In this document: piece by piece, positions 1 through 64,000 of the stretch | How the letters are laid out: every line of letters starts with the position of its first letter | Numbering within the stretch: position 1 is the stretch's first letter | NCBI RefSeq assembly: GCF_900102015.1 | Contig: NZ_FNAT01000002.1 | Coordinates: 558,001-622,000 of the forward strand | From: Limimaricola pyoseonensis | GTDB lineage: Bacteria > Pseudomonadota > Alphaproteobacteria > Rhodobacterales > Rhodobacteraceae | Reading direction: 5' to 3' | DNA length: 64,000 nt | Notes under the pieces: generated by a model | Databases searched by the model: none | What the model saw: only the letters and a program-made list of their open reading frames with translations | What the model was told of the DNA's origin: nothing | Translations under genes and position numbers: made by a program

Positions 1-697
1 CGTCGACCTCCCAGCCCATGATCCGCAGCGTGTCGGGCCACATGTGCTGATGCGCAGGCCCGATCGCCACCGGCCCGCTGCCGCCCTCGGCGTCGCAGCT
101 CAGGCAGGCCGCCGCCGCGCCGTCGCCGAACAGCACCGTGGCGATGATGTCGGCCTTCTGCAGCCGGTCGGCGCGGAAGGAGGGCGTGCAGGCCTCGACC
201 ACCACCAGCAGCACCTTGCTGCCGGGGCGGGCGCGGGCGAGATCGGCGGCGATGCCGAGCCCGGCGGTGCCGCCGGCGCAGCCCAGCCCGAAGATCGGCA
301 CCCGCGTGACGTCGCCGCGAAACCCCATCGCGGCCGCGGCGCGCGCCTCGAAGCTCGGCGTGGCGATGCCGGTGGTGGAGACGGTGACGATGGTGTCGAC
401 CTCGTCGGCGCGCCAGCCCGCGCGGTCGAGCGCGCCGGTGGCGGCGTCGCGGAACATCTTCTCGCCGCCCTCGAGATAGACGGCGTTGCGGTCGGCCCAG
501 CCATGCGGCTCGTCGAACCACTCGAACGGCGCGACCGACCAGCGCCGCGCGATGCCCGACTGCGCGAAGCTCGCGGCGAGGCGTTCGAACTGCGGGTAGC
601 GGGGGCCGAGGATGCGCTCGGCATTGCGCCGGACCAGGTCCTGCGGCAGCTCATGCGCAGGCAGTGCGGTCGCGAGACCGTGCAGCGTCACGCTCAT
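1..697 (-). CDS. Type III polyketide synthase (chalcone/stilbene synthase family), 3' end cut by window edge
   Basis: The reverse strand opens at an ATG at 697 behind a GGGGGGA ribosome site and runs with no stop to base 1, giving 232 codons of the N-terminal half. The protein shows the thiolase-like fold signature with the active-site cysteine in FGLGCAGGTAGL at about residue 140, and KADIIATVLFGDGAAA further on, as in bacterial type III polyketide synthases. These homodimeric cytosolic enzymes condense acyl-CoA starters with malonyl-CoA. The catalytic His and Asn would lie beyond the edge, so the call rests on the N-terminal domain. Starter and product cannot be inferred. It is transcribed away from lipB with a 98-base gap between them. 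Confidence 0.8.
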   Translation of the reverse strand, partial: MSVTLHGLATALPAHELPQDLVRRNAERILGPRYPQFERLAASFAQSGIARRWSVAPFEWFDEPHGWADRNAVYLEGGEKMFRDAATGALDRAGWRADEVDTIVTVSTTGIATPSFEARAAAAMGFRGDVTRVPIFGLGCAGGTAGLGIAADLARARPGSKVLLVVVEACTPSFRADRLQKADIIATVLFGDGAAAACLSCDAEGGSGPVAIGPAHQHMWPDTLRIMGWEVD

Positions 698-795
698 GGA
701 TGTCCCCCCTTCTTTTCGGGGGCGACCGCGCCGTTATCCGATCCGCGCGTCGCCCTGGCCGGCCAACCGTAGCACCGGGGCAGGGGGTCGGGGGC

Positions 796-1470
796 TCACA
801 GTGACGTGGCGCGCCGCAATTCGCCGCCGACGCAGGCGCCGAAGCTGCGCTCCAGCGCCGCGTCGAGATCGGCCATCGTCACCGGCAGGCCGAGATCGAC
901 GAGGCTGGTCACGCCGTGTTCGGCGATGCCGCAGGGCACAATGCCGTCGAAATGCGACAGCTCCGGCTCCACGTTGATCGAGATGCCGTGGTAGCTCACC
1001 CAGCGGTGCAGCCGGATGCCGAGCGCGGCGATCTTGTCCTCGGCCACCGCGCCGGCGGGCCCGCGCGGCCGCTCGGGGCGGCGCACCCAGACCCCGACCC
1101 GGCCCTCGCGCAGCTCGCCCGCGACGTTGAACTCGGCCAGCGTCGCGATCACCCAGCCCTCCAGCGCCTTGACGAAGGCGCGCACGTCGCGGCCGCGCCG
1201 GCCGACATCGAGCATGACGTAGATCACCCGCTGGCCGGGGCCGTGATAGGTGTACTGCCCGCCGCGCCGCGTCTCGAACACCGGAAAGCGGTCCGGGTCG
1301 GTGAGGTCCGAGGCCTTGGCGCTGGTGCCGGCGGTGTAGAGCGGCGGATGCTCGAGCAGCCAGATCGCCTCCTCGGCCTCGCCGGCCGCGATCGCGCGGG
1401 CGCGCGCCTCCATCGCGGCCACCGCCGCCTCGTATTCCACGAGATCGTCACTCACGATCCAGTCCACCAT
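796..1470 (-). CDS. lipB: Lipoyl(octanoyl) transferase
   Basis: A 224-residue protein of normal length for LipB, which moves octanoyl from acyl carrier protein to the lipoyl domains of 2-oxoacid dehydrogenases and the glycine cleavage system in the cytosol. The family motif [13 protein letters not shown] lies at residues 68-80, and the catalytic lysine/cysteine pair appears as Lys146 (AEDKIAALG) and Cys180 (DGIVPCGI). The ATG at 1470 is used because the motif spacing from the N-terminus matches the family; no strong ribosome site is visible. It stands alone, between the polyketide synthase and tRNA-Leu. Confidence 0.95.
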
Positions 1471-1632
1471 GGCCGCGCCCTTGCCCTGCCGTTGTCCTCC
1501 GGGCGGGCATGGCGCGCGCCGCGCCGAAAGTCAAAACGCGCGATTGCGACGTTGACGCCGGGTCCTCCGAAATTGTCTCTTGCGCTCCCCCGAACGGGCG
1601 GTCTATAGGCCCCCCAGCCTACCTGATCACGT

Positions 1633-1719
1633 GCGGTCGTGGCGGAATTGGTAGACGCGCAGCGTTGAGGTCGCTGTGGGGTAACTCCCGTGGAAGTTCG
1701 AGTCTTCTCGACCGCACCA
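1633..1719 (+). tRNA. tRNA-Leu(GAG)
   Basis: An 87-base cloverleaf with acceptor GCGGTCG paired to CGACCGC, discriminator A and an encoded CCA at 1717-1719. The anticodon arm CAGCG/CGCTG encloses GAG at 1667-1669, and a long variable arm with a TGGGG/CTCCC stem is typical of class II leucine tRNAs. It reads CTC/CTT codons. Confidence 0.97.
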
Positions 1720-2158
1720 ATCAGGCGGACCTGCCGAAGGGCAGGCCGCCGGGACTGGAAGGCACCATCCCCGACATGATCGTCCCGACCCGCCGCGCCC
1801 CCTGCGCATCGGCGGGGTTTGGCCGTTTCGGGCCGCGCAGTGCCTGCCGGCTTGTCGCGGGTCGTTTCCGACTTCAGATTGGATGAAAGCGACCTCGGGA
1901 ATCGCATTTCGGGCAGTCCCTCGAAAAAATACATCTCAGGGTTGCGCCGCAAGACCGCCGTTCCGGCCGCGGCCGCGTGCCGCCTAGCACCTGCGGATAT
2001 CCAAGCGGGGCAGGGCGATCGCGCCGCGCCGCAGCGCGAGTGACCTTAGGTTATTCGCGCCGCTTTCCTAATCGGTTGCAAACCGGGGGGACGCTTGTTT
2101 TAGTCTTGCTCGACAAGTGCGGAATACAATCCGCCGGCACAACAACGGGGAGCAAGGC
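1720..2158. other. Gene-free stretch between tRNA-Leu and the transporter
   Basis: No convincing gene is seen. Open frames here are GC-rich shadows without a ribosome site. The only element proposed is a weak promoter near the right end, listed separately; the rest is unexplained. Confidence 0.5.
2076..2104 (+). promoter_or_regulatory. Possible promoter of the polyamine-type transporter
   Basis: TTGCAA at 2076-2081 and TTTAGT at 2099-2104 are separated by 17 bases and resemble housekeeping -35/-10 boxes at 4 of 6 positions each. They lie about 55 bases before the chosen TTG start at 2159. This is pattern matching only. Confidence 0.3.
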
Positions 2159-3259
<1,101 letters not shown>

Positions 3260-3278
3260 GCGTCACGCGCGCCAGCGC

Positions 3279-3301
3279 GCGCGCCCCGCGAGGGGGCGCG
3301 C
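3279..3301 (+). other. GC-rich hairpin between ATPase and binding-protein genes
   Basis: GCGCGCCCC at 3279-3287 pairs perfectly with GGGGCGCGC at 3293-3301 around a 5-base loop. There is no T-run, so it is more likely an mRNA-processing or partial-termination element than a full terminator. Confidence 0.35.
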
Positions 3302-3374
3302 CGAATGCGGGGCACGGCCGCCCGGACGCCGCCCCCTGTCAGACCAAGAACCGGGTACAACACGGGAGAACTTC

Positions 3375-4499
3375 ATGAAGATCACTCGACTTCTGACCGC
3401 CACCACCGCGCTCGTGGCCACCGCCACCATCGCCGGGGCGGAAAGCCATGTCGAAATGGCCGACGAGATGACCATCGTCAGCTGGGGCGGCGCCTATCAG
3501 GAAAGCCAGCTCAAGGCCTATGTCGAGCCCTATCTCGAGCAGAACCCGGGCGTGACCGTCACCTGGGACGAAAGCTCGGCCGAGGCCGTGGCCAAGCTGC
3601 GCGCCCAGAACGAGGCCGGCAACGTCACCTGGGACCTCGTCGACGCCACCGCCGCCGACGCGATGCGCCTGTGCGACGAAGGCCTCGCGATGGAGGTCGA
3701 TCACGACGAGATCCTCGCCGCGGCGCCCGACGGCACCCCGGCATCGGAGGATTTCGGCGAGGAGATGCTGGTCTCCGACTGCTTCATCCCGCAGATCGCC
3801 TACTCCTATACCTTCGGCTACCGCAACGACGTGGCCGAGTGGAACGGCAACGAGCCCGACGACATCTGCGACGTCTTCGACCTCGAGAACTTCCCGGGCA
3901 CCCGCTCGCTCGAGAAGCGGCCGCACAACAACCTCGAATGGGCGCTGATCTGCGACGGCGTGGCCTATGAGGACGTCTACGACGTGCTCGAGACCGAGGA
4001 AGGCCAGGACCGCGCCTTCGCCAAGCTCGACACCATCAAGGACGACACCATCTGGTGGTCCTCGGGCGCCGACACGCCGCAGCTGCTCGCCGATGGCGAG
4101 GTGGTGTTCGGCTCGACCTACAACGGTCGCCTGTTCAGCCTCATCGTCGAGCAGGACCAGCCGGTCAACATGATGTGGGACACCCAGTCCTACGACCTCG
4201 ACGGCTGGATCATCCCCGAGGGTCTCGACGAGGCGCAGCTCGCCCGCGTGCAGGACTTCCTGTACTTCGCGACCGACACCCAGCGTCTCGCCGACCAGGC
4301 CAAGTACATCTCCTACGGTCCGGCCCGGAAATCCTCCGCGCCGCTGGTGGGCGAGCATGCCGAGCTGGGCATCGACATGGCGCCGCACATGCCGACCAAC
4401 CCGGACAACGCGCAGAACGCCTTCGTGCAGAACTACGAATGGTGGGCCGACTACCGCGACGACCTGGACAGCAAGTTCCAGGCCTGGCTCGCGCAGTGA
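3375..4499 (+). CDS. Periplasmic substrate-binding protein of a polyamine-type ABC transporter
   Basis: A 374-residue extracellular solute-binding protein (SBP_bac_8/PotD-PotF superfamily) that captures the substrate and delivers it to the permeases. The N-terminus is a Sec signal peptide: two basic residues, a hydrophobic TALVATATIAGA stretch and cleavage near AGA-ES at about residue 23. The mature part starts with the family pattern MTIVSWGGAYQESQ. The ATG at 3375 follows a GGGAGAA ribosome site. Ligand could be spermidine, putrescine or another amine or organic acid; binding-site residues were not traced. It lies 115 bases after the ATPase gene, and a strong hairpin follows it. Confidence 0.92.
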   Translation: MKITRLLTATTALVATATIAGAESHVEMADEMTIVSWGGAYQESQLKAYVEPYLEQNPGVTVTWDESSAEAVAKLRAQNEAGNVTWDLVDATAADAMRLCDEGLAMEVDHDEILAAAPDGTPASEDFGEEMLVSDCFIPQIAYSYTFGYRNDVAEWNGNEPDDICDVFDLENFPGTRSLEKRPHNNLEWALICDGVAYEDVYDVLETEEGQDRAFAKLDTIKDDTIWWSSGADTPQLLADGEVVFGSTYNGRLFSLIVEQDQPVNMMWDTQSYDLDGWIIPEGLDEAQLARVQDFLYFATDTQRLADQAKYISYGPARKSSAPLVGEHAELGIDMAPHMPTNPDNAQNAFVQNYEWWADYRDDLDSKFQAWLAQ

Positions 4500-4521
4500 C
4501 GCCGCGCGCGTGACCCGACAG

Positions 4522-4548
4522 GGGAGGGGGCCGAACGGGCCCCCTCCC
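4522..4548 (+). terminator. Strong hairpin after the binding-protein gene (attenuator)
   Basis: GGGAGGGGGCC at 4522-4532 pairs with GGCCCCCTCCC at 4538-4548 around a 5-base loop. Only a short TTT follows at 4556-4558, so read-through is expected. Such hairpins often protect the binding-protein mRNA and lower permease expression. Confidence 0.5.
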
Positions 4549-4570
4549 GACCCCCTTTGACGGAGGCATG

Positions 4571-6160
4571 ATGACCGACAGCGCGATGACACCCCCGAAG
4601 CAGCCGATGGCGGCGCTGCCGGGCGGCGAGGTGACGGAAGGCCCGATGCTCGCGGCCGACGGCACGCCGCTCAAGGCCAGCCTGAAGCGCGCGCTCAGGC
4701 GCGAGAAGCTGCGTGCCCTGCTGCTGATCTCGCCGCTGCTGATCTTCATCCTGGTGGCCTTCGTGGCCCCGATCGCCGACATGCTGTTCCGCTCGGTCGA
4801 GAACCAGATCGTGTCCGAGACCCTGCCGCGCACCGTCGCCGCGCTCGAGGCCGACGAGGCCCTGCCAGAGGAGGCGCCCGGCGAGGAGGTGTTCCACGCG
4901 CTCTACACCGACCTGGTGATCGCCGAGGAATACAAGGTCCACACCCGGCTCGGCAGCCGGCTGAACTACGAGATGACGGGCCTGTCGTCGCTGTTCCGCG
5001 GCACCGGCCGCGATGTCGGCCGCTTCGACACCGACATCTACACCGACCAGTTCGTCGAGGCCGAACCGGCGCTCGAGGATCCGGTCAACTGGTCGAACTG
5101 GATGTCCGAGGAGGAGATCCGCGACGCGCTGCCGCTGACCGCCGACGCCTGGGACGCCTGGACCACGCTCACCGTCGAGGCGAACGAGGACGACCCGCTC
5201 GAGGAGGACGTGGCCGACTTCGTCTACACCGCGCTCTACCGCGACCTCGCCAACGGTGCCGCGCCCGCGAACTTCCCCGATGTCGACGTCTCGAGCTTCG
5301 AGACCGTCTCGATCAGGGCGCTGTTCGAGGACAGCGACGAGGACTGGCTCGACCCCGAGGTCTGGCAGGTCATCCAGACCTACAGCCCGGCCTATACCGA
5401 CGGCTACTTCCTGAACTCGGTCGACATGATGAACGGCCCGGGCGGCGATGCCCAGTGGCGCCCGGACGACGAGCAGATCTATCTCAAGCTGTTCTGGCGC
5501 ACCATGTGGATGTCGATGGCGATCACCTTCTCCTGCATCCTGCTGGGCTACCCGATCGCCTACCTGCTCTCGACGCTGCCGCTGCGCTCGGCCAACGTGC
5601 TGATGATCCTGGTGCTGCTGCCGTTCTGGACCTCGCTGCTGGTGCGGACCAGCGCATGGAAGGTGCTGCTGCAGCAGCAGGGCGTGATCAACGACACGCT
5701 GGTCTGGATCGGCATCGTGTCGGACGCCAACCGCCTGGCGCTGATCAACAACGCCACCGGCACGATCATCGCCATGACGCACATCCTGCTGCCCTTCATG
5801 ATCCTGCCGCTCTACTCGGTGATGAAGACGATCCCGCCCTCCTACGTGCGGGCCGCGAAATCGATGGGCGCGAACGACTGGACCGCCTTCTGGCGCGTGT
5901 GGTTCCCGCTCTCGATCCCGGGCATCGGTGCCGGCTCGATCCTCGCCTTCATCCTGTCGATCGGCTACTACATCACCCCCGAGATCGTCGGCGGCACCGA
6001 GGGCGTGTTCATCTCGAACCGGATCGCCTACCACATCTCGTCCTCGCTGAACTGGGGTCTGGCGGCCGCGCTCGGCTCGATCCTGCTGGCGCTCGTGCTG
6101 GTGCTCTACTGGCTCTACGACCGCATCGTCGGCATCGACAACGTCAAGCTGGGAGGCTGA
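4571..6160 (+). CDS. ABC transporter permease, PotB-like, with a large periplasmic insertion
   Basis: Inner-membrane permease of the polyamine-type importer. One membrane segment lies at about residues 46-70. A hydrophilic acidic region of roughly 230 residues (about 72-305) follows, then the canonical PotB core of five or so segments with the ATPase-contacting EAA loop (AAKSMGANDWTAFWRVWFP) near residues 426-445. Typical PotB proteins have about 280-310 residues; this one has 529, and the excess is the segment between the first two helices. ATGs at 4568 and 4571 are both possible. GGAGG at 4562-4566 favours 4571. Only 4 bases separate it from the next permease gene. Confidence 0.9.
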   Translation: MTDSAMTPPKQPMAALPGGEVTEGPMLAADGTPLKASLKRALRREKLRALLLISPLLIFILVAFVAPIADMLFRSVENQIVSETLPRTVAALEADEALPEEAPGEEVFHALYTDLVIAEEYKVHTRLGSRLNYEMTGLSSLFRGTGRDVGRFDTDIYTDQFVEAEPALEDPVNWSNWMSEEEIRDALPLTADAWDAWTTLTVEANEDDPLEEDVADFVYTALYRDLANGAAPANFPDVDVSSFETVSIRALFEDSDEDWLDPEVWQVIQTYSPAYTDGYFLNSVDMMNGPGGDAQWRPDDEQIYLKLFWRTMWMSMAITFSCILLGYPIAYLLSTLPLRSANVLMILVLLPFWTSLLVRTSAWKVLLQQQGVINDTLVWIGIVSDANRLALINNATGTIIAMTHILLPFMILPLYSVMKTIPPSYVRAAKSMGANDWTAFWRVWFPLSIPGIGAGSILAFILSIGYYITPEIVGGTEGVFISNRIAYHISSSLNWGLAAALGSILLALVLVLYWLYDRIVGIDNVKLGG

Positions 6161-6164
6161 GAGA

Positions 6165-7019
6165 ATGGCTGCACTTCCCCCCTATGCCTCGACCGGCCAG
6201 AAGATCTGGCACTATGCCTACAGGGCGATCTGCGCGGCGATCTTCTTCTTCCTGATCGCGCCGATCCTGGTGATCATTCCGCTGTCGTTCAACGCGGAGA
6301 ACTTCTTCACCTTCACGCCCGAGATGCTGCGGCTGGACCCGGAGGGCTACTCGCTCAAGCACTACCGCGACTTCTTCGGCAACCCGGACTGGCAGGTGCC
6401 GCTGTGGAATTCGCTGAAGATCGCCCCCGTGGCCACCTTCCTGTCGGTGGCGCTGGGCACGCTCGCCGCGATCGGCCTGAGCCAGCCGCATGTGCCGTTC
6501 CGCCGGGCGATCATGGCGACGCTGATCTCGCCGATGATCGTGCCGCTGATCATCTCGGCCGCCGGCATGTATTTCTTCTACAGCCGGATCGGCCTGCAGG
6601 GGACTTACTGGGGCGTGGTCCTCGCCCATGCGGCGCTGGGCATCCCCTTCGTGATCATCACCGTGACCGCGACGCTGGTGGGCTTCGACCGCTCGCTGAC
6701 CCGGGCGGCGGCCAATCTCGGGGCGGGGCCGGTGCGCACCTTCTTCAAGGTGCAGATGCCGCTGATCCTGCCCGGCGTGGTCTCGGGCGGCCTCTTCGCC
6801 TTCATCACCTCCTTCGACGAGGTGGTGGTGGTGCTCTTCGTCGGCTCCGCCGGCCAGAAGACGCTGCCCTGGCAGATGTTCACCGGCCTGCGCGAGCAGA
6901 TCTCGCCCACCATCCTCGCCGCCGCGACGGTGCTGATCTCGATCTCGGTGGTGCTGCTGGTGACGCTCGAGGTGCTGCGCCGCCGCTCCGAACGGCTTCG
7001 GGGCATGAGCCCGGGCTGA
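6165..7019 (+). CDS. ABC transporter permease, PotC-like
   Basis: A 284-residue inner-membrane permease of ordinary length, pairing with the larger upstream permease. About six hydrophobic segments are seen, beginning with AICAAIFFFLIAPILVIIPLSF. The EAA loop (TRAAANLGAGPVRTFFKVQMPLILPG) lies at about residues 180-205. It starts 4 bases after the previous stop behind GGGAGGC and ends the cluster; a rho-independent terminator follows. Confidence 0.93.
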   Translation: MAALPPYASTGQKIWHYAYRAICAAIFFFLIAPILVIIPLSFNAENFFTFTPEMLRLDPEGYSLKHYRDFFGNPDWQVPLWNSLKIAPVATFLSVALGTLAAIGLSQPHVPFRRAIMATLISPMIVPLIISAAGMYFFYSRIGLQGTYWGVVLAHAALGIPFVIITVTATLVGFDRSLTRAAANLGAGPVRTFFKVQMPLILPGVVSGGLFAFITSFDEVVVVLFVGSAGQKTLPWQMFTGLREQISPTILAAATVLISISVVLLVTLEVLRRRSERLRGMSPG

Positions 7020-7050
7020 TCCCGCGCCACGCAGGACCACGATCTTCGAG

Positions 7051-7077
7051 ACGCCCCGCCATCCGCGCGGGGCGTTT
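7051..7077 (+). terminator. Rho-independent terminator after the transporter cluster
   Basis: ACGCCCCGC at 7051-7059 pairs with GCGGGGCGT at 7067-7075 around a 7-base loop and is followed by TT. It lies between convergent genes, so it may also serve the minus-strand AEC transporter that ends at 7113. Confidence 0.65.
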
Positions 7078-7112
7078 CACGTTTGACAGGGGTCCTTCGA
7101 AGGGTTCCGCGC

Positions 7113-8042
7113 TCAGGGCAGCAGCGACAGCCAGATCGTCGCGGTGAGGATCGAGACTCCCGTTCCGATCAGCACCGCCGAGGCCGCCACCCGCTTGGCC
7201 GTGCCGTAGATCGAGGCGAAGAGATAGGCGTTCACCCCCGGCGCCATCGCCGCGGTGATGATCGCCGAGCGGAACGCCTCGACCCGGAGGCCGGCCATGC
7301 TGCCCAGCACCCAGACCACGACCGGGTGCAGCACCAGCGACACCGCCACCACGTAGAGGATCACCCGCATGTCGCCCTCGGGCTTGTAGCGGTAGAGGAT
7401 GCCGCCCAGACCGAACAGCGCCGCCGGCAGCGCCGCGCGCGCCATCAGCTCCAGCGCCTGCACCAGGACCTCGGGCATCGGCAGGCCCGACAGGTTCACC
7501 ACCGCGCCCAGCCCGATGCCGAGGATCAGCGAGTTGCGGCTCATCGCCTTGAGCACCTTGCCCGGCAGCTGGCGCAGCGCGCCGCCGCGGGCGCGCGCCA
7601 GCTCCATCGCGGTGATGCCGATGGCGTAGCAGATCGGCGAGTGGATCGCGATGATCGCGAAGTTGGCCTGCAGCGCGTCGGCGCCATAGGCGCGCTCGGT
7701 GATCGGCAGGCCCAGAAGCAGCGAGTTCGAGAACAGCCCGACGAAGCCGATCGCGACCGAATCCTCGAGCGTGCGGCCGAAGATGTAATACGCCCCCAGA
7801 AGCCCCGCCGCGAAGCCGGCCAGCGCGCCGGCATAGAAGCTGCCCAGCAGCGCGAACTCGAACTCCTGCGCGAGGTCGAGCCGCGCGATGGCGAGGAACA
7901 GCAGGCAGGGGATGGCGAAGCTCTGCGCGAAGGTCATCAGACCGTCGACGGCGCTTTCGGTGATCCAGCCCCGCCATGCGGAGAGGTAGCCGAAGCCCAG
8001 CACGAGGAAGACGGGCAGGGTGACGGAAAGCAGCAGCAGCAT
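7113..8042 (-). CDS. AEC (auxin efflux carrier) family transporter
   Basis: A 309-residue membrane protein with about ten hydrophobic helices in two bundles, the architecture of the AEC/Mem_trans family of secondary carriers. Characteristic segments are FLVLGFGYLSAWRGW near the N-terminus, GLFSNSLLLGLPI mid-protein with the conserved N-S-L-L-L-G-P pattern, and APGVNAYLFASIYG near the C-terminus. Bacterial members export organic acids or similar anions; the substrate here is unknown. It lies 78 bases downstream of the MBL-fold gene on the same strand and may be co-transcribed. Confidence 0.88.
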   Translation of the reverse strand: MLLLLSVTLPVFLVLGFGYLSAWRGWITESAVDGLMTFAQSFAIPCLLFLAIARLDLAQEFEFALLGSFYAGALAGFAAGLLGAYYIFGRTLEDSVAIGFVGLFSNSLLLGLPITERAYGADALQANFAIIAIHSPICYAIGITAMELARARGGALRQLPGKVLKAMSRNSLILGIGLGAVVNLSGLPMPEVLVQALELMARAALPAALFGLGGILYRYKPEGDMRVILYVVAVSLVLHPVVVWVLGSMAGLRVEAFRSAIITAAMAPGVNAYLFASIYGTAKRVAASAVLIGTGVSILTATIWLSLLP

Positions 8043-8120
8043 TCGGACGGCTCCGCGCGGACCGGGGCCGCGGTGATGCGTGGATCGGGAAGGGCCGGGG
8101 GCGCGGCGCGTCCCCGGCGC

Positions 8121-8921
8121 TCAGATGTCGAAGTGGAGCGTCATCCCGTCATGGGCCGGGGTGACGTGGTCCGGCGTCTCCGCCGCGACGGTGGCGTAGT
8201 CGAGGTCGAAATGCATGTTGGTCAGCACCGCGCGGGCCGGAGCGGCGCGGGCGATCCAGTCGAGCGTCAGCTCCAGATGCGCGTGGCTCGGATGCGGCTT
8301 GCGGCGCAGCGCGTCGACGATCAGACAGTCGAGCCCGTCGAGATGGCGCCAGGCGGCCTCGGGGATCTCGTTGACGTCCGGCAGGTAGGCCATGCCGCCG
8401 CAGCGCAGCCCCAGCGCGGTGATGTTGCCATGCACGAGGTCGAAGGGCGTGAGACGGATCTCGCCGCCCGCGCCGTCCACCACCACCTCGCCCGCGATCC
8501 GGTGCAGGTCGCAGATCGGCGGGTAGTCCGAGCCCGGCGGCGTCTCGAAGGCATAACCGAAGCGGTCGAGCAGCGCCTCGGAGGTCGGCGCGTCGGCCCA
8601 GCATTGCAGCCGCGACCGCATGTTGAAGGCGATCATCCGCAGGTCGTCGATGCCGTGCACGTGGTCGGCATGGGCATGGGTCCAGACCACCGCGTCAAGC
8701 TCGCCCACCCCGGCGTCGAGCATCTGCTGGCGCAGGTCGGGCGAGGTGTCGACCAGCACGCGGGTGACGCCGTTCGGCCCGTGCCGCGTCAGCAGGAGCG
8801 AGCAGCGCGTGCGCGCGTTGCGCGGCTCGGCCGGGTCGCAATCGCCCCAGCGATTGCCCAGCCGCGGCACGCCGCCCGAGGAGCCGCAACCGAGTATGCG
8901 CGCCTCGAGCCGGTCGCTCAT
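8121..8921 (-). CDS. MBL-fold metallo-hydrolase, PhnP/cyclic phosphodiesterase-like
   Basis: A 266-residue protein with the metallo-beta-lactamase metal site HAHADH at residues 82-87, an N-terminal GCGSSGGVPR loop and a further metal-ligand histidine in DLVHGN. This is the group that includes the phosphoribosyl 1,2-cyclic phosphate phosphodiesterase PhnP, but no phn genes are nearby, so the substrate is uncertain. Its ATG at 8921 overlaps the tatD stop by 4 bases (ATGA), so translation is probably coupled in the tmk-holB-tatD operon. Confidence 0.88.
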   Translation of the reverse strand: MSDRLEARILGCGSSGGVPRLGNRWGDCDPAEPRNARTRCSLLLTRHGPNGVTRVLVDTSPDLRQQMLDAGVGELDAVVWTHAHADHVHGIDDLRMIAFNMRSRLQCWADAPTSEALLDRFGYAFETPPGSDYPPICDLHRIAGEVVVDGAGGEIRLTPFDLVHGNITALGLRCGGMAYLPDVNEIPEAAWRHLDGLDCLIVDALRRKPHPSHAHLELTLDWIARAAPARAVLTNMHFDLDYATVAAETPDHVTPAHDGMTLHFDI

Positions 8922-9736
8922 GCTTCGCTCCGTTCCGGGGCCCAGGCCGCGGCCTTGGCGAAGAGACGGTCGAAATTGCCGCTGGTCTTCGCCGCGAAAT
9001 CGGGCAGGGACAGGCCGAACAGCTCGGCGCCGACCTTGGCCGTGTGGGCGGTGTAGGCGGGCTCGTTGCGCTTGCCGCGATGCGGCGGCGGCGCGAGATA
9101 GGGGCTGTCGGTCTCGACCAGGATGCGGTCGAGCGGCGCGGCCTCGAAGATCTCGCGCAGCTCACCCGAGCGCGGGAAGGCGGCGATGCCGGACATCGAC
9201 AGGTAGAAGCCGAGATCGAGCGCCGCGCGCGCGAGCCCCGCGCCCGAGGAGAAGCAGTGCATCATGCACCGGTATTCGCCGGCGGCGTGCTCTTCGGACA
9301 GGATGCGCGCCATGTCCTTGTCGGCGTCGCGCGCATGGATGATCAGCGGCAGGCCGGTGCGGCGCGCGGCCTCGATATGGATGCGCAGGCTTTCCTGCTG
9401 TACCGCCTTGCTCTCGGCGGTGTAGTGGTAGTCGAGCCCGGTCTCGCCGATGCCGACCATCTTCGGGTGCGCGGCCAGCGCCACCAGATCCTCCACGGAG
9501 GCGAGCGGCTCGTCGGCGGCGCTCATCGGGTGGGTGCCGGCGGCCCAGAAGACCGGGTCATGCGCCTCGGCGATGGCGCGGACGCTGTCCGCGTTCTTCA
9601 GCTTGGTGCAGATCGTGACCATCCGCGTCACGCCGGCAGCAAGCGCGCGGTCGATCACCGCGGCGCGCTCCTCGGCGAAGTCGGGAAAGTCGAGATGGCA
9701 ATGCGCGTCGACGAGTTGGAAGTCTTGGGAAGTCAT
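8918..9736 (-). CDS. tatD: TatD family metal-dependent hydrolase/DNase
   Basis: A 272-residue TIM-barrel hydrolase. The metal-binding VDAHCHLDF motif lies at residues 9-17, followed by GIGETGLDY, the HARDAD region, HCFSS and the C-terminal ETDSPYLAPPPHRGKRNEP signature. TatD proteins are cytosolic 3'-5' deoxyribonucleases with proposed roles in DNA repair or quality control; position after holB is a common arrangement. It starts 7 bases after the holB stop and overlaps the next start by 4 bases. Confidence 0.93.
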   Translation of the reverse strand: MTSQDFQLVDAHCHLDFPDFAEERAAVIDRALAAGVTRMVTICTKLKNADSVRAIAEAHDPVFWAAGTHPMSAADEPLASVEDLVALAAHPKMVGIGETGLDYHYTAESKAVQQESLRIHIEAARRTGLPLIIHARDADKDMARILSEEHAAGEYRCMMHCFSSGAGLARAALDLGFYLSMSGIAAFPRSGELREIFEAAPLDRILVETDSPYLAPPPHRGKRNEPAYTAHTAKVGAELFGLSLPDFAAKTSGNFDRLFAKAAAWAPERSEA

Positions 9737-9743
9737 CTGGCCT

Positions 9744-10838
9744 CTAGGCTGCGGCGGTCTCCGCCGCCGTCGCTTCGATCCTCAGCAGCATATCTAGAAG
9801 CAGCGCCGAAGGGTCAAGGTTCACCGCCCGCCCGTGCCGGGCGCGGGCCGACAGCTCCTGCTGCAGCTCGGCGATGCGACGCGCGGCGCGGGCGTCGGGG
9901 GCGAGCGCCACGAGCAGCCGGGCCTCGCCCGAGGCGCCCTGCAGGTCGGGCTCGCCGGCAAGCCCCGCGCGCGCGGCGCGGGTCAGCAGCAGGTCGATCA
10001 GGTCGAGAAGCAGCGGAAAGCGGGTCTCGGCCGCCTTGCCGCCGCAGCTCTCGGCCAGCGCGATGGCGCGCGGCCGGTCCATGCGCGGCAGGCCCGAGAG
10101 AAGGCCCACCAGCTCGGCGTAGAGCGCGCGGCCGTCCAGCTGCGCGATCCGCGCCGCGCCGCCGACCGAGCCCGCAGCGAGCACGGCCAGCGCCTCTGGC
10201 GCGTCGCTCGCGACGCCCGACTGCGCCAGCGCCTCGGCCAGCGGCGCGGGTTCGAGCGGGCGCAGCCGAAGCACCCGGCAGCGCGAGCGGATCGTCGGCA
10301 GCAGCCCCGAGGGCTGGTGCGAGATCAGGAGCAGCGTGGTGTCGGCGGGCGGCTCCTCCAGCTCCTTCAGCACGGCGTTGGCGGCCGACGGGTTCATCTC
10401 GTCGGCGGCATCGACGATCACCACCCGGTGGCCGCCATCGGTGCTGCTGAGATGGAAGAAGGATTTGAGCTTGCGCACCTCGTCGACCCGGATCTGCGCC
10501 GAGAGCCTGTCGCCCTTGTCGTTCGGGCCGCGCTTGAGGACGAAGAGCCGTGGATGCGAACCGTTCCGGATCAGCCGCAGGTCGGGGTCGCCCTCGGGCA
10601 GGTCGAGGCTCTCCGCCCCGCCACGGCCCGAGAGCAGATGCGCGGCGATGCGGTAGGCCAGCGTCGCCTTGCCCACCCCCATCGGCCCGGTGATCAGCCA
10701 GCCGGAATGCAGCCGCCCGCCGGCGCGCGCGGCGAGGAACTCGGCCTCGGCCGCCTCCTGCCCGATCAGGCGCGTGGTCTCGCGCGGATGCGGCAGGCCG
10801 GGCAGGCCGGTCGGGTCGGGGAGGTCGTCCGCGCTCAT
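9744..10838 (-). CDS. holB: DNA polymerase III subunit delta'
   Basis: Clamp-loader subunit that helps place the sliding clamp on primed DNA. The 364-residue protein has Walker A GPMGVGKAT at residues 51-59, an SRC-containing AAA+ segment (TIRSRCRVLRLRPL) and the sensor-type VVIVDAADEMNPSAANAVLKELEEPP stretch. ATG 10838 is chosen because it forms an ATGA overlap with the tmk stop; a longer frame to 10925 adds an Arg-rich tail that is antisense noise. The second position of the helix that usually carries the zinc cysteines lacks an obvious Cys cluster, as in many alphaproteobacterial delta' proteins. Confidence 0.93.
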   Translation of the reverse strand: MSADDLPDPTGLPGLPHPRETTRLIGQEAAEAEFLAARAGGRLHSGWLITGPMGVGKATLAYRIAAHLLSGRGGAESLDLPEGDPDLRLIRNGSHPRLFVLKRGPNDKGDRLSAQIRVDEVRKLKSFFHLSSTDGGHRVVIVDAADEMNPSAANAVLKELEEPPADTTLLLISHQPSGLLPTIRSRCRVLRLRPLEPAPLAEALAQSGVASDAPEALAVLAAGSVGGAARIAQLDGRALYAELVGLLSGLPRMDRPRAIALAESCGGKAAETRFPLLLDLIDLLLTRAARAGLAGEPDLQGASGEARLLVALAPDARAARRIAELQQELSARARHGRAVNLDPSALLLDMLLRIEATAAETAAA

Positions 10839-11467
10839 GGCGCGAGGCCCGCGCGCGGCAGGGCGATGGCGGCGATGTCGGCGGCCACGGCCTCGGGGGC
10901 ACGGTCGCCGTCGATCCGCACGCAACGGTCGGGGAACTGCTCGGCCAGCGCGTGGAAGCCCGCGCGCAGGGTCTGCTGGAACCCGAGCCCCATCTCCTCG
11001 AAGCGGTCCTCGCCGGAGCGGCGCGCCAACCCGCGCGCGAGCGCGGTTTCGGGAGCCATGTCGATGATGAAGGTGAGGTCGGGCTCGGCGCCGATCATCA
11101 GCGCGTGCAGCCGGTCGACCGTGTCGCGCAGTTCGCCGCGCGTCGCGCCCTGGTAGACGCGGGTGCTGTCGGCGAAGCGGTCGGTAATCACCGCGTGGCC
11201 GGCCTTAAGCGCCGGGCGGATGGTGCGCTCCAGATGGTCGCGCCGCGCGGCGGTGAAAAGCAGAAGCTCCGTCTCGGCCGACCAGCGGGCCGGGTCGCCG
11301 GTGAGCAGGAGCTGGCGGATCTCCTCGGCGCCGGGGCTGCCGCCGGGCTCGCGGGTCAGGACCGTTTCGCGGCCCGCCTCGCGCAGCCGCTCGGCCAGCA
11401 GCCGGGCCTGGGTCGACTTGCCGGAGCCGTCGATGCCCTCGAAGCTGATGAAGAGCCCGTTCGCCAC
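10835..11467 (-). CDS. tmk: Thymidylate kinase
   Basis: Phosphorylates dTMP to dTDP in the cytosol. The 210-residue protein has the P-loop FEGIDGSGKST at residues 9-19, the DR motif in ITDRFADST and the LID-region arginines. ATG 11467 lies 4 bases after the dac stop. It overlaps holB by 4 bases, placing two replication genes in one transcript with a peptidoglycan carboxypeptidase. Confidence 0.96.
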   Translation of the reverse strand: MANGLFISFEGIDGSGKSTQARLLAERLREAGRETVLTREPGGSPGAEEIRQLLLTGDPARWSAETELLLFTAARRDHLERTIRPALKAGHAVITDRFADSTRVYQGATRGELRDTVDRLHALMIGAEPDLTFIIDMAPETALARGLARRSGEDRFEEMGLGFQQTLRAGFHALAEQFPDRCVRIDGDRAPEAVAADIAAIALPRAGLAP

Positions 11468-11471
11468 CGGA

Positions 11472-12710
11472 TCAGGATTCGTCGGCCGTGGCCGGTTCGG
11501 CCGCGGGCTCGGCTTCGGCGGGGGCCGGCTCGGCCAGCGGGTCGAGGCCGGGCAGCGCCAGCCCCTCGGGGCCGAAGCGGTCGAACAGCACGCTCGCGGC
11601 CACTTTCACGCGCGGCAGGAAGCCGCCGCGCGCCACGGCGGCCTCGGCCACCAGTGGCACGCGGGTCTCGGGCAGCCCCTCGCGCGAGATCACCAGCTCG
11701 GCCAGCTCCTGGCCGGCCTCGATCGGCGCCTCGATCGGGCCTTCATAGACCACCTCGGCGGCCAGATCCTCCGAGCCCATGGCCGGCATCAGCAGCGACA
11801 GGTCCGCGCCGAGCACGAGGCCCACGCGGTTGCGCTCGCCCATCCAGACCTCGGCCTCGGAGATGCGGGTGCCTTCCTCGCCGATGTCGCGCTGGGCGAA
11901 CTGGCGGAAGGCCCAGTTGACGATGCGCTCGCTCTCGACCCGGCGCGACTGGGTGCTGTCGAGACCGGTGATGACGAAGATCACCCGGCGGTCGCCCTGC
12001 TTGGCCGAACCGACGAGGCCGTAGCCGGCCTCGGAGGTGTGGCCGGTCTTCAGCCCGTCGGCGCCGATGCCGAGCCCGAGGATCGGGTTGCGGTTCTGGC
12101 TGTTCGAGGGCACCCGGCCGTCGAATTCGAACTCCTGCTCGGCGAACATCGGGTAGTAGGTCGGGAACTCCTCGATCAGCCGCTCGGCGAGGATGCCGAG
12201 ATCGCGCACCGACATCTCGTGGTTCGGGGCGGGCCAGCCGTTCGAGTTCTTGAAGGTCGAGTTCATCATGCCGATCTCGCGCGCCTTCTCGGTCATCAGC
12301 CGGGCGAAGCCGGTCTCCGTCCCGTCGGGCGAGAGCGCCTCGGCCAGCACGGCGGAGGCGTCGTTGCCCGACAGCACGATCACGCCGCGCAGCAGATCCT
12401 CGACCGAGACCCGGTCGGTGGTGTCGAGAAACATCGACGAGCCGCCATAGGAGGCGGCGTGCTCGGAGACCGGCAGCAGCTGGTCGGGGCTGAGCCGGCC
12501 CTCCGCAATGGCCTCGAAGGCCATGTAGAGGGTCATCAGCTTCGACATCGAGGCCGGCGGCAGCGGCTGGTCGGCGTTCTTTTCCAGAAGCACCGTGTCG
12601 GTGGTCTGGTCGTAGACGAAGGCCGCGCGCGCCGGGGTCTCGAAGGACTGGGCCTGCAGGGGCAGGGCGCCCATGGCAAGCAGCGCGGCGGCTAGGAAGG
12701 CTCGGATCAT
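11472..12710 (-). CDS. D-alanyl-D-alanine carboxypeptidase (DacC/DacF type, penicillin-binding protein 5 family)
   Basis: Trims the terminal D-Ala of peptidoglycan pentapeptides in the periplasm. A signal peptide (IRAFLAAALLAMGALPLQA) covers residues 2-20. The serine peptidase motifs are S54-M-S-K57, S114-G-N and K221-T-G. A C-terminal PBP5_C-like domain follows, then a Pro/Ala/Glu-rich tail. ATG 12710 is preferred over a longer frame because it places the signal peptide at the terminus; the protein is 412 residues. It lies 76 bases after the SPOR gene and 4 before tmk. Confidence 0.92.
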   Translation of the reverse strand: MIRAFLAAALLAMGALPLQAQSFETPARAAFVYDQTTDTVLLEKNADQPLPPASMSKLMTLYMAFEAIAEGRLSPDQLLPVSEHAASYGGSSMFLDTTDRVSVEDLLRGVIVLSGNDASAVLAEALSPDGTETGFARLMTEKAREIGMMNSTFKNSNGWPAPNHEMSVRDLGILAERLIEEFPTYYPMFAEQEFEFDGRVPSNSQNRNPILGLGIGADGLKTGHTSEAGYGLVGSAKQGDRRVIFVITGLDSTQSRRVESERIVNWAFRQFAQRDIGEEGTRISEAEVWMGERNRVGLVLGADLSLLMPAMGSEDLAAEVVYEGPIEAPIEAGQELAELVISREGLPETRVPLVAEAAVARGGFLPRVKVAASVLFDRFGPEGLALPGLDPLAEPAPAEAEPAAEPATADES

Positions 12711-12759
12711 CACTGGCTCCGGTCTGTCGGGCGGGCGCGCGGCCCGCGATCGCATCGGG

Positions 12760-12780
12760 CGGCCCGCCAGGGGCGGGCCG
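12760..12780 (-). other. Perfect inverted repeat between the SPOR and carboxypeptidase genes
   Basis: CGGCCCGCC at 12760-12768 pairs with GGCGGGCCG at 12772-12780 around a 3-base loop, 7 bases after the SPOR stop. There is no T-tract. It could partly terminate or stabilise the upstream mRNA. Confidence 0.35.
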
Positions 12781-12786
12781 GGTGTG

Positions 12787-13629
12787 TCAGTCTCGCACGA
12801 AATAGGCGTCGGTGAAGCCCAGCGCCTTCACACGGGCGAGAGCGTCGGCGCGGGCCGCCTCGGTCGCGGCCGGGCCCACCACCACGCGCCAATAGGGCTT
12901 GTCCTGGATCTGCGAGGACAGCACCCGCGCCGTGAGCCCCTCGACCTCCATCGCGGTGGCGGTGTCGCGGGCGTTGGCCTCGACCGAGAAGATGCCGATC
13001 TGGATGAAGGCGCGTTCGAGCGCCGAGGCGGCGGCGGGCTCGGGGCGGGCGGGAACTTCCGTTACGGCGCCGGTGGTCGAGGCCTCGGCCGCGGGCAGGG
13101 CGGCGGTCTCGATCGCTCCGGCCGCGGCGGCGGGCTCGAGCGGCACCGCCTCGATCGGCTGGGGGTCGTCGAAATCGGTGGTGGCGCCGGGCGCCTCAGG
13201 GGCCGGCTGCTCGGCCCGGCGCAGCGCGGTGACGTTGAGTTCGGCCGGCGCGCCGGCCAGGAGGCCCAGCGCCTCGGCCGCCTCGGAGCTGACCTGCAGC
13301 GCCGGTCCGGGCGCCTCGCGCTCGCGCCGGAACAGCGCGCCGATCACGAAGCGGCCATTGGCGGTGTTGCGGATCACCACCTGGCCGATCTGCTCGACGT
13401 CGACGCCGGGATAGGCGACCCAGACGCCGCCCAGCGACGGCCGCCCGTCCCACAGGCCGGCCTCGGTGACCTGGAAGATATTGGGCGCCTCGACGTCGCG
13501 GGAGACGATCTCCGTGCTTTTGGCCGGTGCCTCGCCGCCACCGGGGCCCTGCGCGTCGCCGCAGGCGGCGAGCAGCGCGAGCGCCGCCAGAGCCGCGGCA
13601 CGGCGTGCGAAACCATAGCCAGACATCAT
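12787..13629 (-). CDS. SPOR-domain lipoprotein, RlpA-like
   Basis: A 280-residue predicted outer-membrane lipoprotein with lipobox LLAAC (Cys23). Residues about 45-135 (WDGRPSLGGVWVAYPG to GAPAELNVTALR) resemble a double-psi beta-barrel of the RlpA type; an Ala/Pro/Glu-rich linker follows, and residues about 205-280 form a SPOR domain (FIQIGIFSVEANA, YWRVVVGP). SPOR binds denuded septal peptidoglycan, so a role at the division site is likely. Whether the barrel is a lytic transglycosylase is unclear because I did not verify the catalytic residues. It leads the dac-tmk-holB-tatD operon. Confidence 0.82.
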   Translation of the reverse strand: MMSGYGFARRAAALAALALLAACGDAQGPGGGEAPAKSTEIVSRDVEAPNIFQVTEAGLWDGRPSLGGVWVAYPGVDVEQIGQVVIRNTANGRFVIGALFRREREAPGPALQVSSEAAEALGLLAGAPAELNVTALRRAEQPAPEAPGATTDFDDPQPIEAVPLEPAAAAGAIETAALPAAEASTTGAVTEVPARPEPAAASALERAFIQIGIFSVEANARDTATAMEVEGLTARVLSSQIQDKPYWRVVVGPAATEAARADALARVKALGFTDAYFVRD

Positions 13630-13847
13630 CCTGCCCCTCGCTTGCGCGATCCGCCCTGGCGGATCCGGCCGTTGGCCGGCCGTGATTGCTGCTTGCGGCC
13701 GCCGGTCCCGTCGGACGGGCCGCCGCGCCGGGCAGCATATCCGTGCCCCGCCGGCATGGAAAGCGCCCGGCGCGGATATGGGCGGGATTTTTCCCGCGCC
13801 GCCCGGGCCTTCCCGAATCGCGCCGGCTTGCGTAGTGCGGTCGCGCC

Positions 13848-13937
13848 GGAGGAGTGGCAGAGCGGTCTAATGCAACGGTCTTGAAAACCGTCGTGCGTGG
13901 AAGCGTACCGTGGGTTCGAATCCCACCTCCTCCGCCA
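13848..13937 (+). tRNA. tRNA-Ser(TGA), integration target of the island
   Basis: A 90-base class II tRNA: acceptor GGAGGAG pairs with CTCCTCC, discriminator G, encoded CCA at 13935-13937. The anticodon arm ACGGT/ACCGT encloses TGA at 13882-13884, with a long variable arm. The last 14 bases plus one downstream base are repeated at 21125-21139, marking it as the attachment site. Confidence 0.97.
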
Positions 13938-13938
13938 A
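13924..13938 (+). repeat. attL core repeat (tRNA-Ser 3' end)
   Basis: CACCTCCTCCGCCAA, identical to 21125-21139. It covers the T-stem and acceptor 3' strand of the tRNA, so integration restored an intact tRNA here. Confidence 0.9.
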
Positions 13939-13991
13939 GTTTCTTTAGAATGTTTAAGTATAACAGTGATTTAGGGGCGCGTGACGCTGGA

Positions 13992-14015
13992 CCGTCCCCC
14001 ATTTAAACCCCCATT
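13992..14015 (+). repeat. Left arm-type repeats of the island
   Basis: CCGTCCCCCAT at 13992-14002 is followed 12 bases later by a second CCCCCATT at 14008-14015. The 13-base string CGTCCCCCATTTA recurs at 21007-21019. Position just inside the core site suggests integrase or excisionase arm sites. Confidence 0.5.
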
Positions 14016-14192
14016 CATAATCCGCATTGAGGGCAGGGGGGATCATTCTCCAAATTGCGGATGCGGGTGTTTTCAGAATGCTGTCCGTCCCCAGCTCGGC
14101 AGCGATGAGACTTCGCGCACCCCCACCCCGTTTCCTGCCTAAGCTCGATGCACACGAAGGTGAGGCACGGGTCTTCGACTCCGCCGCCCTAC

Positions 14193-14468
14193 TTACTTTT
14201 CCGGGGGGGCAGGCTGCCGCTGTAAGAGATTACTTGTTATCAGAGGCCTGACACGTCTCGTCAGTTCGTTGATGTTGCGTTCAGCGTCAACCCATTCCCG
14301 TGCTCGCCTGTCATGCAGGTAGGACGGATGCCTCTCATCAGCGTAGCGCCCACCGCCTGCGCCACGAAACCGGCATACGCGTTATCCTCTGAGAGCTGAG
14401 CCTCTACACCTTGCACCCGTTCGCTTAGGCGTGGCGACGCATCTAGGGGCCGCTTGAGCCCCGCTCAT
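14193..14468 (-). pseudogene. Decayed copy A of the HGG-type small protein
   Basis: From ATG 14468 the frame aligns residue by residue with the intact copy at 15667-15942 (shared N-P-M-S, A-A-P-R-C and C-R-F positions). At codon 29 the tryptophan of the intact copy is TAA (14382-14384), and the histidine of the HG motif has become arginine. The frame then stays open to a TAA at 14193-14195 with a conserved RAREW block. No frameshift is seen, so the nonsense change is the inactivating event. Its upstream start context is also altered relative to copy C (ATA in place of ATG). Confidence 0.75.
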
Positions 14469-14478
14469 GGGGTTATCG

Positions 14479-14628
14479 TCATTCTTTGATATGATGCTGC
14501 CCACCATGGTGGATGTTACCCACGACCGCCTGTCTACCGCGTTTGACTGTGACGCGCGCTATTCAGACGGTTTATTGGCCTTAGCGCGGTGCTTCTTCAG
14601 CGCTTCCATCTACGTGAGGTTGCCCTGC
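14479..14628 (-). pseudogene. Decayed copy A of the GQAVVGN-family protein (C-terminal fragment)
   Basis: On the minus strand the sequence encodes MEALKKHRAKA, then after a frameshift VTVKRGRQAVVGNIHHGG, matching the C-terminus of the intact copies at 15932-16381 and 17199-17723. The CAG before MEA is TAG here. The N-terminal two thirds are missing, and the sequence joins directly onto an HTH gene remnant. It ends in TGA 10 bases before the copy A HGG start, so gene order matches the intact modules. Confidence 0.7.
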
Positions 14629-14631
14629 TGT

Positions 14632-14745
14632 TTGCCGAACGCGCGCTGGGCTGTGGTCTTGCCGATGCTCAGCGTTTCCGCCGTCTCGTTAAGGGAGAGG
14701 AACAGCGTGCCGTTTTGTTCGCGCCGTTGTGCTGACGTCTGCAAA
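14632..14745 (-). pseudogene. Decayed copy A of the winged-helix/HTH protein (internal fragment)
   Basis: The minus strand encodes LFLSLNETAETLSIGKTTAQ, which matches residues of the intact protein at 17754-18269 with few changes, including the recognition-helix region. A one-base insertion upstream breaks the frame, and the C-terminal part was lost in the deletion that fused it to the GQAVVGN-family fragment. Confidence 0.7.
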
Positions 14746-14940
14746 TCAAAGTGTTTCGGAGTGCGGGCAACTCACTCCTCCGTCCTGACCTTCGATCATC
14801 GTCGCAGGAGATGATTCATTTGAGCCTTATCCGTGGCTTGCTAGCGATGTGGCTCCCGCGGGGTCGTATTGGCGCTCAGGTGCCCCATCTGTGTAGTGGC
14901 CGAGGGGTATTCCCTCTCTGGCTTTATGGAGGGCCCAATA

Positions 14941-15120
14941 ATGGGTGCCGACACTTCTCAGCCAAACCGCAACCCCGCCAGTCGCAATCTCGCGAGGGAT
15001 GAAGACGACAAGAAGCGCGCCCAATACGCGCGAGACAAGGCAGCGACACTCGATCAGGAATCGGACCCGGCGCAGCCGCAACCCGGCGACAAGCCGCACC
15101 CCGATCCAATCAAGAGCTGA
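14941..15120 (+). CDS. Small charged protein on the island, unknown function
   Basis: A 59-residue plus-strand gene starting at ATG 14941 behind GGAGGG at 14928-14933 with a 7-base gap, the best ribosome site in this part of the island. The product is hydrophilic: a central charged helix (DEDDKKRAQYARDKAATLDQ) and a Pro/Asp-rich tail. No signal peptide or membrane segment. It lies between module copies A and B and points opposite to them. I do not recognise a family; it could be a small effector, an antitoxin-like protein or chance. Confidence 0.45.
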   Translation: MGADTSQPNRNPASRNLARDEDDKKRAQYARDKAATLDQESDPAQPQPGDKPHPDPIKS

Positions 15121-15666
15121 TACTGCGCCATCCAAGAGATTGAGCATGTCGCCGGACCATTTGTGGCGCATGAGGAGCTTGAGTGCCTGCTAGGTGGAAG
15201 CCATGGCCGAGCTTCATTTACGAGTGTTCTGCCCCCCGAACGGCCTCCGGGGGGCAGGGTAAGCCTTGGCTCGCCATGCTCTGCCCATATTTTCTCCGCC
15301 TCGACCACATGCAGATGCGCAGCCCGTCCGTCTCGTCGCTCTCCATGAAAAGCCGTCAACCCCCGATGGTGCCGAACACTCGCTAGGTGCACTTCGCATC
15401 GCTGTAGTTTTCGGCGGGCAAAGCGCTTGGTCTTGAGTGCGTCGGTTAAGGCTTGGATCCGTGCCATTCAGGAACAATCCTTCATAGCTTGGTCGAGTAA
15501 GGACCCATCCGCGCGCGCATGATAGTGGTTGCAAAACTGATGGCGCGCGAAGGCGGCAACCGGTTTGGTTTGCAGCCCGTTCATTCTCTACTTGCCGCCT
15601 TGAGGTCGGCCTGGGCGAGCCCGCTCCCGCTGCTTAGTCGCGACTGCGTTTCTGGTGGGCCGGGTG
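15121..15666. other. Gene-poor stretch between module copies A and B
   Basis: Several overlapping frames exist on the minus strand (the longest from 15467), but none has a ribosome site or recognisable composition, and the sequence is less GC-biased than true genes nearby. It probably holds eroded remains of another gene that I cannot identify. Confidence 0.4.
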
Positions 15667-15942
15667 TCATGAGCTGTGTTCGCCTGTCTGCCGGTACGGC
15701 CGGACCGCTCCTAGCAACCCGTTAATGTCGCGCCGGGTTCGAGCCCATTCCCGTGACCGCCTGCCATGCCGGTAGGAGGGGTGGGCGCTGCCTGCTGAGT
15801 GCCCCCCGCCCGCGCCATGGAAGCGGCACACGTTCCAGCCTTTGACAGCGGGGCCCTTGCATCTCACGCCCGTACGTTTGGACGTGGCGGTGCATCTGGG
15901 GGCTGCATGGGCCCTGCTCATGGGGTTGTCGTCACCTTTCAC
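15667..15942 (-). CDS. HGG-type cysteine/histidine small protein, copy B (intact)
   Basis: A 91-residue basic protein with the pattern C-x(9)-C-x(8)-C-x(3)-H (CTATSKRTGVRCKGPAVKGW, CRFHGAGGG), the compact zinc-ribbon-like motif often encoded beside phage packaging genes. The start is GTG 15942, with GGGGGAGG 7 bases upstream; it overlaps the end of the preceding gene by 11 bases. An ATG at 15921 is a weaker alternative. It is the only intact one of three copies on the island. Its role is unknown; DNA binding is plausible. Confidence 0.7.
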   Translation of the reverse strand: MKGDDNPMSRAHAAPRCTATSKRTGVRCKGPAVKGWNVCRFHGAGGGHSAGSAHPSYRHGRRSREWARTRRDINGLLGAVRPYRQTGEHSS

Positions 15943-16381
15943 CGTGATGCCTCCCCCCGTGCTGGACGTTGCCGACGACGGCCTGTCCGCCATTCTCGAC
16001 AGTAACGCGTTCGACCCGCACCGTCTGCTGTGCCTTAGCCCGGTGCTTCTTCAGCGCTTCCATCTGCGCGAGGTAGGTGCGGCTCAGGCGGATCATCGAT
16101 CGCTCGAAGCTCTCGCGCACGTGGTAGCAGCCGGTCGTATTCAACTCGCGCCGAGCCAGCTCTGTCATTGCGGCGTGCGTCACGGTCATCTGAATGACCA
16201 GCACGGCCTTGATGCCGTCGTGGAGTCCCTGCTCGGCCATCATAGCTGTTGCGAACTGGCAGCAATCCTCCTCTTGGCGCCTCCCGACCACCAATTCTTG
16301 CAACTGGCCCGGGCATGGTGTGGCGACCCCCGAGGCCAAGAGGGCAGTTTCCAGCTCGGAAGATGATCCGGCTATGTTCAT
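15932..16381 (-). CDS. GQAVVGN-family phage-associated protein, copy B
   Basis: A 149-residue protein from ATG 16381 (GGATGG 6 bases upstream). The frame is open to 16534, but the extra residues look non-coding. The C-terminal 85 residues share a predicted amphipathic helix (LSRTYLAQMEALKKHRAKAQ) and a beta-rich end (VTVENGGQAVVGNVQHGG) with the copy at 17199-17723. The N-terminus is unrelated to that of the paralogue and has two adjacent cysteines, suggesting recombination or decay there. Members of this family sit beside HGG proteins in alphaproteobacterial prophages; function is not established. Confidence 0.6.
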   Translation of the reverse strand: MNIAGSSSELETALLASGVATPCPGQLQELVVGRRQEEDCCQFATAMMAEQGLHDGIKAVLVIQMTVTHAAMTELARRELNTTGCYHVRESFERSMIRLSRTYLAQMEALKKHRAKAQQTVRVERVTVENGGQAVVGNVQHGGRHHGER

Positions 16382-16664
16382 GGTTTTCCATCCGTCATGT
16401 TCTTGGTGAAGGCAGTAGGGCGGGACCGGGGTGTTTGTAGGGTTAGCTCTGGCTCCAGCACGGGTCCCAGAGCCAAGGTCATCGACCTCGATTCGCTCAG
16501 ATTTTTGTTCGGCTGGCACTGCCTGTGCCGCCATTTTTATTATTCAAAGCCTTGAGCGTATTCATTGCCTTAAGGGTGGTTCGGGTGATTCGCGGAAAAT
16601 GTGTGCAGCGAATCACTATCTTTGTGCTGGGGAGGGGTAGAGGGTGGGGCCAGGAGGGCGAATC

Positions 16665-16826
16665 ATGGAAAATAAAACTCCAAAAAGGATAGATGACCCG
16701 TTTGACGAAATGGCCGATATGAATCGTGCACAGCGTGAGCGGGAGTACCTTGCTAGGCAAGAGCGGAGGTGCAAGCCCAATCGGGCTGCGCCGAAAACCT
16801 CCCGGGAGCTCCCTGAAAAGGGCTGA
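16665..16826 (+). CDS. Small charged protein on the island, unknown function
   Basis: A 53-residue plus-strand gene from ATG 16665 with GGAGGG 6 bases upstream. The product is very hydrophilic (acidic start DDPFDEMADM, basic middle NRAQREREYLARQERRCK). Like the gene at 14941 it lies between two module copies, points opposite to them and uses the same ribosome-site type. The two products share an N/K-R-A-Q-x-x-R helix, but the similarity is too short to prove kinship. A stem-loop follows at 16845. Confidence 0.45.
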   Translation: MENKTPKRIDDPFDEMADMNRAQREREYLARQERRCKPNRAAPKTSRELPEKG

Positions 16827-16844
16827 ATTCAATTTGTGGTTTGG

Positions 16845-16870
16845 ACATGCTGCCGGTTTTTTCAGCATGT
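16845..16870 (+). terminator. Stem-loop after the 53-residue gene
   Basis: ACATGCTG at 16845-16852 pairs with CAGCATGT at 16863-16870 around a loop that contains a run of six T (16857-16862). It begins 18 bases after the stop codon at 16826. The stem is short and the T-run is inside the loop, so termination is uncertain. Confidence 0.3.
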
Positions 16871-16918
16871 GGACCATGCATGTGGGAACGTGCCGTGCAT
16901 TGGCCTTTTAACTATTCT

Positions 16919-16949
16919 TCTGCCCTCTAAGAAAAACTTGGAGGGCAGA
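16919..16949 (-). terminator. Hairpin after the copy C module
   Basis: TCTGCCCTC at 16919-16927 pairs perfectly with GAGGGCAGA at 16941-16949; an inner AAG/CTT pair extends it. It lies 5 bases beyond the stop of the minus-strand remnant at 16955 and probably ends the island's main minus-strand transcript, though no long U-tract follows. Confidence 0.4.
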
Positions 16950-16954
16950 TCGGT

Positions 16955-17212
16955 TCAATATTGATCTGGAGGAATTTCTGGCGATGCCTTTCCGTTGCGG
17001 GCGGTTGGTATTACGAAATTCCATTGGTTCGAGGGTGAGCTTTTCGACGGACGGGGATTCGCGTCTTGTATCTTTGGCGCCTTGTGGCGCCCATGAGGTC
17101 GGAGAATATCGTTTTTCCCTTCTCGGACCTCACGCCTGCCTGCTTCTACGCAGCGAATGCATCTAGAGGCCGCGCGCGCCTTGCTTATAGGGTTGTCGTC
17201 ATTCTTCGACAT
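16955..17212 (-). pseudogene. Degenerate copy C of the HGG-type small protein
   Basis: The frame starts MSKNDDNPISKARAASRC, matching the start of the intact copy B over about 18 residues, then diverges. The second and third cysteines and the CRFHG block are gone, replaced by an unrelated tail. ATG 17212 overlaps the stop of the GQAVVGN gene just as in copy B. A new product of 85 residues could still be made, but as an HGG protein it is broken. Confidence 0.55.
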
Positions 17213-17723
17213 GAGGCCGCCCTCCGTGCTGGATATTGCCGACGACGGCCTGTCCGCCGTTCTCGACGGTGACGCGTTCGACCCGCACCGTCTGCTGCGC
17301 CTTTGCGCGGTGCTTTTTCAGTGCCTCTATCTGCGCGAGGTAGGTGCGGCTTAGCCGGGTCATCGAGCGCTCTAGGCTCTCGCGGACCTGATAGCCGCCG
17401 GTCGTATCCATCATGCGCCGCGCCATTTCGGCCATCGCCGTATGCGTCGCGGCCATCTGCACGACCAGCATGGCCTCGATGCCATCGCGGGGTTCGATTT
17501 CAACAGCCATGGCGGCGAGCAGGTCGCGGTAGTCCTCGCCGCTCCTGCCCAGCGCATTCATGGCGGTTCGCATGAGGCCGGATGCGGCCTCGCCTGTCTT
17601 GGTCCCGAACAGCTCGCGTAGCTGCTCGGGTCCGTCCGTCACGATGGAGACGACACCATTGGCGGAGGTGCGGAAGCGGGGGGCGGTTCGGGTGCTCCGT
17701 GGTGCCGTGGGTGGCTGCGTCAT
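17199..17723 (-). CDS. GQAVVGN-family phage-associated protein, copy C
   Basis: A 174-residue soluble protein. The N-terminal half has an Ala/Arg/Thr-rich lead, then helices around MRTAMNALGRSGEDYRDLLA and IEAMLVVQMAATHTAMAEMA. The C-terminal half carries LSRTYLAQIEALKKHRAKAQ and VTVENGGQAVVGNIQHGG. It appears complete, unlike copies A and B. Position between an HTH protein and an HGG protein suggests a role in a phage-like packaging or DNA-handling step, but this is inference from neighbourhood only. Confidence 0.65.
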   Translation of the reverse strand: MTQPPTAPRSTRTAPRFRTSANGVVSIVTDGPEQLRELFGTKTGEAASGLMRTAMNALGRSGEDYRDLLAAMAVEIEPRDGIEAMLVVQMAATHTAMAEMARRMMDTTGGYQVRESLERSMTRLSRTYLAQIEALKKHRAKAQQTVRVERVTVENGGQAVVGNIQHGGRPHVEE

Positions 17724-17753
17724 GGTCCGTTCCTTACAGGGGAGTGGTATGTA

Positions 17754-18269
17754 TTAGCGGCCCATCTCAGAACCCGGCGTGACCGGCGAAACCGGCCTGA
17801 CGGGTTTCCGAGCGGACCCATGGCGATTGAGGTGGTTTCGAGGCGGACCCATGGGGCAGGCCGACGGGTCCGTTACAGAACCGCGTTCTGTTTTCGGCCG
17901 CCACGATTGCCAATCGTTCGAGGCCGTGCTCTGCGGCCTGCCGTTTTCGGGCTTGGTGGTAATGCGCCATTCGTTCGCCTGACGCCCATACCAATTGCCC
18001 TGCTTGGTCAGGACCAAGAAGCCCTTGTCCTGCAACTCGTCGAACGCGCGCTGAGCGGTTGCCTTTCCTATGCCCAGCGTTTCCGCCGCTTCGTTCAGCG
18101 ACAGGAACAGCTTTCCGTTGTTCCCGCCGTTGTAGCGGGTGTGCAGTTCGAGCAGGACCTTGATGGCCGGACCTGACAGCGCGCGCCACGCACGCGATTT
18201 AAGTAGCGCGTAGGGGAGGGGGGCGTATTGCCCCTCCTCCGGTCGCTTGCCTTTGCGGCCTCTAGCCAT
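17754..18269 (-). CDS. Winged-helix/HTH DNA-binding protein (replication- or regulation-type)
   Basis: A 171-residue protein with an N-terminal winged helix: YALLKSRAWRALSGPAIKVLLELHTRYNG, then LSLNEAAETLGIGKATAQRAFDELQDKGFLVLTKQG with a clear helix-turn-helix, and a disordered basic tail. Such proteins occur on alphaproteobacterial satellites, where they may start replication or regulate transcription. ATG 18269 follows GGAGG at 8 bases; the frame is open to 18299 without a site. It overlaps the preceding 45-residue gene by 8 bases. A fragment of a second copy lies at 14632-14745. Confidence 0.75.
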   Translation of the reverse strand: MARGRKGKRPEEGQYAPLPYALLKSRAWRALSGPAIKVLLELHTRYNGGNNGKLFLSLNEAAETLGIGKATAQRAFDELQDKGFLVLTKQGNWYGRQANEWRITTKPENGRPQSTASNDWQSWRPKTERGSVTDPSACPMGPPRNHLNRHGSARKPVRPVSPVTPGSEMGR

Positions 18270-18399
18270 TGTTCGGGCCTCCATAGGCCAGGGCTGCAAT
18301 GAGCCGGGCCGTAGGCTCGGGCAGGCCGTGCTTGAGCATGACGCGCCGTGCGCTGGGCGGGACGATGCGGGGCGGAGTCTTCGGAAGCGGCAGGGTCAT
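18262..18399 (-). CDS. 45-residue protein nested between two DNA-binding genes
   Basis: The ATG at 18399 overlaps the TGA of the winged-helix gene (ATGA), and its TAG at 18262-18264 lies inside the next gene's start. The product has a Pro-rich lead (MTLPLPKTPPRIVPPSARR) and a short amphipathic helix (LPEPTARLIAALAYGG). The double overlap in an otherwise tight operon supports real translation despite its size. No function is known; I recall similar short proteins at this position in related islands, but no search was made. Confidence 0.6.
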   Translation of the reverse strand: MTLPLPKTPPRIVPPSARRVMLKHGLPEPTARLIAALAYGGPNNG

Positions 18400-18686
18400 C
18401 GCTGAGCCTCCCTGCTTACCGGCGTGACTTCGACCGCGCAGGCCAGCCGGTAACGCGCGTGGTGACCCCTGTAGGCTCCCTCGTGCGGCTCCATTTCGGT
18501 TTCGATGGAGACGCCCAGTTTGCGCAGGTCGTGGACGTAGCCTGACCAGCGAGGCGCGGGCCGCTCAAGGGGCGTGAGCCCGCGCGACCCGGCTTGTGCC
18601 AGCTGATGCATAGTCCAGCCGAGCCGGCCCTTGAGCGTAAGCGTGCGGGGGCGTTCGCCCTCCCGCAGAAGAACGTTCACTATCAT
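18396..18686 (-). CDS. Small winged-helix domain protein
   Basis: A 96-residue protein with the pattern LTLKGRLGWTMHQLAQAGSRGLTP, PAPRWSGYVHDLRKLGVSIETEMEPH and HARYRLA, which resembles a winged helix with a wing at the GAYRGHHARY turn. It is probably a DNA-binding regulator of the island. It is transcribed with the downstream HTH gene through overlapping starts and stops. Confidence 0.7.
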   Translation of the reverse strand: MIVNVLLREGERPRTLTLKGRLGWTMHQLAQAGSRGLTPLERPAPRWSGYVHDLRKLGVSIETEMEPHEGAYRGHHARYRLACAVEVTPVSREAQR

Positions 18687-18783
18687 CGCGATAGCCTCTT
18701 GTCGGTGAGAGGCGGGCTTTGGTATGGATAGTGTTGGACGGACTACCCAGCGCCCGCGCTCTCATTGAGACGCGGGTGTTGTC

Positions 18784-18978
18784 TTACCCGATGTCGGACT
18801 GGGCGGTGGGGCGACTGGCGAGCCAGTCCTGCACGGCACTTTCCGGCCAAGCGACTGCACGCTCGCCCAACCGGACGGGGCGGGGAAACTGCCCCTTCTG
18901 CATCATTGCATAGAGGCTCGACCGGCTAAGGCCGGTCAGGTGTTCAACGTCGTTGCGACGCAAATGACGGATAGACAT
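18784..18978 (-). CDS. AlpA-family regulator (excisionase-like)
   Basis: A 64-residue MerR/AlpA-type helix-turn-helix protein: LRRNDVEHLTGLSRSSLYAMMQKGQFPRPVRLGERAVAWPESAVQDWLASR is the full AlpA pattern. AlpA proteins activate or direct excision of P4-like elements at their integrase. The ATG at 18978 is preceded by GGAG 10 bases upstream. It lies between the DNA-binding genes and the integrase block. Confidence 0.85.
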   Translation of the reverse strand: MSIRHLRRNDVEHLTGLSRSSLYAMMQKGQFPRPVRLGERAVAWPESAVQDWLASRPTAQSDIG

Positions 18979-19079
18979 TTTGGAACTTCTCCGAACACGT
19001 TGGTATGCTCGGAAAATGGCGAGTAGGCTGAGGTTTGGGAACAGCAGAAGCTGCCCATAATTCGACTACCGTGCCCAAG

Positions 19080-19784
19080 TTATCTGTCGGGAATATGGGC
19101 GTCCATCTCGCGGAACGCGGGTGCCAGATATCGCTGCATGGTGGACCGCGATACGTCCTCCTCAAACACAATCTTTACCCACTCTATCGCCTCCATTGTC
19201 GTGGCGTCTCTTTGGTCTGAGGGTAATAGGCCTTTCCTCAAGCGCCTTAAGAACTCGTTCTTTACGACTTTTTCAACCCACCCGTCCCCATACTTGCGGG
19301 GGCCTCTCCGTTTGGAGACTTCACGAAGCTGGTGTTCACTAGCCCGCACGGATTGAGACGCGCTTTTGTGCTCGAATTCTGGATAGGACTTCGCCATATA
19401 CCCAATAAATTCTTTTTGCTTTAGGAGGATTGGGCAGCCAAGAAAGGGCCCATATCGCTTTATTAAGTCATCATTTGATCTGAAATGCTCTATTTCCTCA
19501 GCTGTAGTTGAGCCAACGGTCCCTATGAGTAGGTCGACATGTGCATTTGATCGTTCTCCAAAAAAGTCATCATCGACTAGGCGCTTAGAGGCAAAAACTA
19601 TTTCTCCATTTGAGAGGAGGACGCCAATTTGATCGACTTCGTTTAAGTGTGTCCAGAGGTGTTTGGATGTGGTTCTGACGGTCGAATCGATGTCAAAGCC
19701 ATTGGCCGTGCTGACCCATGTTTCTGCCGCGTGCAGCACCCTGAAAGAGTCAGATAGTGGCATCCAGTCATCTTTGTAGAACAT
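19080..19784 (-). CDS. Unknown island protein, translationally coupled to the integrase
   Basis: A 234-residue soluble protein whose ATG (19784-19782) shares one base with the integrase TGA, so translation is probably coupled. A frame back to 19835 overlaps integrase and is not favoured. The gene is clearly poorer in G+C than everything around it. The N-terminal 150 residues are not recognised. The C-terminal part has a basic linker (SKRRGPRKYGDG) and a helical region ending MEAIEWVKIVFEEDVSRSTMQRYLAP, which reads like a small helix-turn-helix found at the end of many alphaproteobacterial hypothetical proteins. It could be a regulator or a cargo (for example defence) gene; sequence alone does not decide. 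Confidence 0.6.
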   Translation of the reverse strand: MFYKDDWMPLSDSFRVLHAAETWVSTANGFDIDSTVRTTSKHLWTHLNEVDQIGVLLSNGEIVFASKRLVDDDFFGERSNAHVDLLIGTVGSTTAEEIEHFRSNDDLIKRYGPFLGCPILLKQKEFIGYMAKSYPEFEHKSASQSVRASEHQLREVSKRRGPRKYGDGWVEKVVKNEFLRRLRKGLLPSDQRDATTMEAIEWVKIVFEEDVSRSTMQRYLAPAFREMDAHIPDR

Positions 19785-21004
19785 CAGGGTGCTTTCGATT
19801 GTGTGGCCGGTACTGATAGCAGATATGCTGACCAATCTTCCATCAAGCGCCGCCTTTTTTCGAGCAAGTCCGACCGCGCGTAAGCAGCTTCAGCCTTGTC
19901 ACGTATAGTATGCGCTAGTGCTGCTTCGGACACTTCGCGTGGTATGCTAGTCTGTTCCTGCGCCCACGTCTTGAATGAGGTGCGAAAACCATGCACGTCG
20001 ACGTCAAAGCCGAGTTCCTTGACCAGCTTGGCGAGCGTCATGTCCGAGAGGGGTCGTCCCGCCTTCGCGCCGGGAAAAACGAGGCCGGACCCGGTGCCCA
20101 GCGCTTGCGCCTGACGTAGCGCCGCAATGGCATGGTCGCTGAGCGGCACGCGATGTTCGCGGCCCGCCTTCATGCGTTCGCCTGGTATCGTCCACTCGGC
20201 GCGATCCAGATCCATTTCGGACCAGACTGCCAGCCGCACCTCACCCGAGCGGCAGGCCGTCAGCACCAGCAGTTCGAACGCCAGCTTGGTGAACGGGTTA
20301 GCCTTGGAGGCGCGGACGGTCTTGAGGCAACCGGCGACCTCGCCATAGGGCATGGCCTTTCGGTGGCGCTGGGCGCGGCTCTGGCGGGGCAGGGCGCTGG
20401 AGATGGCTTCGGCGGGGTTGTCCTGCCGCCATCCTTGCGCAATGGCCCATTTCATCACGGTGCCGATGCGCTGCCGGACTCGGCGCGCCGTCTCGGGCTT
20501 CTCCAGCCAGATGGGTTGCAGCACTGCCAGAAGGTCGGCGGTGGTGATGTCGGACACGCGCTGCGCGCCGATGACGGGGAAGGCATAGGTTTCGAGCGTC
20601 GAGATGAATTGCGCAGCGTGCTTGGCGTTACGCCATGCCGGAGCGTGGATGGCGTGGACCTTGCGCGCCGCCTCCTCGAAACTGAGCGTGGCCTGTGCCT
20701 CGCGCTTGGCCCTGAGTGGGTCGCCCCCCTGCCGTGCCTGCCTGCGGCTCTCCTGCGCCGTCTCACGCGCCTGGGCGAGGCTGACCAGCGAAGCCGACCC
20801 AAGGCCGATTTCCGTCCGCTTGCCGCGAATGACAATGCGCTGCACCCAGCGTCGCGCGCCGTTTGCATCGACCTTGAGAAACAGGCCGTGCCCGTCGGTG
20901 TATTTGCCGGGCTTCTTCACGGTTCGCACGAATGCGGCGGAAAGCGCCTTCTCCGGGTGTCTGCCAGATTTCGTGCCACTCCGCCTGTTCTGACCGTCCG
21001 CCAT
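19784..21004 (-). CDS. Tyrosine-type site-specific integrase (P4 family, DUF4102 N-terminus)
   Basis: A 406-residue recombinase that joins the island to tRNA-Ser. The arm-binding DUF4102 domain (YTDGHGLFLKVDANGARRWVQR) spans about residues 25-100, a core-binding SAM-like domain about 105-205, and the catalytic domain after that with Arg252 (CRSGE), Lys279 (ERMKAG), His338-x-x-Arg341 (HGFR), His365 and the nucleophile Tyr375 (AEAAYARSD). All six positions are present, so it looks active. ATG 21004 is chosen for the GGGGGA site 4 bases upstream; ATG 21016 is possible. The leader holds the inverted arm repeats. Confidence 0.95.
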   Translation of the reverse strand: MADGQNRRSGTKSGRHPEKALSAAFVRTVKKPGKYTDGHGLFLKVDANGARRWVQRIVIRGKRTEIGLGSASLVSLAQARETAQESRRQARQGGDPLRAKREAQATLSFEEAARKVHAIHAPAWRNAKHAAQFISTLETYAFPVIGAQRVSDITTADLLAVLQPIWLEKPETARRVRQRIGTVMKWAIAQGWRQDNPAEAISSALPRQSRAQRHRKAMPYGEVAGCLKTVRASKANPFTKLAFELLVLTACRSGEVRLAVWSEMDLDRAEWTIPGERMKAGREHRVPLSDHAIAALRQAQALGTGSGLVFPGAKAGRPLSDMTLAKLVKELGFDVDVHGFRTSFKTWAQEQTSIPREVSEAALAHTIRDKAEAAYARSDLLEKRRRLMEDWSAYLLSVPATQSKAP

Positions 21005-21006
21005 CG

Positions 21007-21040
21007 CGTCCCCCATTTATAGCTGGAATATGGGGGACGG
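21007..21040. repeat. Right arm-type inverted repeats in the integrase leader
   Basis: GTCCCCCA at 21008-21015 and its inverse TGGGGGAC at 21031-21038 flank a 15-base AT-rich spacer directly upstream of the integrase. The inverse arm extended to 21030-21040 reads CCGTCCCCCAT on the minus strand, identical to the left-end copy. The pair may bind integrase during recombination and also repress its gene. Confidence 0.5.
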
Positions 21041-21124
21041 CTATGGACGTTGCAAGCATTGCGCGGGGCATAAGGAACTGTATTTTATGCATTACTGGAA
21101 CAGGTTGGAATGCGCGCGGGCGGA

Positions 21125-21139
21125 CACCTCCTCCGCCAA
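21125..21139 (+). repeat. attR core repeat
   Basis: CACCTCCTCCGCCAA, the 15-base duplicate of the tRNA-Ser end. No other tRNA portion surrounds it, as expected for the far end of an integrated element; it lies 120 bases outside the integrase start. Confidence 0.9.
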
Positions 21140-21257
21140 TCACCGACCGCGACGCATGTGCCCATTCCCCACACCGCCGGAGACGCGCCGCGCGTCCCGA
21201 TGGACAGGCCCGGCCCGGCCGGGCAGTCTGGCGGGGCGGCAGGCAGGGAGGCGGATC

Positions 21258-22373
21258 ATGGCCCGGAAGGCGGAGCGCGGCATCGGCGCGCTCGACATGC
21301 TGCGGGTCGAGGTGCTCGCCGCGCGGATCGAGGCCTTCGCCCGCGCCGATCCCGATGCCGGCAATCTCTGGCGCTCCGAACTGGCCGTCGCCGAAGCCGT
21401 GGCCTCGGCCGCCATGGAGGATCTGCGCCTGTCGGAGACGGATCTTCTGCCGCGCGTGGCGGGCGCGGGACGCGCCGGGGCCGACCCGGTGGCCGGCGAG
21501 CTGGCGCTGGCGGTGATCCGGGCGATGAAGGCGCCGGGCGATCCGATCGCCGACACGGGGCCCGCCCTCCTGCGCTATGCCGCCGCCGCCGGGATGGCCG
21601 GCCTGCCGGCAGAGGGCATGTCGGGCCTCTTCGACGACCTGCGGGACGACGACCCGCCGATCCTGTCGGCGGCGCGGGTGGCGGCGCGCTTCGCGCAGGC
21701 GACCGAGCGCCGCGCGCCGATCGCCGAGCGGCTCTTGTTCATGGGGGTGGAGGGCGCGCTGCGCGGCGCCTCGGCCCGGCGCAGCGGGGCGGCGCGGATC
21801 GAGGACGACCCGCTGCGCGGCCTGTCTGGCCGGGTCGATGCGGACTGGGTGGCGCTGCCGGCGCTGGCGCTCACCGATGGCGGGTTCCGGCCCTGGTCGC
21901 CGGGCAGCGCGGCGGGGCTGGCCGACCTGTTTTTCGGGCTCGAGCGCGTGCTGGCGGCCGAGATCGGCCGGATCGGGCGGGCGCGCGACTGGCTGCGCCG
22001 GGCGCGGCAGGTCGGGGAAGGGCGGCATGGCCGGTCGCGGCTGGGCGACGCGGCGCAGGTCTTCGCCGAGGCGCCCTGCCTCAGCGCGCCGCTACTGGCC
22101 GAACGGCTGGCGATCACGCCGCGCGGCGCGATCAACCTGATCGGGGCGCTGAGCGAGCAGGGCCTGCTGCGCGAGATCACCCGGCGCCGCTCGGCCCGGA
22201 TCTGGGCCGTGCCGGGGCTGGCCGAGCGGCTGGCGGCGCGCCCCAAGCCGGGGGCGCGGCCCCCGCAGCCGCCGCGCCGCGAGGATCCCGCGGCGATGAG
22301 CCGGGCCTTCGCCGATCTCGACGCGGCGCTGGGTCGGGCGGCCTCCGTGCTCGGGCGGCACCGCGGCGGCTGA
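21258..22373 (+). CDS. Helix-turn-helix protein, DUF1612/RHE_PE00001-like
   Basis: A 371-residue soluble protein beginning at ATG 21258 behind GGGAGG (6-base gap); the open frame back to 21030 crosses attR and is not coding. It is Ala-rich and largely helical. The C-terminal 90 residues carry a helix-turn-helix (LLAERLAITPRGAINLIGALSEQGLLREIT) followed by a wing-like RRRSARIWAV. This resembles the DUF1612/HTH group of alphaproteobacterial proteins, but the match is from memory. It lies 119 bases outside attR, so it is the chromosomal neighbour of the original tRNA-Ser. Confidence 0.6.
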   Translation: MARKAERGIGALDMLRVEVLAARIEAFARADPDAGNLWRSELAVAEAVASAAMEDLRLSETDLLPRVAGAGRAGADPVAGELALAVIRAMKAPGDPIADTGPALLRYAAAAGMAGLPAEGMSGLFDDLRDDDPPILSAARVAARFAQATERRAPIAERLLFMGVEGALRGASARRSGAARIEDDPLRGLSGRVDADWVALPALALTDGGFRPWSPGSAAGLADLFFGLERVLAAEIGRIGRARDWLRRARQVGEGRHGRSRLGDAAQVFAEAPCLSAPLLAERLAITPRGAINLIGALSEQGLLREITRRRSARIWAVPGLAERLAARPKPGARPPQPPRREDPAAMSRAFADLDAALGRAASVLGRHRGG

Positions 22374-22485
22374 GCCGGACGGGCGGGGTGCTGCCTGCGC
22401 GGGAACCGGCCTTCGGGGGCGAAGGTGGCTTTTCATTGCCGCCGCCAGTCCTTATCCCGATAACGCCGCAATTGCAGGAGCCGCC

Positions 22486-23367
22486 ATGACCGCCGCCCAG
22501 ATGTCCGAGGTCCAGACCATTCTCGCCGAAGAGTTCGAGGCGGTGCTCGAGGCCTGGTTCGCGACCCAGAAGCGCGAGGGCGTGCGCCGCCCCGACCTGT
22601 TCAGCGATGCCGAAAGCCGCCGCCAGCTGTCTGAGCTGCTGCGTGCCTTCGCCGCGGCGCTGCAGCAGGCCGATCTCTCGACCGCGGTCGACATAGAGGC
22701 CGAGGCCTGGTCCGACCTGCGGCTGGCGCTGTCGGAAGTGACGCTGGTGCGCACCGAGCGCGGCGTCGCGCCGTGGGAGATGACCGCCTTCGTGCTGGCG
22801 CTGAAGCAGCCGGTCGCCTCGCTGCTGCAGGAGCGGCTGTCGGACGACACCGGCCGGCTGCTGCAGGAGGTCTCCGATTTCGGCCGGGTGGTCGACGCCT
22901 TCGCGATGCACATCAACGAGCATTTCATCGCCGAGCGCGACGAGATCATCGACCGCCAGCGCGCCGAGATGATGGAGCTGTCGACCCCGGTGGTGCAGCT
23001 GTGGGAGCGGGTGCTGACCATCCCGCTGATCGGCACGCTCGACTCGATGCGCGCGCAGGAGGTGATGGAGAACCTGCTCAACGCCATCGTCGAGCACCAG
23101 GCCGAGGTGGTGATCGTCGACATCACCGGCGTGCGGGTGGTCGACACCCAGGTCGCGCAGCACCTGCTGCGCACCGCGGCCGCCGTGCGGCTGATGGGGG
23201 CCGAGGCGATCATCTCGGGCATCTCACCCAAGATCGCCCAGACCATGGTCGAGCTCGGCGTCGACGTCGGCGAGGTGACCACCCGGCCGACGATCCGCGC
23301 CGCGCTGGCCGAGGCGTTCCGCCGCGTCGGCTTCTCGATCGCCCGGATCGAGGACACCCGTGTCTGA
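22486..23367 (+). CDS. Stressosome scaffold protein, RsbR/RsbRD type
   Basis: A 293-residue protein with an N-terminal helical RsbRD_N-like domain (about residues 10-165) and a C-terminal STAS domain (about 170-285: STPVVQLWERVLTIPLIGTLDS, VVIVDITGVRVVDTQVAQHLL). With RsbS it should form the cytosolic stressosome. Thr221 (VVDT) matches Bacillus RsbRA Thr205, the phosphorylation site; the second site, Thr171, is Ser187 here. The N-terminal domain is the presumed sensor and has no haem-globin pattern. It overlaps rsbS by 8 bases. Confidence 0.9.
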   Translation: MTAAQMSEVQTILAEEFEAVLEAWFATQKREGVRRPDLFSDAESRRQLSELLRAFAAALQQADLSTAVDIEAEAWSDLRLALSEVTLVRTERGVAPWEMTAFVLALKQPVASLLQERLSDDTGRLLQEVSDFGRVVDAFAMHINEHFIAERDEIIDRQRAEMMELSTPVVQLWERVLTIPLIGTLDSMRAQEVMENLLNAIVEHQAEVVIVDITGVRVVDTQVAQHLLRTAAAVRLMGAEAIISGISPKIAQTMVELGVDVGEVTTRPTIRAALAEAFRRVGFSIARIEDTRV

Positions 23368-23722
23368 AGCGGCCTCGATCTACTCGGTCGACAAGGTGCT
23401 GCTGGTCGCGATCCGTGACAACATCACCGACACCGACATCATCAACCTGCAGGAAGAGCTGTCCGAGCGGATCGTGAGCCAGAAGGCCCGCGGCGTGGTG
23501 ATCGACATCGCCGCGCTGGAGATCGTCGACACCTTCGTCGGCCGGATCCTCGCCCAGCTCTCGGCGATTTCGCGCCTTCTGGCCGCCGAGACCTACATCG
23601 TCGGCATGCGCCCGGCGGTGGCGATGACCTTGGTGGAGCTCGACATGGATCTGGCCGGCAGTCGCACGGCATTGTCACTGAGCCACGCGCTCAGGGCGCT
23701 GAAGGCCAAGGGCCTGGCGTGA
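23360..23722 (+). CDS. rsbS: Stressosome scaffold STAS protein RsbS
   Basis: A 120-residue single STAS-domain protein that, in Bacillus, holds RsbT until phosphorylated. The core VVIDIAALEIVDTFVGRIL and GMRPAVAMTLVEL match RsbS closely. The phosphorylatable residue, Ser59 in Bacillus, is Thr58 here (IVDTF), a conservative change that keeps a hydroxyl. ATG 23360 lies within the end of rsbR and the stop overlaps rsbT by 4 bases, so all three are co-translated in stoichiometric order. Confidence 0.92.
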   Translation: MSEAASIYSVDKVLLVAIRDNITDTDIINLQEELSERIVSQKARGVVIDIAALEIVDTFVGRILAQLSAISRLLAAETYIVGMRPAVAMTLVELDMDLAGSRTALSLSHALRALKAKGLA

Positions 23723-24126
23723 ACCGGCCGCCGGGCGAGCCGGCGGCGCGGGTGGAGCTGTGCCGCGAACGCGATCTCGCCGCGGCGCGGCTCGCGGTCT
23801 CGAAGCTGCTCGACGCGATGGGCGCGCGGGCGCTGCGCAAGACCCGCTTCGTCACGGCGGTGAGCGAGATCGCCCGCAACGCGCTCGATCATGGTGGCGG
23901 CGGCACGCTCGAGGTCTGGCAGCTGGCGCGGCCGGCGCGGATCCGGGTGCTGTGCCGCGACGCCGGGCCGGGCATCGCCGATCTCGAGCTGGCCCTGACC
24001 GACGGCTTCTCGACCGCGCGCAGCATGGGCAAGGGGCTGGGCGGCGCGCGCCGGCTGGTCGACGAGTTCCGGATCGAAAGCCGCCCCGGCGGCGGCACGA
24101 CAGTGGAGATGGTCTCGAAGCTATGA
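23719..24126 (+). CDS. rsbT: Stressosome switch kinase RsbT
   Basis: A 135-residue serine/threonine kinase of the GHKL fold. The N-box is SEIARNALDHGGGG (Asn54), the G1 box DAGPGIAD (from Asp81) and the G2 box STARSMGKGLGGARRL. It should phosphorylate the STAS domains of RsbR and RsbS, leave the complex and act on a downstream partner. The GTG at 23719 overlaps the rsbS stop (GTGA). No RsbU homologue with an RsbT-binding coiled coil is seen nearby; candidate partners are the two fusion proteins downstream. Confidence 0.92.
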   Translation: MNRPPGEPAARVELCRERDLAAARLAVSKLLDAMGARALRKTRFVTAVSEIARNALDHGGGGTLEVWQLARPARIRVLCRDAGPGIADLELALTDGFSTARSMGKGLGGARRLVDEFRIESRPGGGTTVEMVSKL

Positions 24127-25124
24127 GGCATGTGGTCGATATCGCGGAGCCGAGCGCCGTGGCCGAGGCGCGCCGCATGGCGCGGCAGCTGACGGAAGGC
24201 GCCGGGCTCTCCGAGGAACGCGGCGAGGCCGCGGCGATCGTGGCGACGGAGATGGCCACCAACCTGCTGCGCCACGCGGGAGGCGGCCAGATCCTGCTGC
24301 AGGTCCAGCCGGGCCGCCCGGCGACGCTGGCGCTGGCCGCGATCGACCGCGGCCCGGGCATCGCCGATCCGGACGCGGCGCTGGCCGACGGCTATTCGAC
24401 CGCAGGCTCCGCCGGTGGCGGCCTGGGCGCGATGCGGCGGCTGGCCGACGGCTTCGAGATGCGCTCGACCCCCGGGGCGGGCACGGTGGTGCTGTGCCGC
24501 TTCGGCCGCGCCCGGCCGGTGCTGGGCGGGGTCGAGGCCGGGGCCTTCCTGATGAACTACCCCGGCGACCGCGCCTGCGGCGACGCCTTCGCCGCGCGCG
24601 ATGTCGGCGGCCGGGTCGATCTTGCGGTGATCGACGGCCTGGGCCACGGGCCGCGCGCGCAGGACGCGGCCGAGGAGGCGGTGGCGGGGCTCGGGGCGCA
24701 GCGCGGCGACGATCCGGCGCAGAGCCTGACGGCGCTGTCCAAGGGCCTCGCCGGCAGCCGCGGCTCGGTGATCGGGCTGGCGCAGATCGAGGCGGCGGAG
24801 CGGCGGCTGCGCTTCGCCGGGATCGGCAACATCTCGGCGATGGTGTTCGGCGGCGACGGCCGGCTGCGGCGGCTGATCTGCCGCGAGGGCCGGATCGGCG
24901 GCCAGACCCGCACGCCGCCGGTCGAGCAGGTGGACTTCACCCCCGGCGACACGTTGATATTGCATAGCGACGGGCTGGCCTCGATCCGCAGCATCGGCGA
25001 GCTGCCGCAGATGGCCGGGGCGAGCTGCGCCATGATCGCCGCGCAGCTGATGCAGGGGCGCAACCGCGGCCGCGACGATGCCTGCGCCCTGGTGGCGCGG
25101 CTGGCGATGACGGAAGGGGCGTGA
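24123..25124 (+). CDS. RsbT-like ATPase fused to a PP2C (SpoIIE/RsbX-type) phosphatase
   Basis: A 333-residue protein. Residues 1-125 form an RsbT-like GHKL domain with N-box TEMATNLLRHAGGG, G1 DRGPGIAD and G2 AGGGLGAMRRL. Residues about 135-333 form a PP2C-type phosphatase with metal aspartates in CGDAFA, VIDGLGHG (Asp171), HSDGL and GRDDAC. In Gram-positive stressosomes RsbX is the stand-alone phosphatase that resets RsbR/RsbS; here it is joined to a kinase-like domain. Its start overlaps the rsbT stop as ATGA (24123). Kinase activity of the front domain is not proven. Confidence 0.88.
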   Translation: MRHVVDIAEPSAVAEARRMARQLTEGAGLSEERGEAAAIVATEMATNLLRHAGGGQILLQVQPGRPATLALAAIDRGPGIADPDAALADGYSTAGSAGGGLGAMRRLADGFEMRSTPGAGTVVLCRFGRARPVLGGVEAGAFLMNYPGDRACGDAFAARDVGGRVDLAVIDGLGHGPRAQDAAEEAVAGLGAQRGDDPAQSLTALSKGLAGSRGSVIGLAQIEAAERRLRFAGIGNISAMVFGGDGRLRRLICREGRIGGQTRTPPVEQVDFTPGDTLILHSDGLASIRSIGELPQMAGASCAMIAAQLMQGRNRGRDDACALVARLAMTEGA

Positions 25125-26284
25125 TGCGGCTCACGACGCTGAAGATCGAGGGCGACGACGACATCGTCCGGCTGCGGATGACCGGGCAGGAGACGGCGCG
25201 GATCTGCGGCTTTGCCAAGTTCGCAGAGACGCGGATCGTGACGGCGCTGCTCGAGTTGGGGCGCAACCTCGTCCAGCATGGCGGCGGCGGCCGGCTGACC
25301 CTGTCGCTCGACGCCGACGGGCCGCGGGTGCTGCTGTCGGCCGAGGCGGCGGACCAGGGCCCGGGCATCCCCGATGTCGAGGCCTGGCTGAACGGCAGCG
25401 CGCCGGTCGCGGGCGACCGGCCCGGCCTCGGGCTGGGCCTGCGCGGCGTGCACCGCATGGCCGACCGCTTCGACATCGAGACCGGGCCCGAGGGCACGCG
25501 CGTCGCGGTCGGCTTCTGCACACCGCTCACCCCCGGCGCGCTGGCCGAGACGGCGCGGGCGGTGGGCGAGGCGCTGGCCGGGATGCGCCGCGCCGATCCG
25601 GCCGCGATGCTGGCCCAGCAGAACCGCGAGCTGCTCGATGCGCTCGAGGAGCGCGACCTGCTGATGGCCGAGGTGCATCACCGCACCAAGAACAACCTGG
25701 CGCTGGTCAGCGGGCTGATGCGGCTGTCGCGCAGCGGCGCCCGGTCGGAGGAGACGCGCGACGTGCTGCGCGATCTCGAGCTGCGGGTGAAGGCGATCAC
25801 CGCGCTGCACGACCGGCTGCAGCGCGCCTCGACCGCCGATCGCACGCCGCTGGTGCCGCTCTTGCGCGACGTGGCCGAACAGGCGCGCGCCGCCTTCTCG
25901 ACCGCGGATCTTGAGGTGAGCGTGGTGGTCACGGGCGAGGCGCCGCCGATCAAGGGCAACGCCGCCACCGACATCGCGCTGGCGGCGGGCGAGCTTCTGA
26001 CCAATGCCTGCAAGCACGCCTTCGAGGGCCGCTCGCAGGGCCGCATCCACCTTTCGGTGCGCCGCGAGGACGGCATGCTGAAGCTGGTCGTGTCGGATGA
26101 CGGCCGCGGCCTGACCGAGGGGATGGAGCGGCCCGAGCGCTCGGATTCGCTGGGTTGGCGGATGATCCGGACCATGGTGCAGAAGCATGGCGGCTTCGTG
26201 CGGACCTCGAGCACGGAGGGCCTGACGGTCGAGCTGGGCTTCGGCGAGGCGCATCTCGGCCTCGAGACAGAGCTCAAGGCATGA
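25124..26284 (+). CDS. RsbT-like ATPase fused to a HisKA_2 (HWE-related) histidine kinase
   Basis: A 386-residue cytosolic protein with no membrane segment. Residues 1-132 are an RsbT-like GHKL domain (N-box LELGRNLVQHGGGG, G1 DQGPGIPD, G2 GLGLGLRGVHRM). A coiled-coil linker leads to a HisKA_2 phosphoacceptor (EVHHRTKNNLALV, His186) and a second ATPase domain with N294 (LLTNACKHAF), DDGRGL and a family-2 GWRMIRTM box. Such kinases feed the alphaproteobacterial general stress response in many species. ATG 25124 shares one base with the preceding TGA; a GTG at 25121 is possible. No response regulator lies beside it. Confidence 0.88.
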   Translation: MRLTTLKIEGDDDIVRLRMTGQETARICGFAKFAETRIVTALLELGRNLVQHGGGGRLTLSLDADGPRVLLSAEAADQGPGIPDVEAWLNGSAPVAGDRPGLGLGLRGVHRMADRFDIETGPEGTRVAVGFCTPLTPGALAETARAVGEALAGMRRADPAAMLAQQNRELLDALEERDLLMAEVHHRTKNNLALVSGLMRLSRSGARSEETRDVLRDLELRVKAITALHDRLQRASTADRTPLVPLLRDVAEQARAAFSTADLEVSVVVTGEAPPIKGNAATDIALAAGELLTNACKHAFEGRSQGRIHLSVRREDGMLKLVVSDDGRGLTEGMERPERSDSLGWRMIRTMVQKHGGFVRTSSTEGLTVELGFGEAHLGLETELKA

Positions 26285-26289
26285 AAAAC

Positions 26290-26321
26290 GGCGGCGCCCC
26301 GGGAGGAGGGAGGGCGCCGCC
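26290..26321 (+). terminator. Hairpin after the stressosome locus
   Basis: GGCGGCGCCC at 26290-26299 pairs with GGGCGCCGCC at 26312-26321 across a 12-base purine loop, 5 bases after the stop. No T-run follows, so it may be a weak or factor-dependent terminator. Confidence 0.45.
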
Positions 26322-26429
26322 GCCATCTGGAACCGCCCGGGCGGGGAGGACGCCCGGGTTATCCGCCCAACGGCCGTTGCCCGCGAAAGGTCCGCGGACT
26401 GGCCGAAAGGTTAGGCAATTCGTTCTGGC

Positions 26430-26642
26430 TCAGGCCTCGCGCGCGGCCCGCTCGGCGATGTCGCGAATCATCGCGCGGCTGATGCCGAGATCGGCGAGCT
26501 CGCGCTCGCTCAGGGACTGCAACTCGTCATAGGTGCGGGCATAGGCCTGCGCGCGGGCGCGGCGGCGGGCCATGCCGTCACGCAGGGCGGCCAGGCGGCC
26601 GAAGAAACCGGGGCGGGGGGTGATGTCGGTGGCGAAGGCCAT
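26430..26642 (-). CDS. DUF1127 small protein
   Basis: A 70-residue basic protein with the DUF1127 C-terminus (YDELQSLSERELADLGISRAMIRDIA). In Rhodobacter and agrobacteria, DUF1127 proteins are linked to stress adaptation and RNA turnover. ATG 26642 is the start that gives the usual length; a longer frame to 26765 is not supported. Its leader faces the 3' end of the LacI gene. Confidence 0.85.
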   Translation of the reverse strand: MAFATDITPRPGFFGRLAALRDGMARRRARAQAYARTYDELQSLSERELADLGISRAMIRDIAERAAREA

Positions 26643-26822
26643 TTGGCGATCCTCGATAGGCTGAATGTCGGGCCGGGCCGCGTGGCCCGTTGTGACGCCT
26701 ATCTGGTGGTCAAATCGCGCGCCGACCAGCGCCACCTCTTCAGCCCCGTCATGCGTCCGCGACATGGCTCGGGCCGCGGGTTCGGACGCGCGTTCGGGCC
26801 CGGCGTGGCACCGGCTTCCATG

Positions 26823-27884
26823 TCAGGCCCGAAACGGTTCCGAAGCGGTTCGGAATTCTGGCCCGGGCGCGGCGACGGAGCCGCGCTCGACCACCTCGAA
26901 CTGCCCGGTCTCCTGCAGTTCGGCCAGCGGCCGGTTCTCGATCGCCCCGATCAGCGCCCGCGCCAGCGGCGCCCAGCTTTCCGCCAGCGGCGACCGGGTG
27001 CCGCTGGTGGCGGGCATGGCCATCAGGTCCTCTCCGGGCAGCTGGTCGTCATGCACCACCACCGAGACGTCTTCGGGCACGCGCAACCCGAGCATCGAGA
27101 GCGCCCCGTAGATTCCCTTGGCGATCAGCATGTTGCCGGCGATCAGCCCGGTCGGGCGGGGGCCGCTTTCGGACATCATCCGCAGCGTGGCCAGCGCGCC
27201 GTGGCTTTCGCTCATCGCGCCGAACTCCTGCAGCTCCGGCGCGGGTGCGACGCCCGCCTCACGCAGCGCCTCCTGCCAGCCTTCGCTGCGCCGCATCACG
27301 TAGCACATCTCGGGCAGGCCGTTGACGAAGCCGATGCGGCGATGGCCGCGCTCCAGCAGCATCCGGGTGAGCCGCCGCCCGACCTCGCGGTTGTCGAGGT
27401 CGAAGAAGGGGTAATTGGGGCGGTCCTCGGTGCGGCCATGCAGCACCAGCGGCACGCCGCGCGACCTGAGATAGGCAATGCGCGGATCGTCGGGCACCGG
27501 CTCGATCAGCACGAAACCGTCGAGCGAGCCGCCATCGATCAGCCGGCCATGCACCGCCACCACGTCCTCCTCGGGCTCGGCGGCGTGCAGCACGAAGAGC
27601 CGCCCCATGCGCGAGAACTCGGCCGAGAGGCCGCGCACCATCTGCACCACCATCGAATCGCGCGGCGTGCGCCCCTCCGGCGGCAGCACCAGCCCGACGA
27701 TGCCCGAGCGGCCCGAGGCCAGCCGGCGGGCCGAGAGGTTCGGCCGGTAGTCGAGCGCCCGCGCCGCGTCGCGCACCCGGGCCTTGGTCTCGGCGCTGAC
27801 GTCGTCGTGGTCGTTCAGCGCCCGGCTCACCTGCGTGACCGACAGGCCCGTCGTGGCGGCGATGTCCTTCAGCGTGGCCGACAT
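26823..27884 (-). CDS. LacI-family transcriptional regulator of alpha-glucoside use
   Basis: A 353-residue repressor-type protein: N-terminal LacI HTH (TLKDIAATTGLSVTQVSRALND), hinge (ARRLASGRSGIVGLV) and a periplasmic-binding-protein-like effector domain. ATG 27884 puts the HTH at the very N-terminus; the frame to 27938 is ignored. It is divergent from a GH13 alpha-glucosidase gene 98 bases away, with an operator-like palindrome between them, so it probably controls that gene in response to a sugar such as a maltose- or sucrose-type glucoside (inference). The recognition residues were not matched to a known operator. Confidence 0.9.
   Translation of the reverse strand: MSATLKDIAATTGLSVTQVSRALNDHDDVSAETKARVRDAARALDYRPNLSARRLASGRSGIVGLVLPPEGRTPRDSMVVQMVRGLSAEFSRMGRLFVLHAAEPEEDVVAVHGRLIDGGSLDGFVLIEPVPDDPRIAYLRSRGVPLVLHGRTEDRPNYPFFDLDNREVGRRLTRMLLERGHRRIGFVNGLPEMCYVMRRSEGWQEALREAGVAPAPELQEFGAMSESHGALATLRMMSESGPRPTGLIAGNMLIAKGIYGALSMLGLRVPEDVSVVVHDDQLPGEDLMAMPATSGTRSPLAESWAPLARALIGAIENRPLAELQETGQFEVVERGSVAAPGPEFRTASEPFRA
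26829..26853. promoter_or_regulatory. Operator-like repeats at the 3' end of the LacI gene
   Basis: CCGAAACGGTTCCG (26829-26842) and CCGAAGCGGTTCGG (26840-26853) overlap. Each is a near-palindrome with the central CG typical of LacI operators, and each resembles the palindrome at 27921-27934. They lie within the last codons and may be an auxiliary site or chance. Confidence 0.3.
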
Positions 27885-27920
27885 GAATCTTCCTCTGGAT
27901 TGCGGTCGCACCTTGCCAAT

Positions 27921-27934
27921 CCGAAACGCTTCGG
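27921..27934. promoter_or_regulatory. LacI-type operator between regulator and alpha-glucosidase
   Basis: CCGAAACGCTTCGG is a 14-base palindrome with one mismatched pair and a central CG, centred in the 98-base divergent gap. It is the best candidate operator for the divergent LacI regulator. Confidence 0.5.
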
Positions 27935-27982
27935 GCAAGCCTGAAGGCGACCCTCGGACCCAGGGACGGAAAGGATTCGGAT

Positions 27983-29569
27983 ATGAGCCAGGCGAATTGG
28001 TGGAAGGGTGCGGTGATCTACCAGATCTACCCGCGCTCCTATCAGGACGGAAACGGCGACGGCATCGGTGACCTCAAGGGCATCACCGAGCGGCTGCCGC
28101 ACATCGCCGAGCTGGGCGCGGACGCGGTCTGGCTGTCGCCGATCTTCACCTCGCCCATGGCCGACATGGGCTACGACGTGTCGAACTACACCGACATCGA
28201 CCCGACCTTCGGCACGCTCGACGATTTCGACGCCATGGTCGCGCGCGCCCACGAGCTCGGCCTCAAGGTGATGATCGACCAGGTGCTGTCGCACAGCTCG
28301 AACCAGCACCCCTTCTTCGAGGAAAGCCGCCAGAGCCGCGACAACCCGAAGGCCGACTGGTACGTCTGGGCCGACCCCAAGCATGACGGCTCGGCGCCCA
28401 ACAACTGGCAGGCCATCTTCGGCGGCATCGCCTGGGAGTGGGAGCCGCGCCGCAAGCAGTACTACTTCCACAACTTCCTGAAGGAGCAGCCCGACTTCAA
28501 CTTCCACAACCCGGAAGTGCAGGACTGGCTGCTCTCCACCATGCGGTTCTGGCTCGACCGCGGCGTCGACGGCTTCCGCCTCGACACGGTGAACTTCTAC
28601 TTCCACGACAAGCATCTGCGCGACGATCCGGCCGATTTCCGCCTCGACGGCGAGGCCGCGATCAAGCCCTACGACATGCAGTACCACATCTTCTCGAAGA
28701 ACCAGCCCGAGAACATCGGCTTCCTCGAGAAGATGCGCAAGCTGATGAACGAGTACGAGGGTCGGGCGCTGGTCGGCGAGGTCGGCGAGAGCCACCACCC
28801 GATCGAGATCATGGGCGAGTACACCTCGGCCGACCGGCTGCACATGGCCTACAGCTTCGAGATGCTCGGGCCGAACTTCACCGCCGCGCATTTCCGCGAC
28901 CAGATCGACCGTTTCTTCAAGCTGGCGCCGCATGGCTGGCCCTGCTGGGCCTTCTCGAACCACGACGTGCCGCGCCACGCGACGCGCTGGGCCAAGCATG
29001 GCGAGCAGGACGCGGTGTCGAAGCTCGCCGCGGCGATGCTGCTGTCGATGGAAGGCTCGATCTGCGTCTACCAGGGCGAGGAGCTGGGCCAGACCGAGTC
29101 GGAGCTCGAGTTCCACGAGCTGACCGACCCGCAGGGCATCAACTTCTGGCCGGCCGACAAGGGCCGCGACGGTTGCCGCACCCCGATGGTCTGGGAAAAG
29201 GACGCCCCGGCCGCGGGCTTCGGCTCCGAAACCCCGTGGCTGCCGGTCAAACCCGAGCAGGCGGCGCGCGCCGTCGACCAGCAGAAGGGCGTCGAGGACT
29301 CGGTGCTCGAGACCTACCGCACGCTTCTGAAGCTGCGCCACGCCACGCCCGACCTGAAGACCGGCCGCACCATGTTCGTCGAGAGCGAGGAGCCGGTGCT
29401 GGCCTTCCATCGCGGCGAGAAGACGATCTGCGCCTTCAACCTCTCGGACAAGCCGCAGGAGATCGGGATCTCCGGCATCGACGAGACGCTGTTCGCGATC
29501 GACTCCGAGGCCGGCGAGGACAAGGTCTGGCTCGGGCCGAACGGCGCGCTGATCGGCCGCCTGGCCTGA
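27983..29569 (+). CDS. Alpha-glucosidase, glycoside hydrolase family 13
   Basis: A 528-residue cytosolic enzyme (no signal peptide) that cleaves alpha-glucosidic bonds of short oligosaccharides. The four GH13 motifs are DQVLSHSSNQH, GFRLDTVN (nucleophile Asp201), LVGEVGE (acid Glu266) and SNHDVPR (Asp328). The front VIYQIYPRSYQDGNGDGIGDLKG places it with the oligo-1,6-glucosidase/AglA group; preference between maltose, isomaltose and sucrose-like substrates is not decided. It is divergent from its likely LacI regulator, and a strong terminator follows. No sugar transporter lies in the window next to it. Confidence 0.94.
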   Translation: MSQANWWKGAVIYQIYPRSYQDGNGDGIGDLKGITERLPHIAELGADAVWLSPIFTSPMADMGYDVSNYTDIDPTFGTLDDFDAMVARAHELGLKVMIDQVLSHSSNQHPFFEESRQSRDNPKADWYVWADPKHDGSAPNNWQAIFGGIAWEWEPRRKQYYFHNFLKEQPDFNFHNPEVQDWLLSTMRFWLDRGVDGFRLDTVNFYFHDKHLRDDPADFRLDGEAAIKPYDMQYHIFSKNQPENIGFLEKMRKLMNEYEGRALVGEVGESHHPIEIMGEYTSADRLHMAYSFEMLGPNFTAAHFRDQIDRFFKLAPHGWPCWAFSNHDVPRHATRWAKHGEQDAVSKLAAAMLLSMEGSICVYQGEELGQTESELEFHELTDPQGINFWPADKGRDGCRTPMVWEKDAPAAGFGSETPWLPVKPEQAARAVDQQKGVEDSVLETYRTLLKLRHATPDLKTGRTMFVESEEPVLAFHRGEKTICAFNLSDKPQEIGISGIDETLFAIDSEAGEDKVWLGPNGALIGRLA

Positions 29570-29604
29570 TCCGCCCCGCCCGTCCCGGCCGGGCCGGGGC
29601 TTTG

Positions 29605-29636
29605 ACGCGCGCCATGCCGCAGGGCATGGCGCGCGT
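29605..29636 (+). terminator. Rho-independent terminator after the alpha-glucosidase
   Basis: ACGCGCGCCATGCC at 29605-29618 pairs perfectly (14 bp) with GGCATGGCGCGCGT at 29623-29636 around a 4-base loop; TTTT follows at 29642-29645. Confidence 0.75.
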
Positions 29637-29714
29637 TCGCCTTTTGTGCTAGAGCGGTGAAAACCAAGCACAACAAGGCCGGCGCGCGGGCAGGCGACCG
29701 GCGGATGGGGGCAC

Positions 29715-30236
29715 ATGCGAGTCATCGGAATCGATCCCGGCCTGCGCAATCTCGGCTGGGGGGTGATCGAGGTCAGCGGCGCAAAGCTGCGCCACGTCGC
29801 CAACGGCACCTGCCGTTCGGAGGGCGACGACCTCGCCGACCGGCTGATGTCGCTGGCCGAACAGCTCCGCCGTGTGCTGAAGGACCACGCCCCCGACGCG
29901 GCGGCGGTCGAGCATGTCTTCGTGAACTCCGACGGCGCCGGCACGCTGAAGCTCGGCCAGGCGCGCGGCATCGCGCTGCTGATCCCGGCCGAGGCGGGGC
30001 TGCGGGTCGGTGAATACATGCCCTCCACCATCAAGAAGGCCGTGGTCGGCAACGGCGCCGCGGCCAAGGCGCAGGTGCAGCACATGGTTAAGCTGCAGCT
30101 GCCGGGCGTCGTGCTCGACGGGCCGGATGCGGCCGACGCGCTGGCCATCGCCATCTGCCACGCGCATCACCTGCAATCGGCGGGGCATCTCGCCCGGGCG
30201 GTGGCGCGGGCCGAGGCGGGCAGGGCGCGCGCATGA
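29715..30236 (+). CDS. ruvC: Crossover junction endodeoxyribonuclease RuvC
   Basis: Cuts Holliday junctions as a dimer. The 173-residue protein has the four acidic catalytic residues Asp7 (GIDPG), Glu66 (AVEHVF), Asp138 and Asp141 (GPDAADALA), all as in E. coli RuvC. Its stop overlaps ruvA by 4 bases, and ruvB follows, giving the standard operon order. Confidence 0.96.
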
Positions 30237-30931
30237 TCGGCCGGATCGCCGGGCGGCTGGAATACCGCGCCACCGACCACGTGCTGATCGACGTGCGCGG
30301 CGTGGGCTACGTGGTCTACGTCTCCGACCGGGTGCTGGCGCAGCTGCCCGGGCCGGGCGAGGCGGTGGCGCTCTACACCGAGCTTCTGGTGCGCGAGGAC
30401 ATCCTGCAGCTCTTCGGATTCCCGACGCTGGTCGAGAAGGAATGGCACCGGCTGCTGCTGACCGTGCAGGGGATCGGCGCCAAGGCCTCGCTCGCCATTC
30501 TCGGCGCGCTGGGCGCCGATGGCCTCAGCCGGGCGATCGCGCTGGCCGACTGGTCGGCGGTGGCGCGGGCCAAGGGGGTCGGCCCCAAGACGGCGCAGCG
30601 CGTGGTCAACGAGCTGAAGGACAAGGCGCCCTCGGTCATGGCGATGGGCGCGCAGCCCGCCGCGATGCGCGAGAGCGAGGCCGACGACGCGGCGGTGATC
30701 GAGGACGCGGCACCGGCCGAGACGGCCCCGGCGACGAAGCCCAAGGCGCAGCCGAAGGCCCGTGGCAACGCCGAGGCGCAGGCCGACGCGCTCTCGGCGC
30801 TGGGTAATCTCGGCTACGGGCTGTCGGACGCGGCGGCCGCGGTGGCCGAGGCGGCGCACGAGGACCCCGAGGCCGGCACGCCCGAGCTGATCCGCGCCGC
30901 GCTGCGCCGGCTCGCCCCCAAGGAGCGGTGA
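30233..30931 (+). CDS. ruvA: Holliday junction branch migration protein RuvA
   Basis: A 232-residue DNA-binding partner of RuvB. N-terminal OB fold ([23 protein letters not shown] type), HhH motifs ([34 protein letters not shown]) and a C-terminal RuvB-contact domain ([19 protein letters not shown]). The linker of about 45 residues is Ala/Glu-rich, longer than in enterics. ATG 30233 overlaps the ruvC stop (ATGA). Confidence 0.96.
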
Positions 30932-30975
30932 GGCGCCGCCTTGTCTTGCAGGGCCCGCATGCATAGGACCGAATG

Positions 30976-32010
30976 ATGACCGACGCCCCCGATCCCGCGC
31001 TGCGCCCCGAGCGGCTGCCCGAGGACCACGACCGCGCCCTGCGGCCGCAGGGTCTGTCGGAGTTCATCGGCCAGGCCGAGGCGCGCGCCAACCTGCGCAT
31101 CTTCATCGAAAGCGCCCGCAAGCGCGGCGAGGCGATGGACCACACGTTGTTCCACGGGCCGCCGGGCTTGGGCAAGACGACGCTGGCGCAGATTATCTCG
31201 CGCGAGCTGGGCGTTGGCTTTCGCATGACCTCGGGCCCGGTGCTCGCCAAGGCCGGCGATCTCGCCGCGATCCTCACCAATCTCGAGCCGCGCGACGTGC
31301 TCTTCATCGACGAGATCCACCGCCTGAACCCGGCGGTGGAGGAGGTGCTCTACCCGGCGCTCGAGGATTACGCGCTCGACCTCGTCATCGGCGAGGGGCC
31401 GGCGGCCCGCACCGTGCGGATCGAGCTGCAGCCCTTCACGCTGGTGGGGGCCACGACCCGGCTCGGCCTGCTGACCACGCCGCTGCGCGACCGCTTCGGC
31501 ATCCCGACAAGGTTGCAGTTCTACACCGTCGACGAGCTGCACGAGATCGTCACCCGCAACGCCCGTCTGCTCGGCACGCCCGCCGATCCGGAGGGCGCGC
31601 GCGAGATCGCGCGCCGGGCGCGCGGCACGCCGCGCATCGCCGGCCGGCTCCTGCGCCGCGTCGTCGATTTCGCGGTGGTCGAGGGCGACGGGCGGGTGAC
31701 GCAGGAACTGGCGGACAATGCGCTCACTCGGCTCGGCGTCGACGATCTCGGCCTCGACGGGGCCGACCGGCGCTACCTGCGGCTGATCGCCGAGGCCTAT
31801 GGCGGCGGCCCGGTCGGGATCGAGACGCTCTCGGCGGCGCTGTCGGAAAGCCGCGACGCGCTCGAGGAGGTGATCGAGCCCTTCCTGCTGCAGCAGGGGC
31901 TGATCCAGCGCACGCCGCGCGGGCGGATGCTGGCCCATGCCGCGTGGCGGCATCTCGGCCTCGTCGCGCCGCCGCCGCCCGAGACCGGGCAGGGCACGCT
32001 CTTCGGCTGA
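30976..32010 (+). CDS. ruvB: Holliday junction branch migration helicase RuvB
   Basis: Hexameric AAA+ motor of branch migration. Walker [10 protein letters not shown], Walker B LFIDEIHR, sensor I GATTRLG, the arginine-finger region PLRDRFGI and the C-terminal winged helix ([33 protein letters not shown]) are all present; 344 residues. ATG 30976 is favoured over 30973 because AGGA at 30965-30968 lies 7 bases upstream of it. Confidence 0.97.
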
Positions 32011-32078
32011 GGCCCGGCTTGCTTGCCCCAGACGGGCAGGGCGCGTATCCCCCGAAGCGGCAACAGGAGGATGGCGGC

Positions 32079-32699
32079 ATGGATGCGGCGCGCGTGCAGG
32101 AGATGTTCACCCGGCCCGATGGCGGCTACATGTGCGCCCGCTGGGGCCGCCCGATCGCCCCGGTGGTGTTCGGCGTCGAGGACGAGACGCTCTCGGTGAT
32201 GAAGTCGGCGATCCAGGCGCTGTGCCAGCTCGCCGATCACGACATGGCCGAGACCGACCCCGAGTTGGGCGTGAACCTGCTGGTCTTCTTCTGCCGCGAG
32301 TGGGACGAGCTCACCGCCGTGCCGGACCTCGACAAGCTGGTACCGGGCCTGCCCGACCTTCTGTCGAAGCTCGAGGCCGGCGACGCCAGCCAGTACCGTG
32401 CCTTCCGCTTCGAGCCCGACGGCGCGATCCGGGCGGGCATCGTGTTTTTGCGGATGAAGGGCGAGGCGGCGGACGTGCCCGCCGACGTGCTGGCGCTGAG
32501 CCAGGCGGTGCTGGCGATGCTGACCTGGTCCGAGACCGCCTTCGACGCCGAGTCGCCGCTGGCCTCGGCCCCCGACGGCACGGTGGTGCTGAAGCCCGAG
32601 ATCGCGCAGCTGATCCGCGCGGCCTACGACCCGGTTCTGCCCGCGGCCTCCGACGACCCGGCCACCGCGCTCAGGATCGCGGCGCGGATGGCGCAATGA
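32079..32699 (+). CDS. Conserved protein of unknown function between ruvB and ybgC
   Basis: A 206-residue soluble protein starting at ATG 32079 behind AGGAGG. The N-terminus (VQEMFTRPDGGYMCARWGRPIAPVVFGV) and a central SQYRAFRFEPDGAIRAGIVFLRMKG stretch are well ordered; there is no signal peptide and no metal motif. I recognise no family. The stop overlaps ybgC by 4 bases (ATGA), so it is translated with the Tol-Pal accessory thioesterase and may be a Rhodobacterales-specific partner. Confidence 0.75.
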   Translation: MDAARVQEMFTRPDGGYMCARWGRPIAPVVFGVEDETLSVMKSAIQALCQLADHDMAETDPELGVNLLVFFCREWDELTAVPDLDKLVPGLPDLLSKLEAGDASQYRAFRFEPDGAIRAGIVFLRMKGEAADVPADVLALSQAVLAMLTWSETAFDAESPLASAPDGTVVLKPEIAQLIRAAYDPVLPAASDDPATALRIAARMAQ

Positions 32700-33094
32700 G
32701 CCACCTATTCCTCTGCCGGGTCTATTACGAGGACACCGACCTCGCCGGCATCGTCTACTACGCCAACTACCTGAAGTTCATCGAGCGGGCGCGCACCGAA
32801 TGGGTGCGCGGCCTCGGCATCGACCAAGCGCGGCTGAAGGACGAGACCGGCATCGTCTTCGCGGTGCGCCGGCTCGAGGCCGACTACCTGGCGCCGGCCC
32901 GCTTCGACGACGAGCTCGAGGTCGAGACCGCCGTCGCCCGGATCGGCGGCGCGCGGATCGTGCTCGACCAGTCGGTGCGCCGCGCAGGTGCCGACTGCTT
33001 CTCGGCCCGCGTCACGTTGGCGGCGCTGACCGGCTCCGGCGCGCCGGCCCGGCTGCCCGCCGATCTGCGCGAGAGGCTTGCCGCCGGGGCATAG
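32696..33094 (+). CDS. ybgC: Tol-Pal system-associated acyl-CoA thioesterase
   Basis: A 132-residue hotdog-fold thioesterase with the catalytic signature YYEDTDLAGIVYYANYLKFIERARTEW at residues 10-36 (catalytic Asp16 in D-T-D). YbgC hydrolyses short acyl-CoA or acyl-ACP thioesters at the inner membrane and is normally directly upstream of tolQ. Here an SDR gene and a hairpin separate the two. Confidence 0.93.
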   Translation: MSHLFLCRVYYEDTDLAGIVYYANYLKFIERARTEWVRGLGIDQARLKDETGIVFAVRRLEADYLAPARFDDELEVETAVARIGGARIVLDQSVRRAGADCFSARVTLAALTGSGAPARLPADLRERLAAGA

Positions 33095-33178
33095 CGTCGC
33101 AACCCGTACGAAGCCGGAACCCCATCCCTTTCACCGCCGTTGCGGCCCGGCAGCGCCAATGAGTGAAAGGGAAAAACC

Positions 33179-33940
33179 ATGCGTTACAAGGGCAAGACCG
33201 TACTCGTCACCGGCGCGGCTTCGGGGATCGGCGCCGCCACGGCGCGGCGCTTCTCGCAGGAGGGCGCGAATGTCGTGCTCTCGGATACCGAATCGAAGGA
33301 TCTCGAACGAGTCGCACGCGACCTGCCCTCCGCCCATACCCGCACCTTCGCGGGCGACATCGCCAAGCCCGGCGACTGCGAGGCCATGGTGGCCTGCGCG
33401 GTCGAGAACTTCGGTGGCCTCGACATCCTCGTGCCCAATGCCGGCTTCGCCGTGGTCGGGCCGATGGAGGACGTCTCGGACGAGAACTTCGCCGGGGTGA
33501 TCGAGAACAACCTCACCGGCACCTACCGCACCATCAAGGCGGCCTGGGAACCGCTGAAGAAGGCCCGCGGCGCCATCATCGCCACCTCCTCGGTCTCGGG
33601 GATGCGCGGCGATTTCGGCGCCTTCGCCTATGCCACCTCGAAGGCGGGCATCTCCAACATGGTCCGCTCGCTCGCGCTCGACTTCCAGCGCCACGGCATC
33701 CGCGTCAACGCGGTCGCGCCGGGCTTCACCGAGACGGGGCTCACCGAGGACATGATGAAGGACGAGAAGTTCCTCGAGCGGATGCATGCCCGCATCCCGA
33801 TGGGCCGGGACGGCCAGCCCGAGGAGATCGCCGCCGTGATCGCCTTTCTCGCCAGCGACGATGCGAGCTTCGTCAACGGCGTGATCATGCCTGTCGATGG
33901 CGGCCTGACCGCCTCGAACGGCCAGCCGCCGCTGGCCTGA
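33179..33940 (+). CDS. SDR-family NAD(P)-dependent oxidoreductase
   Basis: A 253-residue classical short-chain dehydrogenase. The cofactor loop TGAASGIG is at 11-18, NAG at 87-89, catalytic Ser138, Tyr151 and Lys155 (YATSK), and the C-terminal [16 protein letters not shown] pattern follows. The substrate is unknown; acidic residues after beta-2 (SDTES) hint at NAD rather than NADP. It starts behind GAAAGGGAAAAACC, 84 bases after ybgC, and is followed by a strong hairpin, so it forms an odd insert in the ybgC-tolQ junction. Confidence 0.9.
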
Positions 33941-33964
33941 CCCGGCGACCCTGCGGGGGCCGAA

Positions 33965-33996
33965 GGGGGCGCGGGCGGCCGCCGGACCGCGCCCCC
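33965..33996 (+). terminator. Terminator-like hairpin between SDR gene and tolQ
   Basis: GGGGGCGCGG at 33965-33974 pairs with CCGCGCCCCC at 33987-33996 across a 12-base loop, without a T-run. It lies 25 bases after the SDR stop. Confidence 0.45.
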
Positions 33997-34162
33997 CGGC
34001 TTGCGCGGAACTCCGCCGAAGCCAAGGCCTTGGTGATCCCGGCCCTGCCAAACGCCGGGCCGCCATGCGAAGCGCAAGATGGATTCCGCCCGGCGGATCG
34101 GCTATTGCGGGGCCCGACAGCGGCCCGCGAGAGGCCGCGCGGGCGTCACGATGGGCAGGCAG

Positions 34163-34837
34163 ATGGAACAGGTTGCAGATTTCACCATGTGGGGGCTGTT
34201 CGCCCGCGCGACGATCACCGTCAAGCTGGTGATGATCGGCCTGATTCTCGCCTCGGTCTGGTGCTGGGCGGTGATCGTGGACAAGCTGATCCAGTACCGC
34301 GCGGGCCGCGCCGAGGCGGCGCGCTTCGACCGCGCCTTCTGGTCGGGCGAGCCGCTCGACCAGCTGTTCGACGAGATCGGGCCGGCGCCGCGCGGCGCCT
34401 CCGAGCGCATCTTCGCCGCCGGCATGACCGAGTGGCGGCGCAGCCACCGCCAGGACGGCGCGCTGATCGCCGGCGCGCAGGCGCGGATCGACCGCGGCAT
34501 GGACGTGGCGATCGCCAAGGAGGCCTCGCGGCTGCAGCGCGGCCTGCCGGTGCTGGCCACGACCGGCTCGACCGCGCCCTTCATCGGGCTGTTCGGCACC
34601 GTCTTCGGCATCATGAACGCCTTCATCGAGATCGCCGAGGCGCAGAACACCAACCTCGCCGTGGTCGCGCCGGGCATCGCCGAGGCGCTGCTCGCCACCG
34701 GCCTCGGCCTTCTGGCCGCGATCCCGGCGGTGATCTTCTACAACAAGCTCTCGGCCGATTCCGACCGGCTTATCGGCAGCTATGAGGCCTTCGCCGACGA
34801 GTTCTCGACCATCCTGTCGCGCCAGCTGGACAGCTGA
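34163..34837 (+). CDS. tolQ: Tol-Pal system proton-channel subunit TolQ
   Basis: Inner-membrane stator that uses proton motive force to power TolA at the septum. About 224 residues with three membrane helices: one near the N-terminus ([23 protein letters not shown]) and two after the cytosolic loop ([34 protein letters not shown]), with the conserved threonine in [12 protein letters not shown]. Start choice is uncertain: ATG 34163 gives the normal N-terminus, ATG 34151 adds four residues, and a frame back to 34079 is not credible. Confidence 0.95.
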
Positions 34838-34838
34838 G

Positions 34839-35339
34839 ATGGGCGCGAACGTCATCAAGTCGGGCGGGGGCGGCGGCGGCAGCCGCCGCGGTCGCCGGCG
34901 CAGCCGGGCGCAGCCGATGGCCGACATCAACATCACGCCCTTCGTCGACGTGATGCTGGTGCTCCTGATCATCTTCATGGTGGCCGCGCCGCTGATGACC
35001 GTGGGCATCCCGGTCGAGCTGCCGCAGACCGCCGCCAGCGCGCTGCCCGCCGACGAGGAAGAGCCGCTCACCGTCACCGTCACCGCCGAGGGCGGGCTGA
35101 TGATCCAGACCACCGAGGTGGCCGAGGGCGAGCTGATCACCCGTCTGCAGGCGATCGCCGCCGAGCGTTCGGGCAACCGCATCTACCTGCGCGCCGACGG
35201 CGCCAACGCCTGGAACCGCGTCGCCGAGGTGATGGGCGCGCTCAATGCCGGGGGCTTTTCCAACATCGGTCTCGTCACCGATGTCGGCGGCCCCGATTTC
35301 GGCGCGGGCGCGCCGCAGGCGCTGCCCTCGGGCGGCTGA
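34839..35339 (+). CDS. tolR: Tol-Pal system protein TolR
   Basis: A 166-residue ExbD/TolR-family protein that pairs with TolQ. After a Gly/Arg-rich start, DINITPFVDVMLVLLIIFMVAAPLM (from about residue 28) is its membrane helix with the proton-binding Asp in FVDVM; a periplasmic domain follows (NRIYLRADGANAW). ATG 34839 lies one base after the tolQ stop. Confidence 0.95.
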   Translation: MGANVIKSGGGGGGSRRGRRRSRAQPMADINITPFVDVMLVLLIIFMVAAPLMTVGIPVELPQTAASALPADEEEPLTVTVTAEGGLMIQTTEVAEGELITRLQAIAAERSGNRIYLRADGANAWNRVAEVMGALNAGGFSNIGLVTDVGGPDFGAGAPQALPSGG

Positions 35340-35345
35340 GGCCCT

Positions 35346-36572
35346 ATGGCGATGAGCGTAGGCGGATACATCTCGGCCGGCGGCCATGCCGGGCTGCTGC
35401 TCTGGCTCGTTCTGGGCTGGGGCTTCGATTCCGAACCGCTGGATTTCGAGGTGGCCGAGGTCTCGGTCGTCTCGGGCGAGGAATACGCGGCGCTGGTCGC
35501 CGCGACCTCGCCGCAGCCCGAGACCGAGACCCCGCCCGCGCCGGAGGCCCCGGCGGTCGAGGACACGCCGCCCGCGCCCGCGGCCGAGACGCCGCCGGCC
35601 GAGCAGACGCCGCCACCGCCGCCGCCGCCCGCGACGCCGGTGGAGGAGACGCCGCCGCCGCCCGCGCCCGAGCCGCTGCCGACCCCGCCCGCCGAGCTTG
35701 CCGAAGAGGTCGCGCCGCCGGCACCGCCGCCCGCCGCCCCGCCGCCGCCGAGCCCGGTGCCCAACATCGCCGAGCGCCCGGTGCCGCGCCCGGCGCCGCG
35801 CGTCGCCCCCGAGGCCGTCGCGCCGCCGCCGCCCGACGCGCAGGTGGCCGACACGGTGCGCGAGGCCGCGACCCCCGACGCCGAGAGCGCGGAGCTGGCC
35901 GAGGTCGAGGAGGAGGCCACCGCCCCCGAGGAGGCCACCACCGAAATCGTGACCGAGGCCGAGGAGCCGGCCTCGACGCCCGAGACCGCCGAGACGCCGG
36001 CGCCGCCGCAGACCGCCGCGCTCGCGCCGTCGCGCGTGTCGCGCCCCGCCTCGCGGCCGTCGCGTCCAGCGCCCGCCGCGGAGCCCGAGCCCACACCCGA
36101 ACCGGCCCCGGCGACCGAGCCCGAGACGCAGACCGCCTCCTCGCAGGAGGTCGAGACGCCACCCGTTTCCGACACCAGCGACGCGGTGGCCGATGCGCTG
36201 GCCGCCGCGCTGGCGGGCGGCGAAAGCCCGGCCGCGCCCGCCGCCAATCCCGGTCCGCCGATGACCGGCGGCGAACGCGACGCCTTCCGCATCGCGGTGC
36301 AGAGCTGCTGGAACGTCGACGTGGGCTCTGAAGCCGCGCGGGTGACGCTGACCGTGGCCTTCGACCTCAACCCGCAGGGGCAGGTCGAGGGCGACGTGCG
36401 CCGCGTCTCGGCCGAGGGCGGCACGGAGGGCGCGATGGAGGCGGCCTTCCAGGCGGCGCGCCGCGCCATCCTGCGCTGCCAGGGCGGCGGCTACGTGCTG
36501 CCCTCGGACAAGTACGAGCAGTGGAAGGAGGTCGAGATGACCTTCGACCCCTCGGGAATGCGGATGCGCTGA
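35346..36572 (+). CDS. tolA: TolA-type energy transducer
   Basis: A 408-residue protein with an uncleaved membrane anchor (about residues 8-25), a very long low-complexity Pro/Ala/Glu/Thr region (about 50-275) in place of the usual helical domain II, and a C-terminal TolA domain ([36 protein letters not shown]) with a likely Cys pair. It reaches the outer-membrane Pal. The polyproline spacer is common in alphaproteobacterial TolA but is long here. Confidence 0.9.
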
Positions 36573-36703
36573 TGCACGCTGCGGTCCGCCCCGATCACGC
36601 AACCTTCAACCGGCGCGCCCCCTCGGGCGTTGCCCAGAACCCGGTCATCGCGCAGAACAGGGGGCAACGGACCCGCCTGCGGCCTGACGGAACGAGGACA
36701 AGA

Positions 36704-38035
36704 ATGCTGACCAGAACCATCGCGCTTCTGCTGCTGCCGCTCGTCGCGGCCACGGCCATCCCCGCGCCTGCGCTCGCGCAGGACGGGCCGCTCCGGATCA
36801 CCATCTCCGAGGGCGTGATCGAGCCCTTGCCCTTCGCGATCCCGACCTTCCAGGCCGAGACCGCTGGCGCCGAGCAGCTGGCCGCCGACATCACCCGCGT
36901 GGCCGCGCAGGACCTGACCGGCACCGGGCTGTTCCGCGAGATCCCGGCGGCCTCCTTCATCTCGACGCCTGCGAGCTTCTCGAGCCCGGTCGCCTATCCC
37001 GACTGGCGCGCGATCAACGCGCAGGCGCTGATCACCGGCGCGGTGGCGGTCAATGGCGACCAGCTCACCGTCAAGTTCCGGCTCTACGACGTCTTCACCG
37101 GCGCCGAGCTGGGCGAGGGGCTGCAATTCGCCGGCACCAGGGGCGGCTGGCGGCGGATGGGCCACAAGGTGGCCGACGCGGTCTACTCGCGCATCACCGG
37201 CGAGAGCGGCTATTTCGACAGCCGCGTCGTCTTCGTCTCCGAGAGCGGCCCCAAGGACAACCGCGCCCGCCGGCTCGGCATCATGGATTACGACGGCGAG
37301 AACCGGCAGTTCCTGACCGACAGCAACTCCCTCGTGCTGGCGCCGCGCTTCTCGCCCAGCGGCGACCGGGTTCTCTACACCAGCTACGAGAGCGGCTTTC
37401 CCCGGATCAGCCTTCTCGACGTGGCCAGCGTCGGCCGCCGCCAGGTGACCACGGTCGAGGGCGAGATGGCCTTCAGCCCGCGCTTCACAAAGGACGGGCA
37501 GTCGGTGATCTACTCGGTCTCCACCGGGGGCAACACCGACATCTACCGCACCGATCTCGGCTCCGGCGCGCATACGCGGCTCACCTCGGCGCCCTCGATC
37601 GAGACCTCGCCCTCGCTGTCGCCCGATGGCGGCCGGATCGTGTTCGAGAGCGACCGCTCGGGCACCCAGCAGCTCTACGTCATGCCGGTGGGCGGCGGCG
37701 AGCCGCAGCGCATCTCCTTCGGCGAGGGCCGCTACGGCTCGCCCGTGTGGTCGCCGCGCGGCGACCTGATCGCCTTCACCAAGCAGAATGCGGGCCGCTT
37801 CCACATCGGTGTGATGCGCACCGACGGCTCCGAGGAGCGGCTGCTCACCTCCTCCTTCCTCGACGAGAGCCCGAGCTGGGCGCCGAACGGCCGGGTGCTG
37901 ATGTTCACCCGCGAGAGCCAGGGCTCCGAGGGCGGTCCGCAGCTCTACTCGGTCGACATCTCGGGCCGCAACCTCAAGCAGGTGCCGACCGGCGGCTTCG
38001 CCTCGGACCCGTCCTGGGGCCCGCTGCAGCAGTGA
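36704..38035 (+). CDS. tolB: Tol-Pal system beta-propeller TolB
   Basis: A periplasmic 443-residue protein that regulates Pal. A signal peptide ([22 protein letters not shown]) is followed by the TolB N-domain ([18 protein letters not shown]) and a six-bladed propeller with repeated SPSG/SPDGG-type turns ([41 protein letters not shown]). ATG 36704 is preferred because it starts at the signal peptide; an open frame back to 36521 overlaps tolA. Confidence 0.96.
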
Positions 38036-38105
38036 GACTTTCCCCGGCGCGCGGCCGCGTGCTAGGCATCAACCAAACCATCAAGGCATGGGCAGGACAG
38101 TGGAT

Positions 38106-38657
38106 ATGAACAAGTTTCTCGTGGCGAGCCTTCTCTGCGGCGCTCTGGCGGTCTCCGCCTGCACCCGTCCCGACCGCTTCGGCGCCGGTGCGGGCGCGGG
38201 CGCCGACGGCATGGGGATGGGCGCGGGCGCCGGTCTCGGCCAGTCCGGCGCGATCGGGCAGGCGGGGCTCGGCGGCGCCGGCGACCCGCGCAGCCCCGAG
38301 TACTTCCAGCAGAGCATCGGCGACCGCGTGCTCTTCGCCGTCGACCAGTCGACCCTGAGCCCCGAGGCGATGGCGACGCTGGACGGCCAGGCCCAGTGGC
38401 TGATGACCAACACCGATTACCTCGCGGTGGTCGAGGGCCATGCCGATGAGCAGGGCACCCGCGAGTACAACGTTGCGCTGGGCGCGCGCCGCGCCAATGC
38501 CGCGCGCGAGTACCTGATCTCGCGCGGCGTGCCGGCCAGCCGCCTGCGCACCATCTCCTACGGCAAGGAGCGCCCGGTCGCGACCTGCTCCGACCCGAGC
38601 TGCTACGCCCAGAACCGCCGCGCCGTCACCGTGATCGCCGCGGGGGCGCTGAGCTGA
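38106..38657 (+). CDS. pal: Peptidoglycan-associated lipoprotein Pal
   Basis: A 183-residue outer-membrane lipoprotein (Cys19 in LAVSAC) with a Gly/Ala/Met-rich spacer and an OmpA-like peptidoglycan-binding domain (RVLFAVDQSTLSPEA, VVEGHADEQGTREYNVALGARRANA). It anchors the Tol complex to the wall during division. Confidence 0.96.
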   Translation: MNKFLVASLLCGALAVSACTRPDRFGAGAGAGADGMGMGAGAGLGQSGAIGQAGLGGAGDPRSPEYFQQSIGDRVLFAVDQSTLSPEAMATLDGQAQWLMTNTDYLAVVEGHADEQGTREYNVALGARRANAAREYLISRGVPASRLRTISYGKERPVATCSDPSCYAQNRRAVTVIAAGALS

Positions 38658-39493
38658 TGCTGAAACCCCTGCGCAGCCTCGCGCTCCTGTGCGCCCTCGC
38701 GGCCCCGGCCGCGGGGCTGGCGCAGGGGCAGGACACCACGCTGGCCGATATCCGCCAGCAGCTCTCGGTGCTCTACGGCGACATCCAGAAGCTCAAATCC
38801 GAGCTGAACACCACCGGCGCGCCCTCCGCGGCGGTGGGCGGCAATTCCGCGCTCGAGCGGCTGAACGCCATCGAGTCGCAGCTCCAGGGCCTGACCTCGA
38901 AGACAGAGGAGCTGGAGTTCCGGATCAACCGGATCACCACCGACGGCACCAACCGCATCGGCGACCTCGAATTCCGGCTCTGCGAGCTGGAGGAGGGCTG
39001 CGACATCTCCCAGCTCGGCGACACGCCGAGCCTGGGCGGCGTCGACAGCGCCGCCGCCGTGCCCACCCCCGCCCCGGCGCCCAGCGCCGAAGCCGGCGGC
39101 CCCGCCCTCGCCATCGGCGAGAAGGCGGATTTCGAGCGGGCGTCGGAGGCGCTCGCACAGGGTGACTTTCAAGGCGCCGCTGACAAGTTTGCGGCCTATC
39201 TCCAGACCTACCCGGGCGGTGCGCTGAGCTCCGAGGCGCTCTACAAGCGCGGCCAGGCCCTGGCCGGGCTGGGCGACAACGCCGCCGCGGCGCGGGCCTA
39301 TCTCGACAGCTTCTCGGGCGATCCCGACGGCAAGGTGGCGGCGCAGGCGCTCTACGAGCTGGGCCAGGCGCTGGCGGCGCTGGGGCAGGTGCCCGATGCC
39401 TGCGTCACGCTGGGCGAGGTCGGCGGCCGCTTCCCGGGCGACCCGGCGGCGGCCCAGGCGCAGACCGCGATGCGGGCGCTGAACTGCCAGTGA
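38657..39493 (+). CDS. cpoB: Cell division coordinator CpoB (YbgF)
   Basis: A 278-residue periplasmic protein: signal peptide, an N-terminal coiled coil (LADIRQQLSVLYGDIQKLKSE), and C-terminal TPR repeats (FERASEALAQGDFQGAADKFAAYL and two more). It links Tol activity to septal peptidoglycan synthesis. ATG 38657 shares one base with the pal stop; its stop overlaps tilS by 4 bases. Confidence 0.94.
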   Translation: MLKPLRSLALLCALAAPAAGLAQGQDTTLADIRQQLSVLYGDIQKLKSELNTTGAPSAAVGGNSALERLNAIESQLQGLTSKTEELEFRINRITTDGTNRIGDLEFRLCELEEGCDISQLGDTPSLGGVDSAAAVPTPAPAPSAEAGGPALAIGEKADFERASEALAQGDFQGAADKFAAYLQTYPGGALSSEALYKRGQALAGLGDNAAAARAYLDSFSGDPDGKVAAQALYELGQALAALGQVPDACVTLGEVGGRFPGDPAAAQAQTAMRALNCQ

Positions 39494-40728
39494 CCGGCGG
39501 GGCGGAGGGCCCGGCCCTTCGCGCCACGGCCATCCTCGACCGCGACCCGCCGCGGGCCCTTGGCCTCGCGGTCTCGGGCGGCGGCGATTCCGTCGCCATG
39601 CTGCACCTGCTGGCGCCCGCGGCGCGGGCGCGCGGCATCGGGCTCCATGCGGCCACCGTCGATCACGGGCTGAGGCCCGAGGCGCGCGACGAGGCGCGCC
39701 GCGTGGCCCGCGCCTGCGCCGCCCTCGGCGTGCCGCACGATATCCTCGAATGGACCGGCTGGGACGGGCGCGGCAACCTGCAGGACGCCGCCCGCCGCGC
39801 GCGGCGGGCTCTTCTGACAGACTGGGCCGCCAAGCGCGGCCTCGACGCCGTGGCGCTGGGCCACACTCGCGACGACCAAGCCGAGACCGTGCTGATGCGG
39901 CTGGCGCGCGGTTCCGGCGTCGACGGGCTGGCGGCGATGGCCATTGAGCGCCGCGAGGCCGGGCTGCGCTGGCTGCGGCCCTTGCTCGGGATCGGCCGCG
40001 CCGAGCTGCGCGACTGGCTCACCGGTCAGGGGATCGGCTGGGACGAGGACCCCTCGAACGAGGATCGCGGCTTTCAGCGGGTGCGGGCGCGCGATGCGCT
40101 GGCGGCGCTCGCCCCGCTCGGCCTCGAGGTGGATGGTCTGGTCGCCACCGCCGAACGCATGGCGATGGCGCGCGCGGCGCTGGATGCGCTGGCGGCGGAG
40201 CTGTCGTCCCGCGCCCTGCGGCTGGTCGCGGGCGCGGTGGCGGTCGATCTCGCCGCGTATCGGGCCGCCCCCGAGGAGACCCGCCTGCGCCTCGCCGCGG
40301 CGGCGCTGCGCTGGATCGGCGGCGGGGCCTACCGGCCGCGCCTCGTGCCGCTGCGCGCCGCGCTGGAGGGGGCGGCCGAGGGGCGACGGCGCACGCTGGC
40401 GGGGGTGACGCTGCGTGCCGCGCGCGGCACGCTCTGGCTTTGTCGCGAGCCGAAGGCGGTCGAGGGGCCGGTCGCGCCGGATACGCCGTGGGACGGGCGC
40501 TGGCAGGTCTCGGGGCCGGGCGGGGCGGTCAGGCTCGCCGCGCTCGGTGCCGAAGGGCTGCGGCAATGCCCCGGATGGCGCGATCTCGGCCTGCCGCGCG
40601 ACGCGCTTCTGCCCACGCCCGCGCTGTGGGACGGCGCGCGGCTGGTCGCCGCGCCCTGCGCGGGCCGTGCCGAAGGCTGGAGGGCGCGGATTGTCGCGGA
40701 TTTCCCTTACCCGACGCTTCCGCATTGA
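39490..40728 (+). CDS. tilS: tRNA(Ile)-lysidine synthase
   Basis: Converts C34 of the CAU anticodon to lysidine. The PP-loop SGGGDS lies at residues 29-34 and the N-type ATPase core continues with TVDHGLRPEA, GHTRDDQAETVLMRL and the RPLL segment; 412 residues. The GTG start overlaps the cpoB stop (GTGA). tilS-ftsH adjacency after cpoB is normal in this order. Confidence 0.94.
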   Translation: MTGGAEGPALRATAILDRDPPRALGLAVSGGGDSVAMLHLLAPAARARGIGLHAATVDHGLRPEARDEARRVARACAALGVPHDILEWTGWDGRGNLQDAARRARRALLTDWAAKRGLDAVALGHTRDDQAETVLMRLARGSGVDGLAAMAIERREAGLRWLRPLLGIGRAELRDWLTGQGIGWDEDPSNEDRGFQRVRARDALAALAPLGLEVDGLVATAERMAMARAALDALAAELSSRALRLVAGAVAVDLAAYRAAPEETRLRLAAAALRWIGGGAYRPRLVPLRAALEGAAEGRRRTLAGVTLRAARGTLWLCREPKAVEGPVAPDTPWDGRWQVSGPGGAVRLAALGAEGLRQCPGWRDLGLPRDALLPTPALWDGARLVAAPCAGRAEGWRARIVADFPYPTLPH

Positions 40729-40806
40729 AGATGCCGCCCCGATCTCTATTTTAGATCCATGGTCGGGGTTCGTGCCCCGCCACACCAATTTTCGGAGGAA
40801 ATCCCC

Positions 40807-42726
<1,920 letters not shown>

Positions 42727-42747
42727 CCCGGCACGACGTCGACCCTG

Positions 42748-42777
42748 AAGCCCCGGCCACCCGCGCCGGGGCTTTTT
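42748..42777 (+). terminator. Rho-independent terminator after ftsH
   Basis: AAGCCCCGGC at 42748-42757 pairs with GCCGGGGCTT at 42765-42774 around a 7-base loop, followed by TTT. Strong GC stem and T-tail. Confidence 0.85.
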
Positions 42778-42852
42778 CGTTGCGCGGCGCAACCCGAGCT
42801 TGAGCGCCCGGTCCGGCGCTGGCATGGAAGCGGCGCAGACCGAGGAGACGCC

Positions 42853-43452
42853 ATGCCCGCGCTTGTTCCCACCGATCATTACGGCCGCATCACCTGGCTC
42901 GGCCGGGTGCCGCATCGCGACGCGGCGCCGATCGTCACCGACCCGCTCGAGGCGATGCCGCTCGGCTTCGAGGGGCTCGCGGGCGAGGTCCATGCCGGGC
43001 TGACCCGGCCGTCCTGCTCGCGCGTCACCTCGCAGCACCCCAAGGGCACCGAGATCGCCAACACCCGCCAGCTCAGCCTGCTGGGCGCGGAGGAGCTGGC
43101 CAGGATCGCGCGGACGCTCGATCTCGACGCGCTCGATCCGGCTTGGCTCGGCGCCTCGGTGGTGATCGAGGGGCTGCCGGATTTCAGCCACCTGCCGCCC
43201 TCGGCGCGGATCCAGTCCGAGGAGGGCTGCACGCTGGTGGTCGACATGCAGAACCGGCCCTGCCAGTTCCCGGCGATGACCATCGAGGCGGCGAGGCCCG
43301 GCCACGGCAAGGCCTTCAAGCGCGCCTCCGAGGGGCTGCGCGGCGTCACCGCCTGGGTCGAGCGGCCCGGCACGCTCCGGCTCGGCGACCGGGTGCGGCT
43401 GCACGTGCCCGACCAGCGCGCCTGGCGGCCCGAGGCGGCGCAGGACGCTTGA
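42853..43452 (+). CDS. MOSC-domain protein
   Basis: A 199-residue stand-alone MOSC protein: [40 protein letters not shown] and the conserved cysteine in NRPC (about residue 137), then [13 protein letters not shown] domains handle sulfur or molybdenum cofactor-derived groups; the substrate is unknown. It starts behind GGAGACGCC, after the ftsH terminator, and is its own unit. Confidence 0.85.
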
Positions 43453-43531
43453 GGGCTCTGAAACGTCGTCCGCGCACGGCCCCGGCCGGCGGGGCGGCGC
43501 CATCCTGAAGGAACCAGCGAGGGGGCACGCC

Positions 43532-45208
43532 ATGAGCCAGTTCAGCGACATCGAGATCGCCCGCGCGGCGGACAAGCTGCCGATCCAGGAGATCGGCGCG
43601 CGGCTGGGCATACCGGCCGCCGACCTTCTTCCCTACGGCCACGACAAGGCCAAGGTGGGTCAGCGCTTCATCGACGGGCTGAAGGACCGGCCCGACGGCC
43701 GGCTGATCCTCGTCACCGCGATCAATCCGACGCCGGCGGGCGAGGGCAAGACCACCACCACGGTGGGCCTGGGCGACGCGCTGAACCGGATCGGCAAGAA
43801 CGCCGCCATCTGCATCCGCGAGGCCTCTCTGGGGCCGAATTTCGGCATGAAGGGCGGCGCCGCGGGCGGCGGCTACGCGCAGGTCGTGCCGATGGAGGAC
43901 ATGAACCTCCATTTCACCGGCGACTTCCACGCGATCACCAGCGCCCACAACCTGCTTTCGGCGATGATCGACAACCACGTCTACTGGGGCAACGATCTGG
44001 AGATCGACACCCGCCGCATCGTCTGGCGGCGGGTGGTCGACATGAACGACCGGGCGCTCAGGCAGATCACGGCGAGCCTGGGCGGCGTCACCAACGGCTT
44101 TCCGCGCGAGGCGGGCTTCGACATCACGGTGGCTTCCGAGGTCATGGCGATCCTCTGCCTCGCCACCGATCTCGACGACCTGCAGCGCCGGCTGGGCGAC
44201 ATGATCGTCGCCTACCGCCGCGACAAGACCCCGGTCTTCGCGCGCGACCTCAAGGCCGACGGCGCGATGACGGTCCTGCTCAGGGACGCGATGCAGCCCA
44301 ACCTCGTGCAGACGCTCGAGAACAACCCCGCCTTCGTGCATGGCGGCCCCTTCGCCAACATCGCGCATGGCTGCAACTCGGTGATCGCCACGAAGACGGC
44401 GCTGAAGCTCTCCGATTACGTGGTGACCGAGGCCGGCTTCGGTGCCGATCTCGGGGCCGAGAAGTTCTTCGACATCAAGTGCCGCAAGGCCGGGCTGCGC
44501 CCGGACGCGGCGGTGCTGGTGGCGACGATCCGGGCGCTGAAGATGAATGGCGGCGTCGCCAAGGCGGATCTCGGCGGCGCGGATGCCGAGGCGGTGCGCC
44601 GCGGCTGCGCCAATCTCGGGCGGCACCTGTCGAATCTGAAGGGCTTCGGCGTGCCGGTGGTGGTGGCGATCAACCATTTCTCGGGCGACACCCCGGCCGA
44701 GATCACGGCCGTGCAGGACTACGTGCGCGAGCATGGCGCCGAGGCGGTGGTCTGCCGCCACTGGGCCGAGGGCGGCCGCGGCGTCGAGGCGCTGGCCGAG
44801 AAGGTGGTGCGGCTGGCCGAGAGCGGCGCGGCGAGCTTCGCGCCACTTTATGAGGACGGGATGGGCCTGTTCGACAAGATCGACACCGTCGCCCGGCGCA
44901 TCTACCACGCCGACCAGGCGATCGCCGACGCCACGGTGCGCCAGCAGCTGCACGCCTGGGAGGCGCAGGGCTACGGCCACCTGCCGGTCTGCATGGCCAA
45001 GACGCAGTATTCCTTCACCACCGATCCCACCTTGCGCGGCGCGCCGGTGGGCCACGACGTGCCGGTGCGCGAGGTGCGGCTTTCGGCCGGGGCGGGCTTC
45101 GTGGTCGCGGTCTGCGGCGACATCATGACCATGCCCGGCCTGCCGCGCGAACCCGCGGCCGAGCGCATCCGGCTGTCGGAGGCCGGCCATGTCGAGGGGC
45201 TGTTCTAG
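43532..45208 (+). CDS. fhs: Formate--tetrahydrofolate ligase
   Basis: ATP-dependent formation of 10-formyl-THF from formate. The 558-residue protein has the P-loop [12 protein letters not shown] near residue 66, and the family signatures [19 protein letters not shown] and VVVAINHF. It opens a one-carbon block with a chorismate mutase and folD. Confidence 0.96.
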
Positions 45209-45259
45209 CGCCGCGAGACGTGGGAAAAGGCCGCCGAACGAGCTTTCGGAGGACGGCGG

Positions 45260-45565
45260 ATGAAGGCAGCGGCCGAGATCGGTGACATGGCGGAGCTGAG
45301 GCGCGAGATCGACGCGATCGACGCGGATCTGGTGGCGCTCCTGGCGCGGCGCTCGACGATGATCGAGCGGGCGATCGAGCTGAAGCCGGCCGAGCGCATG
45401 CCCGCGCGGATCGAGAGCCGCGTGCAGGACGTGCTCGACAAGGTGCTGGGGCGGGCGCGCGAGGAGGGGCTCGACCCCGATCTCGCCGAGCGGCTGTGGC
45501 GCGAGATGATGGAGCATTTCATCGCGCGCGAGGAAGAGGTTCTGGGCAAGGAGGGCGCCGAGTGA
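45260..45565 (+). CDS. Chorismate mutase, AroQ type
   Basis: A 101-residue helical enzyme converting chorismate to prephenate. The AroQ pattern [19 protein letters not shown], then ERAIELKP and a C-terminal [14 protein letters not shown] match the family; the key Arg and Lys positions are kept in helix 1 and the following loop. It overlaps folD by 4 bases, an unusual partner pairing. Confidence 0.88.
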
Positions 45566-46455
45566 CGGCCGAGATCATCGATGGCAAGGCCTTCGCGGCC
45601 GATATCCGCGCCCGCGTGGCCGAGCAGGTGGCACAGCTGAAGGCCGGGCACGGCATCACCCCCGGCCTCGCCGTGGTGCTGGTGGGCGAAGACCCGGCGA
45701 GCCAGGTCTACGTGAAGTCCAAGGGCCGCAAGACGGTCGAGGTCGGCATGGAGAGCTTCGAGCACCGCCTGCCCGAGGAGACCACCGAGGCCGACCTGCT
45801 GGCGCTGGTCGCCAAGCTCAACGCCGACCCGGCCGTGCACGGCATCCTCGTGCAACTGCCGCTGCCGAAGCACATGAACTCCGACGCGGTAATCAACGCG
45901 ATCGACCCGGCCAAGGACGTGGACGGCTTCCACGTCTCGAATGTCGGTCTTCTGGGCACCGGGCAGAAGGCGATGGTGCCCTGCACGCCGCTGGGCTGCC
46001 TGATGATGCTGCGCGCGCAGCTGGGCGACCTGTCGGGCAAGGAGGCGGTGGTGATCGGCCGCTCGAACATCGTCGGCAAGCCGATGGCGCATCTGCTGCT
46101 GGGCGACAGCTGCACGGTCAGCATCGCGCACAGCCGCACCCGCGACCTCGCGAACGTGGTGCGCCGCGCCGACATCGTGGTCGCCGCCGTGGGCCGGCCC
46201 GGCATGGTCACGGGCGACTGGATCAAGCCCGGCGCGACGGTGATCGACGTCGGCATCAACCGCATCGACGCGGGCGAGGGCAAGACGCGGCTGGTGGGCG
46301 ATGTCGAGTTCGACAGCGCCAGCGAGGTCGCGGGCGCGATCACCCCGGTGCCGGGCGGCGTCGGCCCGATGACCATCGCCTGCCTCTTGGCCAACACGCT
46401 CACCGCCTGCTGCCGCGCCAACGGCCTGCCGGAGCCCGAAGGGCTGACCGCCTGA
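45562..46455 (+). CDS. folD: Bifunctional methylenetetrahydrofolate dehydrogenase/cyclohydrolase
   Basis: Interconverts 5,10-methylene-THF and 10-formyl-THF. 297 residues with the YVKSKGRKT motif (catalytic Lys), [12 protein letters not shown], the NADP-site [14 protein letters not shown] and C-terminal [10 protein letters not shown]. The start is GTG 45562 overlapping the chorismate mutase stop. Confidence 0.96.
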
Positions 46456-46474
46456 GCGGGACGCCGGTGGCGGT

Positions 46475-47161
46475 CTAGAACCGCCGCCGCCCCCGGCCCG
46501 CCGCGCGGGCCGGGTAGGGGACCAGCAGCGGCTTGGTTCCGGTCAGCACCGCGAAGGCGGGCTGGCCGATCAGCGCGCGCAGTTCGGGCGCGGTGGCGGG
46601 CATGCCGCCGGTATATGCGCCGTAGGCGGGCAGGATCATCCGATCGGTGTCGAACAGCAGGCAGGGCCTGGTGCCGCCGCAGCCCGGCAGGCCGAGCTTG
46701 GGGTGGTAATGCCCCGACAGCTCGCCCACGGCACCCTGTTCTGCGATGTGGCGGAAGGTGAGGGGGCCGAGCGTCAGCTCGGCATGGTGCTCGCCTGGCA
46801 GATCGGCCGGGCCGGGGTCGTGGTTGCCCTCGACCCAGTGCCAGCCGCGGCCTTCGATCAGCGACAGGAGGTGGTCGCGGTCCTGCCCGTCGAGGCCCCG
46901 CGCCGCATCCAGATCGTCGAAGCTGTCGCCGAGGCAGAGCACCGCGCCCGCGCCGCTGGCGTCGAGATCGGCGGCGAGGCGCTCCAGCGTGGCGCGGGTC
47001 TCGTAGGGCGGCAGCATGGTGCCGCGCCGTCGCGCGGTGCGCTCGGACTTGCCGAGGTGCAGGTCCGAGACGATCAGCAGGTCGCGCGCCGCCCAATGCA
47101 GCGCGCCCGAGCCGAGCGCGCGCAGGGTTTCGCCGCGAAATGGGATCTCGAGTCCGGTCAT
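46475..47161 (-). CDS. pdeM: Ligase-associated DNA damage response endonuclease PdeM
   Basis: A 228-residue calcineurin-like metallophosphoesterase: DLLIVSDLHLGKS (metal Asp/His), LGDSFDDL, GNHDPG, SGHYHPK. PdeM is linked to a DNA-repair set with an Lhr-like helicase, here directly upstream on the same strand. ATG 47161 is used; a longer frame overlaps the helicase. The ligase and exonuclease partners of the set are not in the window. Confidence 0.9.
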   Translation of the reverse strand: MTGLEIPFRGETLRALGSGALHWAARDLLIVSDLHLGKSERTARRRGTMLPPYETRATLERLAADLDASGAGAVLCLGDSFDDLDAARGLDGQDRDHLLSLIEGRGWHWVEGNHDPGPADLPGEHHAELTLGPLTFRHIAEQGAVGELSGHYHPKLGLPGCGGTRPCLLFDTDRMILPAYGAYTGGMPATAPELRALIGQPAFAVLTGTKPLLVPYPARAAGRGRRRF

Positions 47162-47210
47162 GGTCCGGTCCCATGCCCGCGCGCGCCGCCGCGCGCAAGC
47201 CGGGCCCGCC

Positions 47211-49643
47211 TCACACCCCCGCGACGGTGGGCGCGCCGAACTGGGCAAGGCCGGATTCCTTCAGGAGCCGCGCCGCCTCCTCCTCGGCCAGCCGCTCGCG
47301 GCCCGCGCCCGCCACCGGCACCCGGTCGCGTTCGAGCAGCATCGCGGCGGCGAGCGGGGTGGGGCGGTCGGCGCGCACGAGGTCGACCCGGCCGCGCGTG
47401 CGCTCCAGCATCTCCTCGACCCGGGCGAAATCCACGAGCCCGCGCATTGCCTGCTCGCGCGTCACGCGCAGGATCAGGTGCTCGGGGTCGTACTTGGTCA
47501 GCGTGTCGTAAAGGATGTCCGAGCTGAAGGTCGCCTGCCGCCCGGTCTTGCGGATCTGCGGCAGGTTCTTCTCGATCAGCCCGGCGATGGTGGCGACGCC
47601 CCGGAAGGTGCGCTTCATCACCGCGTTGCCGGTGAGCCATGTCTCCAGACCCTCGCGCAGCTCGCGCGCCGCGAAGAGTGGCTCGGGGTCGGTCAGCTCG
47701 TCCAGCCCCCAGACCAGCGTCGCGTAGTCGGTGGCGACGAAGCCCAGCGGGTGCAGGCCCAGCGTCTCCATCCGCCGGGTGAGCAGCAGGCCCAGGGTCT
47801 GCTGCGCGTTGCGCCCCGCGAAGGTGTGGAAGCAGGCATGGTGCCGCCCCTCATGCGGAAAGGTCTCGACGAGGATGCGGCCGCGCTCGGGCATCTTCGA
47901 CACGCGGCGCTGCAGATGCAGCCAGTCGCGGGTGTGGCGCGGCAGCTCGGGCCAGTCGTCGCGCTGCAGATCGTCGAGGATGCGGTGCGCGAGCTGCGCC
48001 GAGGTCGGCATCTTGGCGCCGGCATAGGTGGCGATGCGTGGCTCGCGGTCGGCACGGCGGCTGACCTCGACGGTCATCTCGCGCAGGGATTCGTAGCGCA
48101 CCACCTGCCCGCCGATGAGGAACGTGTCGCCCTTGGTCAGCGTCGCGGCGAAGCCTTCCTCGACCTCGCCCAAGGGGCGCCCGCCGGCGCCGCGCATCCG
48201 CACCTTCAGCAGGTCGGCGTCTTGGATGGTGCCGATGTTCATGCGGATGCGCAGGGCGGCGCGCGGGTCGCGCAGCTGCCACAGCCCGTCGGGGCGGCGG
48301 AGCAGCCGCTTCCACTTGTCGTAGGCGCGCAGCGCGTAGCCGCCGGTGGCCACGAAATCGAGGCAGTCGTCGAACTGCGCGCGGCTGAGCCCCGCATAGG
48401 CGCCGACGCCCTTCACCTCCGCGAACAGCACGTCCTCGTCGAACGGCCCGGCGCAGGCGGTGATCATGATGTGCTGGCACAGCACGTCGAGCGGGCCGGG
48501 GCCCTTCGGCGCGCCGTCGAGTTCGTGCGCCTTCACCGCCTCGAGCGCGGCCATGCATTCGACCACCTCGAAGCGGTTGGCCGGCACGAGGATCGCCTTT
48601 GAGGGCGCGTTGTAGCGGTGGTTGGCCCGCCCGATGCGCTGGACCAGGCGCTTGACGTTCTTGGGCGCGCCGATCTGGATCACGAGGTCGACGTCGCCCC
48701 AGTCGATGCCGAGATCGAGGCTGCCGGTGCAGACGATGGCGCGCAGCTCGCCCGCCACCATTGCCGCCTCGACGTTCTCGCGCACCTGCCGGCTGAGGCT
48801 GCCGTGGTGGATGCCGATCGGCAGGTCGTCCTCGTTGGCGAGCCAGAGCTTGTGAAAGAAGATCTCGGCCTGCGCGCGGGTGTTGTGGAAGATGAGTGTC
48901 GTCTTGTGCTTCCGGACCTGCTCCAGCACCTCGCGCACCGCGTAGCCGCCGCCCGCGCCGGCCCAGGGCGGCGGGGCCTCGGTGTGCAGCATCGAGATGT
49001 CGGGGTCGGGGCCGGGATCGGCCTCGATGATCTCGCAAGGCTTGGGGGCCCGCGCGAGCTGCGCGGCCAGTGCCTCGGGGTCGTCCACCGTGGCCGAGAG
49101 ACCGACCCGGCGCAGCCCGGGCGCCAGCGTCTCCAGCCGGCCCAGCGTCAGCATCAGCTGGTCGCCGCGCTTGCCCTCGGCCAGAGCGTGAATCTCGTCG
49201 ACGACCACCCGCTTCAGCCCGGCGAAGATGCGCGGCGCGTCTTCGTATGAGACCATCAGCGCGAGGCTCTCGGGCGTGGTCAGCAGGATGTGCGGCGGGT
49301 CGGCGCGCTGGCGCTTCTTGGCGGTCTGCTTGGTATCGCCGGTGCGGTCCTCGATCCGGACCGGCAGCCCCATCTCCTCGACCGGGATCGTCAGGTTGCG
49401 CCGGATGTCGGTGGCGAGCGCCTTCAAGGGCGAGACGTAGAGCGTATGCAGCCCCTTGTGCGCCCCGTCCGCGAGCTCCGCCAGCGTCGGCAGGAAGCCC
49501 GCGAGGGTCTTGCCGCCGCCGGTGGGGGCGATGAGCATCAGCGACGGCGCGTCGGCGCGGGCCAGCATCTCGCGCTGGTGCGGGTGGATGCTCCAGCCGC
49601 GGCGGGCGAACCAGTCTTCGAATTGGGGGGGCAGCGCGGTCAT
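47211..49643 (-). CDS. Ligase-associated DNA damage response DEXH helicase (Lhr-like)
   Basis: An 810-residue superfamily 2 helicase: LMLIAPTGGGKTLAGFLPT (Walker A), VVVDEIHALAEGKRG (DEXH), GLSATVDDPE (motif III), TLIFHNTRAQAE, GSLDLGIDWGDVD, and RIGRANH (motif VI), then an Lhr C-terminal region. It unwinds 3'-tailed DNA in repair. Start ATG 49643 is preferred over a codon at 49652. It is followed by pdeM after 49 bases. Confidence 0.93.
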   Translation of the reverse strand: MTALPPQFEDWFARRGWSIHPHQREMLARADAPSLMLIAPTGGGKTLAGFLPTLAELADGAHKGLHTLYVSPLKALATDIRRNLTIPVEEMGLPVRIEDRTGDTKQTAKKRQRADPPHILLTTPESLALMVSYEDAPRIFAGLKRVVVDEIHALAEGKRGDQLMLTLGRLETLAPGLRRVGLSATVDDPEALAAQLARAPKPCEIIEADPGPDPDISMLHTEAPPPWAGAGGGYAVREVLEQVRKHKTTLIFHNTRAQAEIFFHKLWLANEDDLPIGIHHGSLSRQVRENVEAAMVAGELRAIVCTGSLDLGIDWGDVDLVIQIGAPKNVKRLVQRIGRANHRYNAPSKAILVPANRFEVVECMAALEAVKAHELDGAPKGPGPLDVLCQHIMITACAGPFDEDVLFAEVKGVGAYAGLSRAQFDDCLDFVATGGYALRAYDKWKRLLRRPDGLWQLRDPRAALRIRMNIGTIQDADLLKVRMRGAGGRPLGEVEEGFAATLTKGDTFLIGGQVVRYESLREMTVEVSRRADREPRIATYAGAKMPTSAQLAHRILDDLQRDDWPELPRHTRDWLHLQRRVSKMPERGRILVETFPHEGRHHACFHTFAGRNAQQTLGLLLTRRMETLGLHPLGFVATDYATLVWGLDELTDPEPLFAARELREGLETWLTGNAVMKRTFRGVATIAGLIEKNLPQIRKTGRQATFSSDILYDTLTKYDPEHLILRVTREQAMRGLVDFARVEEMLERTRGRVDLVRADRPTPLAAAMLLERDRVPVAGAGRERLAEEEAARLLKESGLAQFGAPTVAGV

Positions 49644-49674
49644 CCGCAGCATCTAGGGCGCGGAGCGGCGGCTT

Positions 49675-50280
49675 TCAAAGCTCGGACAGCCGCCGCGCCA
49701 GATCGTCGCGCAAGCTGCCGATGCGGGCGCGCATCCCGGCTTCGGTCTCGTCGGCGCCGGTCTCGGCCCAGTGCGAGAAACGGTCGAGCAGCGGCAGCAG
49801 CGTGTCGATCTCCTCGGCCGACCAGTCCGACAGGAACCCGCCCAGAAGCAGGAACTTGTAGCGCCGCACCGCCTCGACGATGGCGAGGCCGCGCGGGGTC
49901 AGCGCGACCACGGTGCGCCGCGCGTCGGTCTGGCTGGCGGCACGGGCCGCGAAGCCGCGGGTGATCAGGTCGGAGACGATCCGGCTGGCGCGCGAGGGGT
50001 CGATGTTGAGCCGCGCCGCGACGGTCGAGACCATGGTCTCGTCCTCGGGCTCGTCGCCGAACTCGTTCGACGGCGCCCAGATCGCGATCATCACGTCGAG
50101 CTGCGCGAGGTCGAGCGGCAGGCCCAGTTCCGACAGCGCCCGGTGGCCCAGCTCGCGCTTGCGCACCCGTCGCCGCCAGCGCTGCAGCACCGCGTCGAAG
50201 GCCAGCGCGGCGCGCGTGGTCTCGGCGGGGATGCCCGCCGTCTCCATGTCCTCGATCAGTCGGTCGTCGCGTTCGGCCAT
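49675..50280 (-). CDS. MarR-family transcriptional regulator
   Basis: A 201-residue winged-helix regulator. The wHTH (MVSTVAARLNIDPSRASRIVSDLITRGFAARA, then QTDARRTVVALTPRG) carries the MarR wing D-x-R-x. ATG 50280 with GGCGGGGA upstream is favoured over 50313. It is divergent from an MFS exporter, with a palindrome in the shared gap, so it likely represses that exporter in response to a small ligand. Confidence 0.88.
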   Translation of the reverse strand: MAERDDRLIEDMETAGIPAETTRAALAFDAVLQRWRRRVRKRELGHRALSELGLPLDLAQLDVMIAIWAPSNEFGDEPEDETMVSTVAARLNIDPSRASRIVSDLITRGFAARAASQTDARRTVVALTPRGLAIVEAVRRYKFLLLGGFLSDWSAEEIDTLLPLLDRFSHWAETGADETEAGMRARIGSLRDDLARRLSEL

Positions 50281-50306
50281 TCCCCGCCTTTCCGGATTGC
50301 GTGCCG

Positions 50307-50335
50307 TTGACATGCATATGCCATCGGCACATATC
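50307..50335 (+). promoter_or_regulatory. Promoter and candidate MarR operator of the MFS exporter
   Basis: TTGACA at 50307-50312 and CATATC at 50330-50335 are 17 bases apart. Between them lies the perfect palindrome GCATATGC at 50314-50321, overlapping the spacer, as expected for repressor control. The -10 box is weak (3 of 6). Confidence 0.45.
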
Positions 50336-50419
50336 CATCCCTATTCCCTGTGTCGCACAAGCCCCCGCCCCATGCCAGCGGGCCGAGCCCGCCTGCGCGC
50401 CCGAAACCCGGAGAGACGC

Positions 50420-51922
50420 ATGACCGCCACGCCCGACGCCAGCGATGCCCTGGATGACCGGTCCTTCGGGGCGCGGCGGCGGCTGGCGGTCTGGGCGGTC
50501 TGCGTGACGCTGTTCGTGGCCTCGACCGGGCAGACCATCGTCTCGACCGCGCTGCCGGTGATCACCGCCGATCTCGGCGGGCTGAACCGGATCAGCTGGG
50601 TGGTGACGGCCTATCTCCTGGCCTCGACCGTCGGCGCGCCGGTCTTCGGCAAGCTGGGCGATCTCTTCGGCCGCAAGGCGGTGCTGCAATCGGGGCTGGG
50701 CGTGTTCACGCTGGGCGCGCTGATCTGCGGCGCGGCGCCCTCGATGGAGGTGCTGATCGCCGGCCGCGCGGTGCAGGGCCTGGGCGGCGGCGGGCTGATC
50801 GTGGTGTCGATGGCGGTGGTGGCCGATCTCTATCCGGCGCGCGAGCGCAGCCGCGTGCAGGGCGCGCTGGGCGGGGTGTTCGGCCTGTCCACGGTGGTCG
50901 GCCCGCTGGTCGGCGGGCTGATCGTCGATGCCGCGAGCTGGCACTGGGTGTTCTTCGCCAACCTGCCCGTCGTGGCGCTCTCCTTCGCGGTGCTGCAGGT
51001 CGCGCTCGACGCGCAGGGCCCGCGCGACCGGCCGCGGATCGACGTCGCGGGCGCGGCGCTTCTGGCGGCCGCGCTGTCGGGGCTGGTGCTGATCGCGAGT
51101 CTCGGCGGCATCGAGCTGGGCTGGGACGACCCGGCGCTCTGGAGCCTGATCGCTGCGACGCTGGCCGCGACGGCGGGCTTCGTCGCGGTCGAGCGCCGTG
51201 CCGCGGAGCCGATCCTGCCGCTGTCGCTGTTCCGGCTGAACGCGGTGGCGGTGGTGAACGGGGCGGGGCTGCTGGTCGGCATGGCGATGTTCGGCACGCT
51301 GACCTTCCTGCCGCTTTATCTTCAGGTGGTGCGGGGCGTCTCGCCGATGGGCTCGGGGCTCTACCTGCTGCCGATGATGGCGGGGCTGATCGGGGCCTCG
51401 ATGCTGGCCGGGCGGGTGATGGCGCGCACCGGGCGCTACAAGGCGCTGCCGGTGGCCTCGACGGCGCTCTTGGCGGTGGCGATGCTCGGCCTGTCGCGGA
51501 TCGGGCCCGAGATGCCGCTGTGGCAGGTGGTGGCGCTGATGGTGGCGACCGGGCTCGGCATCGGCCCGATGATGAGCGTCGGCGTCGCGGCGATCCAGAA
51601 CGCGGTGCCGCAGCGCTTTCTCGGGGTCGGCACGGCCAGCGCCAACATGTTCCGGCTGATCGGCGGCTCGGTCGGCACCTCGGTCTTCGGCGCGCTCTTC
51701 GCCGCCGGTCTCGCGCGCAACCTCGCCGGGCTGGTCGAGGGGGCGGGGCTCGGCACGATCGGGCGCTCGGCGGTGATGGCGCTGCCCGAGGCGCAGCGCG
51801 CGCCGGTGCTGGCGGGGTTTTCCGAGGCGCTCGGCCCGGTCTTCTTGACCGCCGCCGCGATCGCGGCGCTGGCCTGCGCGGTGACGCTGCGGCTGCGCGA
51901 GGTGCCGCTGGCCGAGGGCTAG
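50420..51922 (+). CDS. MFS multidrug exporter, DHA2 type (14 helices)
   Basis: A 500-residue inner-membrane drug/proton antiporter-like protein with about 14 hydrophobic segments. Motif A-like GKLGDLFGRKAV, motif C-like GGVFGLSTVVGPLVGG and AVQGLGGGGLIV support the DHA2 family. The frame is open upstream to 49880, but ATG 50420 follows CCGGAGAGACGC and begins the protein. Its TAG shares a CTAG palindrome with the convergent ATPase gene. Confidence 0.92.
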   Translation: MTATPDASDALDDRSFGARRRLAVWAVCVTLFVASTGQTIVSTALPVITADLGGLNRISWVVTAYLLASTVGAPVFGKLGDLFGRKAVLQSGLGVFTLGALICGAAPSMEVLIAGRAVQGLGGGGLIVVSMAVVADLYPARERSRVQGALGGVFGLSTVVGPLVGGLIVDAASWHWVFFANLPVVALSFAVLQVALDAQGPRDRPRIDVAGAALLAAALSGLVLIASLGGIELGWDDPALWSLIAATLAATAGFVAVERRAAEPILPLSLFRLNAVAVVNGAGLLVGMAMFGTLTFLPLYLQVVRGVSPMGSGLYLLPMMAGLIGASMLAGRVMARTGRYKALPVASTALLAVAMLGLSRIGPEMPLWQVVALMVATGLGIGPMMSVGVAAIQNAVPQRFLGVGTASANMFRLIGGSVGTSVFGALFAAGLARNLAGLVEGAGLGTIGRSAVMALPEAQRAPVLAGFSEALGPVFLTAAAIAALACAVTLRLREVPLAEG

Positions 51923-53235
51923 TGCGCGACCCGCTCGCCCATGTCGACAAACATGTTGGCCCAGGCCCGGTCGATCAGCTCGGGCGTCATCTGGTAGGGG
52001 ATGCCCTCGAACTGGCAGATCGAGATGATCTGGTCGATCAGGAAGACCGGCTGGTAGTTGGCGAAGACGTTGCCGATCGAGGGGTACTTGACCTTCAGCA
52101 GGTGGATCAGCGCCTGCTGGTTCAGCGGCATCTTCTTCTTGCGCGCTATCAGGGCGAAGATCTTCAGGAAATCCTCCTGGCTCGGTCCGTCGATGCGGAT
52201 CTTGTAGAAGATCCGCCTCAGCGCCGCCTTGTCGAAGATCTCGTTGGGGTGGAAGTTGGTCGAGAAGATCACCAGCGTGTCGAAGGGCACCTCGAACTTC
52301 TCGCCCGACTGCAGCGCGAGGATGTCGCGGCTTTCCTCGAGCGGTACGATCCAGCGGTTGACCAGCTTCTGCGGCGGCTCGGCCTGCCGGCCGAGATCGT
52401 CGACGATGAAGATGCCGCCCGTGGCCTTGAGCTGCAGCGGCGCCTGGTAGGTGCGCGCGACCGGGTTGTAGACGAGATCGAGCATGTCGAGAGACAGCTC
52501 GCCCCCGGTGACGACGGTGGGCCGTTCGCAGCGCACGTAGCGCATGTCGTGGCGGGTGGCGCTCCGGCGCAGGGCGTTGGGGTCCTCGACCTCGGTTTCG
52601 GCGGCGGCATGGATGATCGGGTCGTAGACGGTGATGACCTGCCCGCCATACTCGATCGCGCGGGGCACGTAGACCCGGTCGCCCAGCGCGTCGCGGATGC
52701 CGTTCGAGATCGAGGATTTGCCGTTGCCCGGCGGGCCGTACATCAGGATCGAGCGGCCGGCGCCCACCGCCGGGCCGAGCTGGTCGATCAGCGCCGGCGG
52801 CAGCACGAGATGGCCCATCGCCGCGGTGAGCCGGTCGCGGGTCATCGCGGCATTGCGGATCGACTGCCGCGCCACCTGTTCGCGGTAGACCTCGAGCGGC
52901 ACCGGCATGGCGCCGAAATATTCGGACTGCGCGAGGCCGTCGAGCGCGCGGGCCTTGCCCGCGTCGGTGAGCTGGTAGGGCATCTCGTTGCCGGCCGAGT
53001 TGGCGTGCAGCGTGCCCATCGCCTCGATCAGCTTCTGGCCGCGGGCGAGGTCGATCAGCTCCTGCGTGACGTTCACCGGCAGGCAGATCAGCGCCGCGAT
53101 GTCGCTGGCCAGCGTCGTGTTGGTGCGGAACATCGTCTTGAGAAGGATGTCGCGCATCATCACCGGCGGCAGGCGCACCGCGTCGAGCGTCTTCGGGCTG
53201 GGCGGTGCCAAGACGTTGCCGGCCTGCATGTTCAT
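51919..53235 (-). CDS. AAA-type ATPase linked to the Tad pilus cluster
   Basis: A 438-residue cytosolic protein. An N-terminal helical domain (about 1-150) is followed by an AAA core: Walker A GPPGNGKSS, IFIVDDLGR (Walker B region) and STNFHP. It is a recurrent last gene of Rhodobacterales Tad clusters; its exact role is not established. ATG 53235 or 53229. Its TAG stop is the reverse of the MFS stop. Confidence 0.8.
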   Translation of the reverse strand: MNMQAGNVLAPPSPKTLDAVRLPPVMMRDILLKTMFRTNTTLASDIAALICLPVNVTQELIDLARGQKLIEAMGTLHANSAGNEMPYQLTDAGKARALDGLAQSEYFGAMPVPLEVYREQVARQSIRNAAMTRDRLTAAMGHLVLPPALIDQLGPAVGAGRSILMYGPPGNGKSSISNGIRDALGDRVYVPRAIEYGGQVITVYDPIIHAAAETEVEDPNALRRSATRHDMRYVRCERPTVVTGGELSLDMLDLVYNPVARTYQAPLQLKATGGIFIVDDLGRQAEPPQKLVNRWIVPLEESRDILALQSGEKFEVPFDTLVIFSTNFHPNEIFDKAALRRIFYKIRIDGPSQEDFLKIFALIARKKKMPLNQQALIHLLKVKYPSIGNVFANYQPVFLIDQIISICQFEGIPYQMTPELIDRAWANMFVDMGERVAH

Positions 53236-53314
53236 CTGCGCACCCTTTGCTCGATCGCTTCGACGCGGTCAGGTTGCGCGGCCATTGCGGCGAAAGGATG
53301 AAGCGGGGCCGGCC

Positions 53315-54175
53315 CTAGTTGGTCACGTTGCCCTCGAGCGCGGCCAGCGCCCGCGCGGCGGCGTCGAAATACTGCGGATGGGTGTCGACCGCCTCGCGCA
53401 GGAGGCCGCGGCCGATGGTGACGTCGTTCTGCTTGATCGCGGCCAGCGCGAGGGTGTGCAGCAGCTGCGCCCGCTCGGTCTGGGTCATCGGCATCACCGG
53501 CAGCCGGTAGTTGCGCTGGGCGCCGCGCGCGAGCACGAGGTTGTTCTTGGCGGTGAACAGCCCCGGCTCCTGTCGCAGCGCATCCGTGAACAGCCGCTCG
53601 GCGCCGGGGTAGTCGCCCCGCGTCAGCTTGGAATAGCCCCAGTTGTTGAGCACGCCCGCCGGCGTGGTGGTGAGCCCGGCGGCGGTCTCGTAGAAGCTGT
53701 CGGCGCGGCTCCACTCCTCGTTGCTGTCGGCGACCATCGCCTCGAGCCGGTAGCGCTGGAAGGTCTCGAAGGTCGGCGGGATGGCGTCGAGCACGGCCTC
53801 GGCCGCGTCCCAGTCATTGACCCGGATCAGCGCGTCGGCCAGCTCGACCCGGTCGGCGTCGCGCGCCTGCGGGTGGGCCGCGACCTTCTTCCATGCGGTG
53901 ACCGCCTCGTTGCCGCGCTTGGCCCGGACCAGTGAGGTGGCGAGCCCGCGCATCGGCGCGATCGCGTCGGGCGAGGCGGTGGAGAGCCGCTGGAAATAGG
54001 CGACGCTCTCGGCCGGGTCGGCCACGGTGAGCATGATCTGGTCGAGATCGGCGTCGCCCGACAGCCCGGCCTCCTCCATCGCGGCGGCGACCTCGCGGTC
54101 GGGACCCGCGCCGCAGGCGGCGAGCAGCATGAGCGACAGCAGGGCGAGGCGGGCGTGGCCGGAATGGCGCATCAA
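53315..54175 (-). CDS. tadD: Tad pilus TPR lipoprotein TadD
   Basis: A 286-residue predicted outer-membrane lipoprotein (Cys21 in MLLAAC) made of TPR-like helices (AVTAWKKVAAHPQARDADRVELADAL, ADSFYETAAGLTTTPAGVLNNWGYSKLTRGDYPGAERLFTDAL). In Tad systems TadD helps assemble the secretin. It is close behind a second TPR lipoprotein gene. Confidence 0.85.
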   Translation of the reverse strand: MMRHSGHARLALLSLMLLAACGAGPDREVAAAMEEAGLSGDADLDQIMLTVADPAESVAYFQRLSTASPDAIAPMRGLATSLVRAKRGNEAVTAWKKVAAHPQARDADRVELADALIRVNDWDAAEAVLDAIPPTFETFQRYRLEAMVADSNEEWSRADSFYETAAGLTTTPAGVLNNWGYSKLTRGDYPGAERLFTDALRQEPGLFTAKNNLVLARGAQRNYRLPVMPMTQTERAQLLHTLALAAIKQNDVTIGRGLLREAVDTHPQYFDAAARALAALEGNVTN

Positions 54176-54201
54176 GGGCGGCGTCCTTCTGCTCGTGATC
54201 C

Positions 54202-54762
54202 TCAGAGCGCGGACAGGATCCGGTACTCGCTCGACCCCCGCCGCACCAACAGGAACTCTTCGGTCCCCTCGGGCGCATCATAGGCGGCGGCATCGCGCTT
54301 GGCGAGGGCCCGCCGCAGGTTGTCGGCGATCCGCTCGTCGCCGCCATCGACCAGCGCGAAGGCGCGGCGGAAGGATTCGGCCGCCTCGCCGGTGCGGCCG
54401 GTCTCCATCAGCACGACGCCGAGATTGTTCCAGGCCGGGGCGAAGCCTGCATCCTCGGCCACGGCGCGGCGCAGCAGCGTCTCGGCCTGGCCCAGCCGCC
54501 CGAGCCTGAGGTTGGCCGAACCCATGGCCGACAGCGTGTCGACGTTCAGGCCGCGCTCGACCGCGGCGCGACTGTAGGCCCTGAGCGCCAGCTCGAACTC
54601 GCCGGCCGCCATCAGCCGGTGGCCGACGATCAGCCCGTCGACATCGGCGCGCTCGCGGCTCGGGCCGGGGGCGTAGACGCCGCCGGCCGAGCCGCCGAGG
54701 CCGTTCAGGCCGGAGCAGGCGGCGAGGCCGAGCAGCAGGAGCAGGGCGAGGGCGGCTTTCAT
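54202..54762 (-). CDS. Second TPR lipoprotein of the Tad cluster
   Basis: A 186-residue lipoprotein (Cys16 in LAAC) with TPR units (VDTLSAMGSANLRLGRLGQAETLLRRAV, APAWNNLGVVLMETGRTGEAAESFRRAF). Either this gene or its neighbour fills the TadD role; a duplicated TadD-like pair is plausible. ATG 54762 lies 4 bases after tadC ends. Confidence 0.8.
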   Translation of the reverse strand: MKAALALLLLLGLAACSGLNGLGGSAGGVYAPGPSRERADVDGLIVGHRLMAAGEFELALRAYSRAAVERGLNVDTLSAMGSANLRLGRLGQAETLLRRAVAEDAGFAPAWNNLGVVLMETGRTGEAAESFRRAFALVDGGDERIADNLRRALAKRDAAAYDAPEGTEEFLLVRRGSSEYRILSAL

Positions 54763-54766
54763 GGCG

Positions 54767-55747
54767 TCACTTGGTCAGGGTGCCGATGTTCACCGCGATA
54801 TCATGGATCGAGGGGCCGATCAGGATCAGCAGCAGCGGCGGCACGGTGAGCAGCATCGTCGCGAGCGTGAGCTTGGTGGGCAGGGTGTTGGCCTTCTCCT
54901 CGGCCCGGAGCACCCGCTTGTCGCGCATCTCGGCCGAGAAGACCCGCAGCGCCTCGGCGATTGAGGTGCCGAATTGCTGGCTCTGCACCAGCACGGTGAC
55001 GAAGCTGTTGATGTCGGTCACGCCGCAGCGCTCGGCCATGTCGCGCAGCACCTGGCTCTTGTCCTTGCCGGCCTTCATCTCGTAGGCGACCTGCTGGAAC
55101 TCGAAGGCGAGGTCGGGAAAGCCGGCGCGCAGCTCCTGGCTGACCCGGATGATCGCCTGGTCGATCGACTGGCCGGCCTCGACGCAGACCAGCATCATGT
55201 CGAGGCTGTCGGGAAAGCCGTGGGTGATCGCCTCCTGGCGGGCGGCGCGGCGGCGCGTCACCCAGTATTTGGGCAGCATGTAGCCGATCGCGCCGGGCAG
55301 GATCGTCGACATGATCATGTCCTGCGTCGTGGCGTCGGCCGCGTCGGGGCGGCTGAGCGCGTAGACCAGCCCCAGCCCCAGCGCGCCGAGGCCCAGCGCG
55401 AACTGGGCGAAGTGGTAGATGCGGACCGCGTTCTTCTGGATGTAGCCGGCCTGCATCAGCCGCAGCCGCACCGCCGAGAACTCCTCGGCGTCCTGCGGCT
55501 CGAGGAAGGTGGCGAAGCGCTGCAGCGCGTCCTTGCCGTTGCCGCTGCGCAGCTTGTCGGCGCGGGCCGGCTCGGCCGAGCGGTTCTCGGCCTTCAGCCG
55601 GTCGAGCGGGTCGTTCTTCTTGCGCAGCAGCGCCGGCAGCGTGATCAGGATCAGCGCCACGCCCAGCAGCCCGACCGCGAGCAGCGGCCCGAACGGGCCG
55701 AAGCGCTCGATCAGCATGGCCTGGAGTTGTGCGACTTGGACCGGCAT
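54767..55747 (-). CDS. tadC: Tad pilus inner-membrane protein TadC
   Basis: A 326-residue T2SS-F family protein with about four membrane helices at both ends and a cytosolic GspF domain (FPDSLDMMLVCVEAGQSIDQAIIRVSQEL). It forms the platform with TadB that couples the TadA motor to pilus assembly. It is 4 bases from tadB. Confidence 0.92.
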   Translation of the reverse strand: MPVQVAQLQAMLIERFGPFGPLLAVGLLGVALILITLPALLRKKNDPLDRLKAENRSAEPARADKLRSGNGKDALQRFATFLEPQDAEEFSAVRLRLMQAGYIQKNAVRIYHFAQFALGLGALGLGLVYALSRPDAADATTQDMIMSTILPGAIGYMLPKYWVTRRRAARQEAITHGFPDSLDMMLVCVEAGQSIDQAIIRVSQELRAGFPDLAFEFQQVAYEMKAGKDKSQVLRDMAERCGVTDINSFVTVLVQSQQFGTSIAEALRVFSAEMRDKRVLRAEEKANTLPTKLTLATMLLTVPPLLLILIGPSIHDIAVNIGTLTK

Positions 55748-55751
55748 CGGT

Positions 55752-56720
55752 TCAGACCTTGATGTTGACCAGGGCGCGCATGACGATGACGTTGAGCGTC
55801 AGCAGCGCGCCCACCGCGAAGCAGGCGGGGATGAAGATCGCGGTTTCCTTGACGCCGTCATAGTAGTTCGGCTCGATCACGTTGATCCCGACCAGCGCCG
55901 CCAGCGGAAAGCCCGACAGGAACATGCCGGACCACTTGGCCTCGGCGGTGATCGCCTTGACGCGGCGGAACAGCTTGAAGCGGGCGCGGATCACCTTACC
56001 GAGACCGGCCAGGATCTCGGCGAGGTTGCCGCCCGACTGGCTCTGGATCGCCACGGCGACGGCGAGGAAGCGCAGGTCCTGCATGTCGCAGCGCTCGGCC
56101 AGCCCCTTGAGGCATTCGCTCATCTCGCGGCCATAGGCGGCCTCGTCCGAGATCACGCCCATCTCGGTGCCGAGCGGGTCGGGCACCTCGCGCGCCACGA
56201 TCGCCACGGCGGAGGCGAAGGGATGGCCGACGCGCAGGCTGCGTACCATCAGCTCGACCGCGTCGGGCAGCTGCTCCTCGATCAGCGCCATGCGCGTCTT
56301 GGCCTTGTTCGAGACCCAGAGATAGACCCCGCCCACGCCCATCAGCGCGGCGACGCCGATCCGGATCGGCAGCCCGGCATCGGTGCCGGCCGACAGGCCT
56401 GCGAAGGCCAGCCCCGCCAGGCCGGCCATCAGCATCGTCAGCTGCATCGGCGTGAAGGCGATGTTGGCCTTCTGCGCCTGCACCGCGAGCAGCGAGTAGA
56501 GCGGCACGCGGCGCGACTTCACGTGCTGCGACATTTCCTTGCGGAGCTGTTCGAGCACCTCCTCGCGCTTGCCGCCCTTCTCGAGCAGGGTGAGCCGGCG
56601 GTTGACCCGGCGGTTGAGGCTGATCGAGCGGCCGAAGGCCAGCAGGTAGAGCCCCTCGACCACGGCCAGAACGGACAGGAAGACCAGCCCGTAGATGATC
56701 GGTTCCATGCCGATGCTCAT
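55752..56720 (-). CDS. tadB: Tad pilus inner-membrane protein TadB
   Basis: A 322-residue T2SS-F family protein: LPDAVELMVRSLRVGHPFASAVAIVAREV is the GspF signature, with flanking membrane helices (VFLSVLAVVEGLYLLAFG, and two C-terminal). Partner of TadC; 4 bases from tadA. Confidence 0.92.
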   Translation of the reverse strand: MSIGMEPIIYGLVFLSVLAVVEGLYLLAFGRSISLNRRVNRRLTLLEKGGKREEVLEQLRKEMSQHVKSRRVPLYSLLAVQAQKANIAFTPMQLTMLMAGLAGLAFAGLSAGTDAGLPIRIGVAALMGVGGVYLWVSNKAKTRMALIEEQLPDAVELMVRSLRVGHPFASAVAIVAREVPDPLGTEMGVISDEAAYGREMSECLKGLAERCDMQDLRFLAVAVAIQSQSGGNLAEILAGLGKVIRARFKLFRRVKAITAEAKWSGMFLSGFPLAALVGINVIEPNYYDGVKETAIFIPACFAVGALLTLNVIVMRALVNIKV

Positions 56721-56724
56721 GGCC

Positions 56725-58164
<1,440 letters not shown>

Positions 58165-58180
58165 GGCGGAGACTCCGGGC

Positions 58181-59428
58181 TCAGCGCGACGCGGCGGCGT
58201 CGGCCCTGTTGACCTTGTGCATCTGGCGCGCGAGCTTGGCGATCTCGCGGCGCAGCGCGTTCTTCGGGGCGCCCTCGGACAGGGCGGTGCCCTGGTCGGC
58301 GCATTGGGTCACGGGCTTGCCGCCATCGGGCAGCATGATCTCGATCGAGATGCCGAGCGAATCCGCCAGCCGCCGGGCCCGGCTCTTGCCCGACAGGTCG
58401 GCAAAGCCCGGCGCGCGGTTCAGTACGAAGCGCAGCTTGTCGAAGGGCAGATCCTCGCCCTGCAGCGCCCGCTTCATCCGCATCGTGTTCTGGGCCGAGC
58501 GCATGTCGAGCTCGAGCGTCGCGAAATACAGGTGCGCGGCGTTCAGCACCGTCTCGGACCATTCGACCAGGCTCGGCGGCATGTCGATCACCACGTAGTC
58601 GAACTCGGCGCGCGCCATCGCGATCAGCCGCTCGACATCGGCCGGCCCGATCAGGTCGAGCGGCACCAGCTCTGAGGGCGAGGTCAGCACGCTGAGCCGG
58701 TCCTGGTAGGTCAGCATCGCCTGCAGGAAGCTTTCGTTGTCGGCGCTGGCGGTGTCGCTGAGGATCTCGAGCACCGCCTCGCGGCGCGGCAGGTCGAGCG
58801 CGGTGGCGACGGCGCCGAACTGCAGGTCGAGATCGATCAGGCAGACCCGCGGCGGGTTCTTCTTGTCGGCCTGCGCCAGCTCGCTGGCGAGGTTGACGGC
58901 GAGCGTCGTCGCGCCGCTGCCGCCGGACATGCCCTGCACCGGGATCACCACGCCGTCGCGATCACCGCCCTGGCTCGGGGTGGGGGAGGTCTCGGGCTGC
59001 GGCGGCAGCACCGGCTCGGCGCCGCTGCGCAGCCGCTCGATGGCGCGGGCCAGCTCGCCCTCGGGCAGCGGGTAGGGCACGAACTCGTCGCCGCCCTCGC
59101 GCAGCAGCTGGTGCAGCGCGGTCGGGCTCACCTCGTCGGCGATCAGGATGACCTTGATCGCCCGGGTCTTGGCGGCCGCGATCACGTCGGCGATCAGCGG
59201 CAGCGCCGCCTCGTCCTCCTTGGTCAGGGCGATCGCGATGAACTGCAGCTCCTCGGCCTCGGCCTGGCCGAGGAAGGCCAGCGCGTCCTCGAAGCCCAGA
59301 TCGCCCCAGGTCTCGCCCAGCGCCGCTTCCATGTCCTCGATCAGGAGATCGAACTGCTGCACGTCGCGGCTGACCGTGCAGGCGACGATCGGCTGCGGGT
59401 CGGGTTGCAGTTGGGCGGTGCTGCTCAT
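58181..59428 (-). CDS. tadZ: Tad pilus localisation protein TadZ (CpaE)
   Basis: A 415-residue protein with a receiver-like N-terminal domain (about 1-140) and a MinD/ParA-like ATPase domain. The P-loop reads GMSGGSGATTLAVNLA, with both usual lysines replaced, as in many TadZ/CpaE proteins, so hydrolysis may be weak. It sets the pilus location in the cell. ATG 59428 has AAGGA 10 bases upstream; GTG 59437 is possible. Confidence 0.88.
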   Translation of the reverse strand: MSSTAQLQPDPQPIVACTVSRDVQQFDLLIEDMEAALGETWGDLGFEDALAFLGQAEAEELQFIAIALTKEDEAALPLIADVIAAAKTRAIKVILIADEVSPTALHQLLREGGDEFVPYPLPEGELARAIERLRSGAEPVLPPQPETSPTPSQGGDRDGVVIPVQGMSGGSGATTLAVNLASELAQADKKNPPRVCLIDLDLQFGAVATALDLPRREAVLEILSDTASADNESFLQAMLTYQDRLSVLTSPSELVPLDLIGPADVERLIAMARAEFDYVVIDMPPSLVEWSETVLNAAHLYFATLELDMRSAQNTMRMKRALQGEDLPFDKLRFVLNRAPGFADLSGKSRARRLADSLGISIEIMLPDGGKPVTQCADQGTALSEGAPKNALRREIAKLARQMHKVNRADAAASR

Positions 59429-59626
59429 GGGCGTCACATCCTTGTCCGGCGATCCCCCGCGGCGTGCCGCCCCCCCTGTGTGAGACAGGGATATGAAGGG
59501 GTCGTTTCTTGATCAGGTTGTCGCCGGCAATGATGGCTGCAATGGGGCTGAAAATCTGAAATTGTTGGAACCGCTGCAACGATTGGGGCCGGGATTTGGC
59601 TTTGTTGCCACGTGCCGGCCCACCAC

Positions 59627-60316
59627 TTATTGCGGGGTTGCGCCGCCCTCGCCGCCGCCGTTCCCGTTGCCGGTCGCACCCGTGCTTTCGGAGCCGACCT
59701 CGCTCGGCGGCACCGCGCTGGCGACGTAGTCGCGGAAGATGACCGCGGCGTATTTGCCGTTCAGCACGCTGGGGTGGTTCGCCACGAAACCCGAGACCTC
59801 GGTCACGGTGCGGCGGTTGGCGCGGGCGCGGCCCTCGGTGACGATCAGCGGCTGCGTCTCGCCGAAGGAGGCCACGGCCTCGAGCCGAGAGCGTTCGATC
59901 CCCTGCGCGATCAGGTAGGCCACCGCCGCCTGCGCGCGGCGCAGGCCGAGCGCCTTGTTGTAGGCTGCGCTGCCGACGAGGTCGGTGTGGCCGTAGACCC
60001 GGAAGCGGACCTCGGGGAACTGACGGATCCAGTGCGCCTGCGCGCGCAGCGTCGCCTGCGCCTCGGGGCCGAGCGCGGCCGAATCGAAGGCGAAGTTGAT
60101 CACCGTGTCGACCTCGGCCTCGAAGCGGCGGGCGAGGTCGAGCCGCAGCGCGCCGGCCTGACCGGTCTGGACGGCGGTGTTGCGGGCTGTGGCGGCCCCG
60201 AAGCCGGAGGCGCCGAAGCCGGCCTCCTGGTCGAAGGCGGGCGGCGCCGTGCAGGCGCCCAGCGCGAGCGAGAAGAGCAGGGCGGTGGCGCAGACGGCGG
60301 GGCGGGCAAGGGGCAT
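59627..60316 (-). CDS. OmpA-family lipoprotein of the Tad cluster
   Basis: A 229-residue lipoprotein (Cys22 in LALGAC) with an OmpA-like peptidoglycan-binding domain (VINFAFDSAALGPEAQ, YGHTDLVGSAAYNKALGLRRAQA) and a Gly/Asn-rich end. It probably ties the secretin to peptidoglycan. It starts 11 bases after the secretin stop. Confidence 0.88.
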   Translation of the reverse strand: MPLARPAVCATALLFSLALGACTAPPAFDQEAGFGASGFGAATARNTAVQTGQAGALRLDLARRFEAEVDTVINFAFDSAALGPEAQATLRAQAHWIRQFPEVRFRVYGHTDLVGSAAYNKALGLRRAQAAVAYLIAQGIERSRLEAVASFGETQPLIVTEGRARANRRTVTEVSGFVANHPSVLNGKYAAVIFRDYVASAVPPSEVGSESTGATGNGNGGGEGGATPQ

Positions 60317-60327
60317 GGCGTGTCCTC

Positions 60328-61749
60328 TCAGTCCAGCACGTAGCCGTAGGAGCCGCCGAAGTCCTGGCGCGCGACCTCGCCCGCGCCGCCGGTCTGCGGC
60401 GCGCGGTCGGCCGAGACCCGGCCGAACAGGAACAGCTCGCGCTCAGTCGGCAGCCGCACCCGGTCGGTCGGCAGGGCCAGCACCTCGCCGCGCGTCGGCG
60501 TGACGAGGTGCGGCGTGATGATGATCACCAGCTCGGTCTGCATGCGTTCGTATTCGGCGCTGCGGAACAGCGCGCCGAGCACCGGGATGTCGCCCAGCCA
60601 CGGCACCTGGCCGTTCAGGTCGCGGAAATCGTCCGACAGGAGCCCGGCGATGGCGAAGCTCTCGCCGTCGCGCATCTCGACCGTGGTCGAGGTCTCGCGC
60701 CGGCGGAAGGCGTCGACGGTGAAGCCGTTGGCGGTGAAGCCGTTGGCGGAATCGAGCGAGCTGACCGCCGCCTTCAGTTCGAGGTTGATGAGATCGCCCT
60801 CGACCACCCTCGGCACGAAGTCGAGCTCGACGCCGAAGGGCTTGAACTCGACCGTGATGGCGCCGCCTTCCTGGCTCACCGGGACCGGGTATTCGCCGCC
60901 GGCGAGGAAGCTCGCCTCCTGGCCCGACAGGGCGGTGAGGTTGGGCTCGGCCAGCGTGCGCACGACGCCGCGGCTTTCCAGCGCCTCGAGCAGCAGCCCG
61001 ACCTCGACGCCGCCGGCGTTGAAGCCGAACAGCGTGGCGGCGTTGGCGGAGGTGGCGGAGGGCAGCGAGCCGGTCAGGGCGCTGCCGAGGCCGCCGGCGT
61101 TGCTGAGCCGGTTGGTGCCGACCGACAGGCCCAGATCGTCGCCCAGCACGGTGCCGCGGGCGCCGAGCGAGGCCGAGAGCGACTTGCTGACCGAGCGCTG
61201 CATCTCGGCGAAGCGCACCTTCAGCATCACCTGCTGCGTGCCGCCCACGGACATCAGGTTCGAGACCCGCTCGGGCGCGTAGCGCTGCGCCAGTTCCAGC
61301 GCGCGGTCGAGCTTGGAGATCGAGCTGACGGTGCCCGACAGCACGATGCCGTCATTGGCGGTGCGCACCTCGATCGGCTCGCCGGGCAGGATCTGGCCCA
61401 GCCGTTCCTTGAACTCGGCGATGTCGGGGGTGACGTGCACCTCGACATTGGTGATCAGCCGGCCATTGGTGCCCAGCACGGTCAGCGTGGTCCGGCCCGG
61501 CGCCTTGCCCAGCACGTAGATCGAGCGGTCGGTGAGCGATGAGATGTCGGCGATGCCGGGATTGGCGATCGACAGCTCGGCGAAGGGCACGTCGCTTTCG
61601 ACCACCACGGCGCGGTTCATCGGCACCTGCAGCGCCGAGGAGGGCGAGCCGCCGGTGACGCGCAGCGCCTCGGCCTGCGCCGCGGGCGCGGCCGCGAGGG
61701 CCAGGGCGAGGCCGGTCAGGCCGGCCTTGATGCTGCGTCGGATGCTCAT
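60328..61749 (-). CDS. rcpA: Tad pilus secretin RcpA (CpaC)
   Basis: A 473-residue outer-membrane channel with a signal peptide (LTGLALALAAAPAAQAEA), N-terminal pilus-channel domain, a BON-like region (IEVRTANDGIVLSGTV) and a secretin domain ending in VPWLGDIPVLGALF. ATG 61749 with AAGG upstream is chosen; ATG 61767 adds six residues. It is preceded by cpaB. Confidence 0.93.
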   Translation of the reverse strand: MSIRRSIKAGLTGLALALAAAPAAQAEALRVTGGSPSSALQVPMNRAVVVESDVPFAELSIANPGIADISSLTDRSIYVLGKAPGRTTLTVLGTNGRLITNVEVHVTPDIAEFKERLGQILPGEPIEVRTANDGIVLSGTVSSISKLDRALELAQRYAPERVSNLMSVGGTQQVMLKVRFAEMQRSVSKSLSASLGARGTVLGDDLGLSVGTNRLSNAGGLGSALTGSLPSATSANAATLFGFNAGGVEVGLLLEALESRGVVRTLAEPNLTALSGQEASFLAGGEYPVPVSQEGGAITVEFKPFGVELDFVPRVVEGDLINLELKAAVSSLDSANGFTANGFTVDAFRRRETSTTVEMRDGESFAIAGLLSDDFRDLNGQVPWLGDIPVLGALFRSAEYERMQTELVIIITPHLVTPTRGEVLALPTDRVRLPTERELFLFGRVSADRAPQTGGAGEVARQDFGGSYGYVLD

Positions 61750-61892
61750 GTTGCCCGCCTTCGTCATTCGAATCCCGGGTGCGGCGCTGCGCCCCATGGT
61801 TGCGGCGAGCCTGCCCCATGTCGTGGTCGGCGCGCAACGCACCGGCGGCGCACGGGCCGCCGGTGGGGCCGGCGCGCAACAGCGCGCGCGGC

Positions 61893-62762
61893 TCAGTTGG
61901 TGCAGGGAATCGGGATCTCGACCACCTCGGCGCCGCGGCGGGTGCGGATCGTGCAGACCTGCGGCTCGGGGGCGGGGGCGGGCGCCACCTCGGCCACCTT
62001 CTCCTCCTCGACGATGCCGAGCAGACTGCGCTGGTCGACCTCGACCGCACCTGCGACGCTCTGGTCGCCCATGCCCACCAGCGACAGCGCCAGCGTGCCG
62101 GTCGACTGCGCCTGCGCGAGGTTGGCGACCTGCTGGGGGCTGGCCTGCACGGTCACGGTCCGCGCCACCATCGCCTCGGCGCGGCTCTGGTCCGAGGTCT
62201 GGTCGACGCCGACCAGCTCGAGGCCGGTCTCGATCAGTTTGGTGACCTCCTGGCCGGTCTCGGGGCCGACGTTCAGGGAGCCGGTCCAGTAGACGTCGAC
62301 CCGGTCGCCGGGGCGCAGGAAGCCCGACACGCCGCTGGCGGCGGTCACGCTGATCGCGAAGGCGCGCATGCCCTGGTCGAGCCGGGTGCTGATGCCGGCA
62401 TTGCCGCCGGGCGCGGTGATCTTGGCCAGAAGCACCGGCTCGTTCGCCTCCATCGGGCGCAGCACGAGGCGGGCGCCCTTGCGGTCGGCGGGAAACAGCT
62501 CCTCAAGGCTGCTGACCGTGCCCTCGGGCAGGTGCTTCTCGACGTAGCGGATCGGCGCGACGTCCTCGGGCGTCAGCTCCTCGCCATAGGAGAGCGCGCG
62601 GCTCACCGCCAGGACCTCGACGGTCGGGACCTGCTGCTTGGCGACGGCGCGCTCGCGCGCCAGCGCGGCCTGCTGCTGCTCGAAATGGCCCTGCACCATG
62701 TAGACGGCGAAGCCGGCGAGGCCGAGGCCGATCAGGAAGACGAAGGCGAACACTGCGCGCAT
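61893..62762 (-). CDS. cpaB: Tad pilus assembly protein CpaB (RcpC)
   Basis: A 289-residue periplasmic protein with an uncleaved or cleaved N-terminal helix (FAFVFLIGLGLAGFAVYMVQ), an SAF-type domain (VEVLAVSRALSYGEELTPEDVA) and RcpC region (FAISVTAASGVSGFLRPGDRVDVYW). It supports secretin assembly. It starts 24 bases after the pilin-like gene. Confidence 0.92.
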   Translation of the reverse strand: MRAVFAFVFLIGLGLAGFAVYMVQGHFEQQQAALARERAVAKQQVPTVEVLAVSRALSYGEELTPEDVAPIRYVEKHLPEGTVSSLEELFPADRKGARLVLRPMEANEPVLLAKITAPGGNAGISTRLDQGMRAFAISVTAASGVSGFLRPGDRVDVYWTGSLNVGPETGQEVTKLIETGLELVGVDQTSDQSRAEAMVARTVTVQASPQQVANLAQAQSTGTLALSLVGMGDQSVAGAVEVDQRSLLGIVEEEKVAEVAPAPAPEPQVCTIRTRRGAEVVEIPIPCTN

Positions 62763-62786
62763 GGAAGGATCCTCTTTCTTGTTCTT

Positions 62787-62975
62787 CTACTGAGGGGTCT
62801 GGTCGGCGTATTGCTCGAGCTTCTGCGCGATCTGCCCGTTGGCGCGCAGCGTGCTCTGGCTGACGGCGATGCCGATGGCGAGCGAGACGGCGACGATGCC
62901 GGCGGCCAGGACGACCCAGTCGACCGAGACGGCCCCGTCCTCGCAGTTCTTCAGCCTAGCGAAATGGCACTTCAT
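62787..62975 (-). CDS. Pilin-like protein beside Flp (second, diverged pilin)
   Basis: A 62-residue protein: basic leader MKCHFARLKNC, an acidic EDGAVSVDWVVLAAGIVAVSLAIGI segment like the Flp hydrophobic helix, and a short polar end. It may be a minor pilin. AGGAGGG at 62979-62985 abuts ATG 62978; ATG 62975 is better spaced. Compared with the major pilin it has an extra Cys in the leader and a longer tail. Confidence 0.75.
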   Translation of the reverse strand: MKCHFARLKNCEDGAVSVDWVVLAAGIVAVSLAIGIAVSQSTLRANGQIAQKLEQYADQTPQ

Positions 62976-63081
62976 CATCCCTCCTGCCACCGACGGCCCC
63001 CGCCCCGGAGGCCACCTTGATCGGCGATTGTGGTGAGGTTGTGATCGCGGCGGGGCCACTCCGAGAACCCGCCCGAACACC

Positions 63082-63107
63082 GAAAGGGCCGCGCGAGCGG
63101 CCCTTTC
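63082..63107 (-). terminator. Terminator/attenuator hairpin after flp
   Basis: GAAAGGGCCGC at 63082-63092 pairs perfectly with GCGGCCCTTTC at 63097-63107 around a 4-base loop (11 bp). On the minus strand it lies about 60 bases after the flp stop and ends in a T-rich 3' arm, limiting read-through into the assembly genes. Confidence 0.6.
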
Positions 63108-63165
63108 CGTGTCGTGGAACGGCCGCAGCGGCGCGGCCGGTTCACGATGGTCTGCTGTCGCGGCT

Positions 63166-63345
63166 TCAGAGGCCGGCAGCGGTGTCCAGGTCGGCCGAGA
63201 TCGTTGCGGCGACCGAGTCGACCTTGGTGTCGAGCGTGGTCATCACGGCGATGCCGATGCCGACGATGGCGGCGGTCAGGACGACCCAGTCAACGGTCAC
63301 GGCGCCGGATTCGTCATTATGGAACTTCTTGATGAAGTTGATCAT
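63166..63345 (-). CDS. Major Flp/type IVb pilin
   Basis: A 59-residue prepilin: short leader INFIKKFHNDESG, then AVTVDWVVLTAAIVGIGIAV, the hydrophobic helix. The mature N-terminus probably begins at the Ala after Gly, with Asp instead of the classical Glu at +5 (AVTVD), a pattern seen in this bacterial group. ATG 63345 has AGGAGGG 7 bases upstream; the longer frame to 63378 is unlikely. Confidence 0.9.
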   Translation of the reverse strand: MINFIKKFHNDESGAVTVDWVVLTAAIVGIGIAVMTTLDTKVDSVAATISADLDTAAGL

Positions 63346-63608
63346 TTCATGTCCCTCCTGGGGGGTTGTTGCTGTCATTCCCCCAGCGGATCGACGATGC
63401 GCGTTCCCCGCTGGTGGTTACATATAGCCGGCGGATTGGGGCGGGATTTGGACGCCATTGGTGCGATTTTTCACCCTTTGTCCGGCGCCGGTCGCAACTT
63501 TGCGTGGCCCAGCCGCCCCACCCGGGCGGCGTCTCGTGCCGGCCGGATCGTCAGGCCGGCCCGGTTTTGCGAAAGTCCCGGCGACTCGGTTGCGATGAGG
63601 GAGTGGAC

Positions 63609-64000
63609 ATGCGCGCGGCGCTGACAGGCGGTCCCCCGGGCAGGCTGTTCAACCTGGCGCTCGGCCTCGCGCTGACGCTCGGCATCCTCGCGGCGGCGCC
63701 CGGCCGGGCCGAAACCGGCCAGGGGGCGGATTTCACCTTCAGGCGAATCGCGGTGCCCGAACCCGGCGCGGGCCGCCGGATCACCGTGCAGATCGACCCC
63801 ACGGTCGCGCCGGTCCGCGCCGCGCCGGTGCCCGAGGCGCAGGACCCCGCGGCGCCGGCCGGCGCCGACCGGGCCGCGGGGTCCGACTGGTTCTGGGCGG
63901 CGGTCTCGCCGCGCCTCGCCGATGCCGGCCCCGGCCGGCTCGAGCCGGCGATGCTGGCGCTGGGCCTGGCGCCGGCGGGCCGGGCCGTCGCGGCGCCGCG
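63609..64000 (+). CDS. Probable lytic transglycosylase, N-terminal part (cut by window edge)
   Basis: From ATG 63609 (GAGGGAG 5 bases upstream) the frame is open to the end, giving 130 residues: a signal peptide (LALGLALTLGILAAAPGRAE), a FTFRRIAVPEPG stretch and SDWFWAAVSPRLADAGPGRLEPAM. This pattern resembles the N-terminus of SLT-type transglycosylases encoded beside Flp genes in Rhodobacterales, from memory; the catalytic SLT domain would lie outside. It is divergent from flp, with a 263-base gap. Confidence 0.6.
   Translation, partial: MRAALTGGPPGRLFNLALGLALTLGILAAAPGRAETGQGADFTFRRIAVPEPGAGRRITVQIDPTVAPVRAAPVPEAQDPAAPAGADRAAGSDWFWAAVSPRLADAGPGRLEPAMLALGLAPAGRAVAAP

Follow-up and report, generated by a model that had tools for sequence, protein, structure and literature searches.

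In the sigma-B pathway of Bacillus subtilis, the STAS core of RsbR and RsbS is combined with the switch kinase RsbT and a PP2C reset phosphatase, the phosphosites are S59, T171 and T205 (PMC7522486), and the pathway includes RsbU, RsbV, RsbW and SigB. Gram-negative rsbRSTX modules, as presented in the accessible text of PMC9237108, consist of a minimal RSTX set followed by signalling proteins, with no SigB; RsbX is a single-domain PP2C protein, RsbR is globin-coupled, and the outputs, with or without RsbU_N, include HisKA/REC proteins in 'Dogia' and Ruegeria and c-di-GMP proteins in Vibrio. According to the same text, a histidine-kinase output of the stressosome is already described and is not new in itself; attempts to show that Vibrio RsbT interacts with its neighbouring two-component protein gave no positive result (PMC9237108). 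In the alphaproteobacterial PhyR-NepR-EcfG response, as outlined in the available part of PMC4598750, several histidine kinases feed in; PhyK and LovK are cited as kinases of the HWE/HisKA_2 type in the part seen of PMC6530869.

The locus analyzed here is located in a stretch of 64,000 nucleotides of the Limimaricola pyoseonensis genome (hereafter the window) and consists of the following genes and domains:

22486..23367, + strand: rsbR, 293 aa; RsbRD_N (PF14361, 61 bits) and STAS (PF01740, 56.1 bits), both by Pfam
22513-22830 and 22999-23301, + strand: RsbRD_N sensor domain and STAS domain of RsbR
23360..23722, + strand: rsbS, 120 aa, GTG start; one STAS domain, 36.5 bits (Pfam)
23719..24126, + strand: rsbT, 135 aa, GTG start; stand-alone HATPase switch kinase, HATPase_c 45.6 bits
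24123..25124, + strand: RsbX-like phosphatase fusion, 333 aa; HATPase_c_2 49.3 bits, SpoIIE 45.8 bits
about 24144-24494, + strand: N-terminal RsbT-type domain of the phosphatase; RsbT match with 42% identity, E 2.9e-19
24606-25100, + strand: PP2C/SpoIIE domain of the phosphatase (Pfam)
25124..26284, + strand: output kinase, 386 aa; two HATPase stretches, HisKA_2 56.4 bits
25124..25522, + strand: N-terminal RsbT-type domain of the kinase, about residues 1-133; RsbT match, E 3.3e-12
25532..25738, + strand: kinase linker, model helices 137-157 and 159-205 (AF2, pLDDT blocks 56-92, pTM 0.49)
25670..25885, + strand: HisKA_2 phosphoacceptor domain with the HHRTKNN motif; PF07568, 56.4 bits; H185, H186 and R187 invariant
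25949..26236, + strand: C-terminal catalytic ATPase domain of the kinase; PF13581 (residues 276-370) and PF02518 (283-371)

RsbR (sensor plus STAS), RsbS (single STAS) and the RsbT ATPase are adjacent and in that order. The original prediction of a complete stressosome locus with a HisKA_2 kinase as the last gene is borne out by Pfam for all five genes of the plus strand (22486-26284), as is the predicted overlap of stops and starts throughout, which amounts to 8, 4, 4 and 1 nt when read from the sequence. The five-gene order, for which a survey of other genomes had been proposed, is identical in 10 of the 10 first relatives examined and is therefore not due to chance. With the window's genus counted, the five-gene set was found with a HisKA_2 core in 10 genera and with a HisKA core in 9; the same five genes are present on plasmid pPGA1_262 of the cultured marine bacterium Phaeobacter inhibens DSM 17395, as PGA1_RS18475-18495.

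The core resembles that of B. subtilis down to the phosphosite columns. Both RsbR and RsbS of the window have a threonine at the site, matched to the known sites by motif alignment: the RsbR column (VDT) is S or T in all 65 RsbR rows of the alignment, and the Thr of VDTF in RsbS aligns with the RsbS phosphoserine, in a column that is S or T in 51 of 58 RsbS rows. At E 1e-3, RsbT has three matches in its own genome, every one inside the 22486-26284 locus, and the profile with the window RsbT as the first row finds SpoIIAB chains as its best PDB matches. Beyond the core, the locus differs from the B. subtilis pathway: RsbU, RsbV, RsbW and SigB are not seen at it, the phosphatase has a fused RsbT-type domain and is encoded ahead of the output gene, and the output is a HisKA_2 kinase bearing an RsbT-type domain of its own.

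In agreement with the original statement that the window contains no RsbU or sigma-B, the run of genes stops at the kinase, no RsbU/sigma-B set adjoins it and the neighbours are unrelated. Among the window ORFs of at least 55 aa outside the locus, none scored above 20 bits with profiles for RsbT, PP2C, two STAS types, RsbU_N, PhyR, NepR or EcfG, all of them home-made (RsbU_N and PhyR from two sequences each, NepR and EcfG from one each). Pfam matched six of seven neighbouring ORFs, namely an integrase, HTH_36, HTH_13, DUF1127, a LacI-type regulator and an alpha-amylase; the ORF at 19080-19835 has no Pfam match. An integrase-bearing insert lies directly upstream of the stressosome locus, and no direct repeats were recognized at its ends. 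The reading of the locus as a recently acquired mobile island was rejected because the downstream alpha-amylase gene is present in 6 of 6 loci of the genus Limimaricola and the upstream HTH_13 gene in at least 5 of the 6, conserved flanks that indicate a site stable within the genus.

The original prediction described two fusions without identifying the fused part as an RsbT-type domain. In both large proteins, this part is an N-terminal RsbT-type ATPase domain. For the kinase, a profile-profile comparison of the domain with RsbT yields a probability of 100 (E 6e-41), and its AF2 model (pLDDT 89.8) has SpoIIAB entries as the best six Foldseek matches, in four of which SpoIIAB is bound to a STAS partner. 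A sequence-profile search of the PDB places a YycG kinase chain first and SpoIIAB next; a single-sequence search of the PDB gave zero matches. The domain combines the SpoIIAB-like fold with the E/N of the N-box, DxGxG, GxG and T, and all 14 HisKA_2-type copies retain eight ATP-site residues. In the phosphatase and in the kinase alike, the N-terminal ATPase domain is derived from RsbT and its ATP-binding residues are intact. The remainder of the kinase is a HisKA_2 histidine kinase, with PF07568 at 56.4 bits (cut-off 22.3) followed by the HATPase domain at 276-370, and the linker helices of the model connect the RsbT-type domain with the phosphoacceptor helix. No RsbU_N match (PF08673) was found in the window kinase by Pfam at E 0.1. 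A HATPase switch joined to PP2C in one protein, like that encoded at 24123-25124, is known from Rv1364c of Mycobacterium tuberculosis (3ke6; RsbU and RsbW domains), but the 3ke6 entry has no histidine-kinase output domain. The text of section 10 of PMC9237108 does not mention an RsbT-type fusion to RsbX or to a kinase, whereas both are present in the window.

A kinase with an RsbT-type domain is encoded in 34 of the 80 loci read, and in all 34 a fused phosphatase is adjacent and a separate RsbT gene is present. The 34 include the kinases of L045, L134, L204 and L067, counted by their tree labels (L067 lies at a contig end with the RsbT-type domain alone visible, and the kinase of L069 is likewise truncated by the end of its contig), as well as L039 and L168, which are the same record of one genus. 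Where the phosphatase is unfused (17 loci), no RsbT-domain kinase adjoins it. RsbU_N reaches the Pfam cut-off in 4 of the 13 scanned outputs adjoining an unfused phosphatase (all such loci except L157, L158, L162 and L213), in 0 of 10 scanned outputs without an RsbT domain adjoining a fused phosphatase and in 0 of the 17 scanned RsbT-domain kinases (34 in total). The two input domains are mutually exclusive among the loci read; counted per genus, RsbT-domain kinases with fused and RsbU_N with unfused phosphatases are distributed 19/0 vs 0/4 (Fisher p 1.1e-4, kinship ignored). The outputs with neither input domain beside a fused phosphatase (10 scanned, 9 of them kinases) imply that the RsbT-type domain is dispensable for some outputs. 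Partial RsbT matches were found in two loci with an unfused phosphatase, in a 991-aa kinase (L076, 32 bits) and in a GGDEF protein (L157, 20 bits). L139 and L216, two of the seven loci among the 80 with no phosphatase in view, encode an RsbT-HisKA protein with neither a stressosome phosphatase nor a separate RsbT in view, and were excluded from the 34.

In a tree of 130 columns, built by a quick method with moderate support, the RsbT-type domains of the kinases form one group (28 rows, SH-aLRT 86), close to the stand-alone RsbT proteins and separate from the domains of the phosphatases; loci nearly identical to another from their genus (L034-L037, L149, L150, L168 and L205-L207) were omitted. 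Within the kinase group, HisKA and HisKA_2 cores are interleaved, suggesting that the input domain was kept while the kinase core was swapped.

We assign a probability of roughly 0.55 to the reading that the locus encodes a predicted four-protein stressosome (RsbR, RsbS, RsbT and the RsbX-like phosphatase) with a dedicated histidine-kinase output coupled to it as follows. Judging from the sequences, the RsbT-type domain is the likeliest coupling of the kinase to the stressosome, and the two fusions suggest that phosphatase and kinase are both placed directly on the sensor complex. Three RsbT-type modules would share or compete for the STAS surfaces of the core formed by RsbR and RsbS, on which the kinase would be kept by its RsbT-type domain in unstressed cells. 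Once stress is sensed by RsbR, RsbT, perhaps together with the kinase's own domain, would phosphorylate RsbR and RsbS. The kinase's RsbT-type domain would then be released or re-paired, and the change would travel via the linker helices (residues 137-205) to the HisKA_2 domain, which would autophosphorylate and act as phosphodonor for a response regulator whose gene lies outside the locus. RsbR and RsbS would be reset by the fused phosphatase, which its RsbT-type domain would bring to the core.

The kinase probably docks directly on the RsbR/RsbS core through its RsbT-type domain, which, we infer, takes the place of the RsbT-RsbU_N relay. Such docking is favoured by the presence of this domain on the phosphatase too, whose expected substrates are STAS proteins. 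This argues against a classical relay, in which stress-freed RsbT would pair with the RsbT-type domain of the kinase (two GHKL domains), replacing RsbU_N, and would switch the kinase on. We consider such a relay unlikely, and equally so its corollary that the kinase makes no contact with the core, even though a separate RsbT gene adjoins each of the 34 RsbT-domain kinases and the messenger in Bacillus is released RsbT, as stated in the available text of PMC7522486: in solved structures, relatives of the RsbT-type fold have STAS proteins or sigma factors as binding partners, and no separate RsbT is visible alongside the RsbT-HisKA protein of L139 and L216. A kinase uncoupled from the stressosome, with its RsbT-type domain reduced to a degenerate or regulatory remnant, is very improbable; the ATP-lid of this domain (about residues 94-104) varies and is modelled poorly, but the ATP-site residues are conserved in all 14 HisKA_2-type copies, and the fusion, the gene order and the tight spacing are maintained over 10 genera.

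PhyR would be the likeliest regulator downstream of a docked kinase. In one of the 10 HisKA_2-core genera (g581), phyR is the first gene of the stressosome operon in 5 of 5 genomes, 15-16 nt ahead of rsbR; PhyR of one such operon scored 309 bits against NCBIfam (cut-off 240) and the kinase of the same operon 141 bits with PhyK. NepR is present in all 8 carriers of the locus in the window's family vs 48 of 115 non-carriers, a correlation that may reflect phylogeny (p 0.015 in the random family sample alone, with 5 of 5 carriers). G623 has no NepR match, yet encodes a full-length PhyR; the order to which it belongs is represented by two genomes only. The window genome has its PhyR-NepR-EcfG locus on a different contig, with a perfect GGAAC-N17-CGTT, matching the EcfG-type promoter consensus, upstream of phyR. 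The 250 nt upstream of the window rsbR contain no match to this consensus, and one-mismatch matches occur upstream of 3 of 16 rsbR-led operons (L065, L069 and L172, likewise within 250 nt) and of 5 of 5 phyR-led operons (chance 0.08 per 250 nt), the latter five being non-independent because all belong to one genus.

The kinase core itself gives a different signal. PhyR-NepR-EcfG kinases, among which PhyK and LovK exemplify the HWE/HisKA_2 type, have PAS, LOV or periplasmic sensor input, whereas the window kinase, also of the HisKA_2 type, has a stressosome switch domain. In NCBIfam, it matches PhyK best (75.7 bits), and we rejected the identification of its core as PhyK because HisKA_2 kinases encoded away from NepR score equal or higher: in a control with a PhyK model, the window kinase reached 53 bits, all five NepR-adjacent HisKA_2 kinases scored higher (90-133), and so did 8 of 10 kinases of the family away from NepR (58-102), while for the remaining two there was no match at E 1e-10. 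The original suggestion that the kinase may report to PhyR thus gains circumstantial support from the g581 operons and from NepR in carriers, and is not supported by the kinase core. PhyR as the target in the window organism is a tentative assignment, and the full proposition, an RsbT-domain kinase on the RsbR/RsbS core that phosphorylates PhyR, with a Bacillus-type stressosome rewired to EcfG, is slightly more so. It is somewhat doubtful that the kinase instead feeds a different response regulator in trans, with PhyR of g581 as a local recruitment; the confinement of phyR-led operons to a single genus, the low PhyK score and the at least three further HisKA_2-type kinases of the window genome are in line with this alternative. 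Against it stand NepR in all 8 family carriers and the lack of any receiver-domain ORF above 25 bits in the window and in the fetched loci of nine non-g581 genera (home-made profile of five sequences; the g508 contig ends within the kinase), so that no alternative partner is indicated.

A literature search, largely outside full texts, found no published tie between the stressosome and PhyR and no RsbT-histidine kinase fusion; neither appears in the parts seen of PMC3999984, PMC4976288, PMC6614362, PMC10436020 and PMC4335406. A kinase with a built-in RsbT domain offers a concrete coupling route for stressosome signalling outside Bacillales, and the genus with phyR in the operon supplies a named candidate target. 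Phosphorylated PhyR would release EcfG from NepR, and the pathway would correspond, in alphaproteobacteria, to the one from stressosome to sigma-B in Bacillus, with EcfG controlled by a His-Asp relay vs the PP2C cascade that controls sigma-B in Bacillus. If this is true, one kind of sensor hub would be common to two separately studied general stress responses.

The stressosome genes of the window form a single run in which successive stops and starts overlap by 8, 4, 4 and 1 nt, and which lies between an integrase-bearing insert and a convergent gene:

13848-13937: tRNA-Ser
13940-21030: insert of ~7 kb that follows the tRNA-Ser
19784-21016: tyrosine integrase within the insert
22486-26284, forward strand: stressosome run of five genes
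26430-26765, reverse strand: DUF1127 protein gene (PF06568, 44.6 bits), converging on the kinase gene

In the original prediction, this was a complete stressosome set of overlapping genes with a PP2C fusion and a HisKA_2 kinase, and Pfam searches and translations confirm all five genes, namely RsbR (RsbRD_N and STAS domains), RsbS (STAS), RsbT (HATPase), a phosphatase whose PP2C/SpoIIE domain is preceded by an N-terminal HATPase_c_2 domain, and a HisKA_2 kinase that carries an extra HATPase domain at its N terminus. The longest open reading frame of the phosphatase begins at 23760, within rsbT, but comparison with relatives favors a start at 24123. The genome comprises 3.9 Mb in 20 contigs; among named organisms, Limimaricola species and Brevirhabdus pacifica come closest to it, which marks the host as a Limimaricola-like member of the Rhodobacterales. 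The site of the locus is conserved in Limimaricola, whereas at E 1e-30 Brevirhabdus has no flanking gene in common with the window, and in Phaeobacter the set is plasmid-borne (58 of the 60 plasmid records matched are from this genus, e.g., P. inhibens pPGA1_262). The insert, which contains diverged duplicate segments (15891-16190 and 17158-17457, 82% alike), stops short of the HTH_13 gene that precedes rsbR. This gene and the same tRNA-Ser are ~270 nt apart in Limimaricola hongkongensis (L038).

The domains fused to the phosphatase and the kinase are RsbT-type. When RsbT was compared with its own genome at E 1e-3, the three matches were RsbT itself, the phosphatase N terminus (42% identity, E 2.9e-19) and that of the kinase (36%, E 3.3e-12). 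A profile built from the N-terminal domains of ten kinases matched the RsbT profile with a probability of 100 (E 6e-41). With the AlphaFold2 model of the kinase domain (pLDDT 89.8), the six top Foldseek matches are all SpoIIAB and histidine kinase chains rank lower; with the sequence profile only, the top match is a YycG kinase chain (E 4.3e-6), with SpoIIAB second (2.4e-5). In the model of the whole kinase (pLDDT 79.1, pTM 0.49; top Foldseek match, the EL346 histidine kinase domain), helices 137-157 and 159-205 connect the RsbT-type domain with the phosphoacceptor helix; confidence is low near residues 161-190. The counterparts of RsbT residues E50, N54, D81, G83, G85, G104, G106 and T127 are conserved in all 14 HisKA_2-type kinase domains, so these domains should bind ATP, as predicted from this conservation. 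R53, typical of stand-alone RsbT (58/65), is present in 27/27 kinase domains with the core in view; in 39 of 46 phosphatase domains, this position is T or S.

Full-length relatives of the kinase are present in 5 of 149 genomes of the family, the window's genome included. RsbT as a single query (E 1e-16) has matches in 16/385 genomes of the class, and an RsbT profile (E 1e-20) in 41/398 of the phylum, 11/295 of the family (three matches, as in the window, in 8 of these) and 14/82 of the order of G851, a genome discussed below. Among 80 loci examined with home-made profiles, 34 encode an RsbT-domain kinase, with a HisKA_2 core in 22 loci (10 genera) and a HisKA core in 11 (9 genera), the remaining kinase running off a contig end and being counted in neither class. 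Genera g255, g257 and g342 belong to the window's phylum but lie outside its class. Pfam detects the N-terminal HATPase domain in all 17 RsbT-domain kinases submitted. Receiver domains are present in the nine HisKA-core kinases given to Pfam (L070, L073, L135, L136, L140, L141, L144, L146 and L209) and in a tenth, L204; the HisKA_2-core kinases have no receiver domain and, except for PhyR, no adjoining receiver gene.

A histidine kinase output of the stressosome is already known, since PMC9237108 lists HisKA/REC, c-di-GMP and PP2C proteins as outputs of rsbRSTX modules, RsbU_N being present in some of them; RsbX in those modules is described as a single-domain phosphatase, in contrast to the fusion described here. 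In the literature searched, the coverage of which did not extend to the 2005 review of RsbRST output modules, we found neither an RsbT-type domain on an output kinase, nor its mutual exclusion with RsbU_N, nor a phyR-led stressosome operon.

RsbU_N is an established RsbT-binding domain, and we read the RsbT-type domain as the part that couples the output kinase. Next to an unfused phosphatase (17 loci), RsbU_N scores above the Pfam cut-off in 4 of 13 scanned outputs (L072, L075, L152 and L151) and below it in two (L170, 22.6 bits; L078, 15.9), with no match in the remaining seven. Next to a fused phosphatase, the kinase carries an RsbT-type domain (34 loci) or the output has neither input domain; RsbU_N is absent from all 17 RsbT-domain kinases scanned and from all 10 scanned outputs that lack the RsbT-type domain. 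No locus among the 80 combines the two coupling types, which segregate by genus as 19/0 vs 0/4 (Fisher p 1.1e-4; genera are not independent, and g169 in this count also contains L078 with its weak RsbU_N match). Weak partial RsbT matches next to unfused phosphatases, in L076 (32 bits) and L157 (20 bits), are possible exceptions. In the tree, the kinase RsbT-type domains form a single group (n=28, SH-aLRT 86) close to one made up of 40 stand-alone RsbT (91); HisKA and HisKA_2 cores are intermixed among the kinases, which suggests that the input domain was retained while the kinase core was swapped.

Other module variants were also noted. In L163, L164, L165, L166 and L173, an RsbT-type domain was detected solely in fusion with the phosphatase, and no stand-alone RsbT gene is seen. 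L137, L143, L145, L147, L148, L149 and L071 combine a fused phosphatase with a HisKA output that has neither the RsbT-type domain nor RsbU_N but a short stretch at its N terminus. RsbT is also followed by a GGDEF-EAL protein in two loci: in L066 this protein comes after a fused phosphatase, whereas L074 shows no phosphatase.

The partner regulator of the kinase is most likely PhyR, a tentative assignment to which we give a probability of about 0.4. G851 has three full-length PhyR-like matches, and the strongest of them immediately precedes rsbR (locus L068); the order phyR-rsbR-rsbS-rsbT-phosphatase-kinase is found in all five genomes of this genus that were examined, with a phyR-rsbR gap of 15 or 16 nt. 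The PhyR-like protein of L068 contains the two Pfam domains of PhyR and exceeds the NCBIfam PhyR cut-off; the other four were identified by a home-made profile (231-264 bits). No PhyR-, NepR- or EcfG-like reading frame above 20 bits was detected in the other 75 loci. Within the family, NepR is present in 8/8 carriers of the set vs 48/115 non-carriers from a 120-genome sample (p 0.0014; p 0.015 with only the five carriers within the sample). Outside the family, the NepR matches of G720 and G851 are barely above the cut-off, and G623 has no NepR match and a full-length PhyR. PhyR, NepR and EcfG of the window's genome lie together on contig 11, adjoined by another HisKA_2 kinase. Scores with the PhyK model count against the PhyR link for the window kinase: its core reaches 53 bits and those of four further family carriers 58-81, compared with 90-133 for NepR-adjacent HisKA_2 kinases (5/5) and 58-102 for 8 of 10 such kinases away from NepR, two having no match. 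The L068 kinase scores 141 bits, with the whole protein scored. The 250 nt that precede rsbR in the window showed no EcfG-type promoter. A different output style is found in the order that includes the phyR-led operons, where L210-L212, L215 and L217 (genus g398) and L214 (g742) have stressosome genes amid stand-alone receiver-domain and HisKA genes.

The present analysis establishes the anatomy of this stressosome, its conservation, the exclusion pattern and, in one genus, the linkage to phyR. As set out in PMC7522486, RsbS holds RsbT, which phosphorylates RsbR at T171 and RsbS at S59 and is then freed, and RsbX resets RsbR and RsbS; according to PMC4598750, phosphorylated PhyR binds NepR and EcfG is freed. 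In the systems described here, the RsbT-type domains would keep the kinase and the phosphatase on the RsbR/RsbS core, and phosphorylation of the core might switch the kinase via the linker helices.
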